NCBI RefSeq assembly: GCF_016653315.1
Contig: NZ_NHSH01000061.1
Location: forward strand, 248,001-312,000
Direction: 5' to 3'
DNA length: 64,000 bases
Source of the DNA: Halochromatium roseum
GTDB lineage: Bacteria > Pseudomonadota > Gammaproteobacteria > Chromatiales > Chromatiaceae
Below, in pieces: positions 1 to 64,000 of this stretch (positions are counted from its first letter, which is position 1; each line of letters opens with the position of its first letter). A program made the position numbers and the translations under genes. Under the pieces are notes generated by a model. That model searched no databases. It saw only the letters and a list, made by a program, of their open reading frames with translations, and had not been told where the DNA came from.

Positions 1-54
1 GATCCCCATCAACGGCTAGCCTCGCAGCAACCCCATTGCAACGAGTGACCCGCA

Positions 55-78
55 AGCCAGGAGCCAGGGCTCCTGGCT
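55..78. other. Perfect inverted repeat (hairpin) downstream of truD
   Basis: A 10-bp perfect inverted repeat (AGCCAGGAGC at 55-64, GCTCCTGGCT at 69-78) with a 4-nt loop lies about 80 bp beyond the 3' end of the leftward truD operon. It could terminate or stabilise that transcript, but there is no T-run on the minus-strand side, so it is not a textbook intrinsic terminator. Confidence 0.4.
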
Positions 79-158
79 CGTTGGGGATACCGACCTTTGC
101 GGTCTGCCCCATCTTCGTCGCTGAGATTCGTCGCTGAGAGTGGAACGATGTGCCGCGA

Positions 159-1247
159 TCAGCGTTCGTGCGACCTCGGCTCGGTCCAGGTGCTGAATTC
201 GCGCAACAGGCTCGTCGCGTAGCTGCCGGCAGGCAGGGTGAAGGCTAAGTCGATCTCGGCTGGCGAGATGCGATCGAGCACAAGCGCCTCAATATCCAAC
301 CGCAGCGCGCGCCGCTCTTGCTTGAGGCCAGCCGCCGCCAAGCCCGCGACCCAGTCGGGATAATCCGCGGCTACCTGATCCTCCAGCACACGCACCAGCC
401 CATCGGTCAGCGGCTCGCCTTCGCCGAAGAGCGGCCCGGTTGGGATCAGATCACCCGAATCGAGACGTTCCACAATGCGCTCGTCGACGCGATCGACCAA
501 AAAATGCGAGTGACTACCGCGTAGCTGTAAGCGGTCGCCGTCCAGAGCCTTGCCCCAATCGCCGCGTTCGACCCGGCGCGCCAGGAGTTCGTTGAACAGT
601 TGCGAGCGCGCCGCCGACAGCCACAGCCCACGTTGATGCCGACTAGCACGTGGCGCCACGCCAGCAAACAAGGCCTGCGCCCGGAGCAGATTGCCCTCAG
701 CACGCCCGAACCGTTGCGGCCCGAAATAGTTGGGCACCCCGTTTGCCGCCATCCTGTTGAGCTGCTCTGCTGCGGCATCGAGATCGCCGCTGGTCTCGCG
801 CAGCCGGATGCGGAACTGGTTTCCAGCCAAGGACCCGCGCTTGAGCTTGCGCCGGTGCCGATGCTGCTCTAGGACCTCAATGCCGTCTTCGGCGAGCAAC
901 CGCCAACGTGGCTCTGCCGCGTTGCCGAGGTGGACGGAGAACCATTGCGTGGTCACCGCATGTCGGTCTTTGAGTCCGGCGTAGCCAACCATCTTGACCG
1001 AAACACCGGCCAACGAGGCGATGCGCCGAGCCACCCACTCAGTATTCGCCGAGGTCTTGCGAATGCGCAGGAGCGCGTGCTCGCCGTCGCCATCGGGGCC
1101 GAAGGCCAGGATCTCGTCGACGATGAAGTCGGCTGGTTGGGTGCGCAGTTGCGCACTCAGGCAAGGACCACCAAACGCATAGGGTAGCTCGGAAAACGAG
1201 CGCCATGGCTTGACCGAATCGATGAGTGGAGGCTGCGCGGTACTCAC
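159..1247 (-). CDS. truD: tRNA pseudouridine(13) synthase TruD
   Basis: TruD converts uridine 13 of tRNA-Glu to pseudouridine in the cytoplasm. The 362-residue product has the TruD signature GYAGLKDRHAVTTQWFSV near residues 88-105, which holds the catalytic aspartate of the family (KDRHA), and a downstream NYFGPQRFGR motif that belongs to the TRUD domain. Length is normal for the family. The ATG overlaps the stop of ispF by 4 bp, so it is probably translationally coupled as the last gene of the eno-ftsB-ispD-ispF-truD run, an order widespread in gammaproteobacteria. Confidence 0.96.
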   Translation of the reverse strand: MSTAQPPLIDSVKPWRSFSELPYAFGGPCLSAQLRTQPADFIVDEILAFGPDGDGEHALLRIRKTSANTEWVARRIASLAGVSVKMVGYAGLKDRHAVTTQWFSVHLGNAAEPRWRLLAEDGIEVLEQHRHRRKLKRGSLAGNQFRIRLRETSGDLDAAAEQLNRMAANGVPNYFGPQRFGRAEGNLLRAQALFAGVAPRASRHQRGLWLSAARSQLFNELLARRVERGDWGKALDGDRLQLRGSHSHFLVDRVDERIVERLDSGDLIPTGPLFGEGEPLTDGLVRVLEDQVAADYPDWVAGLAAAGLKQERRALRLDIEALVLDRISPAEIDLAFTLPAGSYATSLLREFSTWTEPRSHER

Positions 1248-1744
1248 CGAGCCGTCGCAGTCCCGGTCGTCCCAGCGTCGTCGAGCAGGACGACGGCGAA
1301 GGCGGCGATGCCTTCGCCCCGACCCGTGAAGCCCATGCGCTCACTGGTCGTGGCCTTGACGTTGACACGCGCCACCGCCAGGCCCAGGTCAGCTGCGATA
1401 CAGTCGCGCATCGAGGCGATATAAGGAGCGAGCTTGGGCGACTGTGCGACCAGGGTCAGATCCGCGTTATGCACCCGCAGGTCGCGTTCCGCGAGTGACT
1501 GCATCACGCGCTGCAGCAGCACGCGGCTGTCGATGTCCTTGAAGGCGGCGTCCGAATCCGGGAAGTGATGGCCGATATCCCCGAGACCAGCCGCGCCGAG
1601 CAGCGCATCGCAGAGCGCGTGGAGCACCACATCACCATCCGAATGCGCCTCGAGTCCGAGGTGATGCGGAACCTCGACCCCACCGAGCATCAGCCGGCGA
1701 TCCGGGGCAAATCGATGGGCATCGATGCCCTGCCCGATTAACAT
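1244..1744 (-). CDS. ispF: 2-C-methyl-D-erythritol 2,4-cyclodiphosphate synthase IspF
   Basis: IspF is the fifth step of the non-mevalonate (MEP) isoprenoid pathway; it cyclises 4-diphosphocytidyl-methylerythritol 2-phosphate with loss of CMP. The 166-residue product starts MLIGQGIDAHRF with the zinc-binding DxH pair (D8, H10), carries HSDGDVVLHALCDALLGA with the third zinc histidine, and ends with the TTSERMGFTGRGEG signature. It lies 109 bp after ispD and overlaps truD by 4 bp. In a phototroph this pathway supplies carotenoid and bacteriochlorophyll side chains as well as quinones. Confidence 0.96.
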   Translation of the reverse strand: MLIGQGIDAHRFAPDRRLMLGGVEVPHHLGLEAHSDGDVVLHALCDALLGAAGLGDIGHHFPDSDAAFKDIDSRVLLQRVMQSLAERDLRVHNADLTLVAQSPKLAPYIASMRDCIAADLGLAVARVNVKATTSERMGFTGRGEGIAAFAVVLLDDAGTTGTATAR

Positions 1745-1853
1745 GGGCTGCCCCCCAGAATCTGCGCTGCGGTGTCGAACGACCGCCCCTGTCGCCCCTG
1801 TTTAGCCTGTCGTTGCTTCATCGTCGCTCCTGATGGGTGGCGCGGGTGGTGTG

Positions 1854-2555
1854 CTAGTGGTCGAGGAAGAACTCGGCCAAGGACAGATCCTCAGGCCGGG
1901 TAATCTTGATGTTGTCGACACGGCCTTCGACCAGGAGTGGGCGAAGCCCGAGCTGCTCGATCGCGCTGGCGTCGTCGGTGATGGCGATACCCTGCGTCCG
2001 GCAATAGGCCAGGGCCTCGCGCAGCTGTCCGAGCCGAAAGGCTTGCGGCGTATAGGCACGCCACAATTGCTGGCGCGGCAGCGTGCGCTCAACGCGCGCA
2101 CCGAAGGCATCTTCGGCGGCCTTGACCGTATCGTGCATCGGGACCGCGAGCAGCGCACCGACCGGCTCGTCCACTAAGGCCGCGAGCAATCGGTCAAGAT
2201 CCCCAGTGGTCAAACAGGGTCTGGCCGCATCATGCACCAAGACCCAATCATCGTCAGCAGCTTTGCCGGCCAAGGCGGCGAGTGCATGCGCGACCGAATC
2301 TGAACGCTCAGCGCCACCCGCGACGCGCTTGACCGCTGGATGATCGGCGTAGGCCGTGTCTTGCCACCACTCATCCTCAGGGCTCAGTGCGATGACGCAG
2401 CCGGCGATCAGGGGATGCTGCACGAAGACAGCCAAACTGTGCTCGATTACACGGCGCCCGCGTAGCGGCAGATACTGCTTCGGTATCGGGCCACCGAAGC
2501 GGCGGCCAGCGCCCGCCGCCGGCAACACGACCCAGTGCTGAGGGCCTGCTGTCAT
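1854..2555 (-). CDS. ispD: 2-C-methyl-D-erythritol 4-phosphate cytidylyltransferase IspD
   Basis: IspD joins MEP to CTP to form CDP-methylerythritol, the third MEP-pathway step. The 233-residue protein opens with the nucleotide-binding VLPAAGAGRRFGGPIPKQYL segment typical of IspD, and has VLVHDAARPC and the C-terminal DDASAIE and IKITRPEDL motifs. Its ATG overlaps the TGA of ftsB (ATGA, 4 bp). ispD and ispF are adjacent but separate here, not fused as in some proteobacteria. Confidence 0.96.
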   Translation of the reverse strand: MTAGPQHWVVLPAAGAGRRFGGPIPKQYLPLRGRRVIEHSLAVFVQHPLIAGCVIALSPEDEWWQDTAYADHPAVKRVAGGAERSDSVAHALAALAGKAADDDWVLVHDAARPCLTTGDLDRLLAALVDEPVGALLAVPMHDTVKAAEDAFGARVERTLPRQQLWRAYTPQAFRLGQLREALAYCRTQGIAITDDASAIEQLGLRPLLVEGRVDNIKITRPEDLSLAEFFLDH

Positions 2556-2845
2556 TGCGTTTTAGTCTCGTTTGGCTGTTCGACCACCTGCAAGAAGACC
2601 TCGCCGGATTGGATCATGCCGAGTTCACTTCGGGCCCGCTCTTCGATCGCATCAAGCCCGGTCTTCAGATCCTCGACCTCAGCGGCGAGTGCACTGTTAC
2701 GGGCCTGGAGTCGGACCAGCTCCTGCTCAGTTTCAACAATACGCCCACGCAGATCATGCAGCTCGGCGACGCTACCATCGCCAATCCAGAGGCGAAATTG
2801 AAGGAAACCGAGGAGTACCACCAAGACGAAAACGAGCTGGCGCAT
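2552..2845 (-). CDS. ftsB: Cell division protein FtsB
   Basis: FtsB is a small bitopic septum protein that links the FtsQLB complex. The 97-residue product has one N-terminal membrane segment (about residues 3-20, LVFVLVVLLGFLQFRLW) followed by a coiled coil with heptad leucines (VETEQELVRLQARNSALAAE) and the conserved EERARSELGMI motif that contacts FtsQ. It sits between eno and ispD, the usual position in gammaproteobacteria, and overlaps ispD by 4 bp. Confidence 0.93.
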   Translation of the reverse strand: MRQLVFVLVVLLGFLQFRLWIGDGSVAELHDLRGRIVETEQELVRLQARNSALAAEVEDLKTGLDAIEERARSELGMIQSGEVFLQVVEQPNETKTQ

Positions 2846-2910
2846 CGAGTCACATCCTCCGCTTCGGTCGGCTCACTGGGCGCGACCACCATGCGGCCGC
2901 GCCATAGCGA

Positions 2911-4194
<1,284 letters not shown>

Positions 4195-4408
4195 TTAAAC
4201 CTCATTCAAATGGAAAAAAATAATCTGGCTATGGGATCTGCGTGATGCCTGGCCGCTGATCTGATCGCGACAATCACGAGCCGGATCAGTGTCAGATCGC
4301 ATCACTTGCGAATCCTCTCGCTAACCGACCGCGCCGCGAACGGATCGCCTCAGTGGCCGCTACCCTGGCGGCCTGCATCGGTGTCGCGACGTCCTCAGTG
4401 GTGTCGTG

Positions 4409-5241
4409 CTAGAGCCGTTGCTCCGGAAATCCTCGTGCCTTGACCAAGCGGTCAAGCTCCACAAGCGTTCCCAGTAACTCGGCCATCAGTTCTAATGGCC
4501 AGGCGTTCGGGCCGTCACTCTTCGCCTGGCTCGGATTCGGATGGGTCTCCATAAACAGGCCGGCAACGCCAGCGGCGACAGCGGCACGCGCCAGCACCGG
4601 AACGAACTCGCGCTGGCCACCTGAGCTGTGGCCCTGGCCGCCGGGCAGTTGCACCGAGTGCGTCGCATCGAACACCACCGGACAGCCGGTCTCGCGCATC
4701 ACCGCGAGCGAGCGCATGTCCGAGACCAGGTTGTTATAGCCGAAGCTGACCCCGCGCTCACAGACCATCAAGGCCTGATTGCCGGTTGAGCGCGCCTTTT
4801 CGACCACGCGCGCCATGTCCCAGGGTGCCAGAAACTGACCCTTCTTGATGTTCACTGGCCGCCCTTGCGAGGCGACCGCGAGGATGAAGTTGGTCTGGCG
4901 ACAGAGAAAGGCCGGTGTCTGCAGCACATCGACCACCGCTGCAACCTCATCCAGTGGGGTATCTTCATGCACATCCGTCAACACCGGTACACCGACGCGC
5001 TCGCGCACCCCCTCGAGGATCTTCAGTCCAGCGTCGACACCGAGACCGCGGAAGCCATCGATCGATGACCGGTTGGCCTTATCGAACGAGGACTTAAAGA
5101 TGAACGCAATACCCAAGGCCTCGGTCATCTCTTGCAACCGCCCAGCGGTATCCTGCGCCAGCGTCTCACTCTCGATCACGCAGGGGCCAGCAATCAGGAA
5201 CAGTGGCTGTTCGAGGCCGACATCGACGCCGCAGAGTTGCA

Positions 5242-5242
<1 letters not shown>
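4409..5242 (-). CDS. kdsA: 3-deoxy-8-phosphooctulonate synthase (KDO-8-P synthase)
   Basis: KdsA condenses phosphoenolpyruvate with arabinose 5-phosphate to KDO-8-phosphate for lipopolysaccharide inner core. The 277-residue protein has [25 protein letters not shown] and the C-terminal [16 protein letters not shown] motif. The N-terminal motif reads [10 protein letters not shown] with a cysteine, where the metal-independent E. coli enzyme has an asparagine; by family knowledge this points to the metal-dependent class, as in Aquifex. Its ATG shares one base with the pyrG stop (TGATG), so the two are likely translationally coupled. Confidence 0.96.
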
Positions 5243-7167
<1,925 letters not shown>

Positions 7168-7191
7168 TCACCACCCTTACGGAGCATCACA

Positions 7192-7605
7192 ATGACCAAG
7201 TTTGCAAAGGTACTCGGAATCGCTGCCATTGCCACCAGCGCCGCCTTCTCGATGGGCGCTGCTCAGGCTTGGTGGGGCGGTCCTGGCTACGGCGGTCCGG
7301 GTTACGGCGGACCTGGCTACGGCAGCGGCTGGGGCGACGGCATGGGCGACATGTTCAGCGACATGGTCGGTGACGGCTATGGCGACTTCAACATGAGCAT
7401 GAGCGGCGGCGGTCGTGGCTATGGTCGCGGTCGCGGCTACGGCTATGGCCGTGGTTATGGCGATGGCTACGGCTATGGCTACCCGGGCTATGGCTACGGC
7501 GCTCCTTATGGTTACGGTGCTCCCTACGGCTACGGCGCCCCTTATGGCGTGCCTTACGGCGCACCCATGGCCCCGGCCGCTCCGGCTGCTCCTGAGGCCA
7601 AGTAA
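7192..7605 (+). CDS. Sulfur globule protein-like, secreted Gly/Tyr-rich structural protein
   Basis: The 137-residue product has a signal peptide ([20 protein letters not shown], cleavage expected after AQA near residue 26) followed by a Gly/Tyr-rich repetitive body: [12 protein letters not shown] at the start, then [15 protein letters not shown] and several GYGAPY units, and a short Pro/Ala tail. This composition matches the proteins that form the envelope of periplasmic sulfur globules in Chromatiaceae (SgpA/B/C type), so it probably coats stored sulfur. Start chosen at 7192 because a GGAG ribosome-binding site lies 8 nt upstream; the open frame extends further upstream without a sensible leader. 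It is monocistronic, followed by a strong terminator, and diverges from pyrG. Another Gly/Tyr-rich secreted protein cannot be fully excluded. Confidence 0.8.
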
Positions 7606-7639
7606 GCCACAGTAGCGGTTTATCGCCGTTATGCATTAA

Positions 7640-7662
7640 GTCGCGCCTCGGCGCGGCTTTTT
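7640..7662 (+). terminator. Rho-independent terminator of the sulfur globule protein gene
   Basis: A 7-bp GC-rich stem (GTCGCGC / GCGCGGC, one G-U pair) with a CTCG tetraloop is followed directly by TTTTT. It starts 34 bp after the stop codon. Confidence 0.85.
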
Positions 7663-7940
7663 CTATTGGTATTGGCTCGAGGCGATTACATCACGAGATT
7701 TCCGAATCTCCAGTGACACTCAGCGACCCCCCTTTGCCACCGTTCCGTCGGCTCAGTCATCATCGCTGTCCGCGAGCGCGTCGGTGACCAGATCGATGTC
7801 CCCGCTTGTAAAGCTCACCGCTGTACTGTAACGCCCGATCGTCGCACTTGCCCCCTTCATGGTAGGCCTCGCGACCCCCTGCGAAACCTCGACCGGCTAT
7901 TCCACTGCGCAGCGCGCGTGTATGTAAGTCAGATTGACGC
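7663..7940. other. Non-coding interval between sulfur globule gene and fnr control region
   Basis: About 280 bp with no convincing open frame on either strand and no recognised RNA. Its right end leads into the FNR-type palindrome and presumably contains the upstream part of the fnr promoter. Confidence 0.4.
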
Positions 7941-7954
7941 TTGATGCATGTCAA
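7941..7954. promoter_or_regulatory. FNR/ANR-type box upstream of fnr
   Basis: TTGATGCATGTCAA matches the FNR consensus TTGAT-N4-ATCAA with one mismatch and fits the TTGA-N6-TCAA core. It lies 44 bp before the fnr start codon, so it most likely mediates autoregulation. The match is direct; binding is inferred. Confidence 0.75.
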
Positions 7955-7998
7955 CTTGAGTTGCAGAATAAGGTCAAACAACTCACTGGAATCTTGCT

Positions 7999-8757
7999 TT
8001 GACTCAGCGAAAAGTAATCTCGTTCGACACGATCCGAGTCGCCTGCAAGAACTGCTCACTGTCGCAGCTCTGTCTGCCAATGGGCCTCGCGCCGGAAGAT
8101 GTCGAACGTCTCGACTCGATCATTAAGCGATCCCGTCCACTGCACCGCGGTGACCACCTGTTCCGTGGTGGCGAGCGCTTCCGGTCTCTCTATGTCGTCA
8201 AGACCGGGTCAGTCAAGACCTATGCGCCCAGCGAGGAGGGCGGTGAGCAGGTACTCGGCTTCCACCTTCCCGGCGAGATCATCGGTCTCGACGCCATCGA
8301 TAAATCGTGCCACGCCTGCTCGGCCAAGGTGCTCGAGACCTCGGCAATCTGTGAAGTTCCCTTCCAGCGCTTCGAGGAATTGGCCGCAGCGATCCCTTCC
8401 CTTCAGCACCAAATGTATCGACTGCTGAGCAAAGAGATTGGGCAGGACGCCGACATGTTGCTTCTACTCGGCAAGAAAAACGCCGAAGAACGCCTAGCGG
8501 CCTTCTTGACGAGCATGTCAAGTCGACTGAGCAAGCGCGGCCTCTCCCCAACCGACTTCTATCTGAGCATGTCGAGGCATGAGATCGGCAGCTACCTCGG
8601 GCTCGCGGTAGAAACCGTCAGTCGGCTCTTCACACGCTTCCAAGAGGATGGCCTGCTCCGCGTCGATCGGAAGCATGTCGAGGTGCTCAACCTGAGCGCC
8701 CTCGAAATGATGGCTGGGGCGCCTCCGTCCAGCGCACATAAGCAACGCTCGAACTAA
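7999..8757 (+). CDS. fnr: FNR/ANR-family oxygen-responsive transcriptional regulator
   Basis: A Crp/Fnr-family DNA-binding protein expected to sense oxygen through a [4Fe-4S] cluster. In the 252-residue product cysteines 16, 19 and 25 (C-x2-C-x5-C) plus C118 in ETSAICEVPF match the four cluster ligands of E. coli FNR. A cyclic-nucleotide-like beta roll follows (RGGERFRSLYVVKTGSVK), then a C-terminal helix-turn-helix (SRHEIGSYLGLAVETVSRLF) with the E..SR recognition residues that read TTGAT. The start is TTG at 7999: the frame opens only at 7972, has no other start before the cysteine motif, and the next ATG would remove the ligands. A palindromic FNR box precedes it. Confidence 0.92.
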   Translation: MTQRKVISFDTIRVACKNCSLSQLCLPMGLAPEDVERLDSIIKRSRPLHRGDHLFRGGERFRSLYVVKTGSVKTYAPSEEGGEQVLGFHLPGEIIGLDAIDKSCHACSAKVLETSAICEVPFQRFEELAAAIPSLQHQMYRLLSKEIGQDADMLLLLGKKNAEERLAAFLTSMSSRLSKRGLSPTDFYLSMSRHEIGSYLGLAVETVSRLFTRFQEDGLLRVDRKHVEVLNLSALEMMAGAPPSSAHKQRSN

Positions 8758-8977
8758 GGAACCGAGCAGCAATCAGTTGAACGGCTGGGCGGCTCATACT
8801 TCGCATTCGCCCTTCGCGCTGGTTGTTCGCGAAAGCAAGTGCCTCAAGACAAGTGCCTCAAGATTCGCAAGCGTTCACGTTTTTTTGCGCGTGCTCTGAG
8901 ACAACTCGGGCAAAGCAAAAACTCCGGCTAGCCAAGATCCGCTCCATTTTGCTTGGGGCGGGACTTGCTGATCAATC

Positions 8978-9733
8978 TCAGTCTTGCGCTCTTTCCTGTG
9001 CTGTTGCATTCGATAACGAGAGCCAGACACAGCTACCTTGGCTATGCGCGTCGATCGCCTCTAGACGAGCCCGATGCGCCGACTGTTCGCGTTCAGTCGC
9101 GCGCACGATGCGCAATGCTGGCCTATCCTTTCGCACCCGCCTTGGAGAGCTCCCGGCCTCAGTCCTTCCATCCCGACGATCGCTATTCGATTCGCTACCG
9201 AGCGCCAACGAAACTTGGCCGCCCGTCATTGCTAGGTAGACGTCGGCTAGAATCTCCGCGTCGAGTAAGGCGCCGTGCAAATCGCGCCGAGTGTTGTCGA
9301 TCTCATAGCGCCGACAGAGTGCGTCGAGACTGTTGCGTTGACCAGGATGGCGCTTACGCGCCAGCGCCAAGCTGTCGACCACGGTACAAATGTCCTCGAT
9401 ACGAGGGGCATCTGCACGCCATTGGCTCAATTCGTGATTCAAAAAGCCGACGTCGAAGGCGGCGTTATGGATGACCAGCTCGGCACCGCGGAGATACTCG
9501 ATCAACTCCTCAGCAATCTCCGCGAAGCGCGGTTTGTCGGCTAAAAAGGCATTCGAAATACCATGCACCGCGACCGCACCAGCATCGATCTCACGATCCG
9601 GCTGCAGATAGCGGTGAAAGTTGGCCTTGGTCAACTGGCGCTCGACCACCTCGACGCAGCCGATCTCGATGATCCGATGGCCTTCGCTCGGCTCTAGCCC
9701 AGTGGTTTCTGTATCGACAATCAGTTGTCGCAT
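8978..9733 (-). CDS. dnaQ: DNA polymerase III epsilon subunit (3'-5' proofreading exonuclease)
   Basis: DnaQ is the proofreading subunit of the replicative polymerase core. The 251-residue protein begins MRQLIVDTETTGLEPSEGHR with the ExoI motif (DxE), has FHRYLQPDREID and the ExoII segment VIHNAAFDVGFLNHEL, and the ExoIII HGALLDAEILADVYLAM. The tail beyond about residue 185 (Arg/Ser/Glu-rich) is poorly conserved, as is usual for the polymerase-binding tail. An alternative ATG four codons upstream (9745) is possible. It lies 25 bp after rnhA, a standard gammaproteobacterial pairing. Confidence 0.93.
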   Translation of the reverse strand: MRQLIVDTETTGLEPSEGHRIIEIGCVEVVERQLTKANFHRYLQPDREIDAGAVAVHGISNAFLADKPRFAEIAEELIEYLRGAELVIHNAAFDVGFLNHELSQWRADAPRIEDICTVVDSLALARKRHPGQRNSLDALCRRYEIDNTRRDLHGALLDAEILADVYLAMTGGQVSLALGSESNSDRRDGRTEAGSSPRRVRKDRPALRIVRATEREQSAHRARLEAIDAHSQGSCVWLSLSNATAQERAQD

Positions 9734-9758
9734 CCTGTCACCCATATCCTGTTACCCA

Positions 9759-10241
9759 TCAAGCCCGCTTTGGGATGCCTCGATTAGCAAGTTGATCCGC
9801 ACGCTCATTTTCGGAGTGGCCGCTGTGTCCACGCACCCAGCGCCAGCTTACCTGGTGGCCAGCGAGAGCCTGATCGAGCCTTAGCCAGAGGTCCTGGTTC
9901 TTCACTGGACTGCCCTGTTTGGTCATCCAACCGTTGCGCTTCCAGCGTGCCATCCAGCGCTCGACCCCATCCTGCACATAACGCGAATCGACGGTCAGGA
10001 TCACGTTGCTCTGCCGCTTCAGCGCCTCCAGCGCCTGAATCACCGCCATCAGTTCCATGCGGTTATTCGTGGTCTGTCGCTCGCCACCGTAAAGCTCCTT
10101 CTCGTGGACGCCGTAGCGCATCAAGGCGCCCCAACCTCCTGGCCCGGGATTACCTTTACAGGCCCCATCGGTAAACACCTCGACTGCAGCCGTTGCGCGG
10201 TCAACTGGTGCGTTTGCGGGAGACGCGTTACTGACGAGCAT
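9759..10241 (-). CDS. rnhA: Ribonuclease HI
   Basis: RNase HI cuts RNA in RNA-DNA hybrids. The 160-residue protein carries the four catalytic acids in order: D in [17 protein letters not shown] in [14 protein letters not shown] in [10 protein letters not shown], and the last D in [11 protein letters not shown] 20-residue N-terminal stretch before the RNase H fold is not conserved. It overlaps the preceding methyltransferase gene by 14 bp. Confidence 0.96.
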
Positions 10242-11013
10242 GATTACCTTGACGAGCAGTTGGCTTGACGGCGCTACCAGGCAGAAACGCCGAGCGTTGT
10301 CTCCAGCGCGGCCGAAGCGGGGTGGACAGGGTCACGCGTTTTACTGCGCGGATAACGTAGATGCCGCCGAAGAGGGGCCACCAACGTGCGCCAGTGTCCT
10401 CGATCCAATCGAGACGGCTACTGAAGGCGGAGCGCAGAGGGGGGCGAAACAACAGCCGCTCGCGCATCTCGAGCTGAAAGCCCAGCAGATCAAGCCAGTC
10501 GATGAGGCGCGACGAGGTCAGCTGATTACCACGCCAAGGGGCTTGTCGATGATGTGGCGCCCTGCGCATCAGACCCCAGGTGCTCAATGGGTTGAAGCCA
10601 ATAATCAGGATGCGCCCCTCCGGGATCAAAACCCGCTCAGCCTCGCGCAGCACGCGTTGCGGCTGCAGCGCGAAGTCGAGCGTGTGCGGCAAGAGCAAGA
10701 CATCGATACTGGCCGGGGCCAGGGGCAGTTCAGCTGGCTTCGCACGCAAAGGCAAGCCACTCCAAGTCACACAAGATCGTTCGCTGAGAACCACGTGCGA
10801 CCGGATACGGCTATGTTCGAAGGCGTCGTGAAAGTCTCGAATACAACCGATCTGGACTAAGAAGTGGCCAAAGGAATTCTCGATCATCCGCTCGACAGCT
10901 TCGCGCTCGACACGCGCAACCTCGCGACCAACTGCCGTGTTGAGCCACGCGGCTAGGCCCTCGATTGCAGCGCTATCATCCTCGCAGCGGGACTTCATCG
11001 AACGTCTTGGCAT
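10228..11013 (-). CDS. Class I SAM-dependent methyltransferase (YafS-like)
   Basis: The 261-residue protein has a methyltransferase-11-like core: an acidic/hydrophobic strand [20 protein letters not shown] around residues 100-120, then [22 protein letters not shown], typical of class I methyltransferases. The glycine-rich SAM loop is not obvious, so activity is uncertain. Synteny just upstream of rnhA-dnaQ is the position of yafS in E. coli. Substrate unknown. It is divergent from mltD with 116 bp between the starts. Confidence 0.8.
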
Positions 11014-11129
11014 GGGTAGCGCCTACAGCTGGAAAGACCTCGGGTTTTCCCGTATATTCGGGGGCACGAGGCGCATTAAAACACTCACAAAGCGCATCTT
11101 TTCTCCATCCAGCCACTGCCCGTTCTCTT

Positions 11130-12239
11130 ATGCAAAGTGCTGCCCGCATCCTCCTGCTCTCGGTCGCGATCGGCCTTCCCTTCCAGCTCAGTGGCTGCGC
11201 CAGCCAACGGCCAATCGGCGATGACATTGCCAGTAGCCAGACCTTTTCAGTCTCAGCGCGAGAGTACGGCTACGTTCGACCCGCCCTCGATGTCCGAGTC
11301 ATTGGCCGCGAGGATGGCAACACCAAGCGTCGGCATCGCATTGCCGATGCTGGAGCCAGCAGCGACCTCTGGGATCGCGTCCGTTATGGCGAAACGCTTG
11401 GGATTACCGATCATCAGCGCGTCGCGCAAGCGATGCGCGCACTCAAGCGAGACCGGGATTATCTCACGGATCTGAGTCAGCGAGCGCAGCCGTATCTGCA
11501 CCTGATCATCGAAGAGCTCGAGCGCAATGGTCTGCCGGCCGAACTCGCGCTACTCCCTGAGGTCGAGAGCCGCTATAACCCGCACGCAGTGTCGCCCAAG
11601 AGCGCGACAGGCATGTGGCAGTTCATGCCGTACACAGGCGTCGAGATGGGCCTCAAGCAGAACAGCTGGTACGACGGACGCAACGATATCTTGGCGTCGA
11701 CGCGCGGTGCCATCGCCTATCTACGACAGTTGCATCGCGAGCTCGACGGCGACTGGGCATTGGCGCTGGCCGGCTACAATGCGGGTCCAGGCCGCGTGCG
11801 TGCGGCGCAGCGGGCCAATAAAGCAGCGGGCAAGCCGGTCGACTTCTGGTCCCTCGATCTGCCAACCGAAACGGAAAACTACGTGCCCAAGCTGCTCGCG
11901 ATCGCCAAGCTGGTGCGAGAGCATGATGCCTTAGGGCTTGAGATGCCACAGATCGCAAATCGCCCTCGTATCGAGGTGGTCGAATCCCGACAACAGATCG
12001 ATCTTGCTCAGGCCGCTCGTGCCTGTGGCGTCACCGTCGCGCAGCTGAAACGGCTCAACCCTGGACTGAAGCGCGGTAAAACGTTACCAAGCGGCCCCCA
12101 TCTGGTCTTGGTTCCCGCCGGTACCGGCAACAAGTTGCGCACAGCGCTGGCGCAGGCAGGAACACTCAAGGCACCGAGCTTAGCGGCGACAGCAGACGAG
12201 CAGCCAGCCGGAGCAGCACTCAGCGCCGGTGATAGCTAA
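11130..12239 (+). CDS. mltD: Membrane-bound lytic murein transglycosylase D (lipoprotein)
   Basis: MltD cleaves peptidoglycan glycan strands with formation of 1,6-anhydromuropeptides. Starting at 11130, the 369-residue product has a lipoprotein signal (MQSAARILLLSVAIGLP, lipobox LSGC), an SLT domain with the catalytic glutamate in LLPEVESRYNPHAVSPKSA and the GMWQFMPYTG and ALAGYNAGPGRV motifs, and one C-terminal LysM-like unit (GVTVAQLKRLNPGL). E. coli MltD has two LysM units and is longer. An open frame continues 55 codons upstream without a ribosome-binding site; the lipobox decides the start. Confidence 0.92.
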   Translation: MQSAARILLLSVAIGLPFQLSGCASQRPIGDDIASSQTFSVSAREYGYVRPALDVRVIGREDGNTKRRHRIADAGASSDLWDRVRYGETLGITDHQRVAQAMRALKRDRDYLTDLSQRAQPYLHLIIEELERNGLPAELALLPEVESRYNPHAVSPKSATGMWQFMPYTGVEMGLKQNSWYDGRNDILASTRGAIAYLRQLHRELDGDWALALAGYNAGPGRVRAAQRANKAAGKPVDFWSLDLPTETENYVPKLLAIAKLVREHDALGLEMPQIANRPRIEVVESRQQIDLAQAARACGVTVAQLKRLNPGLKRGKTLPSGPHLVLVPAGTGNKLRTALAQAGTLKAPSLAATADEQPAGAALSAGDS

Positions 12240-12290
12240 GATCAGAGGCCGCTGTCGATAGCGAAATGCGAGCGCATAGGCGTCGTAACA

Positions 12291-12314
12291 AAAAGGGCGC
12301 CGAGGCGCCCTTTA
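12291..12314. terminator. Bidirectional terminator between mltD and fba
   Basis: A 6-bp all-GC stem (GGGCGC / GCGCCC) with a CGAG loop is flanked by AAAA on the left and TTT on the right, so it can serve the rightward mltD and the leftward fba transcripts. Confidence 0.8.
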
Positions 12315-12339
12315 CGAACTCCGCAAATGCGGCCGGTGA

Positions 12340-13404
12340 TTAGTTCACCTTGGGGTCAAGCTCACCCTTGGCATAACGCTGGGTCATCGCCTCGAGCGAG
12401 AGTGCGCGGATCTTGCTGGCGTTACCGGCAGTACCGAAGGCCTCGTAGCGCGCTTTGCAGATCTCCTTCATGGCCTTGGTCGAAGCCGCGAGATACTTGC
12501 GCGGGTCGAAGTTCTTCGGATTCTCGGCCAGATGCTTGCGGATAGCTCCAGTCGAGGCCATACGCAGGTCGGTGTCGATATTGACCTTACGCACGCCGTT
12601 CTTGATGCCCTCGGCGATCTCTTCGACCGGTACGCCGTAGGTCTCGCCCATGGCGCCACCAAACTGATCGATGATCTTCAGCCACTCCTGCGGCACCGAT
12701 GAGGAGCCGTGCATGACCAGATGGGTGTCAGGGATGCGGGCGTGGATCTCCTTGATCCGCTCGATCGCCAGGATGTCACCGGTCGGCGGACGGGTGAACT
12801 TGTAGGCGCCATGGCTGGTGCCGATGGCAATCGCCAAGGCGTCAACCTTGGTATCGGCGACAAACCTTGCCGCCTCTTCCGGGTCGGTCAGCAACTGGCT
12901 GTGATCCAGCACGCCTTCGGCACCGGAGCCATCTTCTTCACCGGCCATGCCAGACTCGAGCGAGCCGAGGCAGCCCAGCTCACCCTCGACCGACACACCG
13001 CAGGCATGCGCCATATCGACCACTTGGCGGGTGGTGCGCGCGTTGTACTCATAGTCCATCGGCGTCTTCATGTCTTCGCCGAGGGAGCCATCCATCATCA
13101 CCGAGCTGAAGCCGAGCTGGATCGAGCGCTGGCAAACGGCTGGCGAAGAACCGTGGTCCTGATGCATAACCACGGGGATGTGCGGGAATTCCTCGATCGC
13201 GGCCAAGATCAGATGGCGCAGGAAGGGCGCACCAGCGTACTTGCGGGCACCGGCCGATGCCTGACAGATGACCGGCGAATCGGTCTCGTCAGCGGCCTCC
13301 ATCATGGCCCGCATCTGCTCAAGGTTGTTCACGTTGAATGCCGGAACGCCATACTGATGCTCAGCAGCGTGGTCTAGCAACTGGCGAAGCGAAATAAGGG
13401 CCAT
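12340..13404 (-). CDS. fba: Fructose-bisphosphate aldolase, class II
   Basis: A zinc-dependent aldolase for glycolysis, gluconeogenesis and the Calvin cycle (and sedoheptulose bisphosphate formation). The 354-residue product has [11 protein letters not shown] with zinc-ligand histidine, [11 protein letters not shown] with the catalytic acid, and [14 protein letters not shown]. The start at 13404 follows a GAGG ribosome-binding site and gives the family N-terminus [16 protein letters not shown]; the frame upstream of it is repeat-derived. Last gene of the tkt-gap-pgk-pyk-fba cluster. Confidence 0.96.
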
Positions 13405-13458
13405 TGCGGTTCTCCTCTGTCGTTGAAAATGAAAGGTTGGCTCAAAAAGTCGGATGCC

Positions 13459-13497
13459 GATGTAACATTCGGATGTAACATTCGGATGTAACAATCG
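13459..13497. repeat. Tandem repeat, 3 x 13 bp, between pyk and fba
   Basis: Three adjacent copies of GATGTAACATTCG (third copy with one change) fill the spacer between pyk and fba. No function visible. Confidence 0.85.
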
Positions 13498-13503
13498 GAT
13501 ATA

Positions 13504-14952
13504 TCAATCGCCGGCTAGCAGCCGATGCTCGCCGACACGCATGATCTTCATGATGTTGGTCTGCCCCTCGACACCGGATCGATCGCCCTTGGTGATCAGC
13601 ACCAGATCGCCCTCTTGGACGGTGCCATGGCGCAGCAGTTCTTCGATGACCTCCATGTTCACCTCGTGAATGTTAGTACTCGAGACATCGAATCTTACCG
13701 GATAGACGCCGCGGAAAAGGGTTACTTTTCGACGGGTTGGAACCTGACGGGTCATCGCATAGATGGGGATGCCAGAGCTGATGCGCGACATCCACTTGAC
13801 CGTTGAGCCAGACTCGGTCAGGGCCGCAATCGCCTTCACACCGAGATGGTTGGCGGTGTACATGGTGGCCATGGCGATGGCCTCATCGACACGACCAAAG
13901 ACGGCATCGATGCGATGGCCAGAGCGGCGCACCAAGCGTTCCTTCTCGGCCTCGGCGCAGATACGCGACATCGCCTCGACCACCTTGGCGGGATTCTTAC
14001 CCACCGACGTCTCGGCCGAGAGCATCACCGCATCGGTGCCATCGAGTACCGCATTGGCGACGTCGAAGACCTCGGCTCGGGTTGGGATCGGGTTCTCGAT
14101 CATCGACTGCATCATCTGCGTCGCGGTAATCACCACACTGTTGCGATCGCGCGCCATGCTGATCAGTCGTTTCTGCACCGCTGGCAACTCAGCGTCACCG
14201 ATTTCAACCCCGAGATCACCGCGCGCCACCATCACCGCATCAGACGCATCAATGATATCTTCAAGTGCGGTCAAGGCCTCCGCGCGCTCGATCTTGGCGA
14301 CGATGCCGCCCTTGCCACCGGCCTCCTCGAGCAACTGCCGTGCAAGCCGAACGTCATTGCCGTTGCAGACAAACGAGACCGCGACATAGTCGGCCTTGAC
14401 CTCGGCGGCAAAGACGATGTCAGCCTTGTCCTTCTCGGTTAAGGCTGGCGCTGAGAGTCCACCGCCCTTCTTGTTGATGCCTTTGTTATTCGATAGCTTG
14501 CCGCCGAGCACGACAGTACAGTCGATGCGTGTGCCAGAGACCGCCTTGACCAGCAGCTCAATCGCTCCGTCATCGAGTAGCAACAGGTCGCCTGGAGCCA
14601 CATCATCGACCATACTCGGTAAGGTTGTGCCGACGCATGTGCCGTCGCCACCATCGAGTGGACAAGCGGCATCGATGGCAAAATCCGCGCCCTCGGCCAG
14701 CTCGACTGCACCTTCGGCAAAGCGGCCGATGCGGATTTTTGGCCCCTGCAAATCAACCAACAGCCCGAGCGGATGGCCTTTGGCGAGGGCAGCCTCACGA
14801 ACGCGGCGAGCGCGCTCCCGATGGCGATCATGCGAATCGTGCGACATATTCAGCCGCACCACATTGAGGCCCGCATCCATCATGGCTTCGAGCACACCGG
14901 GCGCATCGGTAGCAGGGCCGAAGGTCGCAACGATCTTGGTACGTCTTGGCAT
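13504..14952 (-). CDS. pyk: Pyruvate kinase
   Basis: Converts phosphoenolpyruvate and ADP to pyruvate and ATP. The 482-residue protein shows RTKIVATFGPA at the N-terminus, VARGDLGVEIG and the signature ITATQMMQSMIENPIPTRAE. The central beta-barrel B domain and the C-terminal allosteric domain are present. It lies between pgk (87 bp upstream) and fba (99 bp downstream) on the same strand. Confidence 0.97.
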   Translation of the reverse strand: MPRRTKIVATFGPATDAPGVLEAMMDAGLNVVRLNMSHDSHDRHRERARRVREAALAKGHPLGLLVDLQGPKIRIGRFAEGAVELAEGADFAIDAACPLDGGDGTCVGTTLPSMVDDVAPGDLLLLDDGAIELLVKAVSGTRIDCTVVLGGKLSNNKGINKKGGGLSAPALTEKDKADIVFAAEVKADYVAVSFVCNGNDVRLARQLLEEAGGKGGIVAKIERAEALTALEDIIDASDAVMVARGDLGVEIGDAELPAVQKRLISMARDRNSVVITATQMMQSMIENPIPTRAEVFDVANAVLDGTDAVMLSAETSVGKNPAKVVEAMSRICAEAEKERLVRRSGHRIDAVFGRVDEAIAMATMYTANHLGVKAIAALTESGSTVKWMSRISSGIPIYAMTRQVPTRRKVTLFRGVYPVRFDVSSTNIHEVNMEVIEELLRHGTVQEGDLVLITKGDRSGVEGQTNIMKIMRVGEHRLLAGD

Positions 14953-15039
14953 ATTGTGTTTGCTTCACTCAGAAAGATCGCGCTCTGCGCAGACGCAAAG
15001 ATCCAGCGATGACGAAGATCCAGCGATCATCCAGGTGGG

Positions 15040-16221
15040 TTAGCCCTTGGCGCGCGCTTCGAGCATCGCCACGGCCGGCAAGGTCTTGCCTTCGAGGTAC
15101 TCGAGGAAGGCACCGCCAGCGGTCGAGATGTAGGAGACGCGATCATAGATGTCGTACTTTTGGATCGCCGCGATGGTGTCGCCACCGCCGGCCAGGGTAA
15201 AGGCTTCGGTCTCAGCGATCGCCATCGAGATGGTCTTGGTGCCCTCGCCAAACTGATCGAACTCGAACACGCCAACCGGGCCGTTCCAAACCACGGTACC
15301 GGCATTCTTGATGATCTCAGCGAGCGCATTGGCGCTGTCTGGGCCAATGTCGAAGATCATGTCGTCATCTTCGACCTCGGCCACCGGCTTGGTCACCGCC
15401 GGCTCGTTCTCATCGAACTGTTTGCCGCAGACCACGTCGGTCGCAATCGGGATGGTGGCGTTGTTGGCGGTCATCTTCTCCATCAGCGCCTTGGCGGTAT
15501 CGACCAGGTCGTCCTCACAGAGCGACTTGCCAACCTGATGCCCAGCGGCCTTGATGAAGGTGTTGGCGATACCGCCGCCGACCACCAGCTGATCGACCTT
15601 GGTCGACAGCGCCTCGAGCACGGTCAGCTTAGTCGAGACCTTGGAGCCACCGACGATCGCGACCATTGGCCGCTTGGGCTCGGCCAGTGCCTTCTGCAGC
15701 GCGTCCAGTTCTTCAGCCAGCAGCAGACCAGCGCAGGCATCTGGGGCGAACTTGCCAGCGCCATGGGTCGAGGCCTGGGCGCGGTGGGCGGTGCCGAAGG
15801 CATCCATCACGTAGACATCGCAGAGTGCCGCGTACTGCTTCGAGAGTGCCTCATCATCCTTCTTCTCGCCCTTGTTGAAGCGGACGTTCTCAAGCAGCAC
15901 CAACTCGCCATCGGCAACCTCGGGAGCTGTTTCCAGATAGTCCTTGACCAAGCGCACCTCACGGCCCAGCTTCGCGCCAAGGTCAGCGGCGACCGGCGCC
16001 AGCGAGTTCTCCTCCGAGTAGACGCCCTCTTCCGGACGCCCCAGGTGCGACATCACCATGACCTTGGCACCGGCCTTAATGCAGTGCTCGAAGGTCGGCA
16101 GCGAGGCGCTGATGCGCGCATCAGAGGTGACCTTGCCGTTCTTGACCGGGACGTTGAGATCAGAGCGGATCAGAACCCGCTTGCCGGCCAGATCAAGATC
16201 GGTCAGTTTGGTAAAGGACAT
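15040..16221 (-). CDS. pgk: Phosphoglycerate kinase
   Basis: Interconverts 1,3-bisphosphoglycerate and 3-phosphoglycerate; in the Calvin cycle it runs in the ATP-consuming direction. The 393-residue product has [18 protein letters not shown], the [14 protein letters not shown] hinge motif, and the C-terminal GGGDTIAAI nucleotide loop. The start at 16221 is preferred because a GAGG site lies 9 nt upstream and [11 protein letters not shown] matches the family; an ATG five codons earlier is possible. Confidence 0.97.
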
Positions 16222-16490
16222 AGCAGAGGGCCTCATCGAGATGGTGTTAAAAAGCGGTGAGCGATTGGGAAAACCGGCCAGGCTTTCCGCATCGTTCCTG
16301 CCGCGCTGTTCAGACAGGCGCGTTTAGCTCGAACAGCCATTTCTATTGGCTGCAGTCTGCCTACCGGCTTGTCGTTTGCCCGAGTCCGCAGACTCAGGTT
16401 GCGCGTCGATCTGCGCCGAATCATGGCTTGCGATCGGTGGGCTGGACGGTTGCAACCCGCCCTACCCACCGAACAGCGATCTCAGCTCAT

Positions 16491-17516
<1,026 letters not shown>

Positions 17517-17593
17517 CTAAAGAACGGGTGAGAGCGAGATTCACCCTGTCAGCGCAAGCCACCGCGCGCTGAACAGGGCGATCGATATAGGCC

Positions 17594-19606
17594 TTAGAGC
17601 AGGCTGTCGACGGCCTCGGCGACGGCCTCGGCGGTGACGCCAAACTCCTTGTAGATCGCCGGTGCTGGAGCGGACTCGCCGAAGCGGTCGACACCGATGG
17701 TCTTGCCATGCATGCCGACATACTTCGGCCACAGGCTGGTAACGCCAGCCTCAACCGCGACGCGCGCCTTGACAGCATCCGGCAGCACCGACTCCTTATA
17801 GGCCGCGTCCTGGGCGTCGAAGGTATCCATTGAGGGCATAGAGACGACCCGAATCTTGCGGCCCTTGGCGCTCAGTTGCTCAGCCGCCGCCGTCGCCAGC
17901 TCGACCTCGGTGCCGGTGCCGATGATGATCGCGTCTGGAGTGCCGTCGCAGTCGCGCAGTACATAGGCGCCCTTCTCGATCGCGCGCATCTGCTCCTCAG
18001 TGCGCTGCATGTGCGGCGCGCCCTGGCGGGAGAAGATCAGCGCGGTCGGTGCTTCGCTACGCTCGATCGCAAGCTTCCAGGCCACCGCGCTCTCGACTGC
18101 ATCACAGGGACGCCAGGTCGACATGCGCGGGGTCAGACGCAGGATCGAGACCTGCTCGACCGGCTGATGGGTTGGGCCGTCTTCGCCAAGACCGATCGAA
18201 TCGTGGGTGTAGACGAAGATCGGATTAATCTTCATCAGCGCCGCCATGCGCACCGCATTGCGGGCGTATTCCATGAACATCAGGAAGGTAGCGCCATAGG
18301 GCTTGAGGCCACCATGCAGGGTCACACCATTCATGATGGCCGACATGCCGAACTCACGCACGCCGTAGTAGACATAATTGCCGCTAGCGTCGTTCGGGCT
18401 CACGCCCTTGGCGCCAGACCAGAGCGTTAGGTTGGAGCCGGCCAGGTCGGCTGAGCCGCCAAGCAGCTCGGGCAACAGCGGAGCAAAGCCGTTGATCGCA
18501 TTCTGCGAGGCCTTGCGCGTCGCGATCTTCTCGGCCTTGGCGTCGACGGCCTTGATGAACTCCCAGGCCTTAGCGTCGAAGTCTTCAGGCAGCGCGCCAG
18601 CCATGCGGCGCTCGAACTCAGCAGCCTCGGCCGGGAAGTCGGCTTTATAGGCAGCGAACTTTTGGTTCCAAGCAGCCTCGGCGGCCGCACCACGGGTCTT
18701 CGCATCCCAACCCGAGTAGACCGCCTCTGGGATCTCAAACGGCGGGTGCGTCCAGCCCAGTGCCTCGCGGGTCAGTGCGATCTCGTCGTCGCCGAGCGCG
18801 GCGCCGTGACATTCCTCTTTGCCTTGCTTGTTCGGCGAGCCGAAACCAATGATGGTCTGGCAGCAGATCAATGTTGGCTTGTCCGTGACCGCCCGCGCCT
18901 CCTCGATCGCCGCCTTGACGGCCTCGGCGTCATGGCCATCCACCTTCGGGATCACATGCCAGTTGTAAGATTCAAAGCGCTTAGGCGTGTCGTCCAGGAA
19001 CCAGGCTGGGGTATCGCCATGCCCACGCACCTCACCGTCGATCGAGATATTGTTGTCATCGTAGAAGGCGATCAGCTTGCCCAGGCCGAGGGCTCCAGCC
19101 AGCGAGCAGGTCTCGTGCGAGATGCCTTCCATCAAGCAGCCATCACCGAGAAAGACATAGGTGAAGTGATCAACGATCTCATGGCCGGGCTTGTTGAACT
19201 GCGCAGCCAGCACCTTCTCGGCCAGCGCCATACCAACGCCGTTGCTGACGCCCTGACCAAGTGGACCGGTGGTGGTCTCGATGCCTGGCGCATAACCATA
19301 CTCGGGATGGCCTGGGGTCTTGGAGTGCAGTTGGCGGAACTGTTTGATGTCCTCGATACTCAAATCGTAGCCAGTGAGATGTAGCAACGAGTAGAGCAGC
19401 ATCGAGCCATGGCCATTCGAGAGCACGAAGCGATCGCGGTCAGGCCAGCTCGGATTCTCCGGATTGTGCTGCATGTAGTCGTTCCACAGCACTTCGGCAA
19501 TATCTGCCATGCCCATTGGCGCGCCCGGGTGTCCAGAGTTGGCTTTCTGGACCGCATCCATGCTAAGCGCACGGATGGCATTGGCTAGTTCTCTGCGTGA
19601 GGACAT
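17594..19606 (-). CDS. tkt: Transketolase
   Basis: Thiamine diphosphate-dependent transfer of two-carbon ketol units in the Calvin and pentose phosphate cycles. The 670-residue product has the ThDP motif [36 protein letters not shown], and [13 protein letters not shown] near the C-terminus. The start at 19606 ([19 protein letters not shown]) is set by an AGGAGG site 5-6 nt upstream; the frame continues 16 codons further without support. First gene of the tkt-gap-pgk-pyk-fba cluster. Confidence 0.97.
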
Positions 19607-20125
19607 CTGCCCCTCCTGATCAAGTTTCTTTCGGGTGACTAAGTTATTCGTCAACGTACGAGCGCGCCTCGACCCAGGTGGCCGCGGCGGCTAGTTCGTC
19701 TGCACGGCAGCGGATCGCGCGTCGTTGCTGTAAGGACCCGAGCCCAAGCGGGGATAGCCGACTTGGAGGTCAATGCCCTGGAAATTCGTCTGGATGGCAA
19801 ATGCGGTCGAGCAGCCGAACGCCCGGGCAAGGCCGCTGCTGACAGCGGGCATGAGCGGATTATTCTCGCCGAAACCCGACCGATTAGCCAAGATAATTGC
19901 CTCGATTCAGGCTCGAGCTGCGTTACCAGATCCCAATATTAAGGATTACTGAAGCGTTTTGCGCAAGTACTCTCGGCTGCATCAGATCCTCACGACCCCC
20001 TCATGCAGACTCGGATCTCGAGCCAGGCGAAACACTTAGGGGAGATACCTCAGAAGAGACCTCATTCAGATTATCCGGGGCGGACCGATCCCTCGGCACG
20101 CAAGTCGACCCTCGGCTGACTCGAT
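19607..20125. other. Non-coding interval upstream of tkt
   Basis: About 520 bp between the tkt start and the end of the thioredoxin-fold gene. It should hold the promoter of the tkt-fba cluster. A 66-codon minus-strand frame at 19691-19891 has no recognisable features and atypical composition, so I do not call it. No RNA or terminator is evident. Confidence 0.4.
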
Positions 20126-20157
20126 GATCAATCATCCCGCCGATCAATCATCCCGCC
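20126..20157. repeat. Tandem duplication, 2 x 16 bp, at the 3' end of the thioredoxin-fold gene
   Basis: Two perfect copies of GATCAATCATCCCGCC. The second copy covers the TGA stop codon and last codons of the leftward gene at 20144; the first copy lies just beyond it. Confidence 0.85.
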
Positions 20158-20701
20158 ACTTGATCGAGCAACCGACACTCGGGATCTGATGCTCGGGGCC
20201 GCGGCCGGTCTCGGCGACCTGCTTCATCGCCTCGAACAGATCCCGGCGGACGCCTTCCGGAGCGGTCTCCTTGCGACTTTCGTCGAGCCGGCCTCGATAC
20301 TGCAGCTCAAGCGCAGCATTGTAGCCAAAGAAATCCGGCGTACAGATCGCTCCGAACGTCTTGGCAACCTGCTGACTCTCATCAAGAAGATAGGGAAACG
20401 GAAAATCGAACTCGAGCGCGACCGCCTTCATGTTCTCGAACGAATCTTCAGGATAGTCTGCAGGGTCATTCGCCATGATGGCGACGCTGCCAACCCCAAG
20501 CGTCATCAGCTCGCGCGCGTCGCGCACCAGTCGCTCGCGAACCGCCTTCACATACGGACAGTGGTTGCAGATGAACATCACCAACAGGCCGTTAGGACCC
20601 ACACAGTCATCACGCCGCCAGGTCCGACCATCGACCCCTAGCAGCGCAAAGTCAGGCGCCTTCTGACCAAAGTCGCAGACCGGCGTTTCGAGTGAAACCA
20701 T
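20144..20701 (-). CDS. Thioredoxin-fold protein, AhpC/TSA-like (PRX-like family)
   Basis: The 185-residue protein has GQKAPDFALLGVDGRTW at the N-terminus, then LVMFICNHCPYVKAVRERL with a CxxC pair at the position of the redox site, and TPDFFGYNAALELQYRGRLD later. This is the peroxiredoxin-like/thioredoxin family often annotated as thioredoxin family protein. Probably a cytoplasmic thiol-disulfide enzyme (no signal peptide). Partner and substrate unknown. It stands alone, 353 bp from the divergent metK. Confidence 0.85.
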   Translation of the reverse strand: MVSLETPVCDFGQKAPDFALLGVDGRTWRRDDCVGPNGLLVMFICNHCPYVKAVRERLVRDARELMTLGVGSVAIMANDPADYPEDSFENMKAVALEFDFPFPYLLDESQQVAKTFGAICTPDFFGYNAALELQYRGRLDESRKETAPEGVRRDLFEAMKQVAETGRGPEHQIPSVGCSIKWRDD

Positions 20702-21054
20702 CGCTCATAACCCTCCTAAGCACTCAACTTTACGGACGGCCTATGGTAACCCAACAGCACCCCAAACCTAAGGCGCTGAGTACGATAAAAACGAGCCATC
20801 GAGTGCGATCTTCAAGCAACCGATTAGCCCCCGCAGACCCTCTTCAGCGAGTTGTTTTTGCTAAGATAACGCGTGCCGAGAAGGATCTCGCGCGAGGCCC
20901 TTGATTAGCCGGCTCAGTAGCCGGCTCCCCTGTGAACGCGCTCGCTGATCGTTTACACTGGTTTGCTCTCGTCGAATGATTAACCGTTCGCAACCTGGCA
21001 CAACCGGCCTTCTGCCGGCAGCCTAGGCGAACCCTAACGAGAGACCTACTATTT
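20702..21054. other. Divergent intergenic region upstream of metK
   Basis: About 350 bp without a gene. A CTGCCGGCAG palindrome lies some 35 bp before the metK ATG and may fold in the leader. I see no match to the known SAM riboswitch cores here. Confidence 0.35.
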
Positions 21055-22224
21055 ATGTCAGAGAATTTCATCTTCACTTCGGAGTCGGTCTCCGAGGGCC
21101 ATCCGGACAAGGTCGCCGACCAGATCTCGGATGCCGTCCTTGACAACATCCTCGCCAACGACAGCAACCCCGAGCACGCTCGGGTGGCCTGCGAGACCAT
21201 GATCAAGACCGGCGCGGTGATCGTCGCCGGCGAGATCACCACCGACCACTGGGTCGACTTCGACGAACTGGTGCGTGGCGTCGTCAACGATATCGGCTAC
21301 AACAACTCCGATGTCGGCTTCGACGGCAGCACCTGCGCGGTGATGTCGCTGGTCGGCAAGCAGTCGACCGATATCGCCCAGGGTGTCGACCGCACCAGCC
21401 CCGAGGAGCAAGGCGCTGGCGACCAGGGCCTGATGTTCGGCTACGCCACCAACGAGACCGATGTGCTGATGCCGGCACCGATCACCTATGCCCATCGGTT
21501 GGTCGAGCGCCAATCCGAGATGCGCAAGGAGAACGTGCTCGAATGGTTGCGTCCGGACGCCAAGAGCCAGGTCACCATGCGCTACGAAGGCGGCAAAGTC
21601 GCCGCGGTCGATGCCATCGTGCTCTCCACCCAGCACGACCCAGACATCGACTACAAGCACCTGCAGGAAGCGGTGATGGAGAACATCATCAAGCCGGTGA
21701 TCCCGACCGAGTGGATGCACAAGGACACCAAGATCCACATCAACCCGACCGGCAGCTTCGTCATCGGCGGACCCGTCGGCGACTGCGGCCTGACCGGGCG
21801 TAAGATCATCGTCGACACCTATGGCGGCATGGCCCGTCACGGTGGTGGCGCCTTCTCCGGCAAGGACCCGTCCAAGGTCGACCGCTCCGCCGCCTACGCG
21901 GGTCGTTACGTGGCCAAGAACATCGTTGCCGCCGGCCTCGCCGAGCGCTGCGAGATCCAGGTCTCCTATGCCATCGGCGTCGCTGAGCCGACCTCGATCT
22001 CGGTCGAGACCTTCGGCACCGCCAAGATCGACGAAGACCGCATTGCCCTGCTGGTGCGCGAGCACTTCGACCTGCGCCCCTACGCGCTGATCAAGATGCT
22101 CGATCTGGTCAAGCCGATCTATCGCAAGACCGCCGCCTATGGCCATTTCGGACGCGAGCTGCCCGAGTTCAGCTGGGAACGCACCGACAAGGCCGCGGCA
22201 CTGAAGGAGGCGGCTGGACTCTAA
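21055..22224 (+). CDS. metK: S-adenosylmethionine synthetase
   Basis: MetK makes SAM from methionine and ATP. The 389-residue protein has [35 protein letters not shown] with the ATP-binding GAGDQG signature, and [19 protein letters not shown]. Only a weak GAGA site precedes the ATG. It is followed by the SAH riboswitch, ahcY and metF on the same strand, giving three of the four enzymes of the SAM cycle; methionine synthase is not in the window. Confidence 0.98.
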
Positions 22225-22356
22225 GACGACTCAGGGCGTGATGCCAGCCCGGACGATGCATCGCGAGCGATTCAGGGTCCGCCTTCGAGGCTGCATCGCC
22301 ATCCCGAAACAGGGAGTTTCCCTGTCAACGGAACCTCACACTGTCCCCCTATCCCA

Positions 22357-22432
22357 CGCGAGGAGCGCTGCAACAGGACGCCATCTCGTCCTGCCAGGCT
22401 CGCGAAGGGACCATTCAGATCAACGGCGCTCA
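22357..22432 (+). ncRNA. S-adenosylhomocysteine (SAH) riboswitch
   Basis: The leader of ahcY contains the conserved SAH-riboswitch core. P1 is CGCGAG (22357-22362) with CTCGCG (22399-22404). P2 is CAGGACG (22374-22380) with CGTCCTG (22387-22393), perfect. The conserved GAGGAGCGCTGCAAC and CCAGGCTCG segments are intact, and the pseudoknot GAGCGC (22363-22368) pairs with GCGCTC (22426-22431) in the AACGGCGCTCAC segment. By family knowledge SAH binding raises expression of the downstream SAH hydrolase. The ribosome-binding site AGGAG follows about 13 nt after the pseudoknot strand. Confidence 0.95.
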
Positions 22433-22458
22433 CTCAAGATACTCAGGAGCTGAATACC

Positions 22459-23865
22459 ATGAGTGAGTTCAACGACTACAAGGTTGCCGACATCACCCTC
22501 GCCGACTTCGGCCGCAAAGAGCTGGACATCGCCGAGACCGAGATGCCCGGTCTGATGGCGCTGCGCAAGAAGTACGGCCCGAGCCAGCCGCTCAAGGGCG
22601 CGCGCATCACCGGCAGTCTGCACATGACCATCCAGACCGCGGTGCTGATCGAGACCCTGGTCGAACTCGGCGCCGAGGTGCGCTGGTGCTCGTGCAACAT
22701 CTTCTCGACCCAGGACCATGCCGCCGCCGCCATGGCCGCGCGCGGCATCCCGGTCTATGCCTGGAAGGGCGAGACCCTGGAGGAGTACTGGTGGTGCACC
22801 GAGCAGGTGGTGAACTGGCCCGATGGCAAGGGCCCGAACATGATCCTCGACGACGGCGGCGACGCAACCCTGCTGGTGCACAAGGGCGTCGAGTTCGAGA
22901 AGGCCGGCGCCGTGCCCGCGCCGACTGCCGATGACGACGAAGAGATGACCGCTGTGCTCGGCGTTCTCGGACGCACCTTCGAGCGCGACCGCGAGCATTG
23001 GCACAAGCTGGCCAAGGACATCCGCGGCGTCACCGAAGAGACCACCACCGGCGTGCATCGCCTCTACGAGATGTTCAAGAAGGGCACCCTGCTGTTCCCG
23101 GCGATGAACGTCAACGACTCGGTCACCAAGTCCAAGTTCGACAACCTCTACGGCTGTCGCGAGTCATTGGTTGACGCGATCAAGCGCGCCACCGATGTGA
23201 TGATCGCCGGCAAGGTCGCGGTGGTCTGCGGCTACGGCGATGTCGGCAAGGGCTCGGCCGCCTCGCTGCGTGGCCTCGGCGCCAACGTCTGGGTCACCGA
23301 GATCGACCCGATCTGCGCCCTGCAAGCGGCGATGGAAGGCTACCGCGTGGTGCGTCTCGAGGACGTCATCGATCAGGTCGACATCTTCGTCACCGCCACC
23401 GGCAACCGCGACATCATCACCTACGACCACATGGCCGGGATGAAGGACCAGGCCATCGTCTGCAACATCGGTCACTTCGACAACGAGATCCAGGTCAACA
23501 AGCTCAAGGATCTGGAGTGGATCGAGATCAAGCCACAGGTCGATCAGATCATCTTCCCCGATGGTCATCGCATCACCCTGCTGGCCCGTGGTCGCCTGGT
23601 CAATCTTGGCTGCGCCACCGGCCACCCGAGCTTCGTGATGTCGAACTCGTTCACCAACCAGGTCCTGGCCCAGATCGAGATCTTCAACAAGCCGGATGCA
23701 TACCCACTCGGCGTGCACATCCTGCCCAAGCATCTCGACGAAGAGGTCGCGCGGCTGCACTTGGAGAAGGTTGGCGCCAAGCTGACTCAGCTCTCGCCCG
23801 AGCAGGCCGCCTATATCGGCGTCACCGTTGAGGGGCCGTTCAAGTCGGACCACTACCGGTACTAA
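22459..23865 (+). CDS. ahcY: Adenosylhomocysteinase (SAH hydrolase)
   Basis: Reversibly hydrolyses SAH to adenosine and homocysteine, relieving methyltransferase inhibition. The 468-residue protein has [15 protein letters not shown], the NAD-binding [20 protein letters not shown] and a C-terminal FKSDHYRY (the lysine and tyrosine that contact the neighbouring subunit's NAD). An insertion near residues 140-180 (DADDEE-like acidic segment) is common in the proteobacterial long form. AGGAG lies upstream of the ATG and the SAH riboswitch controls it. Confidence 0.98.
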
Positions 23866-23951
23866 GCAGTACTAAGCGGTACTCAGCGGCATCGTGCCCG
23901 AGCCTCGCTGCGAGCGGCGCTTGGGCTGATGCTTGCTGATCCTTGCGACGC

Positions 23952-23985
23952 ACGGCCCTGAGCATCGCCTGCCCAGGGCCGTTTT
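23952..23985 (+). terminator. Rho-independent terminator after ahcY
   Basis: A perfect 9-bp stem (ACGGCCCTG at 23952-23960, CAGGGCCGT at 23974-23982) with a 13-nt loop, ending in TTTT. It lies 86 bp after the ahcY stop, so metF probably has its own promoter in the following 200 bp. Confidence 0.85.
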
Positions 23986-24189
23986 CGTACCGATCCCCGG
24001 ACCCTGTCGGCGACGCGCGCCGGCGCACGACCTTGCACTAGGCGCCCACAGAGAGCGGTTATCGGCGCCTAGCGCTCATGGTGCGTCGCCCCGGAACCAA
24101 AGCCCCTGCTTCTGGGTATCGGACAGCGCACGTCGCCACCCCGGACGATAAAAACCTCAGTTTCACGGTAAAGACGAGCGGAGATCCCC
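23986..24189. other. Leader region of metF
   Basis: Remaining part of the 324-bp ahcY-metF gap. No gene is evident; it should hold the metF promoter. A GGAG ribosome-binding site ends it just before the metF ATG. Confidence 0.35.
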
Positions 24190-25047
24190 ATGACCGATCT
24201 CAACGACCGCACCTTCAGCTTCGAGCTGTTCCCGCCCAAGACCGACGAGGGCATGGACAAGCTCAAGACCACCGTCCAACGGCTCAACGCCGTCAATCCA
24301 CGGTATTTCTCCTGCACCTATGGCGCCGGCGGCTCGACCCGCGAGCGCACCTTCGCCACCGTCGACTGGCTGCGCGAGCAAGACATCGACACCGCCCCGC
24401 ATCTGGCCTGCATCGGCTCGGAGAAGAACGAGATCCGCGACATCGTCGGCCATTACATCGACAAGGGCATCAACCGCCTGGTCGCGCTGCGCGGTGACAT
24501 GCCCTCCGGCATGGGCCGCACCGGCCTCGGCACCTTCCGCTATGCCAACGAACTGGTGAGCTTTCTACGCGAGGAATACGGCGATCGCTTCACCATCGAG
24601 GTTGCCGCCTACCCCGAGTTCCATCCGCAGGCGCGCAATGCACAGGCGGATCTCGAGAACTTCAAACGCAAGGTCGAGGCCGGCGCTGACGCAGCGATCA
24701 CACAATATTTCTATAGTGCGGAGGCCTATTTCTGGTTTGTCGAGGAATGTCAGCGGATGCAGATCGAGGTGCCCATCGTTGCTGGCATCATGCCGATCAG
24801 CAACTATTCGCAGCTGGCGCGCTTCTCAGATGCCTGCGGCGCCGAGATCCCGCGCTGGATCAGAAAACGACTCGAAGGCTTTGGCGATGACAAGGACTCG
24901 ATCCGTCGCTTCGGCCATGATGTGGTGCTCGAACTCTGCCAGCGGCTGCTCGATGGCGGCGCGCCCGGGCTGCACTTCTACACCATGAACCAGTCGGCAC
25001 CGACGCTGAAGCTCTGGCGCGAGCTTGGCTTGCCCGAGGCTGGCTAG
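24190..25047 (+). CDS. metF: 5,10-methylenetetrahydrofolate reductase
   Basis: FAD-dependent reduction of methylene-THF to methyl-THF, the methyl donor for homocysteine remethylation. The 285-residue protein begins with TFSFELFPPKTDEGM (the glutamate of the family active site), has YFSCTYGAGGSTRE, VALRGDMPSGMG, and ends with LHFYTMNQSAPTLKLWRELG, a conserved MetF motif. Its place after metK and ahcY fits the SAM cycle. Confidence 0.97.
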   Translation: MTDLNDRTFSFELFPPKTDEGMDKLKTTVQRLNAVNPRYFSCTYGAGGSTRERTFATVDWLREQDIDTAPHLACIGSEKNEIRDIVGHYIDKGINRLVALRGDMPSGMGRTGLGTFRYANELVSFLREEYGDRFTIEVAAYPEFHPQARNAQADLENFKRKVEAGADAAITQYFYSAEAYFWFVEECQRMQIEVPIVAGIMPISNYSQLARFSDACGAEIPRWIRKRLEGFGDDKDSIRRFGHDVVLELCQRLLDGGAPGLHFYTMNQSAPTLKLWRELGLPEAG

Positions 25048-25065
25048 CCCGCACATCGCGGCACT

Positions 25066-25105
25066 GGTTGATCGGGGTTGATCGGGGTTGATCGGGGTTG
25101 ATCGG
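25066..25105. repeat. Tandem repeat, 4 x 10 bp, downstream of metF
   Basis: Four perfect copies of GGTTGATCGG start 19 bp after the metF stop. The last copy continues into ATCAA, so the array ends in TTGATCGGATCAA, an imperfect-centred palindrome. Confidence 0.9.
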
Positions 25106-25723
25106 ATCAACGCCAGAGCATGGGTGGAGACACAAAGCCGATGCCGCTCGCACTGCCCTCAGTGCGGGCGGTCTTTGACTTCAGGCTGGATCAGGCCGCA
25201 ACACCTCAATGGCCTGGTCAACTCGTACTGGCCGAGAGAGATCGCCAACTTTACGCAGCAAATTGAAATCCTAGAGAGAATCCTAGCGGAGCGGAAACGA
25301 TGAGCAAGCAACAAGATGCACTGGTCGTCCTCGGTATCATCGCGGTGGCTTTTCCAGCATTTGGCGCAGACTGATTCGTATCGTCAATCACAAAGATGCA
25401 CCGCTTGTTATTGAATCGTTCCTTGCTCAGCTAGGGCAATAGAAAATTTCGGCATAAGTAGCGAAGAAGCACAAAACAGACGTGTGAAATATCTCATGAG
25501 TTTCTCCTGATTCTACTAACGACAACGCTCACCCGCCGCGCGGGGCAGCAGTGACGCGGCATTTTTAACACACCAAGGCCGCAGCGCTGCAGAAGTCCCG
25601 CGCGGTCGGGCGTAGCAGCTTGTTGGCCCAGAGCGTGCCTGGCAACTGCCCTCAGCACAAACACCGCACCCTCTTCCGTCAACACCAGTCACTTATGCAG
25701 CGACTGATCGCCGAGAGGGGAAA
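25106..25723. other. Decayed accessory stretch without an intact gene
   Basis: About 600 bp between metF and the integrase fragment with shorter, AT-richer, non-conserved frames. A possible 24-codon frame at 25300-25374 (MSKQQDALVVLGIIAVAFPA...) with one hydrophobic segment starts on an ATGA overlap with a preceding short frame ending at 25303 that contains a CPQCG motif. Neither matches a family I know. The stretch looks like the remains of mobile DNA. Confidence 0.4.
25338..25442 (+). pseudogene. Possible transposase C-terminal remnant
   Basis: One frame reads RRLIRIVNHKDAPLVIESF and ends LAQLGQ before a stop at 25440. The pattern of a basic-hydrophobic strand followed by a helix ending L-x-x-L-G is reminiscent of the C-terminus of IS91-type transposases, but the fragment is only about 34 codons, has no start and no upstream domain in frame. 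Treat as a weak suggestion. Confidence 0.25.
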
Positions 25724-25893
25724 CTGGACGATCTCGTACGGGCGAAGCGATCACGGCGGCTTTCGGTAGTGCTGGAGCCTGGAGAGGTTGCGCGCTTACT
25801 GAATGAGCTTGAGGGCACGCAGCAACATCTCATGGCGTCATCTCATGGCGTCATCTCATGGCGTCGTTGCTATATGGAACGGGGGTGCGGCTA
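25724..25893 (+). pseudogene. Integron-type tyrosine recombinase (IntI) fragment, frameshifted
   Basis: The frame from 25724 reads LDDLVRAKRSRRLSVVLEPG, then EVARLLNELEG and QQHLMA, which matches the segment of integron integrases just before the catalytic arginine. After QQHLMA the frame is broken by a triplicated 13-bp unit; removing two copies (26 bp) restores SLLYGTGVRLS, the continuation up to the catalytic-arginine region. Homology ends about 10 bp before the cowN stop codon. The N-terminal domain and the C-terminal catalytic half are missing. Confidence 0.7.
25826..25864. repeat. Tandem repeat, 3 x 13 bp, inside the integrase fragment
   Basis: Three perfect copies of CATCTCATGGCGT. 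The two extra copies add 26 bp and shift the integrase reading frame. Confidence 0.95.
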
Positions 25894-25901
25894 AGTTCGC
25901 G

Positions 25902-26183
25902 CTAGCAGCACTCGACCTCCAACGCCTCAAGCATCGCTTCCAGCTCAGTCTCATCCCAACGCTCGAGCAGCTCGCGCAGGTGGTTGATATGGCAGTGGAT
26001 GTGATAGAGCGCATCGTGCTTGGGGCCATTGCGGCCCTCAAGCTTAGCCTCGAAGTAGCTCCAGAAGGGATCATCGCGCTCGCCGGCGCGCATCGCGTTG
26101 CGTAAGGCGGTGACGAAGCGCTCGGCGTTTCCGTCGCAATCGATATCGCGGAAGCTGATGTAACGGTCAGGACGCTCGAGCAT
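25902..26183 (-). CDS. cowN: N2-fixation sustaining protein CowN
   Basis: CowN protects nitrogenase from carbon monoxide, allowing diazotrophic growth in its presence. From the ATG at 26183 the product is 93 residues: DRYISFRDIDCDGNAERF at the N-terminus, PFWSYFEAKL, HDALYHIHCHINHLRELLE and the terminal VECC, all characteristic of the family. The ATG lies 1 nt after the TGA of the SIR2-like gene, so the two are probably co-translated. The pair is driven by a leftward sigma54 promoter next to the nif promoter. Confidence 0.92.
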   Translation of the reverse strand: MLERPDRYISFRDIDCDGNAERFVTALRNAMRAGERDDPFWSYFEAKLEGRNGPKHDALYHIHCHINHLRELLERWDETELEAMLEALEVECC

Positions 26184-26184
26184 C

Positions 26185-27162
26185 TCAGCAGCCCACCTCG
26201 GCCGCGCTTGCTGTCGAACCCGCAATCACACTGACAGCCGCACTGCCAGCCGCACTACCAGCCGCACTACCAGCCGCACTACCAGCCGCACTACCAGTCA
26301 CGTCACCAGCTGCACTTCCGCTTGCGCTGAAGCCAGCGGCCTCGAGTAGATCATCGATGTCGGACTCGACGAGCTGGATGTCCTTCTTCTCACAGTAACG
26401 GCGCTCCTTGTCGGTCGGCTCCGGGATCAGCGCCCAGCCGGCGGGCTCGCCGGCAGCGTAGATGACGTCCGAGAGCACCATGCGCTCGGTGTCGCGCGTC
26501 AGCCGCAGTCCCAGGAACAGGTACTGGCGCCCGATCCGGTATTCCTTGAGGAAGCGCGGTAGCCCGAAGCCACCCATCAGCTCGGTCAGGTAGTCGACGA
26601 AATCGGCATCCGAGGCGATGTAGGTCGCATCCGGGCGCGGACTGCCGAGCGGCTTGAACAGAATCGGCAGCGCCAGGTCGACTTGGTCCTGCTCGATCTC
26701 CTGATAGCGGCTGCCATCGTAGGCATGGAGGCGAAACCGGTAGTCGGTGCCAGCAATCCGTGAGATCCCGCGGATCAACGTATGCGGCTGATCCGCATAG
26801 GACTCCTGTAGCTGGGTATCGCGGTTGATATCGATCACGTAGTGCGGTGCCAGCTCGGCCAGCCAGTCGTGCAGCGGGGCGCGCGTCCACTGGCGCTGGC
26901 CATAGGTGTGATCCAGGAACCGGTTGACCGCGCTTCGCCCGCGCTTCAGCTCGACATCCATAGCCGCGCGCGGGAATTCCCACATCAGCCGTTTCGACAT
27001 CGGCCGGCCTTTATTCATCGCCAGGATCAGGCTGTCGCTGTCGGCCGGCATCGGCGCCCCTGTCTCGCGCTCGACCACCGGCGCTAACACACCAGGACCG
27101 AGATAAGGGATGAGATCGCCGCGGCGCATGGCACTGGCAAGGTCGGAGAGTTCGATGGACAT
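26185..27162 (-). CDS. SIR2-like domain protein in the nif region
   Basis: The 325-residue product begins with MSIELSDLASAMRRGDLIPY and LGPGVLAP, the nucleotide-binding start of SIR2-like (SIR2_2) domains. Further motifs are APHYVIDINRDTQLQESY and ILFKPLGSPRPDATYIASDA with ADFVDYLTELMG, which resemble the H/D segments of this group. The C-terminus is low complexity with five GSAA units. The start at 27162 has an AAGGA site upstream and is preferred over a frame extension to 27243. SIR2-like proteins bind or hydrolyse NAD; no biochemical role in nitrogen fixation is known to me. Its operon with cowN under a sigma54 promoter implies expression with nitrogenase. Confidence 0.75.
   Translation of the reverse strand: MSIELSDLASAMRRGDLIPYLGPGVLAPVVERETGAPMPADSDSLILAMNKGRPMSKRLMWEFPRAAMDVELKRGRSAVNRFLDHTYGQRQWTRAPLHDWLAELAPHYVIDINRDTQLQESYADQPHTLIRGISRIAGTDYRFRLHAYDGSRYQEIEQDQVDLALPILFKPLGSPRPDATYIASDADFVDYLTELMGGFGLPRFLKEYRIGRQYLFLGLRLTRDTERMVLSDVIYAAGEPAGWALIPEPTDKERRYCEKKDIQLVESDIDDLLEAAGFSASGSAAGDVTGSAAGSAAGSAAGSAAGSAAVSVIAGSTASAAEVGC
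26235..26297. repeat. Tandem repeat, 12-bp unit (about 5 copies), in the SIR2-like gene
   Basis: Consecutive units of CAGCCGCACTAC encode the GSAA repeats near the C-terminus of the SIR2-like protein. The unit is a multiple of three, so copy number can vary without loss of frame. Confidence 0.85.
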
Positions 27163-27201
27163 GAGTTTCCTTGGGAGATAGGGAGCAATCCTTACCGAGC
27201 A

Positions 27202-27217
27202 AGCAAAGCGAATGCCA
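27202..27217 (-). promoter_or_regulatory. Sigma54 (-24/-12) promoter for the SIR2-like gene and cowN
   Basis: Read on the minus strand the sequence is TGGCATT-N4-TTGCT, a good match to TGGCACG-N4-TTGCW with the invariant GG and GC correctly spaced. It would start transcription about 28 nt before the ATG at 27162. Confidence 0.8.
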
Positions 27218-27344
27218 ATGAACCAGGATGCGAGGCTCGACACCGAGCGGAAGCGCCACCTTTAGGGCCTGGCACCCGAAACACCGCTTCTGGCTCCAAA
27301 CAGCCGTTTCAGAAGCTGTTGCAAAGGCTGCAACGCGATCGTCT

Positions 27345-27360
27345 TGTTCGCTTTACGACA
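27345..27360. promoter_or_regulatory. NifA-type upstream activator sequence (TGT-N10-ACA)
   Basis: TGT-TCGCTTTACG-ACA matches the NifA binding consensus exactly. It lies about 125 bp upstream of the expected nifE start of transcription and about 160 bp upstream of the leftward one, so it could serve both divergent sigma54 promoters. Confidence 0.75.
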
Positions 27361-27451
27361 ATCGGGGCAGCGCGACGATGCTCTGTAACCAGTTCCCTAA
27401 GTCGCTGATCCATCAACAAACAGCGGTTCAGACGCCTGTCTTGACGCTCGG

Positions 27452-27467
27452 TGGCACGGTCTCTGCT
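27452..27467 (+). promoter_or_regulatory. Sigma54 (-24/-12) promoter for nifE operon
   Basis: TGGCACG-GTCT-CTGCT: the -24 element is a perfect TGGCACG and the -12 GC is correctly spaced. Predicted start of transcription near 27478, giving a leader of about 95 nt before the nifE ATG at 27572. Confidence 0.88.
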
Positions 27468-27571
27468 TTAAGGTCATCCATCAGCCTGTTTAGGGCATCC
27501 GTCGGCATGCCCATCAGCATGCATCCGTCAGCACGCCCTCGCAAACGCTCAGCCACCGAGACCCTTAAGGC

Positions 27572-29152
27572 ATGAAGCAAAAAGAGATCGCCGCGCTCTT
27601 GGACGAGCCCGCCTGTGAGCACAACACCAAGGCCAAGTCCGGCTGCGCCAAACCCAAGCCCGGCGCGACCGCTGGCGGCTGCGCCTTCGATGGCGCCCAG
27701 ATCGCGCTGCTGCCGATCGGCGATGTCGCGCACATCGTGCACGGCTCTATCGCCTGCGCCGGCAGCGCTTGGGACAATCGCGGCAGCCGCTCGACCGGCC
27801 CGACCCTGTACAAGCTCGGCATGACCACCGACCTGACCGAACAGGATGTGATCATGGGTCGCGGCGAGAAGCGGCTGTTCCATTCGATCAAGCAGGCGAT
27901 CGAGAGCTACGATCCGGCGGCGGTCTTCGTCTACAACACCTGCGTGCCGGCGTTGATCGGCGATGATGTCGATGCGGTCTGCAAGGCCGCCGCCGAGCGC
28001 TTCGGCAAGCCGGTGGTCTCGGTCGATGCGGCCGGCTTCTACGGCACCAAGAACCTCGGCAACCGCATCGCCGGCGAGACCATGGTCAAGCAGGTCTGTG
28101 GTGGCCGCGAGCCCGACCCGATCCCGACCGGCATCGAGCGGCCCGGCTTCAAGGTGCATGATGTCGCGCTGGTCGGCGAGTACAACATCGCCGGTGAGCT
28201 GTGGCGCGTGATGCCGCTGTTCGACGAACTCGGCATCCGCGTGCTCTGCACCCTCTCCGGCGATGCGCGCTTCCACGAGGTGCAGACCATGCACCGCGCC
28301 GAGGTCAACATGATGGTCTGCTCCAAGGCGATGATCAACGTCGTCCGCAAGCTCGAGCAGGCCTTTGGTACGCCCTGGTTCGAGGGCAGCTTCTATGGGG
28401 TCGCAGACGTCTCGCGGGCACTGCGTGACTTTGCGCACCTGATTGGTGATCCGGACCTCAGCGCCCGCACCGAGGCGCTGATCGCCCGCGAGGAGGCGCG
28501 CATCGATGTCGAACTCGAGCCCTGGCGCGAGCGCCTGCGCGGCAAGCGGGTGCTGCTCTACACCGGCGGCGTCAAATCCTGGTCGGTGGTCTCGGCGCTG
28601 CAGGATCTCGGCATGAGCGTGGTCGCCACCGGCACCCGCAAGTCGACCGAGGACGACAAGGCGCGCATCCGCGCGCTGATGGGCGACGAGGCGGTGATGA
28701 TCGAGGACGGCAATCCCCGCAACCTGCTCGATCTCTATCGGCAACAAGGTGCCGATCTGCTGGTCGCCGGTGGTCGCAACCAATACACCGCACTGAAGGC
28801 ACGCATCCCCTTCCTGGATATCAACCAGGAGCGCGAATTCGGCTATGCCGGCTACGACGGCATGCTCGAGCTGGCGCGGCAGATGTGTCTGACCATCGAG
28901 AGCCCAATCTGGGCGGCGGTGCGCAGCGCTCCGCCCTGGCGAAGTGCCAGCGGTGGAGTCGCGGCCGATGCGTCGCTTGCACCATCGGCAGAGACCGAGA
29001 CTGGAGCGAGCGCCGAAGGTGAACCTGGAGCCGACACTAGAGCCGGAGCTAAAACCGAAGCCAACTCGAGCGCCAATGATGCTGTGGCATCAGGAACCCT
29101 CAAAGAGAGCATCGTCGCCGCGCAGGCAGAAACGGAGGCGGCCCATGGCTGA
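27572..29152 (+). CDS. nifE: Nitrogenase FeMo-cofactor scaffold protein NifE
   Basis: NifE with NifN forms the scaffold on which the iron-molybdenum cofactor is finished. The product has [49 protein letters not shown] and [18 protein letters not shown], matching NifE with its conserved cysteines. At 526 residues it is longer than most NifE: after [17 protein letters not shown] there is an Ala/Glu/Thr-rich tail of about 75 residues. The stop overlaps nifN by 8 bp. It is the first gene after the sigma54 promoter; nifHDK are not in the window. Confidence 0.97.
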
Positions 29153-30578
29153 GCCCACCATCATCAAGCGCAACAAGGCCCTCTCGGTCGGTCCGCTCAA
29201 GGCCAGCTCGACGCTCGGCGCCACCCTCGCCTTCCTCGGCATGCATCGGTCGATCCCGATGCTGCATGGCTCCCAGGGCTGCACCGCGTTCGGCAAGATC
29301 TTCTTCATCCAGCACTTCCGCGAGCCGATGCCGATGCAGACCACGGCCATGGATCAGGTCAGCACCATCATGGGTGGCGATGAGAGCATCGTCGAAGGGC
29401 TAGCGACGATCTGCGCCAAGCATCAGCCAGCACTGATCGGCATCCCCACCACCGGTCTGGTCGAGACCCAGGGCGCCGATGTGCCGCGCGCCATCCAGAT
29501 GTTCCGCGATCGGCATCCGGAGTACGCTGAGGTGGCGGTGGTCCCGGTCGCCTCGCCGGACTACAGCGGTTGTCTCGAGACCGGTTTCAATAGTACCGTC
29601 AAGGCCATCATCAATGCCCTGGTTCCCAAGGCCACTGCCGCTGGCACCCGTCCCGGGCGTCGGCCGCGGCAGGTCAATGTGCTCGCCGGCTCGGCGCTGA
29701 CAACCGGCGATCTCGAGCATCTGAAGGATCTGCTTGAGCGTTTCCGGCTCCGCCCACTGATGCTGCCCGATCTGGCCGACTCGCTCGACGGCCATCTCGT
29801 CGATAACGACTACAACGCCCTGACCATCGGCGGTACGCCGCTTGATGAGCTGTCGACCCTTGGCGATGCGGCCGCGACGCTCGTGATCGGCCGCTCGATG
29901 ACCGGCGCCGCCGATCTGCTCGCCGAGCGCACCGGGGTTCCAGACCATCGCTTCCCGCATCTGATGGGGCTGGAGGCCATGGATCGCTTCATCGGCACCC
30001 TCGCCGAGATCAGCGCTGAGCCGGTGCCCGAGCGCATCGAGCGCCAGCGCTCGCAGCTGCAAGACGCGATGCTCGATGCCCACTTCTCGATCGGCCAGGG
30101 CCGCTTCGCGATCGCCGCCGAGGCCGATCTGCTCGTCGCCTTCTCGCAGCTGCTCGCCAGCATGGGCGCCGAGACCGTCGCCGCGGTTGCGCCGACCAAC
30201 GCGTCGAGCCTGGCCGAGGTCGCCGCCGCACAGGTCAAGATCGGCGATCTGGAAGACCTCGAGCAGCTCGCCCGCGCCAACGGTGCCGAGGTGCTGATCA
30301 CCAATAGCCATGGCACCCATACCGCCGAGCGCCTTGGCATCCCGCTGCTGCGCGCTGGCTTCCCACAATTCGACCATGTCGGCGGCTGGCAACGGCAGTG
30401 GATCGGCTATCAGGGCACTCGTCAAACCCTGTTTGATCTGGCCAACATTATGCTGGGTCTGCACAAGGGCGAGATCGCACCCTATCGCTCTCGTCTGAAG
30501 CAATGGCCAGAAAACGAGCGCGATGCTGGGCCGGCTCAAGGCTTGCTCGATGCCGGCATCGGTGCGGCACTGGCCTGA
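29145..30578 (+). CDS. nifN: Nitrogenase FeMo-cofactor scaffold protein NifN
   Basis: Partner of NifE in cofactor assembly. From the ATG at 29145 (GGAGG 6 nt upstream) the protein has 477 residues: [60 protein letters not shown] and the [19 protein letters not shown] motif typical of NifN. It overlaps the end of nifE by 8 bp. A longer frame upstream (from 28944) is an overlap with nifE and is not used. Confidence 0.97.
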
Positions 30579-30609
30579 CGAATGCCTAACCCATGGCCAT
30601 GCCGGTGCT

Positions 30610-30648
<39 letters not shown>

Positions 30649-30741
30649 ACAGGCTATCGCTGTCAGCGCTTCGCAGACTCCGCAGCAGCTCGGCTGACTC
30701 GCATGATCGCTCCCGATAAGCCCCGAACCCGAGCCAACAGC

Positions 30742-31227
30742 ATGACCATGAAACGCCAGCTCAAGCTTGTCGGCAACAGGGATCTCGATGATCGCGCAAC
30801 GACCGCGATCAAGGTCGCCTTCGCCACCACCGACCGCCGCCACGTCAATCAGCACTTCGGCGCCGCAGAGGGTTTTGCCATCTATCGCGTCTCCGCGAAC
30901 GGCTACGAACTGCTGGAGGTCGCCCAATTCGGCCGCCTCGATATGGACGGCAATGAAGACAAGCTCGGCGCCAAGATCGAGGCCCTTGCCGGCTGCATTG
31001 CGGTCTATTGCCAAGCGGTTGGCGCCTCCGCCATCAGCAAGCTGCGTGCGCAGGGCATTCAACCGATCAAGGTCGCTCCCGAGAGCCTGGTCAGCAGTCA
31101 ACTGCACGCGCTCAAGCGCGAGCTGCGCGATGGCCCGAGTGCTTGGCTCAAGCGCGCCATCGCGCAACAGACCCCGCGCAGTGAGAGCCGCTTTGATGCC
31201 ATGGCGACCGAGGCCTGGGAAGAATGA
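30742..31227 (+). CDS. nifX: Nitrogen fixation protein NifX
   Basis: NifX binds the NifB cofactor and other FeMo-co precursors and passes them to NifEN. The 161-residue product contains IKVAFATTDRRHVNQHFGAA, GFAIYRVSANGYELLEVAQF and CIAVYCQAVGASAISKL, characteristic of the NifX/NafY fold. Start uncertain: ATGs at 30742 and 30748 lack a strong ribosome-binding site, and ATGs at 30703 or 30550 would add an N-terminal extension, the last including a His-Ala repeat. Confidence 0.92.
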   Translation: MTMKRQLKLVGNRDLDDRATTAIKVAFATTDRRHVNQHFGAAEGFAIYRVSANGYELLEVAQFGRLDMDGNEDKLGAKIEALAGCIAVYCQAVGASAISKLRAQGIQPIKVAPESLVSSQLHALKRELRDGPSAWLKRAIAQQTPRSESRFDAMATEAWEE

Positions 31228-31332
31228 TTCGCGAGCGCCTAAAAGACCGAAGAGCAAGTGACTGACCAAGTAGCTGACCGATTTCGAAAGTCAACTACAT
31301 ATCATTAAAACACAACGACATAGGAGAAACCC

Positions 31333-31827
31333 ATGACCATTGAGACGCCCGAGGCCCCAACCTCAGCAGCGGCCATCGATCCGAATGACCCAGTGATGGG
31401 CACCGAATTTGCTAGCGAGATGGTGCGTCAAGTGCGCGCCATCGACCCCTACGGCACCTACGATGATCTCTCAGCCTCCGAGGTGCTCGAGCCCTATGTG
31501 CTGACGAAGGAAAAAAAGCGCGAAATCCCGATCATTGGTGACCCAGATGAGATTGTCGTCGCCCGCATTCAGGCCTTTTACAACGCCATTGCAGTCCTGA
31601 TCGAGAAGGAGTGCCGACTGCGCGCAGTGCCCTTATTGCATCTGACCCACGAAGGCTTTGGACGAGTGCTGATCACCGTCGGCAAGCTCGTGGTGCTGGA
31701 TCGCTCATTGCGCGACGTGCATCGCTTCGGTTTTCCCTCCCTCTCAAAGATGAAGGACGAAGGCGACAAGCTGCTCTCGGTCGCGCTCGAGTTGATCGGC
31801 GAGCACAGCCGGGTCGCCGGCCTTTGA
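31333..31827 (+). CDS. NifX-associated nitrogen fixation protein (DUF269)
   Basis: A small cytoplasmic protein found next to nifX in most diazotrophs. The 164-residue product has EMVRQVRAIDPYGTYDD, YVLTKEKKREIPIIGDPD, RIQAFYNAIAVLIEKE and RSLRDVHRFGFPSLSKM, all DUF269 hallmarks. A GGAGAA site precedes the ATG. Biochemical function is not established. Confidence 0.94.
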   Translation: MTIETPEAPTSAAAIDPNDPVMGTEFASEMVRQVRAIDPYGTYDDLSASEVLEPYVLTKEKKREIPIIGDPDEIVVARIQAFYNAIAVLIEKECRLRAVPLLHLTHEGFGRVLITVGKLVVLDRSLRDVHRFGFPSLSKMKDEGDKLLSVALELIGEHSRVAGL

Positions 31828-31938
31828 GACAGCCCTTCTAGCCAAGCCATCAGCCAAGCCAACCGCCAAGCAACTGGGCAAGCCAATCAACCTCACCTTA
31901 GACACCTCGGCACGACGGGGTGTCGCGCGGAGAAACGG

Positions 31939-32154
31939 ATGAGCGACGACGAGATCAAGGCCCTCGAAAAGACCATGAAGAAGGCCAAACGCATTGCCAG
32001 CGAACGCGCGAGCGAGCTGCACGACCTGGTCGAAGACCGTCTGCCAGCAGCCTTCGACGAGATCCCGGCCGTGGCACAAGCCACCTACGATGCCTGTCAG
32101 GCCTGGGCTGAGGCGAAGGCTCGGCTCGAACAGGCGCAAACCGCTGATGCCTGA
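31939..32154 (+). CDS. CCE_0567-family small metalloprotein (DUF683), nif-associated
   Basis: A 71-residue all-helical protein, MSDDEIKALEKTMKKAKRIA followed by HDLVEDRLPAAFDEIPAVAQ and ATYDACQAWAEAKARL. This matches the small nif-linked metalloprotein family between DUF269 and ferredoxin genes. GGAG precedes the start. Role in cofactor synthesis is suspected but not proven. Confidence 0.9.
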   Translation: MSDDEIKALEKTMKKAKRIASERASELHDLVEDRLPAAFDEIPAVAQATYDACQAWAEAKARLEQAQTADA

Positions 32155-32201
32155 GCACTGGCGACACTGCCATTCCATCAACCACCTTAAGGAGCAAGCC
32201 A

Positions 32202-32510
32202 ATGAGCACCATCACCGGACTCACCCGCGGCGGCGTCCAGTGGACCCCGGCCTTCATCATCGACCTGAATCAGAACAACTGCATCGGCTGTGGCCGTTGC
32301 TTCAAGGTCTGCCCACGCGACGTCTTCGAACTGGTCGATCGCGATGAGCTTGACCTTGGCGATGACGACGATTTTGATGACGATTTCGACGAGGCGCCCG
32401 GGATGGTCATGAACCTCAAGAACACCCTCGACTGCATCGGCTGCGAGGCTTGCTCGCGCGTCTGCCCCAAGGCCTGTCTGACGCACGAGCCTCAGGCGAT
32501 CGCTGCCTGA
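32202..32510 (+). CDS. fdxB: Nif-specific ferredoxin III (2[4Fe-4S])
   Basis: Low-potential ferredoxin for nitrogenase or cofactor assembly. The 102-residue protein has two cluster motifs: CIGCGRCFKVCPRDVF near residue 27 and CIGCEACSRVCPKACL near residue 79, separated by a strongly acidic loop (DLGDDDDFDDDFDE). The ITGLTRGGVQWTPAFI N-terminus is typical of nif ferredoxin III. Last gene of the nif operon here. Confidence 0.95.
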   Translation: MSTITGLTRGGVQWTPAFIIDLNQNNCIGCGRCFKVCPRDVFELVDRDELDLGDDDDFDDDFDEAPGMVMNLKNTLDCIGCEACSRVCPKACLTHEPQAIAA

Positions 32511-32619
32511 TAGCGCTTGCGCCTCGGCGGGGTGAGCCAGACGCCTAGCGAGCTGAGATCTCACGCCCAGTACCAGGCTTTTTCATGGCGGCGAAGGCGT
32601 TTAAGAAAGCCGTCTCGCC

Positions 32620-33714
32620 TTAGCTCGCATCCAAGGTCGGATAGTCAGTGTAGCCCTCGGCGCCACCGCCATAGAAGGTCTCTGGATTTGGTGGTGTGAG
32701 CGGTGCGCCCTCGCGCAGCCGCCGCACCAGGTCCGGGTTGCTGATGAACGGCCGGCCAAAGGCGATCAGATCGGCCTCATCAGCGGGGATCGCCTGGGAC
32801 GCGTCTTCTAGGCCATAACCGTTGTTGAGCATCCAACAACCGTTAAAGCAGGCCTTGAGCGCAGCATAGTCGAACGGACGCTCAGCATCGTCCGGGTAGC
32901 GCGGGCCGCCGGTCTCGCCTTGGATGACATGCACATAGGCCAGTCCGAACGGATCGAGCTGGCTGACCAGATGCTCGAACAAGGCTTGCGGATCGGAATC
33001 GCGCGGTGTGTCGTTGAAGGTCGTCATCGGGCTGATGCGGATGCCGACACGGCTCGCGCCCATCTCGGCGGCGACGGCTTGCATGATCTCGATCACTAAG
33101 CGTGAGCGATTGGCGATATTGCCACCATAAGGGCCAGCCCGATCGTTGACAGAATCGCGCAGGAATTGCTCGAGCAGATAGTTATTCGCCGCGTGCACTT
33201 CGACCCCATCGAAACCGGCCTCGAGCGCGCAACGCGTTGCATGGCGGTAATCGTCGATCAGCCCAGGGATCTCCTCATCGCGCAGCGCCCGCGGCGGCGA
33301 AACATCAACGAAGCCTTCTGCTGCAAAGGTCTGCGCATTGGGGCGGCGATCGGTTGAAGAGACCGGCGCAGCGCCGTCGGGCAACAGCGAGCTGTGCGAG
33401 ATCCGGCCTACGTGCCAGAGCTGTATGAAGATGCGCCCACCGGCTGCATGCACGGCATCGGTGACCTGTTTCCAGGCCGCAATCTGATCGCCGTTATAGA
33501 TCCCTGGGGTGTCGAGATAGCCTTGCCCCATGGGACTGATCTGGGTCGCCTCGGTGATGATCAGGCCCGCGCTCGCGCGCTGTTGATAGTACTCAACCTG
33601 CAAGCTGCCGGGCTTGAGGCCGGCGACCGCGCGATTGCGGGTCAGCGGCGCCATGATGATGCGGTTGGGCAGCGCGAGCGCGCCAACCTGGATGGGGTCG
33701 AACAATGTCGTCAT
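32620..33714 (-). CDS. Old yellow enzyme-type alkene reductase (NADH:flavin oxidoreductase)
   Basis: FMN-dependent reductase of activated alkenes (or nitro compounds/nitrate esters), NemA-like. The 364-residue product has the FMN-binding IIMAPLTRNRAV, the IQLWHVGRISH motif, the substrate-binding His-Asn pair in VEVHAANNYLLEQF, and YVHVIQGETGG. The start at 33714 has AGGAG 6 nt upstream; the frame extends to 33837 without support. It lies downstream of the RND permease on the same strand with a 122-bp gap. Physiological substrate unknown. Confidence 0.92.
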   Translation of the reverse strand: MTTLFDPIQVGALALPNRIIMAPLTRNRAVAGLKPGSLQVEYYQQRASAGLIITEATQISPMGQGYLDTPGIYNGDQIAAWKQVTDAVHAAGGRIFIQLWHVGRISHSSLLPDGAAPVSSTDRRPNAQTFAAEGFVDVSPPRALRDEEIPGLIDDYRHATRCALEAGFDGVEVHAANNYLLEQFLRDSVNDRAGPYGGNIANRSRLVIEIMQAVAAEMGASRVGIRISPMTTFNDTPRDSDPQALFEHLVSQLDPFGLAYVHVIQGETGGPRYPDDAERPFDYAALKACFNGCWMLNNGYGLEDASQAIPADEADLIAFGRPFISNPDLVRRLREGAPLTPPNPETFYGGGAEGYTDYPTLDAS

Positions 33715-33836
33715 GGAGACTCCTTGATGAAGGTGTTTACGTCGCTCGGCGATCAGCTCCCGGTCACGACGCGCGAAGTACAGGTCCTCATCGGCCTGCT
33801 CTTTGAGCCGCAGCTTATCGGGGAAATAGCAGACCA

Positions 33837-36800
33837 TCAGCCCGATCCGTCATTCTTATCCTTTGCTGGCTGATTTTGATCAGCGCCCTTCGTTGAACGC
33901 GAAGGCGCTTCTGACGACGCTGGTTTGGGCGTGGTCTTGCGCGCGGCGCCCTTCTTGGCAACGGGTTTCTTAGCTACCGCTTTCTTGGCGACCGGTTTTT
34001 TGGCTACTGCTTTCTTGGCGACCGGTTTCTTGGTCCCTGCCTTTTTGGTCGCCGCCTTCTTGGTCACCGCCTCCTTGGCGGTTGCCTGATGAGCAGTCGC
34101 CTGATTGGTCGGCTTGGCAGTTGTCTTGCGAACTGCTGGCTGTTTAGCGGCCGTCTTTTTCGCGACCGTCTTTTTCGCGGCCGTCTTCTTCGCGACCTGT
34201 TTCTTGGCCTGCGTCTTCGCGGTACCAGCCCGAGCAGTGTCCGCTATCTGCGTCGCCTGCGGCTGCGCCAGTTGCGCCGACTGCTCCAGCTGCTCTGGCT
34301 GCTCGTGTTTCTCAGAAGGTGCTCGCTCTGGAGAAACCGAACGCTTGTTTGGCTCGACCTCCGGCTGATCCTGGCGATCGCCATTCGGTCTTTGCGGCGA
34401 TGCTCGATCTCGCATACGCTCAGCGCGAGCACTCATCTCAGGTTCAGGCTTATACCCATCCCAAGACTTGATCTCGGGGTCGGCTCCAGCCCGAGCCGCA
34501 GCCCTGGCTAACATTCGCTGCAGCCAATCAACAGCGCACTGTAGCAGCCTGATCAGCACAAAGACCCCATTGATCAGCGCCGAGATCACCGCCACCAGCA
34601 CCGACCAGACAATCATCCACAACGGCAGATCGCCGCCAGAGGTCTGCGCTTGCCGCGCCTCTTTGGCCGTGGTCGACACCATCTCGGCAACGCTGCCAGC
34701 CTCGCCAAGGTCTTGCGCCTCAATGCCGCCCTCGCCGCCACTGCCGGAGCCAACGCCATGACCAGCGCCACCGTTCCCGCCCTCAAGCTCCGCATAGCCA
34801 GCCGAGAGCATCCGCTCGCCGCTCTCGGTCTCGACCAAATAGAACCGGCGCGTCAGCGAGATACAGCCGAGCGGGATCACGATCACCGCCATTAGGGTCG
34901 CCACCCCAGCGCCGAACAGCAGACTCACCGCCATGCCCTGGAAGATCGGGTCATCGATGATCGCCCAAGCGCCGGCCATCAGCGTCAGCGAGGTGATCAG
35001 GATCGGCCGCATCCGGATCTCGGCGCCATCAACCGCCGCCTCGTGCACCGGCTTGCCGCGCGCCACCTCGATCTTGACGAACTCGACGATCAGGATCGAC
35101 TGGCGCACGATGATGCCGCCGAGCGCGATCATGCCGATCATCGAGGTCGCGGTGAACTCGGCGCCCATGAGCAGATGGCCGGGGATGATGCCGATCAGGG
35201 TCAAGGGGATCGGCGACATGATCAGCCCGGCGATGGCAAAGTCGCGGAACTCCCAGACGATCAGCCCATAGATCAGCAGCAGCGCGGCCATGAAGGCGAT
35301 GCCCATATCGCGGAAGGTCTCATAGGTCACCGTCCACTCGCCACTCCACTCGAAGTCGGCCACCGCATCGGTCGTCGGCGGTCCGATCAGCCCATCCGGC
35401 ATCCCGCTCATCGACTCACCCGGCCCCGGCGGATCATAGCCCTCGAGCAGATCTTCAACCGCGAACATGCCGTAGATCGGCGCGCCCAGCCGGCCTTCCA
35501 TCTCGCCGACCACGTACTCCATCGGCCGCAGATCCTTGTGGTAGATCGTCTGATCCTCCGGTTGGCGCACGAAGCGACCCAGCTCGGCCAGCGGCACCAT
35601 GCCGCCATCTGGCCCGCCGATCGGCAGGCTCCCCAACGAGGTAATCTCCGAGCGATACGAAAGCGGCACCTGGATGACGATATAGGTTGGCTCTTGCACC
35701 GTGCCGCGCTTCACATCGCCGACCTTGGTCGTACCCAGCGCCATCGCCAGGTTGCGATTGATGGTGTCGACCGAGATCCCGCGCCGCACCGCCTTCTCGG
35801 TATCGACCTCAAAGCGCCAAGCGTCATAGGGCCTGATCAGATAGTTATCGACATCGACCACGCCCTCCGCCTGTTCGAACATCGCCGTCATATCCTGCGC
35901 GACCTGCCGCCGGACCGCGCTGGTTGGGCCATAGATCTCGGCCACCACGGTCTGCAGCACCGGCGGCCCTGGTGGCATTTCCACAACGGCGATGCGCGCA
36001 CCGAGCCGCTCTGCCAATGGCGTCAGCAGCGCGCGTGCGGCGACCGCGATCTCATGGCTACCCCGCTTGCGCTCATGCTTGTCCTCGAGCAGCACCAGCA
36101 GATCGCCTTCCCAGGCCTGCTCGCGCAGATAGTAGTGTCGGACCATGCCGTTGAAGTTGAACGGCTGCGCGGTGCCGGCATAGGTCTGGATAGCCACCAC
36201 CTCTGGCAGCTCCTTGAGCTTTTCGGCCAGCCGACGCACCACATTAGCGGTCTCCGGCAGCGCCGTGCCCTCCGGCATGTTGACGACGACGCTGAACTCC
36301 GGCTTGTTGTCGAACGGCAGCATCTTCACCGGCACGACCTTGAAGTAGAACAGCGTGCAGACCAGCGCCGTGGTCAGGATGGTGCCGATCAGGAAGGCCT
36401 TCCCCAGCATCCGGTTCTCGATCAGCGGCATCACCAGCGGCCGATAGAAGCGGCTGACGATCTCGCGCGTGCGCTGCTCGCGACGCTCGGCACTCGCCAA
36501 GGCCTTCAGCCGCGGGCGCACGCGCAGCGCGAACCAGGGCGTGAAGACGAAGGCGGCGATCAGCGAGAAGAACATCGCCGAGGAGCCCAACACCGGAATC
36601 GGGCGCATGTAAGGCCCCATCAGGCCGCTGACCCAGCCCATCGGCAGCAACGCGGCGATGATGGTGAAGGTGGCGAGGATGGTCGGGTTGCCGACCTCGT
36701 CGACCGCGGCGACGGCCTCGGCGATGCTGGTCTTACCCTGCTCCAGCCAGTGCCGGAAGATGTTCTCGACCACCACGGTCGCGTCATCGACCAGGATACC

Positions 36801-38114
36801 GATGGCAAAGATCAGCGCGAACAGGCTCACGCGATCGATGCTGTAATCAACCATCCAGGCCCACCAGATGGTCAGCAGGATGACCACCGGAATCACCGAG
36901 ATGACGACGATCGCGGCGCGCAGCCCCAAGCCGATCAGGCACAGGATGGAGACGATCAGCGCCGCCTCGAACATCGCCTTCAGCAGTTCATTGACCTTGT
37001 CATTCGCGCTCTGACCGTAGTTGCGCGTGACCTCGACCTGCACGTTGGTCGGGATCATCCGCTGCTCGAGACCGGCGAGCTTCTCAAGCACCGCCTCGGC
37101 AACGGTCACGCCGTTCGCGCCCTCTTTCTTGGCGATGGCGAGCGTCACCGCCTGCGCACCGTTCGCCGGATGCTTGCCCTGATAGGCCGGCCCGGTCAGA
37201 TGGGTCACGACCTGCTCGGTCTCCTGCGGCAACGGCCGCACGCGCGCGATATCACGGATATAGATCGGCTGGCCGCCCTGGGAGCCGACCACCAGCCGTT
37301 CAAGATCATCAGCATCCTGCAGAAAGGCCCCGGAATAGACCTTGTAGGAGGTGCCGCCGCCTTCGGTGGCGCCGGTCTGGGTCTCGGCATTGGCGCTGCG
37401 AATGGTCTGCGCGATGCGATCGAGCGTGATGCCATAGCCGGCCAGACGCTCCATCATCACCTCGACCCGGATCTGCTCCTCACGCCCGCCGACGACGAAG
37501 CCCTTGCCGGTATTCGGCACCGAGCCGAGCGCCTGCAGGACATCCAGCCCCAGGGTGCGCAGTTGGCTGTCCCCGACCTCATCGGACCAGAGCGTCAGGG
37601 TGACGATGGGCACATCATCGATACTGACTGGCTTGACCAGTGGTGGCTGCACATCCGGCGGCATCCGGTCCATGTTCGCCTGCAGCTTGTCGTGGACCTT
37701 GACCACCGACTGGCCCATGTCCTCGCCGACCTTGAAGCGCACGGTGACGACGGCACCACCGCGCTGGGTGGCGGAATAGACATGACGCACGCCGGTCAGC
37801 TCCATCATCAGCTGCTCGAGCGGCTGGGTCACCATGCTCTCGACCTGCACCGCCGACGCGCCCGGGTACTGGACGAAGATATCGATCATCGGCACTGAGA
37901 TCTTGGGATCTTCCTGCCGCGGTGTGAACAGCAGCCCAAGCAGGCCGATACAGAGCGCCCCGATCAGGAGCATCGGTGTCACGGGGGTATTGATGAAGGT
38001 GCGTGCAATGCGGCCGGAGAGGCCGATCGAAGCCGTCGCCTCCGAGGCACTGTCCTGCCCCCGCGGATCGGCGTTTGGCGGTTCAGTCGCGCTAAGGTTG
38101 GTCGATTGATGCAT
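33837..38114 (-). CDS. RND-family efflux permease with histone-H1-like C-terminal tail
   Basis: A very large inner-membrane proton-driven efflux pump (1425 residues). The RND core runs from about residue 35: RTFINTPVTPMLLIGALCIG, GASAVQVESMVTQPLEQLMM, the TM4 aspartates in FAIGILVDDATVVVENIFRH, MGWVSGLMGPYMRPIPVLG, and a second TM block near residues 985-1090 (YGLIVWEFRDFAIAG, GGIIVRQSILIVEFVK). After a Gly-rich linker an extra hydrophobic segment (LPLWMIVWSVLVAVISALIN) follows. The last 130 or so residues are Lys/Ala/Thr-rich with AKK repeats (VAKKPVAKKAVAKK), like bacterial histone-H1 tails. Ordinary RND permeases end near 1030-1100 residues. No membrane-fusion or outer-membrane partner lies next to it. 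Confidence 0.9.
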   Translation of the reverse strand: MHQSTNLSATEPPNADPRGQDSASEATASIGLSGRIARTFINTPVTPMLLIGALCIGLLGLLFTPRQEDPKISVPMIDIFVQYPGASAVQVESMVTQPLEQLMMELTGVRHVYSATQRGGAVVTVRFKVGEDMGQSVVKVHDKLQANMDRMPPDVQPPLVKPVSIDDVPIVTLTLWSDEVGDSQLRTLGLDVLQALGSVPNTGKGFVVGGREEQIRVEVMMERLAGYGITLDRIAQTIRSANAETQTGATEGGGTSYKVYSGAFLQDADDLERLVVGSQGGQPIYIRDIARVRPLPQETEQVVTHLTGPAYQGKHPANGAQAVTLAIAKKEGANGVTVAEAVLEKLAGLEQRMIPTNVQVEVTRNYGQSANDKVNELLKAMFEAALIVSILCLIGLGLRAAIVVISVIPVVILLTIWWAWMVDYSIDRVSLFALIFAIGILVDDATVVVENIFRHWLEQGKTSIAEAVAAVDEVGNPTILATFTIIAALLPMGWVSGLMGPYMRPIPVLGSSAMFFSLIAAFVFTPWFALRVRPRLKALASAERREQRTREIVSRFYRPLVMPLIENRMLGKAFLIGTILTTALVCTLFYFKVVPVKMLPFDNKPEFSVVVNMPEGTALPETANVVRRLAEKLKELPEVVAIQTYAGTAQPFNFNGMVRHYYLREQAWEGDLLVLLEDKHERKRGSHEIAVAARALLTPLAERLGARIAVVEMPPGPPVLQTVVAEIYGPTSAVRRQVAQDMTAMFEQAEGVVDVDNYLIRPYDAWRFEVDTEKAVRRGISVDTINRNLAMALGTTKVGDVKRGTVQEPTYIVIQVPLSYRSEITSLGSLPIGGPDGGMVPLAELGRFVRQPEDQTIYHKDLRPMEYVVGEMEGRLGAPIYGMFAVEDLLEGYDPPGPGESMSGMPDGLIGPPTTDAVADFEWSGEWTVTYETFRDMGIAFMAALLLIYGLIVWEFRDFAIAGLIMSPIPLTLIGIIPGHLLMGAEFTATSMIGMIALGGIIVRQSILIVEFVKIEVARGKPVHEAAVDGAEIRMRPILITSLTLMAGAWAIIDDPIFQGMAVSLLFGAGVATLMAVIVIPLGCISLTRRFYLVETESGERMLSAGYAELEGGNGGAGHGVGSGSGGEGGIEAQDLGEAGSVAEMVSTTAKEARQAQTSGGDLPLWMIVWSVLVAVISALINGVFVLIRLLQCAVDWLQRMLARAAARAGADPEIKSWDGYKPEPEMSARAERMRDRASPQRPNGDRQDQPEVEPNKRSVSPERAPSEKHEQPEQLEQSAQLAQPQATQIADTARAGTAKTQAKKQVAKKTAAKKTVAKKTAAKQPAVRKTTAKPTNQATAHQATAKEAVTKKAATKKAGTKKPVAKKAVAKKPVAKKAVAKKPVAKKGAARKTTPKPASSEAPSRSTKGADQNQPAKDKNDGSG
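33945..34215. repeat. Degenerate repeats encoding Lys/Ala-rich tail
   Basis: Imperfect 15-bp units of the type TTTCTTGGCGACCGG encode repeated VAKKP/VAKKA pentads at the C-terminus of the RND permease. Confidence 0.8.
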
Positions 38115-38412
38115 GCGGTGCGCTCGCTCTAGAAGCCGGGCACTGCATAAGCCCGATCAGTGGCCTTGACCTGTCATGATAGACGGCTGCCACTATAACC
38201 GACAGGGCGATGGCGACAAGCCCCATCTTCGGTGCAAGCGTGCATGCACGCGCGTCGCTGCTGGACCGATCAAGCGCGCGGCGATCGTCTTCGATGCACA
38301 TGCGCGTGCCGCGATGTGCCGAACTGTGACAGAGTCGCTTGTTCGGTAATTAAGCATTTAGTAATATTAGATCATCTAGCGCAACTGCCTCGTTTCGAGG
38401 CTGGAAACAAAG
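38115..38412. other. Intergenic region upstream of the RND permease gene
   Basis: About 300 bp without a supported gene. Its right half (38335-38375) is locally AT-rich and could hold promoters. No adaptor gene for the RND pump is present here. Confidence 0.35.
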
Positions 38413-38628
38413 ATGATCATCGATGCACTGACCATTGCCGGTTTTGTGAGCGCAGCCAGCTTCCTGCTGATGCCGCTCATGATGGGACGCGAGTTCGTTC
38501 GTGTTCAGGCTCCGGACCAACTCAGCAGCGCAAGCATGGCCCCACCGAGCAAGCATCTCGGCAAACACGCACTTGTCAAGCTGAACACGCTGAGAACCAG
38601 TCGCACTGCAATCAGCACTGAATACTGA
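38413..38628 (+). CDS. Small hypothetical membrane protein
   Basis: A 71-codon frame starting MIIDALTIAGFVSAASFLLM with one predicted N-terminal membrane segment and a polar tail. An AT-rich stretch upstream could be a promoter and a weak GGAAA site precedes the ATG. No family recognised; it may be non-coding. It ends 18 bp before the stop of the convergent antiporter gene. Confidence 0.35.
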   Translation: MIIDALTIAGFVSAASFLLMPLMMGREFVRVQAPDQLSSASMAPPSKHLGKHALVKLNTLRTSRTAISTEY

Positions 38629-38646
38629 ACATCCTACCCACTGATT

Positions 38647-40218
38647 CTATTGTTGCCCGGCGCAGACATGCTGCGCGAAACCCGCACCCGCCTCGGCGTA
38701 GAGGTTGAAGACCAACTGCACACCCGCCGCCCGCAGCGCTTGCTCATCGTCCGGGTACTTGGCGATCGCGCCAATGGTGCCGGTGAAGCCCTCCTTGAGC
38801 AGATGCTCGGCCGCGAATAGATTCTCGGAGACCCGCGGCATCGCCAACAGCACCAGGCGCATGTGGCCATCGTCGAGATGCAGCCGATGCCAGAAATCGG
38901 CATCGGTCGCACTCCCCTGCACCACATAACGCCCCTGCTGCTGGTGACGCGTGATGGTATCGGGATCGGCATCGACCCCGACCGGCCGCAGTCCACGCGC
39001 ATGCACCAGCTCATCGTAGGCACCGCAGCCAATCCGCCCCATGCCGACCACCATGGCATTGGCATCACCGGGATCGATCTCGGCCTCCTCCGGCAATCGC
39101 CGTCGACGCTCGAGCAGGCGCAGCCAGCGGCTCAACACCTCGTACCAAACATGTGAGCGACTCGCCGCCGGCGACGCGGCGATGAACGAGAACGCCAGCG
39201 CCAGCGCCATCACCGCCAGCCATTGCGGGTCGAGCCAGCCATTCTCGACCCCCACGGCGACCACGATGAGACCGAATTCGCTGTAATTGGTCAGGGTCAA
39301 ACCGCCGAGAAAGGCCGTTCGCCCACGCAGACCAAACCAGAGCATCAACTGCTGATAGAGCACCCACTTGAATGGCAGCACCAGCAGCAAACCGAGCGCG
39401 AACAGGATCATGATCGGACTCGGCAGCCCCTGCAGGCCAATGCTCAGGAAAAAGCCAACGAGAAAAAGATCTTTGAGATCAAGCAAGGATTTCGACAGCT
39501 CGCTCGCCTTCGGATGCTGGGCAATCATCACGCCGATCAGGAGCGCCCCGAGATCACCTTTCATCCCCACCAGATCAAACAGCTGCGAGGTCCCGAGCGC
39601 CAGGATCAGCCCGAACAGCAACAGCAGCTCGCCATGCCCCACCCGACTCAACAGCCAGAGCAACAGCCGCCGCGCCGGGATCAACAGCAGCAGAAACACC
39701 GCCCATAAGGTCGGGATCTTGCCAGCAGAAAAGGCCAGAAACAGCACTGCTGCCAGGTCCTGAATGATCAGGATGCCGATGGCGATGGTGCCGTAGAGCG
39801 CGCCCATCTCGCCCTTTTCCTCCAGCACCTTGACCGCGAACACCGTGCTCGAGAAGCTCAGCGCGAAGGTCAACAACAGCGCGGTGCCCAAATCGGCGCC
39901 GACCAACAGCGGCAGCCCGAGATCACCGATCGCGAGCAGCAAGGGGACCACGATGGCCAGCATGGCCACCATGTGCAACGCTGCAGTGCCCCACACATGC
40001 GGCTGCGCCAGACTCTTGAGCTTGAGCTTCAGGCCAATGGTAAACAGCAGCAGGGTGATGCCAATGTGGGCCAGTTCTTCGACCAGGGCATCCTCACGCG
40101 CACCAAAGGCGTGCAGCAGGAACCCACCCACCAGATAACCGACCAGCGGCGGCAAACCGATTTGACGCGCCCCGAGTCCCAGCGCAAAGGCCAACGCGAT
40201 CCAGACGATATCGAACAT
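38647..40218 (-). CDS. CPA2-family cation:proton antiporter with TrkA-N domain (KefC/YbaL-like)
   Basis: Inner-membrane monovalent cation/proton antiporter or K+ efflux protein. The 523-residue product has about 12 membrane segments (IGLPPLVGYLVGGFLLHAFG at the start; the FSSTVFAVKVLEEKGEMGAL motif typical of Kef/YbaL proteins) and, after about residue 385, a Rossmann TrkA-N domain beginning NAMVVGMGRIGCGAYDELV that normally binds NAD(H). Cargo (K+ or Na+) is not determined by sequence. Divergent from the EF-G-like gene. Confidence 0.9.
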   Translation of the reverse strand: MFDIVWIALAFALGLGARQIGLPPLVGYLVGGFLLHAFGAREDALVEELAHIGITLLLFTIGLKLKLKSLAQPHVWGTAALHMVAMLAIVVPLLLAIGDLGLPLLVGADLGTALLLTFALSFSSTVFAVKVLEEKGEMGALYGTIAIGILIIQDLAAVLFLAFSAGKIPTLWAVFLLLLIPARRLLLWLLSRVGHGELLLLFGLILALGTSQLFDLVGMKGDLGALLIGVMIAQHPKASELSKSLLDLKDLFLVGFFLSIGLQGLPSPIMILFALGLLLVLPFKWVLYQQLMLWFGLRGRTAFLGGLTLTNYSEFGLIVVAVGVENGWLDPQWLAVMALALAFSFIAASPAASRSHVWYEVLSRWLRLLERRRRLPEEAEIDPGDANAMVVGMGRIGCGAYDELVHARGLRPVGVDADPDTITRHQQQGRYVVQGSATDADFWHRLHLDDGHMRLVLLAMPRVSENLFAAEHLLKEGFTGTIGAIAKYPDDEQALRAAGVQLVFNLYAEAGAGFAQHVCAGQQ

Positions 40219-40454
40219 TCGAAGCCTTCTCCTCTAGGGCGGCAAGCGCTACCCATCCGCTTACCCACCGGTGAAACGGCTTGTATGGTAAGGGCTGGAT
40301 TGATCTATCGCACGCCTCAAGCACGCGCCGTGCCGCTCGCGCGTCACGCTGGTCTTAAATGACCCTTGGGTTACGCTATACTCCCGCTGTTACATTCGGC
40401 CGTCGCCGCCGCGATGGCCTCCAGCCAACCACTGAAGCGCTAAAGGGTTCCTGC

Positions 40455-42503
40455 ATGTCTGACTACAATGCCGAGGACGTCCGCAACATCGCCCTCGTCG
40501 GCCACGCCGGTTCCGGCAAGACCACCCTCGTTGAAGCGCTGCTTGCGAGCGCCGGCGCCATCGCCGAGCCCGGCAGCGTGGTCAAGGGCACCACGGTGTG
40601 CGATTCCGATGCCATGGAAAAGGAGCTACAGCATTCACTCGACGTCGGCATCACCGGTTTTGCTGCTCACGGCAAGCACATCAACCTGCTCGACACCCCC
40701 GGCTATCCAGACTTCCTTGGCCGTACCCTCTCGGTGCTCAACGCCGTCGAGACCGCCGCCATCGTCGTCAATGCCGAGAACGGCATCGAACCGCTGACGC
40801 AGCGCGCCTGGAAGGCCGCCGACAACCGCAACCTGTGCCGTATCATCATCGTCAACCGCATCGATGGTGACGGCGTTGACCTCGCTGAGCTGACGGCGCA
40901 GCTGCGGGACACCTTTGGCGCCGAATGCCTGCCGATCAACCTGCCGGCCGAGGGTGGCAAGCGCGTCATCGATTGCTTCTTCAATCCCGCCGGCGACAGC
41001 ACGGACTTTTCCTCCGTCGAGGAGGCCCACGGCCAGATCATCGACCAGGTGGTCGAGGTTGACGAGGCGCTAATGGAGGTCTATTTGGAGCAAGGCTCGG
41101 AGCTGAAGCCCGAGCAGTTGCACGACCCCTTCGAAGAGGCGCTGCGCGAAGGCCATCTGGTCCCAATCTGCTTCTGCTCCGCCGAGACCGGCGCCGGTAT
41201 CCCGGAGCTGATGGAGATCCTGGTCAGGCTGATGCCAAATCCGGCCGAAGGCAATCCACCCCCCTTCATGAAGGGCGAAGGCGCAGAGATGAAGCCGGTC
41301 TCGGTGGACCCGGACCCCAGCAAGCACGCCATCGCCCACGTCTTCAAGGTCATCAACGACCCCTTCCGCGGCAAGATTGGCATCTTTCGCGTCCATCAAG
41401 GCCGTATCGTGCCGAATAGCCAGCTGTTCATCGGCGATGCGCGCAAGCCATTCAAGGTCACCCATCTGTATCGGATACACGGCAGCGAGCTGATCGAGGC
41501 CGACGAAGGCGTGCCGGGCGACATCCTGGCGGTCTCGCGCGTTGACGACATCCATTTCGATGCCGTGCTACACGACTCGCACGACGAGGATCATTTCCAT
41601 CTGCGCAGTATCGAATGCCCCGTGCCGCTGTTCGGGCTCGCCATCAATGTCGCCAAGCGCGGCGACGAGCAGAAGCTCAACGACGCGCTGCACAAGCTCG
41701 AGTCCGAAGACCCCTGCTTCCACATCGAGCACAACGCCGCCGCCAACGAGACCGTGATGCGCGGGCTCGGCGAGGTGCACCTCAAGGTGCTGCTGCGTCG
41801 GCTCTCGGAGCAGTTCCACGTTGAGGTCGAGACCAAGCCACCGAGCATCCCCTACCGCGAGACCATCACCGCCAAGGCCGAGGGCCATCACCGGCACAAG
41901 AAGCAGACCGGCGGCGCCGGTCAGTTCGGCGAGGTCTATCTGCGCATCGAGCCGCGCGAGCAAGGCGCCGGCTTCGAGTTCGCCGATGAGACCGTCGGCG
42001 GCTGCATCCCGAACCAGTTCATCCCGTCGATCGAGAAGGGTGTGCGCCAGGTACTCGAGGAAGGCGCCGTCGCCGGCTACCCGATGGACGATGTGCGCGT
42101 CGCGGTCTACGACGGCAAATCACATCCGGTCGACTCCAAGGACATCGCCTTCGCCACCGCCGGCAAGAAGGCCTTCATCGAGGCCGTGCTCAAGGCCAAG
42201 CCGGCGATCCTGGAGCCGATCGTCAAGATCCGCATCACCGCCCCGGACAGCAACATGGGCGATCTCGCCGGTGATCTCTCCGGGCGCCGCGGACGCATCA
42301 ACGGCAGTGAGTCCAAGAGCCTCGGGCGCATCGTCATCGAGGGCGAGGCACCGCTGGCCGAGCTGGAGGGCTACGAGTCGCGGCTGAAGTCGATCACCGG
42401 CGGCGAGGGCTCCTACAGCATCGAGCTGAGCCACTACGCGCCGGTCCCGGCCAATATCCAGAAGCAGCTCGCTGACGCCTACCAGCGCGCTAGCGACGAT
42501 TAG
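40455..42503 (+). CDS. EF-G-like translational GTPase (atypical elongation factor G)
   Basis: A 682-residue paralogue of elongation factor G. It has the P-loop GHAGSGKTTLVEALL, the DTPGYPDF switch II, domain II and the C-terminal domain IV/V segments (GGAGQFGEVYLRIEP, APDSNMGDLAGDLSGRRGRI). The base-specificity motif reads VNRIDG, where canonical EF-G has NKMD. The gene stands outside any rpsL-rpsG-fusA-tuf cluster. The family resembles the EF-G-like/FusA2 group with unclear role, possibly stress or ribosome-recycling related. Start at 40455 gives the conserved N-terminus MSDYNAEDVRNIALVGH. Confidence 0.88.
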   Translation: MSDYNAEDVRNIALVGHAGSGKTTLVEALLASAGAIAEPGSVVKGTTVCDSDAMEKELQHSLDVGITGFAAHGKHINLLDTPGYPDFLGRTLSVLNAVETAAIVVNAENGIEPLTQRAWKAADNRNLCRIIIVNRIDGDGVDLAELTAQLRDTFGAECLPINLPAEGGKRVIDCFFNPAGDSTDFSSVEEAHGQIIDQVVEVDEALMEVYLEQGSELKPEQLHDPFEEALREGHLVPICFCSAETGAGIPELMEILVRLMPNPAEGNPPPFMKGEGAEMKPVSVDPDPSKHAIAHVFKVINDPFRGKIGIFRVHQGRIVPNSQLFIGDARKPFKVTHLYRIHGSELIEADEGVPGDILAVSRVDDIHFDAVLHDSHDEDHFHLRSIECPVPLFGLAINVAKRGDEQKLNDALHKLESEDPCFHIEHNAAANETVMRGLGEVHLKVLLRRLSEQFHVEVETKPPSIPYRETITAKAEGHHRHKKQTGGAGQFGEVYLRIEPREQGAGFEFADETVGGCIPNQFIPSIEKGVRQVLEEGAVAGYPMDDVRVAVYDGKSHPVDSKDIAFATAGKKAFIEAVLKAKPAILEPIVKIRITAPDSNMGDLAGDLSGRRGRINGSESKSLGRIVIEGEAPLAELEGYESRLKSITGGEGSYSIELSHYAPVPANIQKQLADAYQRASDD

Positions 42504-42541
42504 AGCGCGACGACGAGCGCCAAGCATCCTTGGCCTGAAAC

Positions 42542-42569
42542 GACCACCGGCGCATAGCCGCCGGTGGTC
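42542..42569. terminator. Stem-loop between EF-G-like gene and pabB
   Basis: A 10-bp perfect stem (GACCACCGGC / GCCGGTGGTC) with an 8-nt loop, 38 bp after the EF-G-like stop. No immediate T-run, so termination is likely but not certain. Confidence 0.45.
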
Positions 42570-42641
42570 ATATCCTCTGCGGTCGTTTTCTGACCTAGTC
42601 ATCGGGAACCCGCAAAATTGGGCGATGTCGGCGATCATGGA

Positions 42642-44150
42642 ATGCGCTATCTCAACGAGCTTCCCTACCGCGCCGATTCAGCCAGCCTGTTCGCCCCGCT
42701 CAGCAACCAGCCTTGGGCAATGTTCCTCGACAGCGCAGCGGCCTGCGGCGGCAGCGGCCGCTGGGACATCCTGGTTGCAGACCCGAGCGCAACCCTGGTC
42801 ACACGCGGCGCAATCACCGAGGTCTGTGATGCGAAGGGTTGCCGCGGCTCCCGTGCCGACCCCTTCGCACTGCTACGCGAGGCCCTCGGCCCAAGCACCA
42901 AGACCTCTGCCGAGCACTCTTTCGCCGCCCTCCCCTTCGCTGGCGGTGCCGTGGGCTGGTTTGGCTATGATCTCGCGCGCCGCATCGAGCACCTGCCGGC
43001 ACAGGCCATCGACGCTGAGGGACTGCCGGAGATGGCGATCGGCATCTTCGACTGGGCATTGCTCGTTGATCATGCCGAGCATCGTAGCTGGCTGGTCGGC
43101 GCCGGCCGGGATGCACGCACCCGCGCGCGCTGGCCGCATCTGCTGAGGCAGTTCTCCGAGATCCTCTCCAGCCCACAGACAGATGAGTCCAGCGCCCTAG
43201 CCGCAAAGCCGCCCCCGGCAACGGCGTCAAGGCCAGCAAGCACCGATCAGCTTGGGTGCAGCCCGATGACGCATGTAGCATGCCCCCCGCTGCGTGCGAA
43301 GAACTCCCTGCATGCAAGCGGGCCGCTGCGCTCGAATCTCTCACCCTCCGCTTACGCCGCCGCCTTCGCGCACATCAAGGGCTATATCCGCGCCGGTGAT
43401 TGTTACCAGATCAATCTCGCCCAGCGCTTCGCCGCCCGCGCCACGGGCGATCCCTGGAGCGCCTATCGTCGCCTGCGGCAATTGAACCCAGCCCCCTTCT
43501 CGGCCTATTTGCAGACCCCCTTTGGCCAGATCCTCAGCTCATCACCGGAGCGCTTCCTCGCGCTGCGCGAGGGGCGCGTCGAGACGCGACCGATCAAGGG
43601 TACACGCCCGCGTAGCGCCGATCCCCAAGCAGACGCCGCACTGAAACGCGCGCTCGCCGAAAGCCCCAAGGATCGCGCCGAGAATCTCATGATCGTCGAC
43701 CTCTTACGCAACGATCTGGGCCGCGTCTGCCGCCCCGGCAGCATTCAGGTCCCTGAGCTGTTTGCCATCGAATCCTATGCCTCGGTGCATCACCTGGTCA
43801 GCACCATCACCGGCGAACTGCGCACCGACCAGGACGCTACCTCGCTGCTGCGCGCCTGCTTTCCCGGCGGCTCGATCACCGGCGCGCCCAAGATCCGTGC
43901 CATGGAGATTATCGAGAGGCTCGAGCCGCATCGACGCGGCGTCTACTGCGGCGCTATCGGCTACCTCGGCTTCGACGGCGCGATGGACACCAATATCGCC
44001 ATTCGCACCATCGTCCACAGCGCCGGCCAGGTCCGCTTCTGGTCCGGGGGCGGTCTGGTGCACGACTCGGATTGCGAGCAGGAATATCTCGAGACCTTCG
44101 ATAAGGCCGCTCGCCTGATTGAGTTGCTTGCGCCTGAGTCCGCTGGATGA
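42642..44150 (+). CDS. pabB: Aminodeoxychorismate synthase component I
   Basis: Aminates chorismate to 4-amino-4-deoxychorismate for folate synthesis. The 502-residue product begins MRYLNELPYRADSASLF as PabB usually does, has AVGWFGYDLARRIE, and the chorismate-binding domain with DCYQINLAQRF, TRPIKGTRPRS, NLMIVDLLRNDLGRV and PGGSITGAPKIRAME. A Ser/Pro/Ala-rich insert of about 45 residues (near residues 180-225) joins the two halves. TTG at 42618 would add eight residues; the ATG at 42642 is preferred. Confidence 0.93.
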   Translation: MRYLNELPYRADSASLFAPLSNQPWAMFLDSAAACGGSGRWDILVADPSATLVTRGAITEVCDAKGCRGSRADPFALLREALGPSTKTSAEHSFAALPFAGGAVGWFGYDLARRIEHLPAQAIDAEGLPEMAIGIFDWALLVDHAEHRSWLVGAGRDARTRARWPHLLRQFSEILSSPQTDESSALAAKPPPATASRPASTDQLGCSPMTHVACPPLRAKNSLHASGPLRSNLSPSAYAAAFAHIKGYIRAGDCYQINLAQRFAARATGDPWSAYRRLRQLNPAPFSAYLQTPFGQILSSSPERFLALREGRVETRPIKGTRPRSADPQADAALKRALAESPKDRAENLMIVDLLRNDLGRVCRPGSIQVPELFAIESYASVHHLVSTITGELRTDQDATSLLRACFPGGSITGAPKIRAMEIIERLEPHRRGVYCGAIGYLGFDGAMDTNIAIRTIVHSAGQVRFWSGGGLVHDSDCEQEYLETFDKAARLIELLAPESAG

Positions 44151-44284
44151 GCCAACGAGAGCCATTCAAACAACTTTTTTCTGGTCCATCCAGCCTGTGA
44201 TTCGCCTACACTGAGCAGCCTGCGCAAGCCATGAACGATCGATCGGCAGCGCCATTTCGACACTTTAGCTTTGGAGATGATGCG

Positions 44285-44809
44285 ATGCGAGCAACCCTAG
44301 ATGCGGCTGGTACCCAGGCTGCCCCTCGGTCTGAGATGAGACCGCAGACTGCGCCTCTTTTGATGCGCTTCGGCCTCGCCCTCGGCCTCATCCTGCCGAC
44401 GATCGCCTTTGCCGAGGGCATCAGCATCGACAATGCCTATGTGCGCGCCGTCCCGCCAGGCCAGCCCAACAGTGCCGCCTTCATGACCCTGACCAATGCG
44501 AGCGGGCAAGATCGCGCCTTGGTCGCCGCCGAGAGCGATGCCGCCGAGGTGGTGGAACTGCACACCCACCAGATGGAAGACGGCATGATGCAGATGCGCC
44601 AGATCGAACAGATCGATCTGCCCGCCGGCAAGGTCGTGACCCTGGCTCCTGGCGGCCTGCATGTGATGCTGATTGGGCTCACCGAAGCGCTTTCGCCAGG
44701 CGATCAGGTCGCGCTCACCCTCAACTTCGATGATGGCGCCTCACAGACGCTGAGCCTGCCAGTCAAGCGCATCGACCCAAGCGCCATGCCAGCGCACAAG
44801 CATCATTAA
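44285..44809 (+). CDS. Periplasmic copper chaperone PCu(A)C
   Basis: A secreted copper-binding protein of the kind that delivers Cu(I) to cytochrome oxidase CuA or CuB sites. From 44285 the product has 174 residues: an N-terminal stretch with signal peptide MRFGLALGLILPTIAFA, then ISIDNAYVRAVPPGQPNSAA, AEVVELHTHQMEDGMMQMRQ with the copper-binding His/Met cluster, LAPGGLHVMLIGL with the second His-x-Met, and a His-rich end (HKHH). The exact start is uncertain (44231, 44285 or the ATG directly before the signal peptide). Last gene before the convergent sigma54 activator. Confidence 0.88.
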   Translation: MRATLDAAGTQAAPRSEMRPQTAPLLMRFGLALGLILPTIAFAEGISIDNAYVRAVPPGQPNSAAFMTLTNASGQDRALVAAESDAAEVVELHTHQMEDGMMQMRQIEQIDLPAGKVVTLAPGGLHVMLIGLTEALSPGDQVALTLNFDDGASQTLSLPVKRIDPSAMPAHKHH

Positions 44810-44818
44810 CGGTTGCGA

Positions 44819-46777
<1,959 letters not shown>

Positions 46778-46889
46778 TAACACTGCTCACATTAACCCTG
46801 CCGAGGACCAGCTCACTGATACAACTGACCTAACTGCCAGCACCAGCGCCCTGATCGACGGCATGGTGATCGACATCGCGCCAAAAATA

Positions 46890-46901
46890 ACGACATCTCG
46901 T
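46890..46901. promoter_or_regulatory. Operator palindrome 1 (ACGANATCTCGT)
   Basis: ACGACATCTCGT, one mismatch from a perfect palindrome. Part of a set of three related sites between the sigma54 activator and the cyanate operon. Confidence 0.75.
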
Positions 46902-46910
46902 CAAAAAACA

Positions 46911-46922
46911 ACGAAATCTCGT
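46911..46922. promoter_or_regulatory. Operator palindrome 2 (ACGANATCTCGT)
   Basis: ACGAAATCTCGT. Its centre is 21 bp (two helical turns) from site 1. Confidence 0.75.
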
Positions 46923-46927
46923 GAATG

Positions 46928-46939
46928 ACGAGATCTCGT
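46928..46939. promoter_or_regulatory. Operator palindrome 3 (ACGAGATCTCGT)
   Basis: ACGAGATCTCGT is a perfect 12-bp palindrome. Its centre is 17 bp from site 2 and about 100 bp upstream of the expected start of transcription of the cyanate operon, the usual distance for a sigma54 enhancer. Confidence 0.8.
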
Positions 46940-47009
46940 TCATTTTCGGCAACCAGGACAGCCGCCGGAAGCCTCAACCGAATCAGGCCTCTACAGGATT
47001 TCAGGCGAT

Positions 47010-47025
47010 TGGCACATTCCCTGCT
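47010..47025 (+). promoter_or_regulatory. Sigma54 (-24/-12) promoter of the cyanate operon
   Basis: TGGCACA-TTCC-CTGCT has the -24 GG and -12 GC at the required 12-bp offset. Predicted start of transcription near 47037, about 110 nt before the first gene. Confidence 0.85.
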
Positions 47026-47147
47026 TAGCCTTGACTCAGATCAACCCCGCTGGTTGGCGGGACGCAAGCTCAGCACTTGCTCTGCACTTGCCGCTAAACC
47101 GCCAATCAGGCCGCCATCCTCTGACCCAAAACCCCGCGGAGAATACA

Positions 47148-48629
47148 ATGCCATATCAGAGCCTGGGCAATCCCTACGACCCCGATCTCGACCTCAGCCA
47201 CGCGCCCGGCTGCGCGTGCAGCAGTTGCTCATCCAGTTCCTCATCGCACAGGCACCATCAACAGGCTCAAGCGCAAGACCCGATCGAGCACCACGCCTCA
47301 GCGACGACAGCCGCGCAGCGACTCGCGCCCCAAGAACTCCACGCCCCCCAAGCGCCCCAAGCACCCCTCTCCCAAGAAGCCATGCTCGACCGCGTCGTCG
47401 AGAGCGCCATCGTGCGCGGCGTCTTCGGCCACAACGAGCTGAGCCGACGCAGCTTCCTCGGCCTGGTTGGCGGCGGCACCTTGGCCAGCATCCTCGGCAG
47501 CCTGCTGCCGATGGACGCGATCAAGGCCGCGGTGCAAGAGAGCGGCGGCCCGCTGGAGAAGACCAAGCTCAAGGTCGGCTTCGTGCCGATTACCTGCGCC
47601 ACCCCGATCATCATGGCCCATCCGCTCGGGTTCTACGAGAAATACGGCCTCGACGTCGACGTGATCAAGACCGCTGGCTGGGCGGTTGCGCGCGACAAAT
47701 CCCTCTCCGGCGAGTACGACGCCTCGCACATGCTGACGCCGATGCCGCTGGCGATCAGCCTCGGCGCTGGTTCCACCGCCGTGCCTTATCGGATGCCGGC
47801 GGTCGAGAACATCAACGGCCAGGCCATCGTGCTGCACAACGATCACAAGGACAAGCGCGACCCGAAGGACTGGAAGGGCTTCAAGTTTGGCGTCCCCTTC
47901 GACTACAGCATGCACAACTTCCTGCTGCGCTACTACGTCGCCGAGCACGGCCTCGACCCGGATCAGGACATCCAAATCCGCGTCGTGCCGCCACCGGAGA
48001 TGGTCGCCAATCTCCGCGCCGGCAATCTCGACGGCTTCCTCTCACCCGACCCGTTCAATCAGCGCGCGGTCTGGGAGAAGGTCGGCTTCATCCACATCCT
48101 GACCAAAGACATCTGGGAAGGCCACCCCTGCTGCGCCTTCGCTTGCTCCGAGCAGTTCACCAAAGAGATGCCGAACACCTACTCGGCCCTGCTCAAGGCC
48201 ATCGTCGACGCCACCTTCTATTCGCAGAAGCAGGAGAACCGCAAGGAGATCGCCGCCGCGATCGCGCCGACCAACTACCTGAACCAGCCGGTGCCCGTCA
48301 TCGAGCAGGTGCTCACCGGCCGCTTTGCCGACGGGCTGGGCAACGTCCAAGACGTCCCCGATCGGATCGACTTCGACCCCTTCCCCTGGCACTCGATGGC
48401 GGTGTGGATTCTGACCCAGATGAAGCGCTGGGGCTACATCGAGGGCGATGTCGATTATCAGGCCATCGCCCAGGAGGTCTATCTCGCCTCTGATGCCGGC
48501 AAGACCATGGCCGAGCTTGGCTATCCCGTCCCCGAGACCACCAACGCCAACTACATGATCATGGGCAAGGAATTCGACTGGACCCAGCCCGAGGCCTATG
48601 TCGAGAGCTTCGCCATCAAGCGCGGGTGA
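47148..48629 (+). CDS. cynA: Cyanate ABC transporter substrate-binding protein (CmpA/NrtA family)
   Basis: Periplasmic binding protein of the nitrate/bicarbonate/cyanate transporter family; assigned to cyanate because cyanase ends the operon. The 493-residue product has an unusual leader of about 95 residues with a GCACSSCSSSSSSHRHH segment before the Tat motif SRRSFLGLVGGGTLAS. The mature part reads LKVGFVPITCATPIIMAHPL, GFYEKYGLDVDVIKTAGWA, FGVPFDYSMHNFLLRYY, EGHPCCAFACSEQF and so on, as in CmpA/NrtA. Start at 47148 has a GCGGAGA site; the frame opens earlier with TTG at 47031, before the predicted mRNA start. Confidence 0.88.
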   Translation: MPYQSLGNPYDPDLDLSHAPGCACSSCSSSSSSHRHHQQAQAQDPIEHHASATTAAQRLAPQELHAPQAPQAPLSQEAMLDRVVESAIVRGVFGHNELSRRSFLGLVGGGTLASILGSLLPMDAIKAAVQESGGPLEKTKLKVGFVPITCATPIIMAHPLGFYEKYGLDVDVIKTAGWAVARDKSLSGEYDASHMLTPMPLAISLGAGSTAVPYRMPAVENINGQAIVLHNDHKDKRDPKDWKGFKFGVPFDYSMHNFLLRYYVAEHGLDPDQDIQIRVVPPPEMVANLRAGNLDGFLSPDPFNQRAVWEKVGFIHILTKDIWEGHPCCAFACSEQFTKEMPNTYSALLKAIVDATFYSQKQENRKEIAAAIAPTNYLNQPVPVIEQVLTGRFADGLGNVQDVPDRIDFDPFPWHSMAVWILTQMKRWGYIEGDVDYQAIAQEVYLASDAGKTMAELGYPVPETTNANYMIMGKEFDWTQPEAYVESFAIKRG

Positions 48630-48858
48630 GGATAGACCGACTGACCGCCCAGCGGCTTTGCTCGACAGGCAGGCCGCTGGGGCTGATGCCGAACCGGACA
48701 GTTCAGCCCACGACTCGGCTCCGAGCAGGCCACCAAGACGCGCGGCTCCCAAGTCGCACAGGCGAGCCGGTTTCGAGCTTGGCCAAGCGAGGCCGTCCGA
48801 CGCGCCTACTGCTCGACCGGCTAATCAACCGATCCATAGACTGAGGACCAACAACCCC

Positions 48859-49689
48859 ATGCTCAAATCCGATTCTTGGCGCGCCGTCATCGTCTCGGTG
48901 TCGCTGCTCGTCATCTTCCTTGGGCTCTGGCAGCTCAGCACCCCGGCACCGCAGGCCGAGGAGGCGCTGAGCGAATACGAACTGCTGATGGGCGGCGCCG
49001 ACCAAGAGGCGCGCGTCCCCTCGCCTTCCGAGATCATCGGTCTGGCGATCAGCGAGCTGTCCAATCCCTTCTATGACGCCGGCCCCAACGACAAGGGCAT
49101 CGGCATCCAGCTCGGCTGGTCACTCTATCGCGTGCTCACCGGCTTCGGGCTCGCGGCGCTGATCGCGCTGCCGCTCGGCTTCCTGATCGGCATGTCGCCG
49201 ATGATGTACAAGGCGCTGAATCCGTTCATTCAGGTGCTCAAGCCGATCTCACCGCTGGCTTGGATGCCGCTCGCGCTGTTCATCATCAAGGACTCCGAAA
49301 CCTCGTCGATCTTCGTCATCTTCATCTGCTCGATCTGGCCGATGCTGATCAACACCGCCTTTGGCGTCGCCGGCGTGCGCAAGGATTGGGTCAACGTCGC
49401 CCGCACCCATGAGCTTGGGCCGATGCAGACCGCCTTTCAGGTCATCCTGCCCGCCGCCGCGCCGACCATCCTCACTGGCATGCGCATCTCCATCGGCATC
49501 GCCTGGCTGGTCATCGTCGCCGCCGAGATGCTGGTCGGCGGCACCGGCATCGGCTACTACGTCTGGAACGAATGGAACAACCTGGATCTGACCAGCGTGA
49601 TCTTCTCGATCCTGATGATCGGCGTCGTCGGCATGCTGCTCGACCTCGCGCTGGCCTCGGCCACCCGGCTCGTCACCTACCAGGAGTGA
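48859..49689 (+). CDS. cynB: Cyanate ABC transporter permease (NtrB/CynB family)
   Basis: Inner-membrane permease of 276 residues with an N-terminal membrane helix (AVIVSVSLLVIFLGLWQL) and a BPD-transport core: LGWSLYRVLTGFGLAALIAL, the EAA-like loop around NVARTHELGPMQTAFQVILP with AAAPTILTG, and VIVAAEMLVGGTGIGYYVW. It lies 229 bp after cynA and 5 bp before the ATPase gene. The cynA-cynB spacer holds no gene. Confidence 0.9.
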   Translation: MLKSDSWRAVIVSVSLLVIFLGLWQLSTPAPQAEEALSEYELLMGGADQEARVPSPSEIIGLAISELSNPFYDAGPNDKGIGIQLGWSLYRVLTGFGLAALIALPLGFLIGMSPMMYKALNPFIQVLKPISPLAWMPLALFIIKDSETSSIFVIFICSIWPMLINTAFGVAGVRKDWVNVARTHELGPMQTAFQVILPAAAPTILTGMRISIGIAWLVIVAAEMLVGGTGIGYYVWNEWNNLDLTSVIFSILMIGVVGMLLDLALASATRLVTYQE

Positions 49690-49694
49690 CCGCG

Positions 49695-50741
49695 ATGAAC
49701 CCGCATTTCCTTGAGATCAAATCACTGGCCAAGCGCTTCCCGGCCAAGCAAGGCGAGCTGACCGTGTTCGAGGACGTCAGCTTCGGCATCGAGAAGGGCG
49801 AATTCGTCTGCATCATCGGCCACTCGGGCTGCGGCAAGTCGACCATCCTCAACGTCCTCGCCGGGCTCGATGCGCCCAGTGATGGCGAGGTTCTGATGGC
49901 CGGCAAAGAGGTGCGCGGCCCGGCACTGGAGCGCGGCATCGTGTTCCAGAACTACTCGCTACTGCCCTGGCGTTCGGCACTGAGCAACGTCATGTTCGGC
50001 GTCGCCGCGCGCTGGCCCGGTTGGAGCAAGACCCGCGTTCGCGAGCACAGCCTCAAGTATCTGCACATGGTCGGACTCAAGGATGGCGCCGAGCAGCGCA
50101 AGCCCGCGCAGCTCTCCGGCGGCATGCGCCAGCGCGTCGCCATCGCCCGCGCCTTCGCGATCGAGCCCAAGCTGCTGCTGCTCGATGAGCCGTTCGGCGC
50201 GCTCGATGCCCTGACACGAGGCACCATCCAGGACGAACTGCTGAAGATCTGCGCCGAGACCCATCAGACGGTCTTCATGATCACCCATGATGTCGACGAG
50301 GCCATCCTGCTTGCCGATCGCATCCTGCTGATGACCAACGGCCCGCAAGCGCGGATCGCCGAATCGGTCCGCGTCTCGATCGAACGACCCCGCGAGCGCG
50401 GCAGCATCGTGCATGATCCCGGCTACTACCCGATCCGCACCCATCTGGTCGACTTCCTGGTCTCGCGCTCGCACGGACTCTCCGGCTCGGCCAACTCGGG
50501 CGCGCCCGGCTCTGGTCATCAAGGCCCGCCGCGCATCGTCGATCCGGCAGAGGCGGCGCGCGGCGCAAGCAGCCTAGGCAGCCCAAGCAACGCCATCGGC
50601 AACGCCGTGAGCAACAGGCCGAGCCATGCCATCGGCAAGGGGCCAAGCAATGCCGTAAGCCATTCGACGAGCAACGCAAACGGCGCTACCGATGACCGCT
50701 CGGTCGAATCCGGCCCGCTGCTGCGCGCCGTCAACCTCTAA
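49695..50741 (+). CDS. cynD: Cyanate ABC transporter ATP-binding protein (NrtD/CynD family)
   Basis: ATPase subunit of 348 residues: Walker [22 protein letters not shown]-loop [17 protein letters not shown], signature [15 protein letters not shown], Walker [18 protein letters not shown] and switch [11 protein letters not shown]. The core ends near residue 260 ([13 protein letters not shown]). It is followed by an 85-residue Ser/Asn/Gly/Ala-rich tail with repeated SNA units, absent from ordinary NrtD. CAGGAG precedes the start; a frame extending upstream overlaps cynB and is not used. Confidence 0.9.
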
Positions 50742-50938
50742 ACCGCAGACAAACGCAGAATGGCCCATCAAGCCAACCCGTCGACCATTGCGCACTAAAA
50801 GCCTGAACGATGGAATCAACGCGCGCACAGCTGTGACGGAGCCAGCGCAGCGGTTCTTCCACCCGCGCCAACCGTCTGTGCAGCGAGTCATCAACCCGTT
50901 GCTTCAAAACCACTCTCAAGCACAAGGGGCATCCGCCA

Positions 50939-51379
50939 ATGACCAAGACCGAGATGAAAACCACCATTCTCGACGCCAAGCAGACCAAAGGCCTGACCTG
51001 GGACGCGATCGCCAAAGCCGTTGGGCTCTCCAAGGAATTCACCTGCTCCGCTTGCCTCGGCATGAACAGTCTGAATCAGACCCAGGCCGAGGCCTGTGCC
51101 GAAGCCCTTGGACTCGGCTCCGATGTGGTCGCGGCGCTGCAGGCATTCCCGCACAAGACCTGGGATCAGACCGTTCCAACCGACCCCCTCATCTACCGTT
51201 TCTATGAGATCGTCGGCGTCTACGGCGAGACCCTTAAGGCGCTGATCCACGAGGAATTCGGCGACGGCATCATGAGCGCCATCGACTACAGCATGGACAT
51301 CCAGCGCCAGCCCGATCCGAAGGGTGATCGGGTCGTGGTGACCTTGAACGGCAAGTTCCTGCCATACAAATCCTGGTAG
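50939..51379 (+). CDS. cynS: Cyanate hydratase (cyanase)
   Basis: Converts cyanate and bicarbonate to ammonia and CO2. The 146-residue protein has the N-terminal helical domain (GLTWDAIAKAVGLSKEFT) and the catalytic domain PLIYRFYEIVGVYGETLKAL and GIMSAIDYSMDIQ. R87, E90 and S113 have the same spacing as catalytic R96, E99 and S122 of E. coli cyanase. It lies 197 bp after the ATPase and lets the cell use cyanate as nitrogen source or detoxify it; released CO2 could feed the Calvin cycle. Confidence 0.97.
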   Translation: MTKTEMKTTILDAKQTKGLTWDAIAKAVGLSKEFTCSACLGMNSLNQTQAEACAEALGLGSDVVAALQAFPHKTWDQTVPTDPLIYRFYEIVGVYGETLKALIHEEFGDGIMSAIDYSMDIQRQPDPKGDRVVVTLNGKFLPYKSW

Positions 51380-51466
51380 TTGCGACTGATCAAGGATCAA
51401 GCGCAGGCGGCTCCGTTAGCCGTCACTCGCAGCAGGATCTGAGCAAAATCTGAGGTTTTGAGCAGT

Positions 51467-51489
51467 ACGCCCTGGCGACGCCAGGGCGT
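51467..51489. terminator. Stem-loop between convergent cynS and the SOR gene
   Basis: A perfect 9-bp stem (ACGCCCTGG / CCAGGGCGT) with a 5-nt loop in the 182-bp gap between the convergent genes. No clear T-run on either side, so it may be a bidirectional but weak terminator. Confidence 0.5.
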
Positions 51490-51561
51490 GGATCAGGGAA
51501 GATCGCGCCAGCCTTAGCGACCTAACGATAAACGGCTTCCGGCCGCGGCACAGCGCAGCCC

Positions 51562-52503
51562 TTAGCGCAGCCCTTGCAAGACCTCACGATAGGTATGCTC
51601 GCTGAACATGCTCTCGGAAATCCGCACCGTCGGCTTGGTAATGCAGTTGTCCAGCACCCTAGTCGCATGCACCATCAGAATCTCCGGCTTCACGTTCACA
51701 TGCGGCATGCCACTCTGTGCAAACTGGATGTTTTCGAACTCCACCATGGTCAGGTATTCAGCAGGCACCGTATAGCCTTCCCAGACCTCGGCCGAGCGCT
51801 CCAGTTTCGCACCCGGCTCGCCGCGCAGCTGACCAAGCATCGACTTCGAGGTCGCCTGGCCACTGCCGAGGGTCGAGAGACCGATGCGCTTTAGGATCTG
51901 CCAGCCGAGAACCCCCGGCGTCTCCTCGAGCATCTGCATGGTCTGCACCTCGCCCTCCTCGAACTCCGACTCTTTGCCGGGACGCACCTGGTGCTCGGCC
52001 AGCACCATCACCGACTCACCGGTATTGAGTGCATAGCCCTTGACCGCATCGGCGTTGCCGAAACCCTTCTTCATCATCTGGTTGCTCGAGATGAGCTTGG
52101 GCAGCGTGCTCTGGACGATGCGGAAGACCGGCTCAACCGGGCCATCCAGTAGCATCCCGCCACACTTGCCGCAGGCCTCGACGACCACGTCCTCAAAGGT
52201 TTCATGGAAATCTTCATGCGCCTGCCAGGAGTCCCAGTAGGTGAACTGGTCGATCCAGATGTGAGAGAGCTCAGAGCCCATGTCCGAGCTCGCCGCCCAG
52301 CGCATGCCCATCGGGCAGGTACCGCGCTGACGCATCAGATCAAAGCCGCGAAAGCCAGGGGTCAGCGCCGTCGCCAGACACATCTTGCTACTGGCCTCCT
52401 TCATCATGCGCATCAGATTCGGATCATTCTTGATCAACACACGATTGATCGCGACATACAGCGGTGACGCTGGCTCGGCATCGAATAGGGCTTTGATATC
52501 CAT
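51562..52503 (-). CDS. sor: Sulfur oxygenase reductase (SOR)
   Basis: SOR is a cytoplasmic non-haem-iron enzyme that disproportionates elemental sulfur with O2 to sulfite, thiosulfate and sulfide without external cofactors. The 313-residue product (family about 310) has SPLYVAINRVLIKNDPN, SSKMCLATALTPGFRGF with C42, WDSWQAHEDFHETFEDVV with H96 and H100, EACGKCGGMLLDGPVEP with C111, C114 and E124, and EHQVRPGKESEFEEGEVQTM later. Spacing of H96, H100, C111, C114, E124 is identical to H86, H90, C101, C104, E114 of Acidianus ambivalens SOR, and C42 corresponds to the persulfide C31. The ATG at 52503 is preferred; the frame opens at a TTG inside a 14-bp palindrome. It is unusual in an apparently anoxygenic phototroph. 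Confidence 0.92.
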   Translation of the reverse strand: MDIKALFDAEPASPLYVAINRVLIKNDPNLMRMMKEASSKMCLATALTPGFRGFDLMRQRGTCPMGMRWAASSDMGSELSHIWIDQFTYWDSWQAHEDFHETFEDVVVEACGKCGGMLLDGPVEPVFRIVQSTLPKLISSNQMMKKGFGNADAVKGYALNTGESVMVLAEHQVRPGKESEFEEGEVQTMQMLEETPGVLGWQILKRIGLSTLGSGQATSKSMLGQLRGEPGAKLERSAEVWEGYTVPAEYLTMVEFENIQFAQSGMPHVNVKPEILMVHATRVLDNCITKPTVRISESMFSEHTYREVLQGLR

Positions 52504-52543
52504 GGGTTTCTTGGCCTCGAGAGAAGAACAGGAGTAGAGCCGA

Positions 52544-52557
52544 TTGACAATTGTCAA
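52544..52557. promoter_or_regulatory. Palindromic Crp/Fnr-type site upstream of the SOR gene
   Basis: TTGACAATTGTCAA is a perfect 14-bp palindrome that satisfies the TTGA-N6-TCAA core of the FNR/FixK group. It sits 41-54 bp before the SOR start codon. Whether the FNR encoded at 7999 binds it is an inference. Confidence 0.65.
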
Positions 52558-52766
52558 GCTAGGCTACCACAAGCTGAATCAGCCTGAGCAGACCGCATGA
52601 CATCTAATGGCAGAAACCCGGATTCTCCAGCCGCGAATGCCTGTTGCTCGAACGCCAGACAGCCGCTCGCTTGATCCCATCGCTCCGTCGCACCAACCAG
52701 GCCATGCCGAACCTGAAGCGATCAGGGCGCGGAAGGATCGGGGCTTGGCGGCTTCGGGCCAGTTGC

Positions 52767-55700
52767 TCACTGATGCCAGCGGCGCTCTTTGGCCCAGGCG
52801 CTGAGCCAGGGCAGCACATGCTCGGCTGGCATCGGGCGGGCGATCCCATAGCCCTGGGCATACTCACAACCCATCTGCTGCAGCAGCAGGCCGATCTCGA
52901 ATGACTCCACCCCCTCGGCGAGTACCGGACGCGGCAGGGTGCGCGCCATCAACAGCACGCCTTCGACAATCGCTCGATCCTCGGCATTGTCGAGCATGTT
53001 GAGCACGAAGCGGCGGTCGATCTTGACGATATCGATCGGCAACTGATGAAAGTAGGTCAGCGATGCATAGCCAGTGCCGAAATCATCGAGTGAGAAACGC
53101 ACGCCGAGCCGCTTGCAGTCACGCATCACCGCCGCCGCGGCCACCGCATCATCCAAGCGCGCGATCTCCAATAACTCGATCTCCAAGCGCGCCGATCCGA
53201 CGGCAATCAGCTCAGTGCCTCGTTCGCCGATCTGCTCGCCATCTAAAGCGCCCGCCTGCTGGCCATCTTGCCCGCCCGCCTGCTGGCCACCCGGCTCAGT
53301 GCCCAATTGGCCCGCTCGCGCGCCCGACCGCTCGGCATCCAGACCGAGCGCGCGCTCCAGGAAAACGCTGAAATTCCGCTCCTGCAGCTGGCGCGGGCTG
53401 ATATTGACGCTGATCAGGAACTGATAGCCTTGCTCGCGCCAACGCGCTTGTTGCGTCAAGGCCTCATGGATGAGCCATTCACCGAGGGCAAACTCGAGCG
53501 GGCTGTCCTCGATGATGGGCAGGAACTGATCCGGCCGCAGCAGGCCTTTGTGCGGATGCTGCCAGCGGATCAAGGCCTCAAGCCCATGCACTTGCCCATC
53601 GGCGAGCCGGATCTTCGGCTGGTAATGCAGGACCAGCTGGTTCTGCGTCAGGGCTTGGGCAAACTCCTGATACAGTCGCCGCTGCTGCCGGGTCCGATGA
53701 TCGCGGATCGGATCATAGAGCGTGTAGCCCGCGGAGCCGCGGCGCTTGGCCTGAAACAGGGCCTCGTGGGCATGCTGCAGCAGGGCGTCTGGCCCGGCTT
53801 GATCGATCGGGAACAGGGTCAACCCGAGGCTGACACTGAGATGCAGGTGCTGTCCCTCGACGCTGAGCACCCGCGCAACGCGGCGCTGGATCGCTCGCGC
53901 CCGGTCGATGGCCTCGGCGCTGGTCGTCAGCTCGGTGAGCAGCAGCGCGAACTCATCGCTCCCCATGCGCGCGACAGACTCCGCCTGGTGCACCGCGCGA
54001 CGCAGCCGGCCCGCCAGCTCGATCAGGACCGCGTCGCCAAAGGCGCGACCATCACGCGCATTGATCGCCTTGAAGTCATCGACGTTCAGATAACAGATGG
54101 CGACCAAGGACGACGCTTGCGCGTCGGCCTTGGTGAGCTCGCCGAGCCGCTCGATGAATTGCAGCCGATTGGGCAGGCCGGTCAGGCTGTCGTGATAGGC
54201 GAGATGCTCGATCCGCGCCAGCGCCTGCTTGTAGGCGGTGATGTCGGTGGCGATCTCGACCCGCACCAGGCGGCCGTCGCTCCAGCGCAAGGCGCGATCA
54301 CGCAGCGCGTACCAGCGCTGGCTCTGGGTGTTGAAATGCTCCCATTCGTAGAAACCGCTCGGCTCACCGGAGGCATCGAGCAGTTTGTCGTTGGTGCAAA
54401 AGGCGCAGGGCGACGCAAGCCCTTGCAGCACCTCATAGCACTGCCGGCCAGCGCCATCGCCCCAGACCACCCTCGCGGTCTCGTTCATGAAGACCAGATC
54501 GTAGGTCTCCATATCGGTTACATAGACCGCCGCCGCCATCGCATCCAGCAGTTCACTGACGCGCTGGTGGGCGTCGCGCAGCACCCACTCGCTGCGTTTG
54601 CGCTCACTGATGTCGCGCCAGATGCCAAACAGGTAGGCGCGACCTCCGACGCTGATGGCAACGCCCTTGACCTCGACGGTGAGGAGGCGACCATCGGCGG
54701 TGCGATGACGCGCCTCGAAGGCGTACTCGCCGCGCTCATGGGTTTGTATCAACCGTTGCCTGATCTGATCGGCCTCTTCCGGGACATCGAGATCGGCGAC
54801 GTTCAGGGTCAGGAAGGTCTCGCGGTCATAGCCATACTGCTGGCAGGCGGTCGCGTTGATATCCACGAAGTTGCCTTCGAGGTCGACCACCGCGATCGCA
54901 TCGCCCGCGCTGTTGAACAGCTTGCGGTACTTCTCCTCGCTCTCCAAGCGCGCGTCATGGGCCGCCTGAAGCTCGGCGGTACGCGCCGCCACCTGGCGTT
55001 CGAGATCGGCATTGAAGGCGCGGATCTGTTGCTCCAGGGCGCGCCGTTCGCTGATGTCCTCGACCACCACATTGATGCCAATCACCTCGCCATCACCGCC
55101 CAACAGCGGGTGATAATGCTCGAGGTAAAACCGCGGGGGGCAGGCTGGATCGCGGCTCGGGATTTGGATCTCCTGATCGCGCAGTGGCTCGCCGCTGGCG
55201 ATGACCTGCTTTAGCCTTGGCTCGAGGGTGGCGGCCAAATCCGGCACCATCTCCCGCAGGCCGCGCCCGAGATGGGCGGCCACCGGATGCCCATTGGACT
55301 TGGCCAGGCGCTCATTGATGCGCCGATAGCGCAGCTCGGTATCCAACACCGCCAGTCCAATCGGCGCGGTATCGTAATAGGTTTGAATCTCGGCCAGTTG
55401 GCGCCGAGCGGCATCCTCGCGTTCGAACAGGCGCTGCTCGGCCTGTTTGCGCGCGCTGATGTCCTGAGTGATGCCAGCAAGATGGGTCGGCTCGCCCTCG
55501 GCATCGCAATAGACCCGACCCAACGCGCTGATCCAATGCTCGCTACCGTCATCCCAGCGCAGCCGGTATTCGGCGGCATAGTCTTGCCGCGTTTGCAGGC
55601 TGCGCTCGACCAGCAACTGGACGCGCGCTCGATCCTCGGGATGGATGCGCGCCATAAAGCCAGCATAGCTCGGCGGCTCACCCGCTGGCAGGCCCAGATG

Positions 55701-56318
55701 GCGCTTGCAGCGCTCGGACCAGAAGAAGCGCTCTGGTCGCAAATGGTATTCCCAGACGCCCAGCTCGGCGCCATCGATGGCGAGGCGCAACTGATCGCTG
55801 GTCAGCGCATGCCGCTCGACCTCGGCGGCAAGCTGCTCGGTGCGCTCCTCGACCCGCCGTGCCAGTCGCTGCTGCTCGATCTTGGCGCGCTGCTCGGCGC
55901 GCTTGCGCTCGGTGATCTCGGTCGAGATGCCGATCAGGCCGATGATGCCGCCCTGCTCGTCGCACAGCGGCGCCTTGACGCTCCAGAACGTGCGCGGGCG
56001 CTGGTTGGGCAGGGCAAGCGTCTCTTCGAGGGCAATCGTCGCTCCGGTCGCCAACACCCGCTGATCGGTGGCGATCACCTCGGTACAGCGTTCGGGGGCG
56101 AACAGCTCGAGGTCCGTCTTACCGATCACCTCATGCAGCGCCGCCCCCCAGAGCTGGCAGGCGAGCTGATTGGCGTAGGTGTGGCGGCCTTCAAGATCTT
56201 TGGTATAGAGGTAAGTGCTGAGGCTATCGAGCGCGCCGAGTAGCGCCGGGAGTGCGATCTGGCTGCGCTGAAGGTTCTCAGGCAGCTGTTTGCTGTTGTC
56301 TTGCTCGCGCTGCAGCAT
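52767..56318 (-). CDS. Multi-PAS GGDEF-EAL protein (cyclic-di-GMP turnover)
   Basis: A 1183-residue soluble signalling protein. About five PAS/PAC units fill residues 20-740 (for example RHTYANQLACQLWGAALHEV, GVWEYHLRPERFFWSERCKR, GDAIAVVDLEGNFVDIN). A GGDEF domain follows (HDSLTGLPNRLQFIERL, active-site RMGSDEFALLL, i.e. GSDEF) and then an EAL domain (VHGLEALIRWQHP, SLDDFGTGYASLTYFHQLPI). The EAL domain carries a 45-residue Gly/Gln/Ala-rich insert between GLDAER and ARLEIELLE. No membrane segments are seen. The start at 56318 has AAGGG upstream; the frame extends to 56390. It precedes the SOR gene by 263 bp on the same strand. Confidence 0.92.
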   Translation of the reverse strand: MLQREQDNSKQLPENLQRSQIALPALLGALDSLSTYLYTKDLEGRHTYANQLACQLWGAALHEVIGKTDLELFAPERCTEVIATDQRVLATGATIALEETLALPNQRPRTFWSVKAPLCDEQGGIIGLIGISTEITERKRAEQRAKIEQQRLARRVEERTEQLAAEVERHALTSDQLRLAIDGAELGVWEYHLRPERFFWSERCKRHLGLPAGEPPSYAGFMARIHPEDRARVQLLVERSLQTRQDYAAEYRLRWDDGSEHWISALGRVYCDAEGEPTHLAGITQDISARKQAEQRLFEREDAARRQLAEIQTYYDTAPIGLAVLDTELRYRRINERLAKSNGHPVAAHLGRGLREMVPDLAATLEPRLKQVIASGEPLRDQEIQIPSRDPACPPRFYLEHYHPLLGGDGEVIGINVVVEDISERRALEQQIRAFNADLERQVAARTAELQAAHDARLESEEKYRKLFNSAGDAIAVVDLEGNFVDINATACQQYGYDRETFLTLNVADLDVPEEADQIRQRLIQTHERGEYAFEARHRTADGRLLTVEVKGVAISVGGRAYLFGIWRDISERKRSEWVLRDAHQRVSELLDAMAAAVYVTDMETYDLVFMNETARVVWGDGAGRQCYEVLQGLASPCAFCTNDKLLDASGEPSGFYEWEHFNTQSQRWYALRDRALRWSDGRLVRVEIATDITAYKQALARIEHLAYHDSLTGLPNRLQFIERLGELTKADAQASSLVAICYLNVDDFKAINARDGRAFGDAVLIELAGRLRRAVHQAESVARMGSDEFALLLTELTTSAEAIDRARAIQRRVARVLSVEGQHLHLSVSLGLTLFPIDQAGPDALLQHAHEALFQAKRRGSAGYTLYDPIRDHRTRQQRRLYQEFAQALTQNQLVLHYQPKIRLADGQVHGLEALIRWQHPHKGLLRPDQFLPIIEDSPLEFALGEWLIHEALTQQARWREQGYQFLISVNISPRQLQERNFSVFLERALGLDAERSGARAGQLGTEPGGQQAGGQDGQQAGALDGEQIGERGTELIAVGSARLEIELLEIARLDDAVAAAAVMRDCKRLGVRFSLDDFGTGYASLTYFHQLPIDIVKIDRRFVLNMLDNAEDRAIVEGVLLMARTLPRPVLAEGVESFEIGLLLQQMGCEYAQGYGIARPMPAEHVLPWLSAWAKERRWHQ

Positions 56319-56738
56319 GTCTACCCTTGTTTTCCTATAGGCGAGGCTCGTCCAACACAAATCAAATGCGACGAATGCGTTGCCGAGCATTCGATGCCAA
56401 GCCCATCCAGGGAACTGGGCGCAGGCACGGCGAATGTTTTCGCGACAACATGCTAGGCAAAATCATCAACAGAGTTCGAGATCTACATCACAAGCGAGGG
56501 GGTTGACAGCAACGAGTGGCCTCAGGAATCGCCTCCGGTTGATCATTATCAATCGCGACCAGGGCTCATCCTGCGTGAGTGGCGCGACAGATTGCGGCAC
56601 AAACGCGAGATCGACCGGACGCAGCATGCTCGCGGCTGGATCTCGCTACTGTTGCTCGATGTCGATCGTTGCAGATGGCCGGCTCCACTGCTGGCCGAAT
56701 GGGATGATCAGCGTCGAGCGTCGGCTGATACAGCGAGA
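56319..56738. other. Intergenic region upstream of the PAS-GGDEF-EAL gene
   Basis: 420 bp with no convincing gene; frames on the plus strand here have no recognisable domains. It should contain the promoter of the leftward PAS-GGDEF-EAL gene. Nothing else is visible. Confidence 0.35.
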
Positions 56739-57248
56739 TCAGGTAGACGACTCTCCAGATTGGGTTTCCAGAAACTCACGCAGCGTGTCTTCACGATCCT
56801 TCTCGAGCGAGGTCTGAAGCACCTTGCCCTTGCCACGGAATTCAGACAACCCTTCGAGCACCTTATCCGCCGTCACCTTGCGCACCAGGACAAAGACCGC
56901 GGCGCAGCCGGGCTGGAAATTCGCCGCCAGGCCTTTCATGAACTCATCATTGATACCGATATCAGTGAAGCGTCCCGATAGCGCGCCCGCACCGGCGCCG
57001 ATCGCCGCACCCAAGAGCGGATTCAGGAACAGCATCCCGATCAGCATTCCCCAGAAGCCACCACCGACGGCACCGGCACTGGTCAGATTCACCGCTTGAT
57101 GGAGCTTGACCTTGCCCTTCTCGTCACGGGTAGCGACGACGATATCCTCGATATCGATCAGGTAGGCCTTCTGCATCTTGGCCAATTCGGCGCGAAGCTC
57201 GAATGCAAGCTCCTGATCCGGAAACGAGACTACGATTAAATCACTCAT
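56739..57248 (-). CDS. DUF1269 membrane-associated protein
   Basis: A 169-residue protein, MSDLIVVSFPDQELAFELRA at the start, then EDIVVATRDEKGKVKLHQA, a glycine-rich hydrophobic hairpin GGGFWGMLIGMLFLNPLLGA with AIGAGAGALSGRFTDIGIND, and AAVFVLVRKVTADKVLEGL. This is the DUF1269 family, of unknown function. A ribosome-binding GGAGTGAAC-like sequence precedes the ATG. Monocistronic, divergent from the DUF481 gene. Confidence 0.9.
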   Translation of the reverse strand: MSDLIVVSFPDQELAFELRAELAKMQKAYLIDIEDIVVATRDEKGKVKLHQAVNLTSAGAVGGGFWGMLIGMLFLNPLLGAAIGAGAGALSGRFTDIGINDEFMKGLAANFQPGCAAVFVLVRKVTADKVLEGLSEFRGKGKVLQTSLEKDREDTLREFLETQSGESST

Positions 57249-57669
57249 TGTTCACTCCGATGTCATAAAAGACGATTGATTGAGCAGCCGGCACGTCAAG
57301 TGCTTTCGCGCCAATGCGATCAATTCCGCGGCAGCAGGATCACGCCGAGCTAGCCGACATGAATCCGGCATGTTTTAATCTCAACGCTGCCGCTATAATG
57401 GCTAAATGAGGCTTGAAAGGCCACGCTCACGGATTAGAGTCAGAGGCTATGCCATCTGTTGTTACTCTGGATGCTGGCACATAGAGAGATCATCTCTTGC
57501 CTGAACGGCCACCCATTCTTCCACGCATCACCAGCCGTGAATCGAGCTTAACAGCCCGCATCAATGGCGGCAACAATTCTCGACCAAAGACCGAGTCTTG
57601 CAATCGACAGTAGGTAGCACGGCTTAGAATCACTTGCTTTCTGCGCTTGACTTTTGCGTAAAGCATAAG
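57249..57669. other. Divergent intergenic region between DUF1269 and DUF481 genes
   Basis: About 420 bp, AT-richer than its surroundings, with no gene I can support. A TATAAT hexamer at 57394-57399 could be a rightward -10 element, but the -35 (TGTTTT) is weak. Confidence 0.35.
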
Positions 57670-57708
57670 ATGACCAATTCAACACACCTGGAACGACGAC
57701 ATTCACTC

Positions 57709-58764
57709 ATGACTTTCTCCATCGACAACCTTTACAAACCAAGGCTGATGGCACCATCACAGCTCGCTGTGGTCGGCCTGTTAGCCACGGCCACGGCGGC
57801 AGCCGACGAGATCATCATGCAGAACGGTGATCGGCTGACTGGTGATGTGATCCGCCAAGACAAGGGTCAGCTCCAGTTGCAGACCGCGTACGCGGGCACG
57901 ATCAGCATCGATTGGGACCAGGTGCGAGAGGTGGTCCTCGACGAACCGGCCGCGGTCCTGCTCGACGACGACCGCGTGATCGAGGTCGCCAAGGTCACGC
58001 ACAGGCAGGATCAGGTGCAGCTCGACCCTCCCGGTGATACCGAGCCGATGTCGCTGCCGCCCGAACGGGTTGAGATCATCGAGCCCGAGCCCTGGGAGAT
58101 CGGCAACGGCTATCGCCTGAACGGGCGCGTCAACCTCGCCCTTCAGGATGAGACCGGCAATGCCGAGAGCACCGAGCTTGATCTGGATTTCGATCTCAGG
58201 TACCGCCGCCGTTGGCACGAACTCGAGACCTATGGACAGCTCGAATACGACACCACGCGCGGCATCAAGACCACCGAGAACTGGACCCTGCTGAACAAAT
58301 ACACCCGGCGATTTCCAACGTCACCCTGGTATGGCGCGGCCTGGCTTAGACTCAAACACGATCGTTTCGCTGATCTGCGCCTGCGCTACCTGGCCGGACC
58401 ATCGCTCGGCTATCAATTCAATACCGACGATGACATCCGTCTGAGCGCCGAGATCGGGACGATCTATCTGCACGAGGACTTCTATGAACATGAAGACGCC
58501 AAGCGCTGGGGACCGGGCGTCTTCATCGACTATGAGCAAGACCTGTTATCCGATCGGCTGCAGTTCTATCTCAATGGCATGGGCTTCAGCGCCATCAATG
58601 GACAAAGCAAAGACCTGTGGGTGTCTTGGACCGGCTTTCGCATCCCGCTCATCGGCGGCTTCATCGCCAGCATCGAATACGAGATCGACTACGATAGCGA
58701 TCCCGCTCAGGCCACCAAGACCAGCGATGAGACCGTTCGTCTCAAGCTGGGTTATCAATGGTAG
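57709..58764 (+). CDS. DUF481-family outer membrane beta-barrel protein
   Basis: A 351-residue secreted protein. The N-terminal segment after MTFSIDNLYKPRL is a signal peptide (SQLAVVGLLATATAAA). The first domain (DEIIMQNGDRLTGDVIRQDK, WDQVREVVLDEP) is typical of proteins with a DUF481 barrel; the rest has alternating amphipathic strands (VNLALQDETGNAESTELDLD, WHELETYGQLEYDTTRGIK) and ends with aromatic residues (RLKLGYQW), a barrel-insertion signal. Function unknown. ATG at 57670 is an alternative start. Its 3' end overlaps the convergent MscS gene by 23 bp. Confidence 0.88.
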   Translation: MTFSIDNLYKPRLMAPSQLAVVGLLATATAAADEIIMQNGDRLTGDVIRQDKGQLQLQTAYAGTISIDWDQVREVVLDEPAAVLLDDDRVIEVAKVTHRQDQVQLDPPGDTEPMSLPPERVEIIEPEPWEIGNGYRLNGRVNLALQDETGNAESTELDLDFDLRYRRRWHELETYGQLEYDTTRGIKTTENWTLLNKYTRRFPTSPWYGAAWLRLKHDRFADLRLRYLAGPSLGYQFNTDDDIRLSAEIGTIYLHEDFYEHEDAKRWGPGVFIDYEQDLLSDRLQFYLNGMGFSAINGQSKDLWVSWTGFRIPLIGGFIASIEYEIDYDSDPAQATKTSDETVRLKLGYQW

Positions 58765-61729
58765 CGGAAAGCGTCGAGGCCCCGCCTAAGTCGAACTCAG
58801 GCAGGCGGCGCAGCAGCAGCTCCTGGGTCGGATAGGCGAAGGCGACGCCGGCCTCCTCGAAGCGTTGGTGAATGCCCAGATTGATCGCCTGCTGCACATC
58901 CATATAGAGCGCATAGTCTGGGCTGAGCACGTAGTAGACCGTCTCGAAGACCAGCGCAAAGTCCCCAAACGCCGCGAAATGCGCACGATCGAAGCGCGCG
59001 TTCGGCAGGCCTTCGATGACCTCGCGAATCATCACCGGAATCCGTTCGATCAGATGACGCGGGGTCTGGTAGGTGACTTGCAGCTTGAAGGCAATGCGCC
59101 GCTCCTTGAAATGCTTGAAGTTGTGGATGCGGCTGTTGAGCAGATCGCTATTGGAGAGCACCACCAGCTCACCAGAGAGACTGCGGATGCGCGTGGTCTT
59201 GACGCCAATATGCTCGATCACGCCCAGGGTCTGCCCGGACATGATGAAGTCACCCACCCGGAAGGGCTTGTCGAGGATGATCGCCATCGAGCTGAAGACA
59301 TCGCCAAGGATGTTCTGGACGGCAAAGGCGATCGCCAAGCTGCCGACGCCAAGCGCGCCGACCAGGCCGGCGACGGGATAGCGGAAATAGGCCAGCAACG
59401 AGACCACGACGGTGATCCAGATACCGACCCGCAGAAAGAACTGCAGCAGCCCATAGGCGGTCACGGTTGAGGGGTCGCGCATCTCCTGGCGGGTCCGCCG
59501 CCGGCTGAAGTAGTCGACCATCGCCGCATTGGCCCAGATGCCAAGCTGGATGTAGAAGGCCACCACCAGCAGGGTCCAGAGCCAGTCCTTGACCGTCGGA
59601 CTGGCCAGTCCGGAGAAGATCATCGCCACATAGAAGGCGGCGATCAGCACGAATAGCTGATTCGTGTTACCAGCGATGGCCGAGAGTGCCAGCCGAAAGT
59701 CGCCATGGGTCGCCGTTGGGTTCTTTGCCTTGCGCCGTTTCAAGGCCCGCCGCGCGCCCATCCGCAGCAGCGAGACCACCAAGATCACCACCAGAAACAT
59801 CAGTGCCGCGACCGCCAGCTCACGCGCGCGAATGCTCTGATCGTCAATCACCAGGATCTCAGCCTCCCACCAGGTGCTGATCGTCTCCTGCGCTTGCAGG
59901 AGCTGCAGCGACAGCGTCTGTTCTTGCACCAAGGCCTCGGCCTGGGGGCGCATGCCCTCGAGCAGCGCGATCAGCTCATCCTGCACCTCGAGCAGCGCGC
60001 GGCCATAGCCTTCAGCGAGCTCTTGAGCTTGGCTGCGAACCGCCATCGCCTCGCGCGCGCCCTCGCTGAGATCAGGATCACGCAGGCGCCGCGTCTGTGC
60101 GAGCTGGATCGAGCGTAGGGCGTTGAGACGCTCCTCGACCTCGTCCTTTTCGGCCTGGGCCGCCGCGGTCTCCATGATGATCTGCCGCAGCAGCGCCGCG
60201 AGGTCGAGCGACTCCGGTTCATTCATGAGCTGATAACGCTGCTTCCAGAGCCCACGCATCCGGCTCAGCGTGTCGACGGCCGCGGTTAATGAATCAATAC
60301 TGACACGCGCCGCGGTGAGCTCAGCCTGACGCGTCGACACCCACTCCTTCAAGGTCGCTTGGTCCGCGTTATCGTCGGCCGCGGCGAATCGGCGCTGCGC
60401 CTGATACAGGTCGGACTCCGCCTGATCCCCGCTGCGTTGCAGGGCCTCGATCTGCGCGTTCATTTCCGCCTCGGTCGCCGACAGCTCGCTGAGCCGCTGA
60501 TCGAGTGCATCGCGAGCGAGTTCGACGCGCCCCTCGAGAAAGGCGATGCGCGCGTCCAGGATCGTCTGTTGGATCTCAGCAAGTCGATCCTCGTTGCGCG
60601 TCAGCTCGAGCGCACTCTGGTGACCAGCCAATTGCTGCCGAGCCAGCAGTTCCCGCAGGCGCGCGAGCTCGAGTTCCTGCTCGAGCGCAGCCCGCTCGGT
60701 TGCGCTGATCCCATTTCTCGCACCATTCCGATCAGCCGCTGTCAGTCGATCACGCACCGCACGACGCGCACGCACCGCCGCGGTCAGCGCCTTTTCAGCG
60801 TCATTCAGACGACGCGTCGCCGTCTCAATGCGTGTCTCCGCGACCTCCTCGAGCCCCTGCGTCATCGAGCGCTCGGCGCGTTGCTGATCGAGCAGCGAGA
60901 TCGGAAATGGCGGCTCCATCGCCACCCCGTCGCGTTCGATCGTCTCGAGCTGCTGGCTTCCTTCCTCGAGGTCAGCCTCACTCGCCTGCAAGCGCCCGCG
61001 CAGCGTCGCGCGCCGCTGCACCGCAATCCGCAGCTCGCGCAGCACCTCGATCTTGTCGCGAATCTTCGCCACCCTCGCCTCGAGCGCGCTGAGTACAAGC
61101 TCGCCTTCAACGGCCTCAGCGCCGGCGGCGGTAGCGGCATCAGCCTCCGCATCGGCCCCAGCCGCTGCATCGGCCCCAGCCTCTGCTTCGGCAGCGGCAT
61201 CAAGCTCCGTGTCTGATTCGCTGGCCGTCGCCTCCTCATCGCCCGCCTCCCGAGCCTGACTCAGGCCGCTCGCCGCCTCAGCATCGGTCTCCGACGCCTC
61301 CCGAGTCCCCGCTTCAAGCGCCGCGGCCGCTTCCTCGGCCGCCGCCTCGGCGGCATCGAGCGCGGCCTCCTGCTCCGCGATCCGCGCATCGATCAGATCG
61401 AGCGTGACCTGAAAATCCTCCGCCGAGGTCATCGGCTGAGGCAGCGACGGCAACCCGACCGTCGCCGGATTGAACGGCAGCGCATCGGCCTGCCGGTCGG
61501 CCGGCGCGGGTTCCACCTCCGCCGGCGCCTGATCGCCTTCAGTGCCCTGCTCGGCCGGCGCCTGATCGCCTTCAGTGCCCTGCTCCGCTGGAACCTGATC
61601 GCCCTCAGCACCTTGCTCCGATGCTGCGGAGCGCGGGATCGCGGTGCCATCCTCCTGCGCCGATACGGGGATTGGCAGCAGCAGGGCAAGTCCTAGCAGA
61701 GAGACCGATAGGCGATACTTCAACATCAT
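58742..61729 (-). CDS. Large mechanosensitive channel, MscS family (MscK/YbiO-like)
   Basis: A 995-residue inner-membrane channel. A signal peptide (LSVSLLGLALLLPIPVSAQ) leads into a low-complexity region with 11-residue GTEGDQAPAEQ repeats, then a long periplasmic alpha-helical, coiled-coil domain rich in Glu/Ala/Leu (residues about 80-640). The C-terminal third has several membrane helices and the MscS core: the pore helix VGALGVGSLAIAFAVQN, then ILGDVFSSMAIILDKPFRVG and TRIRSLSGELVVLSNSDLLN. It would release osmolytes on hypo-osmotic shock. Start at 61729 or 61726 (two adjacent ATGs), without a strong ribosome-binding site; the frame opens earlier at a TTG. Confidence 0.92.
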   Translation of the reverse strand: MMLKYRLSVSLLGLALLLPIPVSAQEDGTAIPRSAASEQGAEGDQVPAEQGTEGDQAPAEQGTEGDQAPAEVEPAPADRQADALPFNPATVGLPSLPQPMTSAEDFQVTLDLIDARIAEQEAALDAAEAAAEEAAAALEAGTREASETDAEAASGLSQAREAGDEEATASESDTELDAAAEAEAGADAAAGADAEADAATAAGAEAVEGELVLSALEARVAKIRDKIEVLRELRIAVQRRATLRGRLQASEADLEEGSQQLETIERDGVAMEPPFPISLLDQQRAERSMTQGLEEVAETRIETATRRLNDAEKALTAAVRARRAVRDRLTAADRNGARNGISATERAALEQELELARLRELLARQQLAGHQSALELTRNEDRLAEIQQTILDARIAFLEGRVELARDALDQRLSELSATEAEMNAQIEALQRSGDQAESDLYQAQRRFAAADDNADQATLKEWVSTRQAELTAARVSIDSLTAAVDTLSRMRGLWKQRYQLMNEPESLDLAALLRQIIMETAAAQAEKDEVEERLNALRSIQLAQTRRLRDPDLSEGAREAMAVRSQAQELAEGYGRALLEVQDELIALLEGMRPQAEALVQEQTLSLQLLQAQETISTWWEAEILVIDDQSIRARELAVAALMFLVVILVVSLLRMGARRALKRRKAKNPTATHGDFRLALSAIAGNTNQLFVLIAAFYVAMIFSGLASPTVKDWLWTLLVVAFYIQLGIWANAAMVDYFSRRRTRQEMRDPSTVTAYGLLQFFLRVGIWITVVVSLLAYFRYPVAGLVGALGVGSLAIAFAVQNILGDVFSSMAIILDKPFRVGDFIMSGQTLGVIEHIGVKTTRIRSLSGELVVLSNSDLLNSRIHNFKHFKERRIAFKLQVTYQTPRHLIERIPVMIREVIEGLPNARFDRAHFAAFGDFALVFETVYYVLSPDYALYMDVQQAINLGIHQRFEEAGVAFAYPTQELLLRRLPEFDLGGASTLSATIDNPA
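61521..61619. repeat. Tandem repeat, 3 x 33 bp, in the MscS-family gene
   Basis: Three near-identical 33-bp units encode 11-residue repeats (GTEGDQAPAEQ) directly after the signal peptide of the channel protein. Copies 1 and 2 are almost identical; copy 3 has a few changes. Confidence 0.9.
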
Positions 61730-62066
61730 AAGCGTTTTCAAATCAGGAGATTGCGTGGGCAGGCCAGCGCGGAACGCGGCCGCTGAGCGGCGCAATGCCA
61801 GAGGCCAAGGGGCAGTCTATCGGCTCGAGCGCACCGGCAGCAACCGCGCTACCCAAGTCGACAAAGGCTGTGCAAGCGCCAGCGCAACCGCAACCGCAAC
61901 CGCAACCGAGGTTCTGATCGCGGTCCGGTCGCCTACCACCGAACCGAGACTGGATATTGAGCGATCAATGGGTCTGGAGTCAGTCGCAGGGCCTGACCAG
62001 CGATGGCCTGACACACGAGCATGCGATCAAAAGGATCTTGGTGCAGAGCAGGCAGCCGGCCAAGCT
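61730..62066. other. Intergenic region between hydrolase and MscS-family genes
   Basis: About 340 bp with no supported gene. It contains a short run of ACCGCA hexamers around 61883-61910 (GCAACC units). Both flanking genes point leftward, so it should hold the MscS-gene promoter. Confidence 0.35.
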
Positions 62067-63179
62067 CTATCGACTCCAAGCCTCGAGCTGCTCGAGGATC
62101 GGCGCGATCGCCGGTGGCGTTGGATCATCGGCAAAGAGGCGCCGCAGCATGGTGCGATGGGCGCCATTGACGATGACCGGCGCTGGCACGCCTTCGAGCC
62201 GCAGCGACTCGACGCTAACAGCGCCGTCACCGAGCCCATCGCTGAGGCCCTCGCCAAGCCCTTCACTGAACCCGTTGCTCAGCTGATCGAACCAGGCATG
62301 CAGTTGCTCACCCAACGCCTCGGAGCCGACCTCGGCCGCCGCCGCGTTGAGACTGGCGATGAGCTGTTTCGGCGGTTCGACCAGCCGTGCGCCGATGATG
62401 GCGCGCGGCACCGATTCCGGCCAGGGTCGCGCGTTCAAGGCCTCGAGAAACGCGCTGCCTGGGCGCAGATCGATCTTCGCCTCGCCGAGCCCATCACGCA
62501 GGCCGGCGAAGAGCGAGAAGCGACGGCGTTGGGCGTCTTCGAAATGCTCCCGCAGCTCCAGCCAGATGCGCAGCCGCGCCCAATCCGAGCCCTGATTCGG
62601 GGTGCCGACCATGAGCACGCCGGCGATCGGCGCTCCACTGACCTTGACCGGTTCGCCAACCGGATGCCGCCAAAGGTTGACGAATTCGCGCGCCAGCAGC
62701 CCGCCCATGCTATGGCCGATCAGGATCACCGGGCGGTCGGTGGGCAACGCGTCCCAGTGCTCGGCCAAGAAGGCCGCGCTGCGGTCGATGCCCTGATCAT
62801 TCGGATAGCGTAGCTCCCAGACCTCGAAGCCGGCCGCGGCGGCGGCTGGCGCCAGGTCATCCCAAATGATGCCGGGCTCATCAAGGCCGTGGATCAGCAG
62901 CAGGCGTGGGCGCTCGGAGAGGTGAGCGCCCAAGGCAGCCAGGGTCTGACCAGTGTCAGGCGCAGCCGGCAGGCGCAAGAAGAGGCCGTGCCCGTTACCG
63001 GTCGGGCTCATCAACTCCGGAAACCAATCATCGAGCTGATCATGGACCAGGGTGCGCAACGCCCGCTCCTCGCTCGGATGGAATTCGGCCCAGAGCGTCC
63101 AGACAGCGGCGATCGCAAGGATCAGCGCGGCGGCTCGGAGCAAGCCCGCGGAACGGGCTCGCCCCGGATCACCGCTCAC
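62067..63179 (-). CDS. Alpha/beta hydrolase (lipase-like), membrane anchored
   Basis: A serine hydrolase of about 370 residues. An N-terminal membrane helix (LLRAAALILAIAAVWTLWAE) is followed by the hydrolase fold: LLLIHGLDEPGIIWDD (oxyanion region), the nucleophile elbow VILIGHSMGGLLAREFV, VLMVGTPNQGSDWARL, and a late histidine in VIVNGAHRTMLRRL. The start is uncertain: a GTG at 63179 lies 31 bp after the DUF3611 stop; a TTG at 63266 would overlap that gene. Substrate unknown. A Gly/Leu/Ser-rich stretch near residues 310-330 (GFSEGLGEGLSDGLGDG) is low complexity. Confidence 0.8.
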   Translation of the reverse strand: MSGDPGRARSAGLLRAAALILAIAAVWTLWAEFHPSEERALRTLVHDQLDDWFPELMSPTGNGHGLFLRLPAAPDTGQTLAALGAHLSERPRLLLIHGLDEPGIIWDDLAPAAAAAGFEVWELRYPNDQGIDRSAAFLAEHWDALPTDRPVILIGHSMGGLLAREFVNLWRHPVGEPVKVSGAPIAGVLMVGTPNQGSDWARLRIWLELREHFEDAQRRRFSLFAGLRDGLGEAKIDLRPGSAFLEALNARPWPESVPRAIIGARLVEPPKQLIASLNAAAAEVGSEALGEQLHAWFDQLSNGFSEGLGEGLSDGLGDGAVSVESLRLEGVPAPVIVNGAHRTMLRRLFADDPTPPAIAPILEQLEAWSR

Positions 63180-63210
63180 GGACTGGACCTGAACGCATCC
63201 GTCCCCTGGC

Positions 63211-63813
63211 TCAGTCCTCAAGCGACTCGTAGGTATGCGTGGTGCGGAACAGCAGCCAGAGGCCAAAGACGGTCGCCAACACCTCGGCGGCGAGCGCCAT
63301 GACCAGCGCCATCAGGCTGGCGAAATCGACCGCCGAGACCCAAGAGCCGCCGAGCGAGGTCGGCGTGGTTTGGATCGTTGGCACGCCGCCCTGGGGCGCG
63401 GCGAGGAAGTAGAACAGCATCTGCGCAACCTCGATCAGCATCACCAGGATCGAGAAGATAATCCCCACGCTGCTGGCGATCAGGCCGATCCAGACCGTGC
63501 GCGTGACGCTGCCCTCACTCGGGCGCAGCGTCGGGTCAGCGATCTTGCGTCCCAAGGCCGGATAACGCGAGAACCAGAACATCACGAACACCAGCAGCAA
63601 CAGATTCATTGCGCTCAGATAGCTGACGATCGGCAACCCTTGGCGCGGCCCGGTGACGCTGCCGGAAAAGGTGAACACATAGAGCATCAGCAGCACCGGG
63701 AAGGCCCCCATCACGATCTGGGTCCAAAATCCGATACGCCCGGTGCGCTGGAAGGTCTTCGCAAGGCCATCAACCTTGGAGACATGAAGACCATTGACGA
63801 GATTCTTCAGCAT
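63211..63813 (-). CDS. DUF3611 family membrane protein
   Basis: A 200-residue integral membrane protein with four predicted helices (WTQIVMGAFPVLLMLYVFTF, AMNLLLLVFVMFWFSRYPAL, TVWIGLIASSVGIIFSILVM, FASLMALVMALAAEVLATVF) and VDGLAKTFQRTGRIGFW at the N-terminus, typical of DUF3611, a family shared by cyanobacteria and some phototrophic proteobacteria. Function unknown. Start 63813 has GAGG 8 nt upstream; an ATG four codons earlier (63825) is possible. Confidence 0.85.
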   Translation of the reverse strand: MLKNLVNGLHVSKVDGLAKTFQRTGRIGFWTQIVMGAFPVLLMLYVFTFSGSVTGPRQGLPIVSYLSAMNLLLLVFVMFWFSRYPALGRKIADPTLRPSEGSVTRTVWIGLIASSVGIIFSILVMLIEVAQMLFYFLAAPQGGVPTIQTTPTSLGGSWVSAVDFASLMALVMALAAEVLATVFGLWLLFRTTHTYESLED

Positions 63814-63906
63814 GATTGACCTCATTCGCCGGTGGCGACTGATTGGGAGTGATTAGGAAAGACAGCGAGACATCAGATCACGGCGACCAAGCGCCCCACA
63901 CACAGC

Positions 63907-64000
63907 TTAAGCCTTCCGTGCATCGCCTCCATGACCAGCTTCAGCGCCCCTCACCCGCTCGCGCAGGCTCTGCACCAACACATACAGCGGCGGGATCACG
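63907..64000 (-). CDS. C-terminal end of an RND efflux permease (partial, runs off the window)
   Basis: The frame entering from the right edge reads VIPPLYVLVQSLRERV then RGAEAGHGGDARKA before a TAA at 63907-63909. The VIPPLYVLVQ segment is typical of the end of the last membrane helix of AcrB-type permeases. Only about 30 residues are visible, so assignment rests on this motif. It lies upstream of DUF3611 on the same strand with a 93-bp gap. Confidence 0.6.
   Translation of the reverse strand, partial: VIPPLYVLVQSLRERVRGAEAGHGGDARKA

Follow-up and report, generated by a model that had tools for sequence, protein, structure and literature searches.

The minus strand of the window (the whole stretch of 64,000 nucleotides that was analysed) carries an open frame at 51562-52557, where the plus strand has four stops. 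The frame named in the original prediction is real, and its strand and a corrected start are added here. The first in-frame start is a TTG at 52557. Alignments with the nearest homologues begin at the ATG at 52503, and a palindrome lies in the segment 52504-52557. Translation therefore likely starts at this ATG rather than at the TTG, which gives a protein of 313 aa. The features associated with the gene are as follows.

51562-52503, minus strand: sor, sulfur oxygenase reductase (SOR), 313 aa from the likely ATG; assigned by Pfam, PDB match, predicted fold and codon differences.
52544-52557, minus strand: Fnr/FixK-type palindrome TTGACAATTGTCAA, a pattern match that ends 40 bp upstream of the sor ATG.
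52767-56390, minus strand: PAS-GGDEF-EAL protein (Pfam EAL, GGDEF and PAS), upstream of sor and in the same direction.
50939-51379, plus strand: cynS, cyanase, the convergent neighbour (TIGR00673, 168.8 bits, cut-off 113.3).
47151-50741, plus strand: nitrate/cyanate-type ABC transporter (substrate-binding protein, permease and ATPase), a neighbour, with its ATG placed near 47151 by eye.
7999-8757, plus strand: fnr-type regulator, candidate reader of the palindrome (NCBIfam NF008365, 292 bits, cut-off 228).
7036-7605, plus strand: gene for a sulfur globule protein, at a distance from sor (Pfam SGP PF17228 over 7036-7602, E 1.9e-20).

The window protein is a bona fide SOR. It matches the Pfam family SOR (PF07682) with an E value of 7.8e-63 and 212.5 bits (cut-off 25) over profile positions 2-300 of 300, and PDB chain 9rdn_A ('Sulfur oxygenase reductase') with an E value of 1.2e-146. 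The score against the NCBIfam equivalog NF047630 (SulOxRed) is 187.4 bits, which is below the curated cut-off of 400 bits. When seven SOR sequences were scored as a control, six were also below the cut-off, including 9rdn at 177.9 bits, and only L060 passed (416.3). Since 9rdn itself is under the cut-off, the low score of the window protein does not exclude an SOR. The cut-off seems to be set for one SOR branch; all four tested members of the clade of the window protein score under it.

The residues C42, H96, H100, C111, C114 and E124, proposed earlier as the conserved catalytic set, are at exactly these positions in the 313-aa protein and align with archaeal chain 6qjc. Their counterparts in the Sulfurisphaera SOR are C31, H86, H90, C101, C104 and E114 in the numbering given in an excerpt of PMC7398979. 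The six residues are invariant in 65 aligned rows, with C42 present in 64 and the fragmentary row L053 gapped at that position. An AlphaFold2 monomer model built from 39 aligned sequences has a pLDDT of 89.1 and a pTM of 0.90. The best ten Foldseek matches to this model in the PDB are all SORs (TMq 0.85-0.88; 2cb2 with TMq 0.87 and E 2.1e-32), and the first non-SOR fold is 3gn6 with a TMq of 0.57-0.59.

The gene is under strong purifying selection: of the codons that differ between sor of the window and sor of Lamprobacter modestohalophilus, 45 differ synonymously and 2 nonsynonymously (dN/dS about 0.01). A recently acquired or decaying sor without function is therefore highly improbable. The phototrophic relative G011 does retain only a remnant of SOR, the last 68 profile positions inside its contig, and sister genomes lack the block carrying sor at that position; however, the window frame is intact, its promoter site is conserved and the codon counts rule out decay.

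The gene is solitary. It is convergent with cynS and begins 263 bp past the end of the PAS-GGDEF-EAL gene. No operon or conserved partner beyond sor itself was broadly shared among the 40 largest frame clusters of 61 loci, a comparison in which flanks of 5 kb on either side were available for just 31 of 60 loci. The larger clusters consist of frames overlapping sor, of ABC ATPases, or of frames confined to close relatives. A functional link to the cyanase was rejected, as cynS was found only in the window and in L. modestohalophilus (frames of at least 90 aa, 61 loci); it is present in two of nine related genomes searched and is not thought to be part of sor function. Pieces of the window between about 42 and 57 kb are common to L. 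modestohalophilus at 87-91%, but neither G001 nor G007 has the part to the left of about 56.7 kb at the corresponding position. A mobile or viral origin was discarded after viral_contigs yielded no relative (17 pattern stretches, none confirmed), and a plasmid origin after the plasmid collection gave no match at an E value of 1e-5. At 27572-31227 the window also has two frames of the nitrogenase component 1 type oxidoreductase family and one of the FeMo-cofactor family, which we read as nifE, nifN and nifX.

The host genome (G000) has 5,173,123 bases in 88 contigs, with the window on contig C61. The phototrophic host that had been proposed is supported by two Photo_RC genes over the cut-off on its contig C6, which we take to be PufL and PufM. 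The genome also encodes dsrA (660 bits, cut-off 393), and its Dsr presumably runs in the oxidative (reverse) direction. By its type II reaction centre genes and Dsr, the host is a purple sulfur bacterium. It has one COX1-family gene, which is ccoN by NCBIfam (672.6 bits, cut-off 583) and encodes a cbb3 oxidase subunit. The globule-type protein gene also proposed for the window corresponds to the SGP match listed above. In standard accounts, purple sulfur bacteria consume their globule sulfur anaerobically by the Dsr route.

SOR is present in 11 of 142 relatives. Within the family, 17 of 210 genomes have it, 16 of them with a full-length gene and one (G011) with the remnant; part of these 17 genomes are MAGs. 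Photo_RC is over the cut-off in nine of the 17 hosts (G000, G002, G004, G011, G050, G081, G231, G252 and G255), and eight of the 16 full-length SOR hosts have reaction-centre genes. It was not found in the other eight hosts (G043, G048, G164, G248-G251 and G253), an absence that is less sure for G250 and G251 since these genomes are 80% and 89% complete. The SOR that the original prediction placed in a purple sulfur bacterium is therefore real, but its implied uniqueness is weakened by the nine hosts with reaction-centre genes, one of which has only the remnant. SOR was not found in the sister genomes G001 and G003, which we take to be H. glycolicum and H. salexigens, so this lifestyle does not require the enzyme. 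A scan of named genomes, which may omit records of the window's own genome, gave 60 SOR loci, including L. modestohalophilus (DSM 25653, genome G002, locus L015), an uncultured Thiohalocapsa and Thiococcus pfennigii. Eight genomes of genus g42 (G048, G248-G253 and G255) have SOR, and of these only G252 and G255 have Photo_RC; this genus may be losing phototrophy while keeping SOR. Three Thioalkalivibrio MAGs have both SOR types under one record series (L029 and L070 in a T. paradoxus MAG, L030/L066 and L031/L072).

In a tree of 61 rows built from SOR sequences only, the window protein pairs with that of L. modestohalophilus (100/100), is joined next by G081 (100/100), and is located within 11 rows of the same family (100/99). 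The tree omits the incomplete loci L053, L054, L055 and L069, the G101 sequence (L007), the remnant L012, and loci duplicated under another number. The family group joins the 9rdn group at 95/82, and 9rdn itself groups with Thioalkalivibrio MAG sequences (100/100). A position outside SOR had been named as evidence against the prediction; instead the window protein is inside the clade of the solved 9rdn, and family, fold and tree all bear out its identity. A single origin of the phototroph SORs of this type (six rows) is rejected by the AU test (p 0.0071), and the phototroph state requires five changes on the tree. Holding 12 family rows together is not rejected (p 0.297). These rows may form one clade, so loss of phototrophy within one genus, and not transfer, may explain part of the pattern.

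The 42-row clade that contains the window protein is separated from the remaining SORs by a branch of 4.31; the program warns of long branches meeting in the tree. This branch and the 33% identity to archaeal chain 6qjc would fit a different chemistry, in which the enzymes of the clade would chiefly oxygenate persulfides or polysulfides and disproportionate little. An excerpt of PMC6382920 describes low reductase activity for a T. paradoxus SOR, which may be of this type. However, all six active-site residues are kept and the predicted model matches the solved SOR folds over its whole length. This chemistry is compatible with the other readings given here, and we consider it a real possibility, though less likely than not.

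The promoter of sor contains a perfect palindrome of the pattern TTGAYNNNNRTCAA, which we take to be the Fnr/FixK-type consensus (TTGAY-N4-RTCAA). The window has four matches to this pattern where 0.12 would be expected, and the host genome has 30 where a reversed-pattern control gives three. Six related genomes have 19-31 sites against 2-6 reversed, and these include the SOR-lacking G001 and G003. The sites in the window are located before fnr (7941-7954), the ABC transporter (47031-47044), sor (52544-52557) and the PAS-GGDEF-EAL gene (56539-56552), and a further site in the genome is about 90 bp ahead of ccoN. Nine of the remaining 25 sites are inside frames over 600 bases; therefore, some sites are due to chance or some of these frames are spurious. 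Ten downstream proteins from nine site-bearing stretches were scanned. Those over the cut-off are hemN, the RuBisCO large subunit, hcp and a TsoY-family protein. A sulfite-dehydrogenase-like protein is over the Pfam cut-off but below that of NCBIfam SorA (253 of 600 bits), and the others are a multihaem cytochrome, an RND adaptor and three proteins without a match. The sulfite-dehydrogenase-like gene and the divergent TsoY-family gene share one site (L106, G000:C48:37381); the site of the former is missing from the exact-match list of L. modestohalophilus. The new element is the perfect Fnr-type palindrome in the sor promoter, which is common to ccoN, hemN and fnr.

Exact sites are present in three of 64 SOR upstream stretches of at most 300 bp (the window, L. 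modestohalophilus and the remnant L012), where simple shuffles predict 0.075. If one mismatch is allowed, six of 64 have a site against 1.9 expected, and the site in G081 is one of those with a mismatch. In the comparison of the window with L. modestohalophilus the site is within an identical run of about 33 bases, and the whole 200 bp upstream is 80% identical. The palindrome is still ahead of the G011 remnant (L012/L087). No site was found in the 300 bp upstream of the other phototroph SORs (L020, L022, L051, L071 and L074), so this regulation of sor would be lineage-specific. Class II activation is one candidate geometry for the palindrome. However, its centre is 47 bp upstream of the sor ATG, so that any leader would have to be short, and repression or another start is possible. 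The palindrome is thus a putative Fnr site through which oxygen may control sor.

An alternative role is protection, in which SOR mainly scavenges oxygen, excess cytoplasmic sulfane sulfur or both during accidental exposure of an otherwise anaerobic phototroph and has no energy role. We regard this as rather unlikely. The motif is common to genes for oxygen-limited respiration and carbon fixation, a pattern that fits turnover and protection alike. The points in its favor are the patchy presence in the family (17 of 210 genomes) and SOR relatives in MAGs of the Desulfobacteraceae and Desulfuromonadaceae, which are usually anaerobic. SOR itself also conserves no energy according to an excerpt of PMC5023260.

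The role that we favor, with somewhat better than even confidence, is that of a cytoplasmic sulfur oxygenase that is gated by oxygen and works alongside the Dsr route when conditions shift between oxic and anoxic. The family, fold, residues and selection, the palindrome with its enrichment, and the phototrophic host with its cbb3 oxidase and dsrA are observed; from these we infer activity, location, substrate delivery, sign of regulation and physiological role. The protein would be a working cytoplasmic mononuclear non-haem iron enzyme with H96, H100 and E124 as ligands and C42 as the essential cysteine. With oxygen it would convert sulfane sulfur to sulfite and some sulfide and thiosulfate; SOR chemistry is described in excerpts of PMC7398979. 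The anaerobic route for globule sulfur in the host would be reverse Dsr, and SOR would supplement it whenever the cells meet oxygen, either in darkness or where oxic and anoxic zones adjoin. The substrate would be sulfane sulfur imported into the cytoplasm, and the sulfite would pass to sulfite-oxidising enzymes, with oxygen consumed on the way. Transcription of sor is most likely monocistronic, with an Fnr-type regulator predicted to act through the promoter palindrome. A broader and more tentative proposal is an oxygen-gated bypass in some purple sulfur bacteria, in which an Fnr-controlled cytoplasmic SOR would allow a phototroph to oxidise its sulfur stores with oxygen once light or anoxic conditions are lost. 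SOR would have been recruited more than once, and in this species it may share its oxygen switch with the cbb3 oxidase, carbon fixation and the sulfite dehydrogenase.

The enzyme class is known, mainly from microbes that are not photosynthetic; the setting in a purple sulfur bacterium is unusual and was not found reported in the literature searched. No report of an SOR in a phototroph was recognised there, and the trees of Veith 2012 and Ruehl 2017 may show Chromatiaceae. Excerpts of PMC10301885, PMC12998232, PMC6397845, PMC4175335 and PMC10609205 contain nothing on SOR in phototrophs. As excerpted, PMC6382920 describes SOR as rare in Thioalkalivibrio with an unknown in vivo role, and PMC6704655 lists sor in a soda lake set only in Thioalkalivibrio MAGs. 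A similar excerpt of PMC10952691 compares the ciliate symbiont Thiobius with a free-living relative, with sor in one of the two and absent in the other. A selected, intact and oxygen-dependent SOR with a likely oxygen switch is a genetic handle on how phototrophs respond to oxygen and darkness. The host, almost certainly a type strain in culture, can be compared with its SOR-lacking sister species.

The SORs of Acidianus ambivalens and Sulfurisphaera tokodaii (2cb2 and 6m35) share the fold of the window protein (TM 0.87-0.88 on query length) and its iron/cysteine site. However, they are only 31-33% identical to it and are outside its clade, which the longest branch of the tree sets off. The Halothiobacillus neapolitanus SOR (6qpa) likewise has the same fold, but the identity is 28%. 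PDB chain 9rdn is 68% identical over 308 positions, is of similar length (313), has the six catalytic residues and belongs to the same clade. Its tree neighbours are MAGs of Thioalkalivibrio, which are chemolithotrophs, whereas the window gene falls in a Chromatiaceae branch and carries an Fnr-type site in its promoter. Thiococcus pfennigii (L074/L086) and the Chromatiaceae MAG GEM2.Bin25 (G004, L071/L085), which belongs to the window's own genus, also have SOR in hosts with reaction-centre genes. Their SORs are of the other, archaeal-like type, are 28-30% identical to the window protein and are placed inside a Thioalkalivibrio group of that type. This low identity and placement point to a separate acquisition. 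SORs of two very different types occur in purple bacteria, and both are found even in this one genus.
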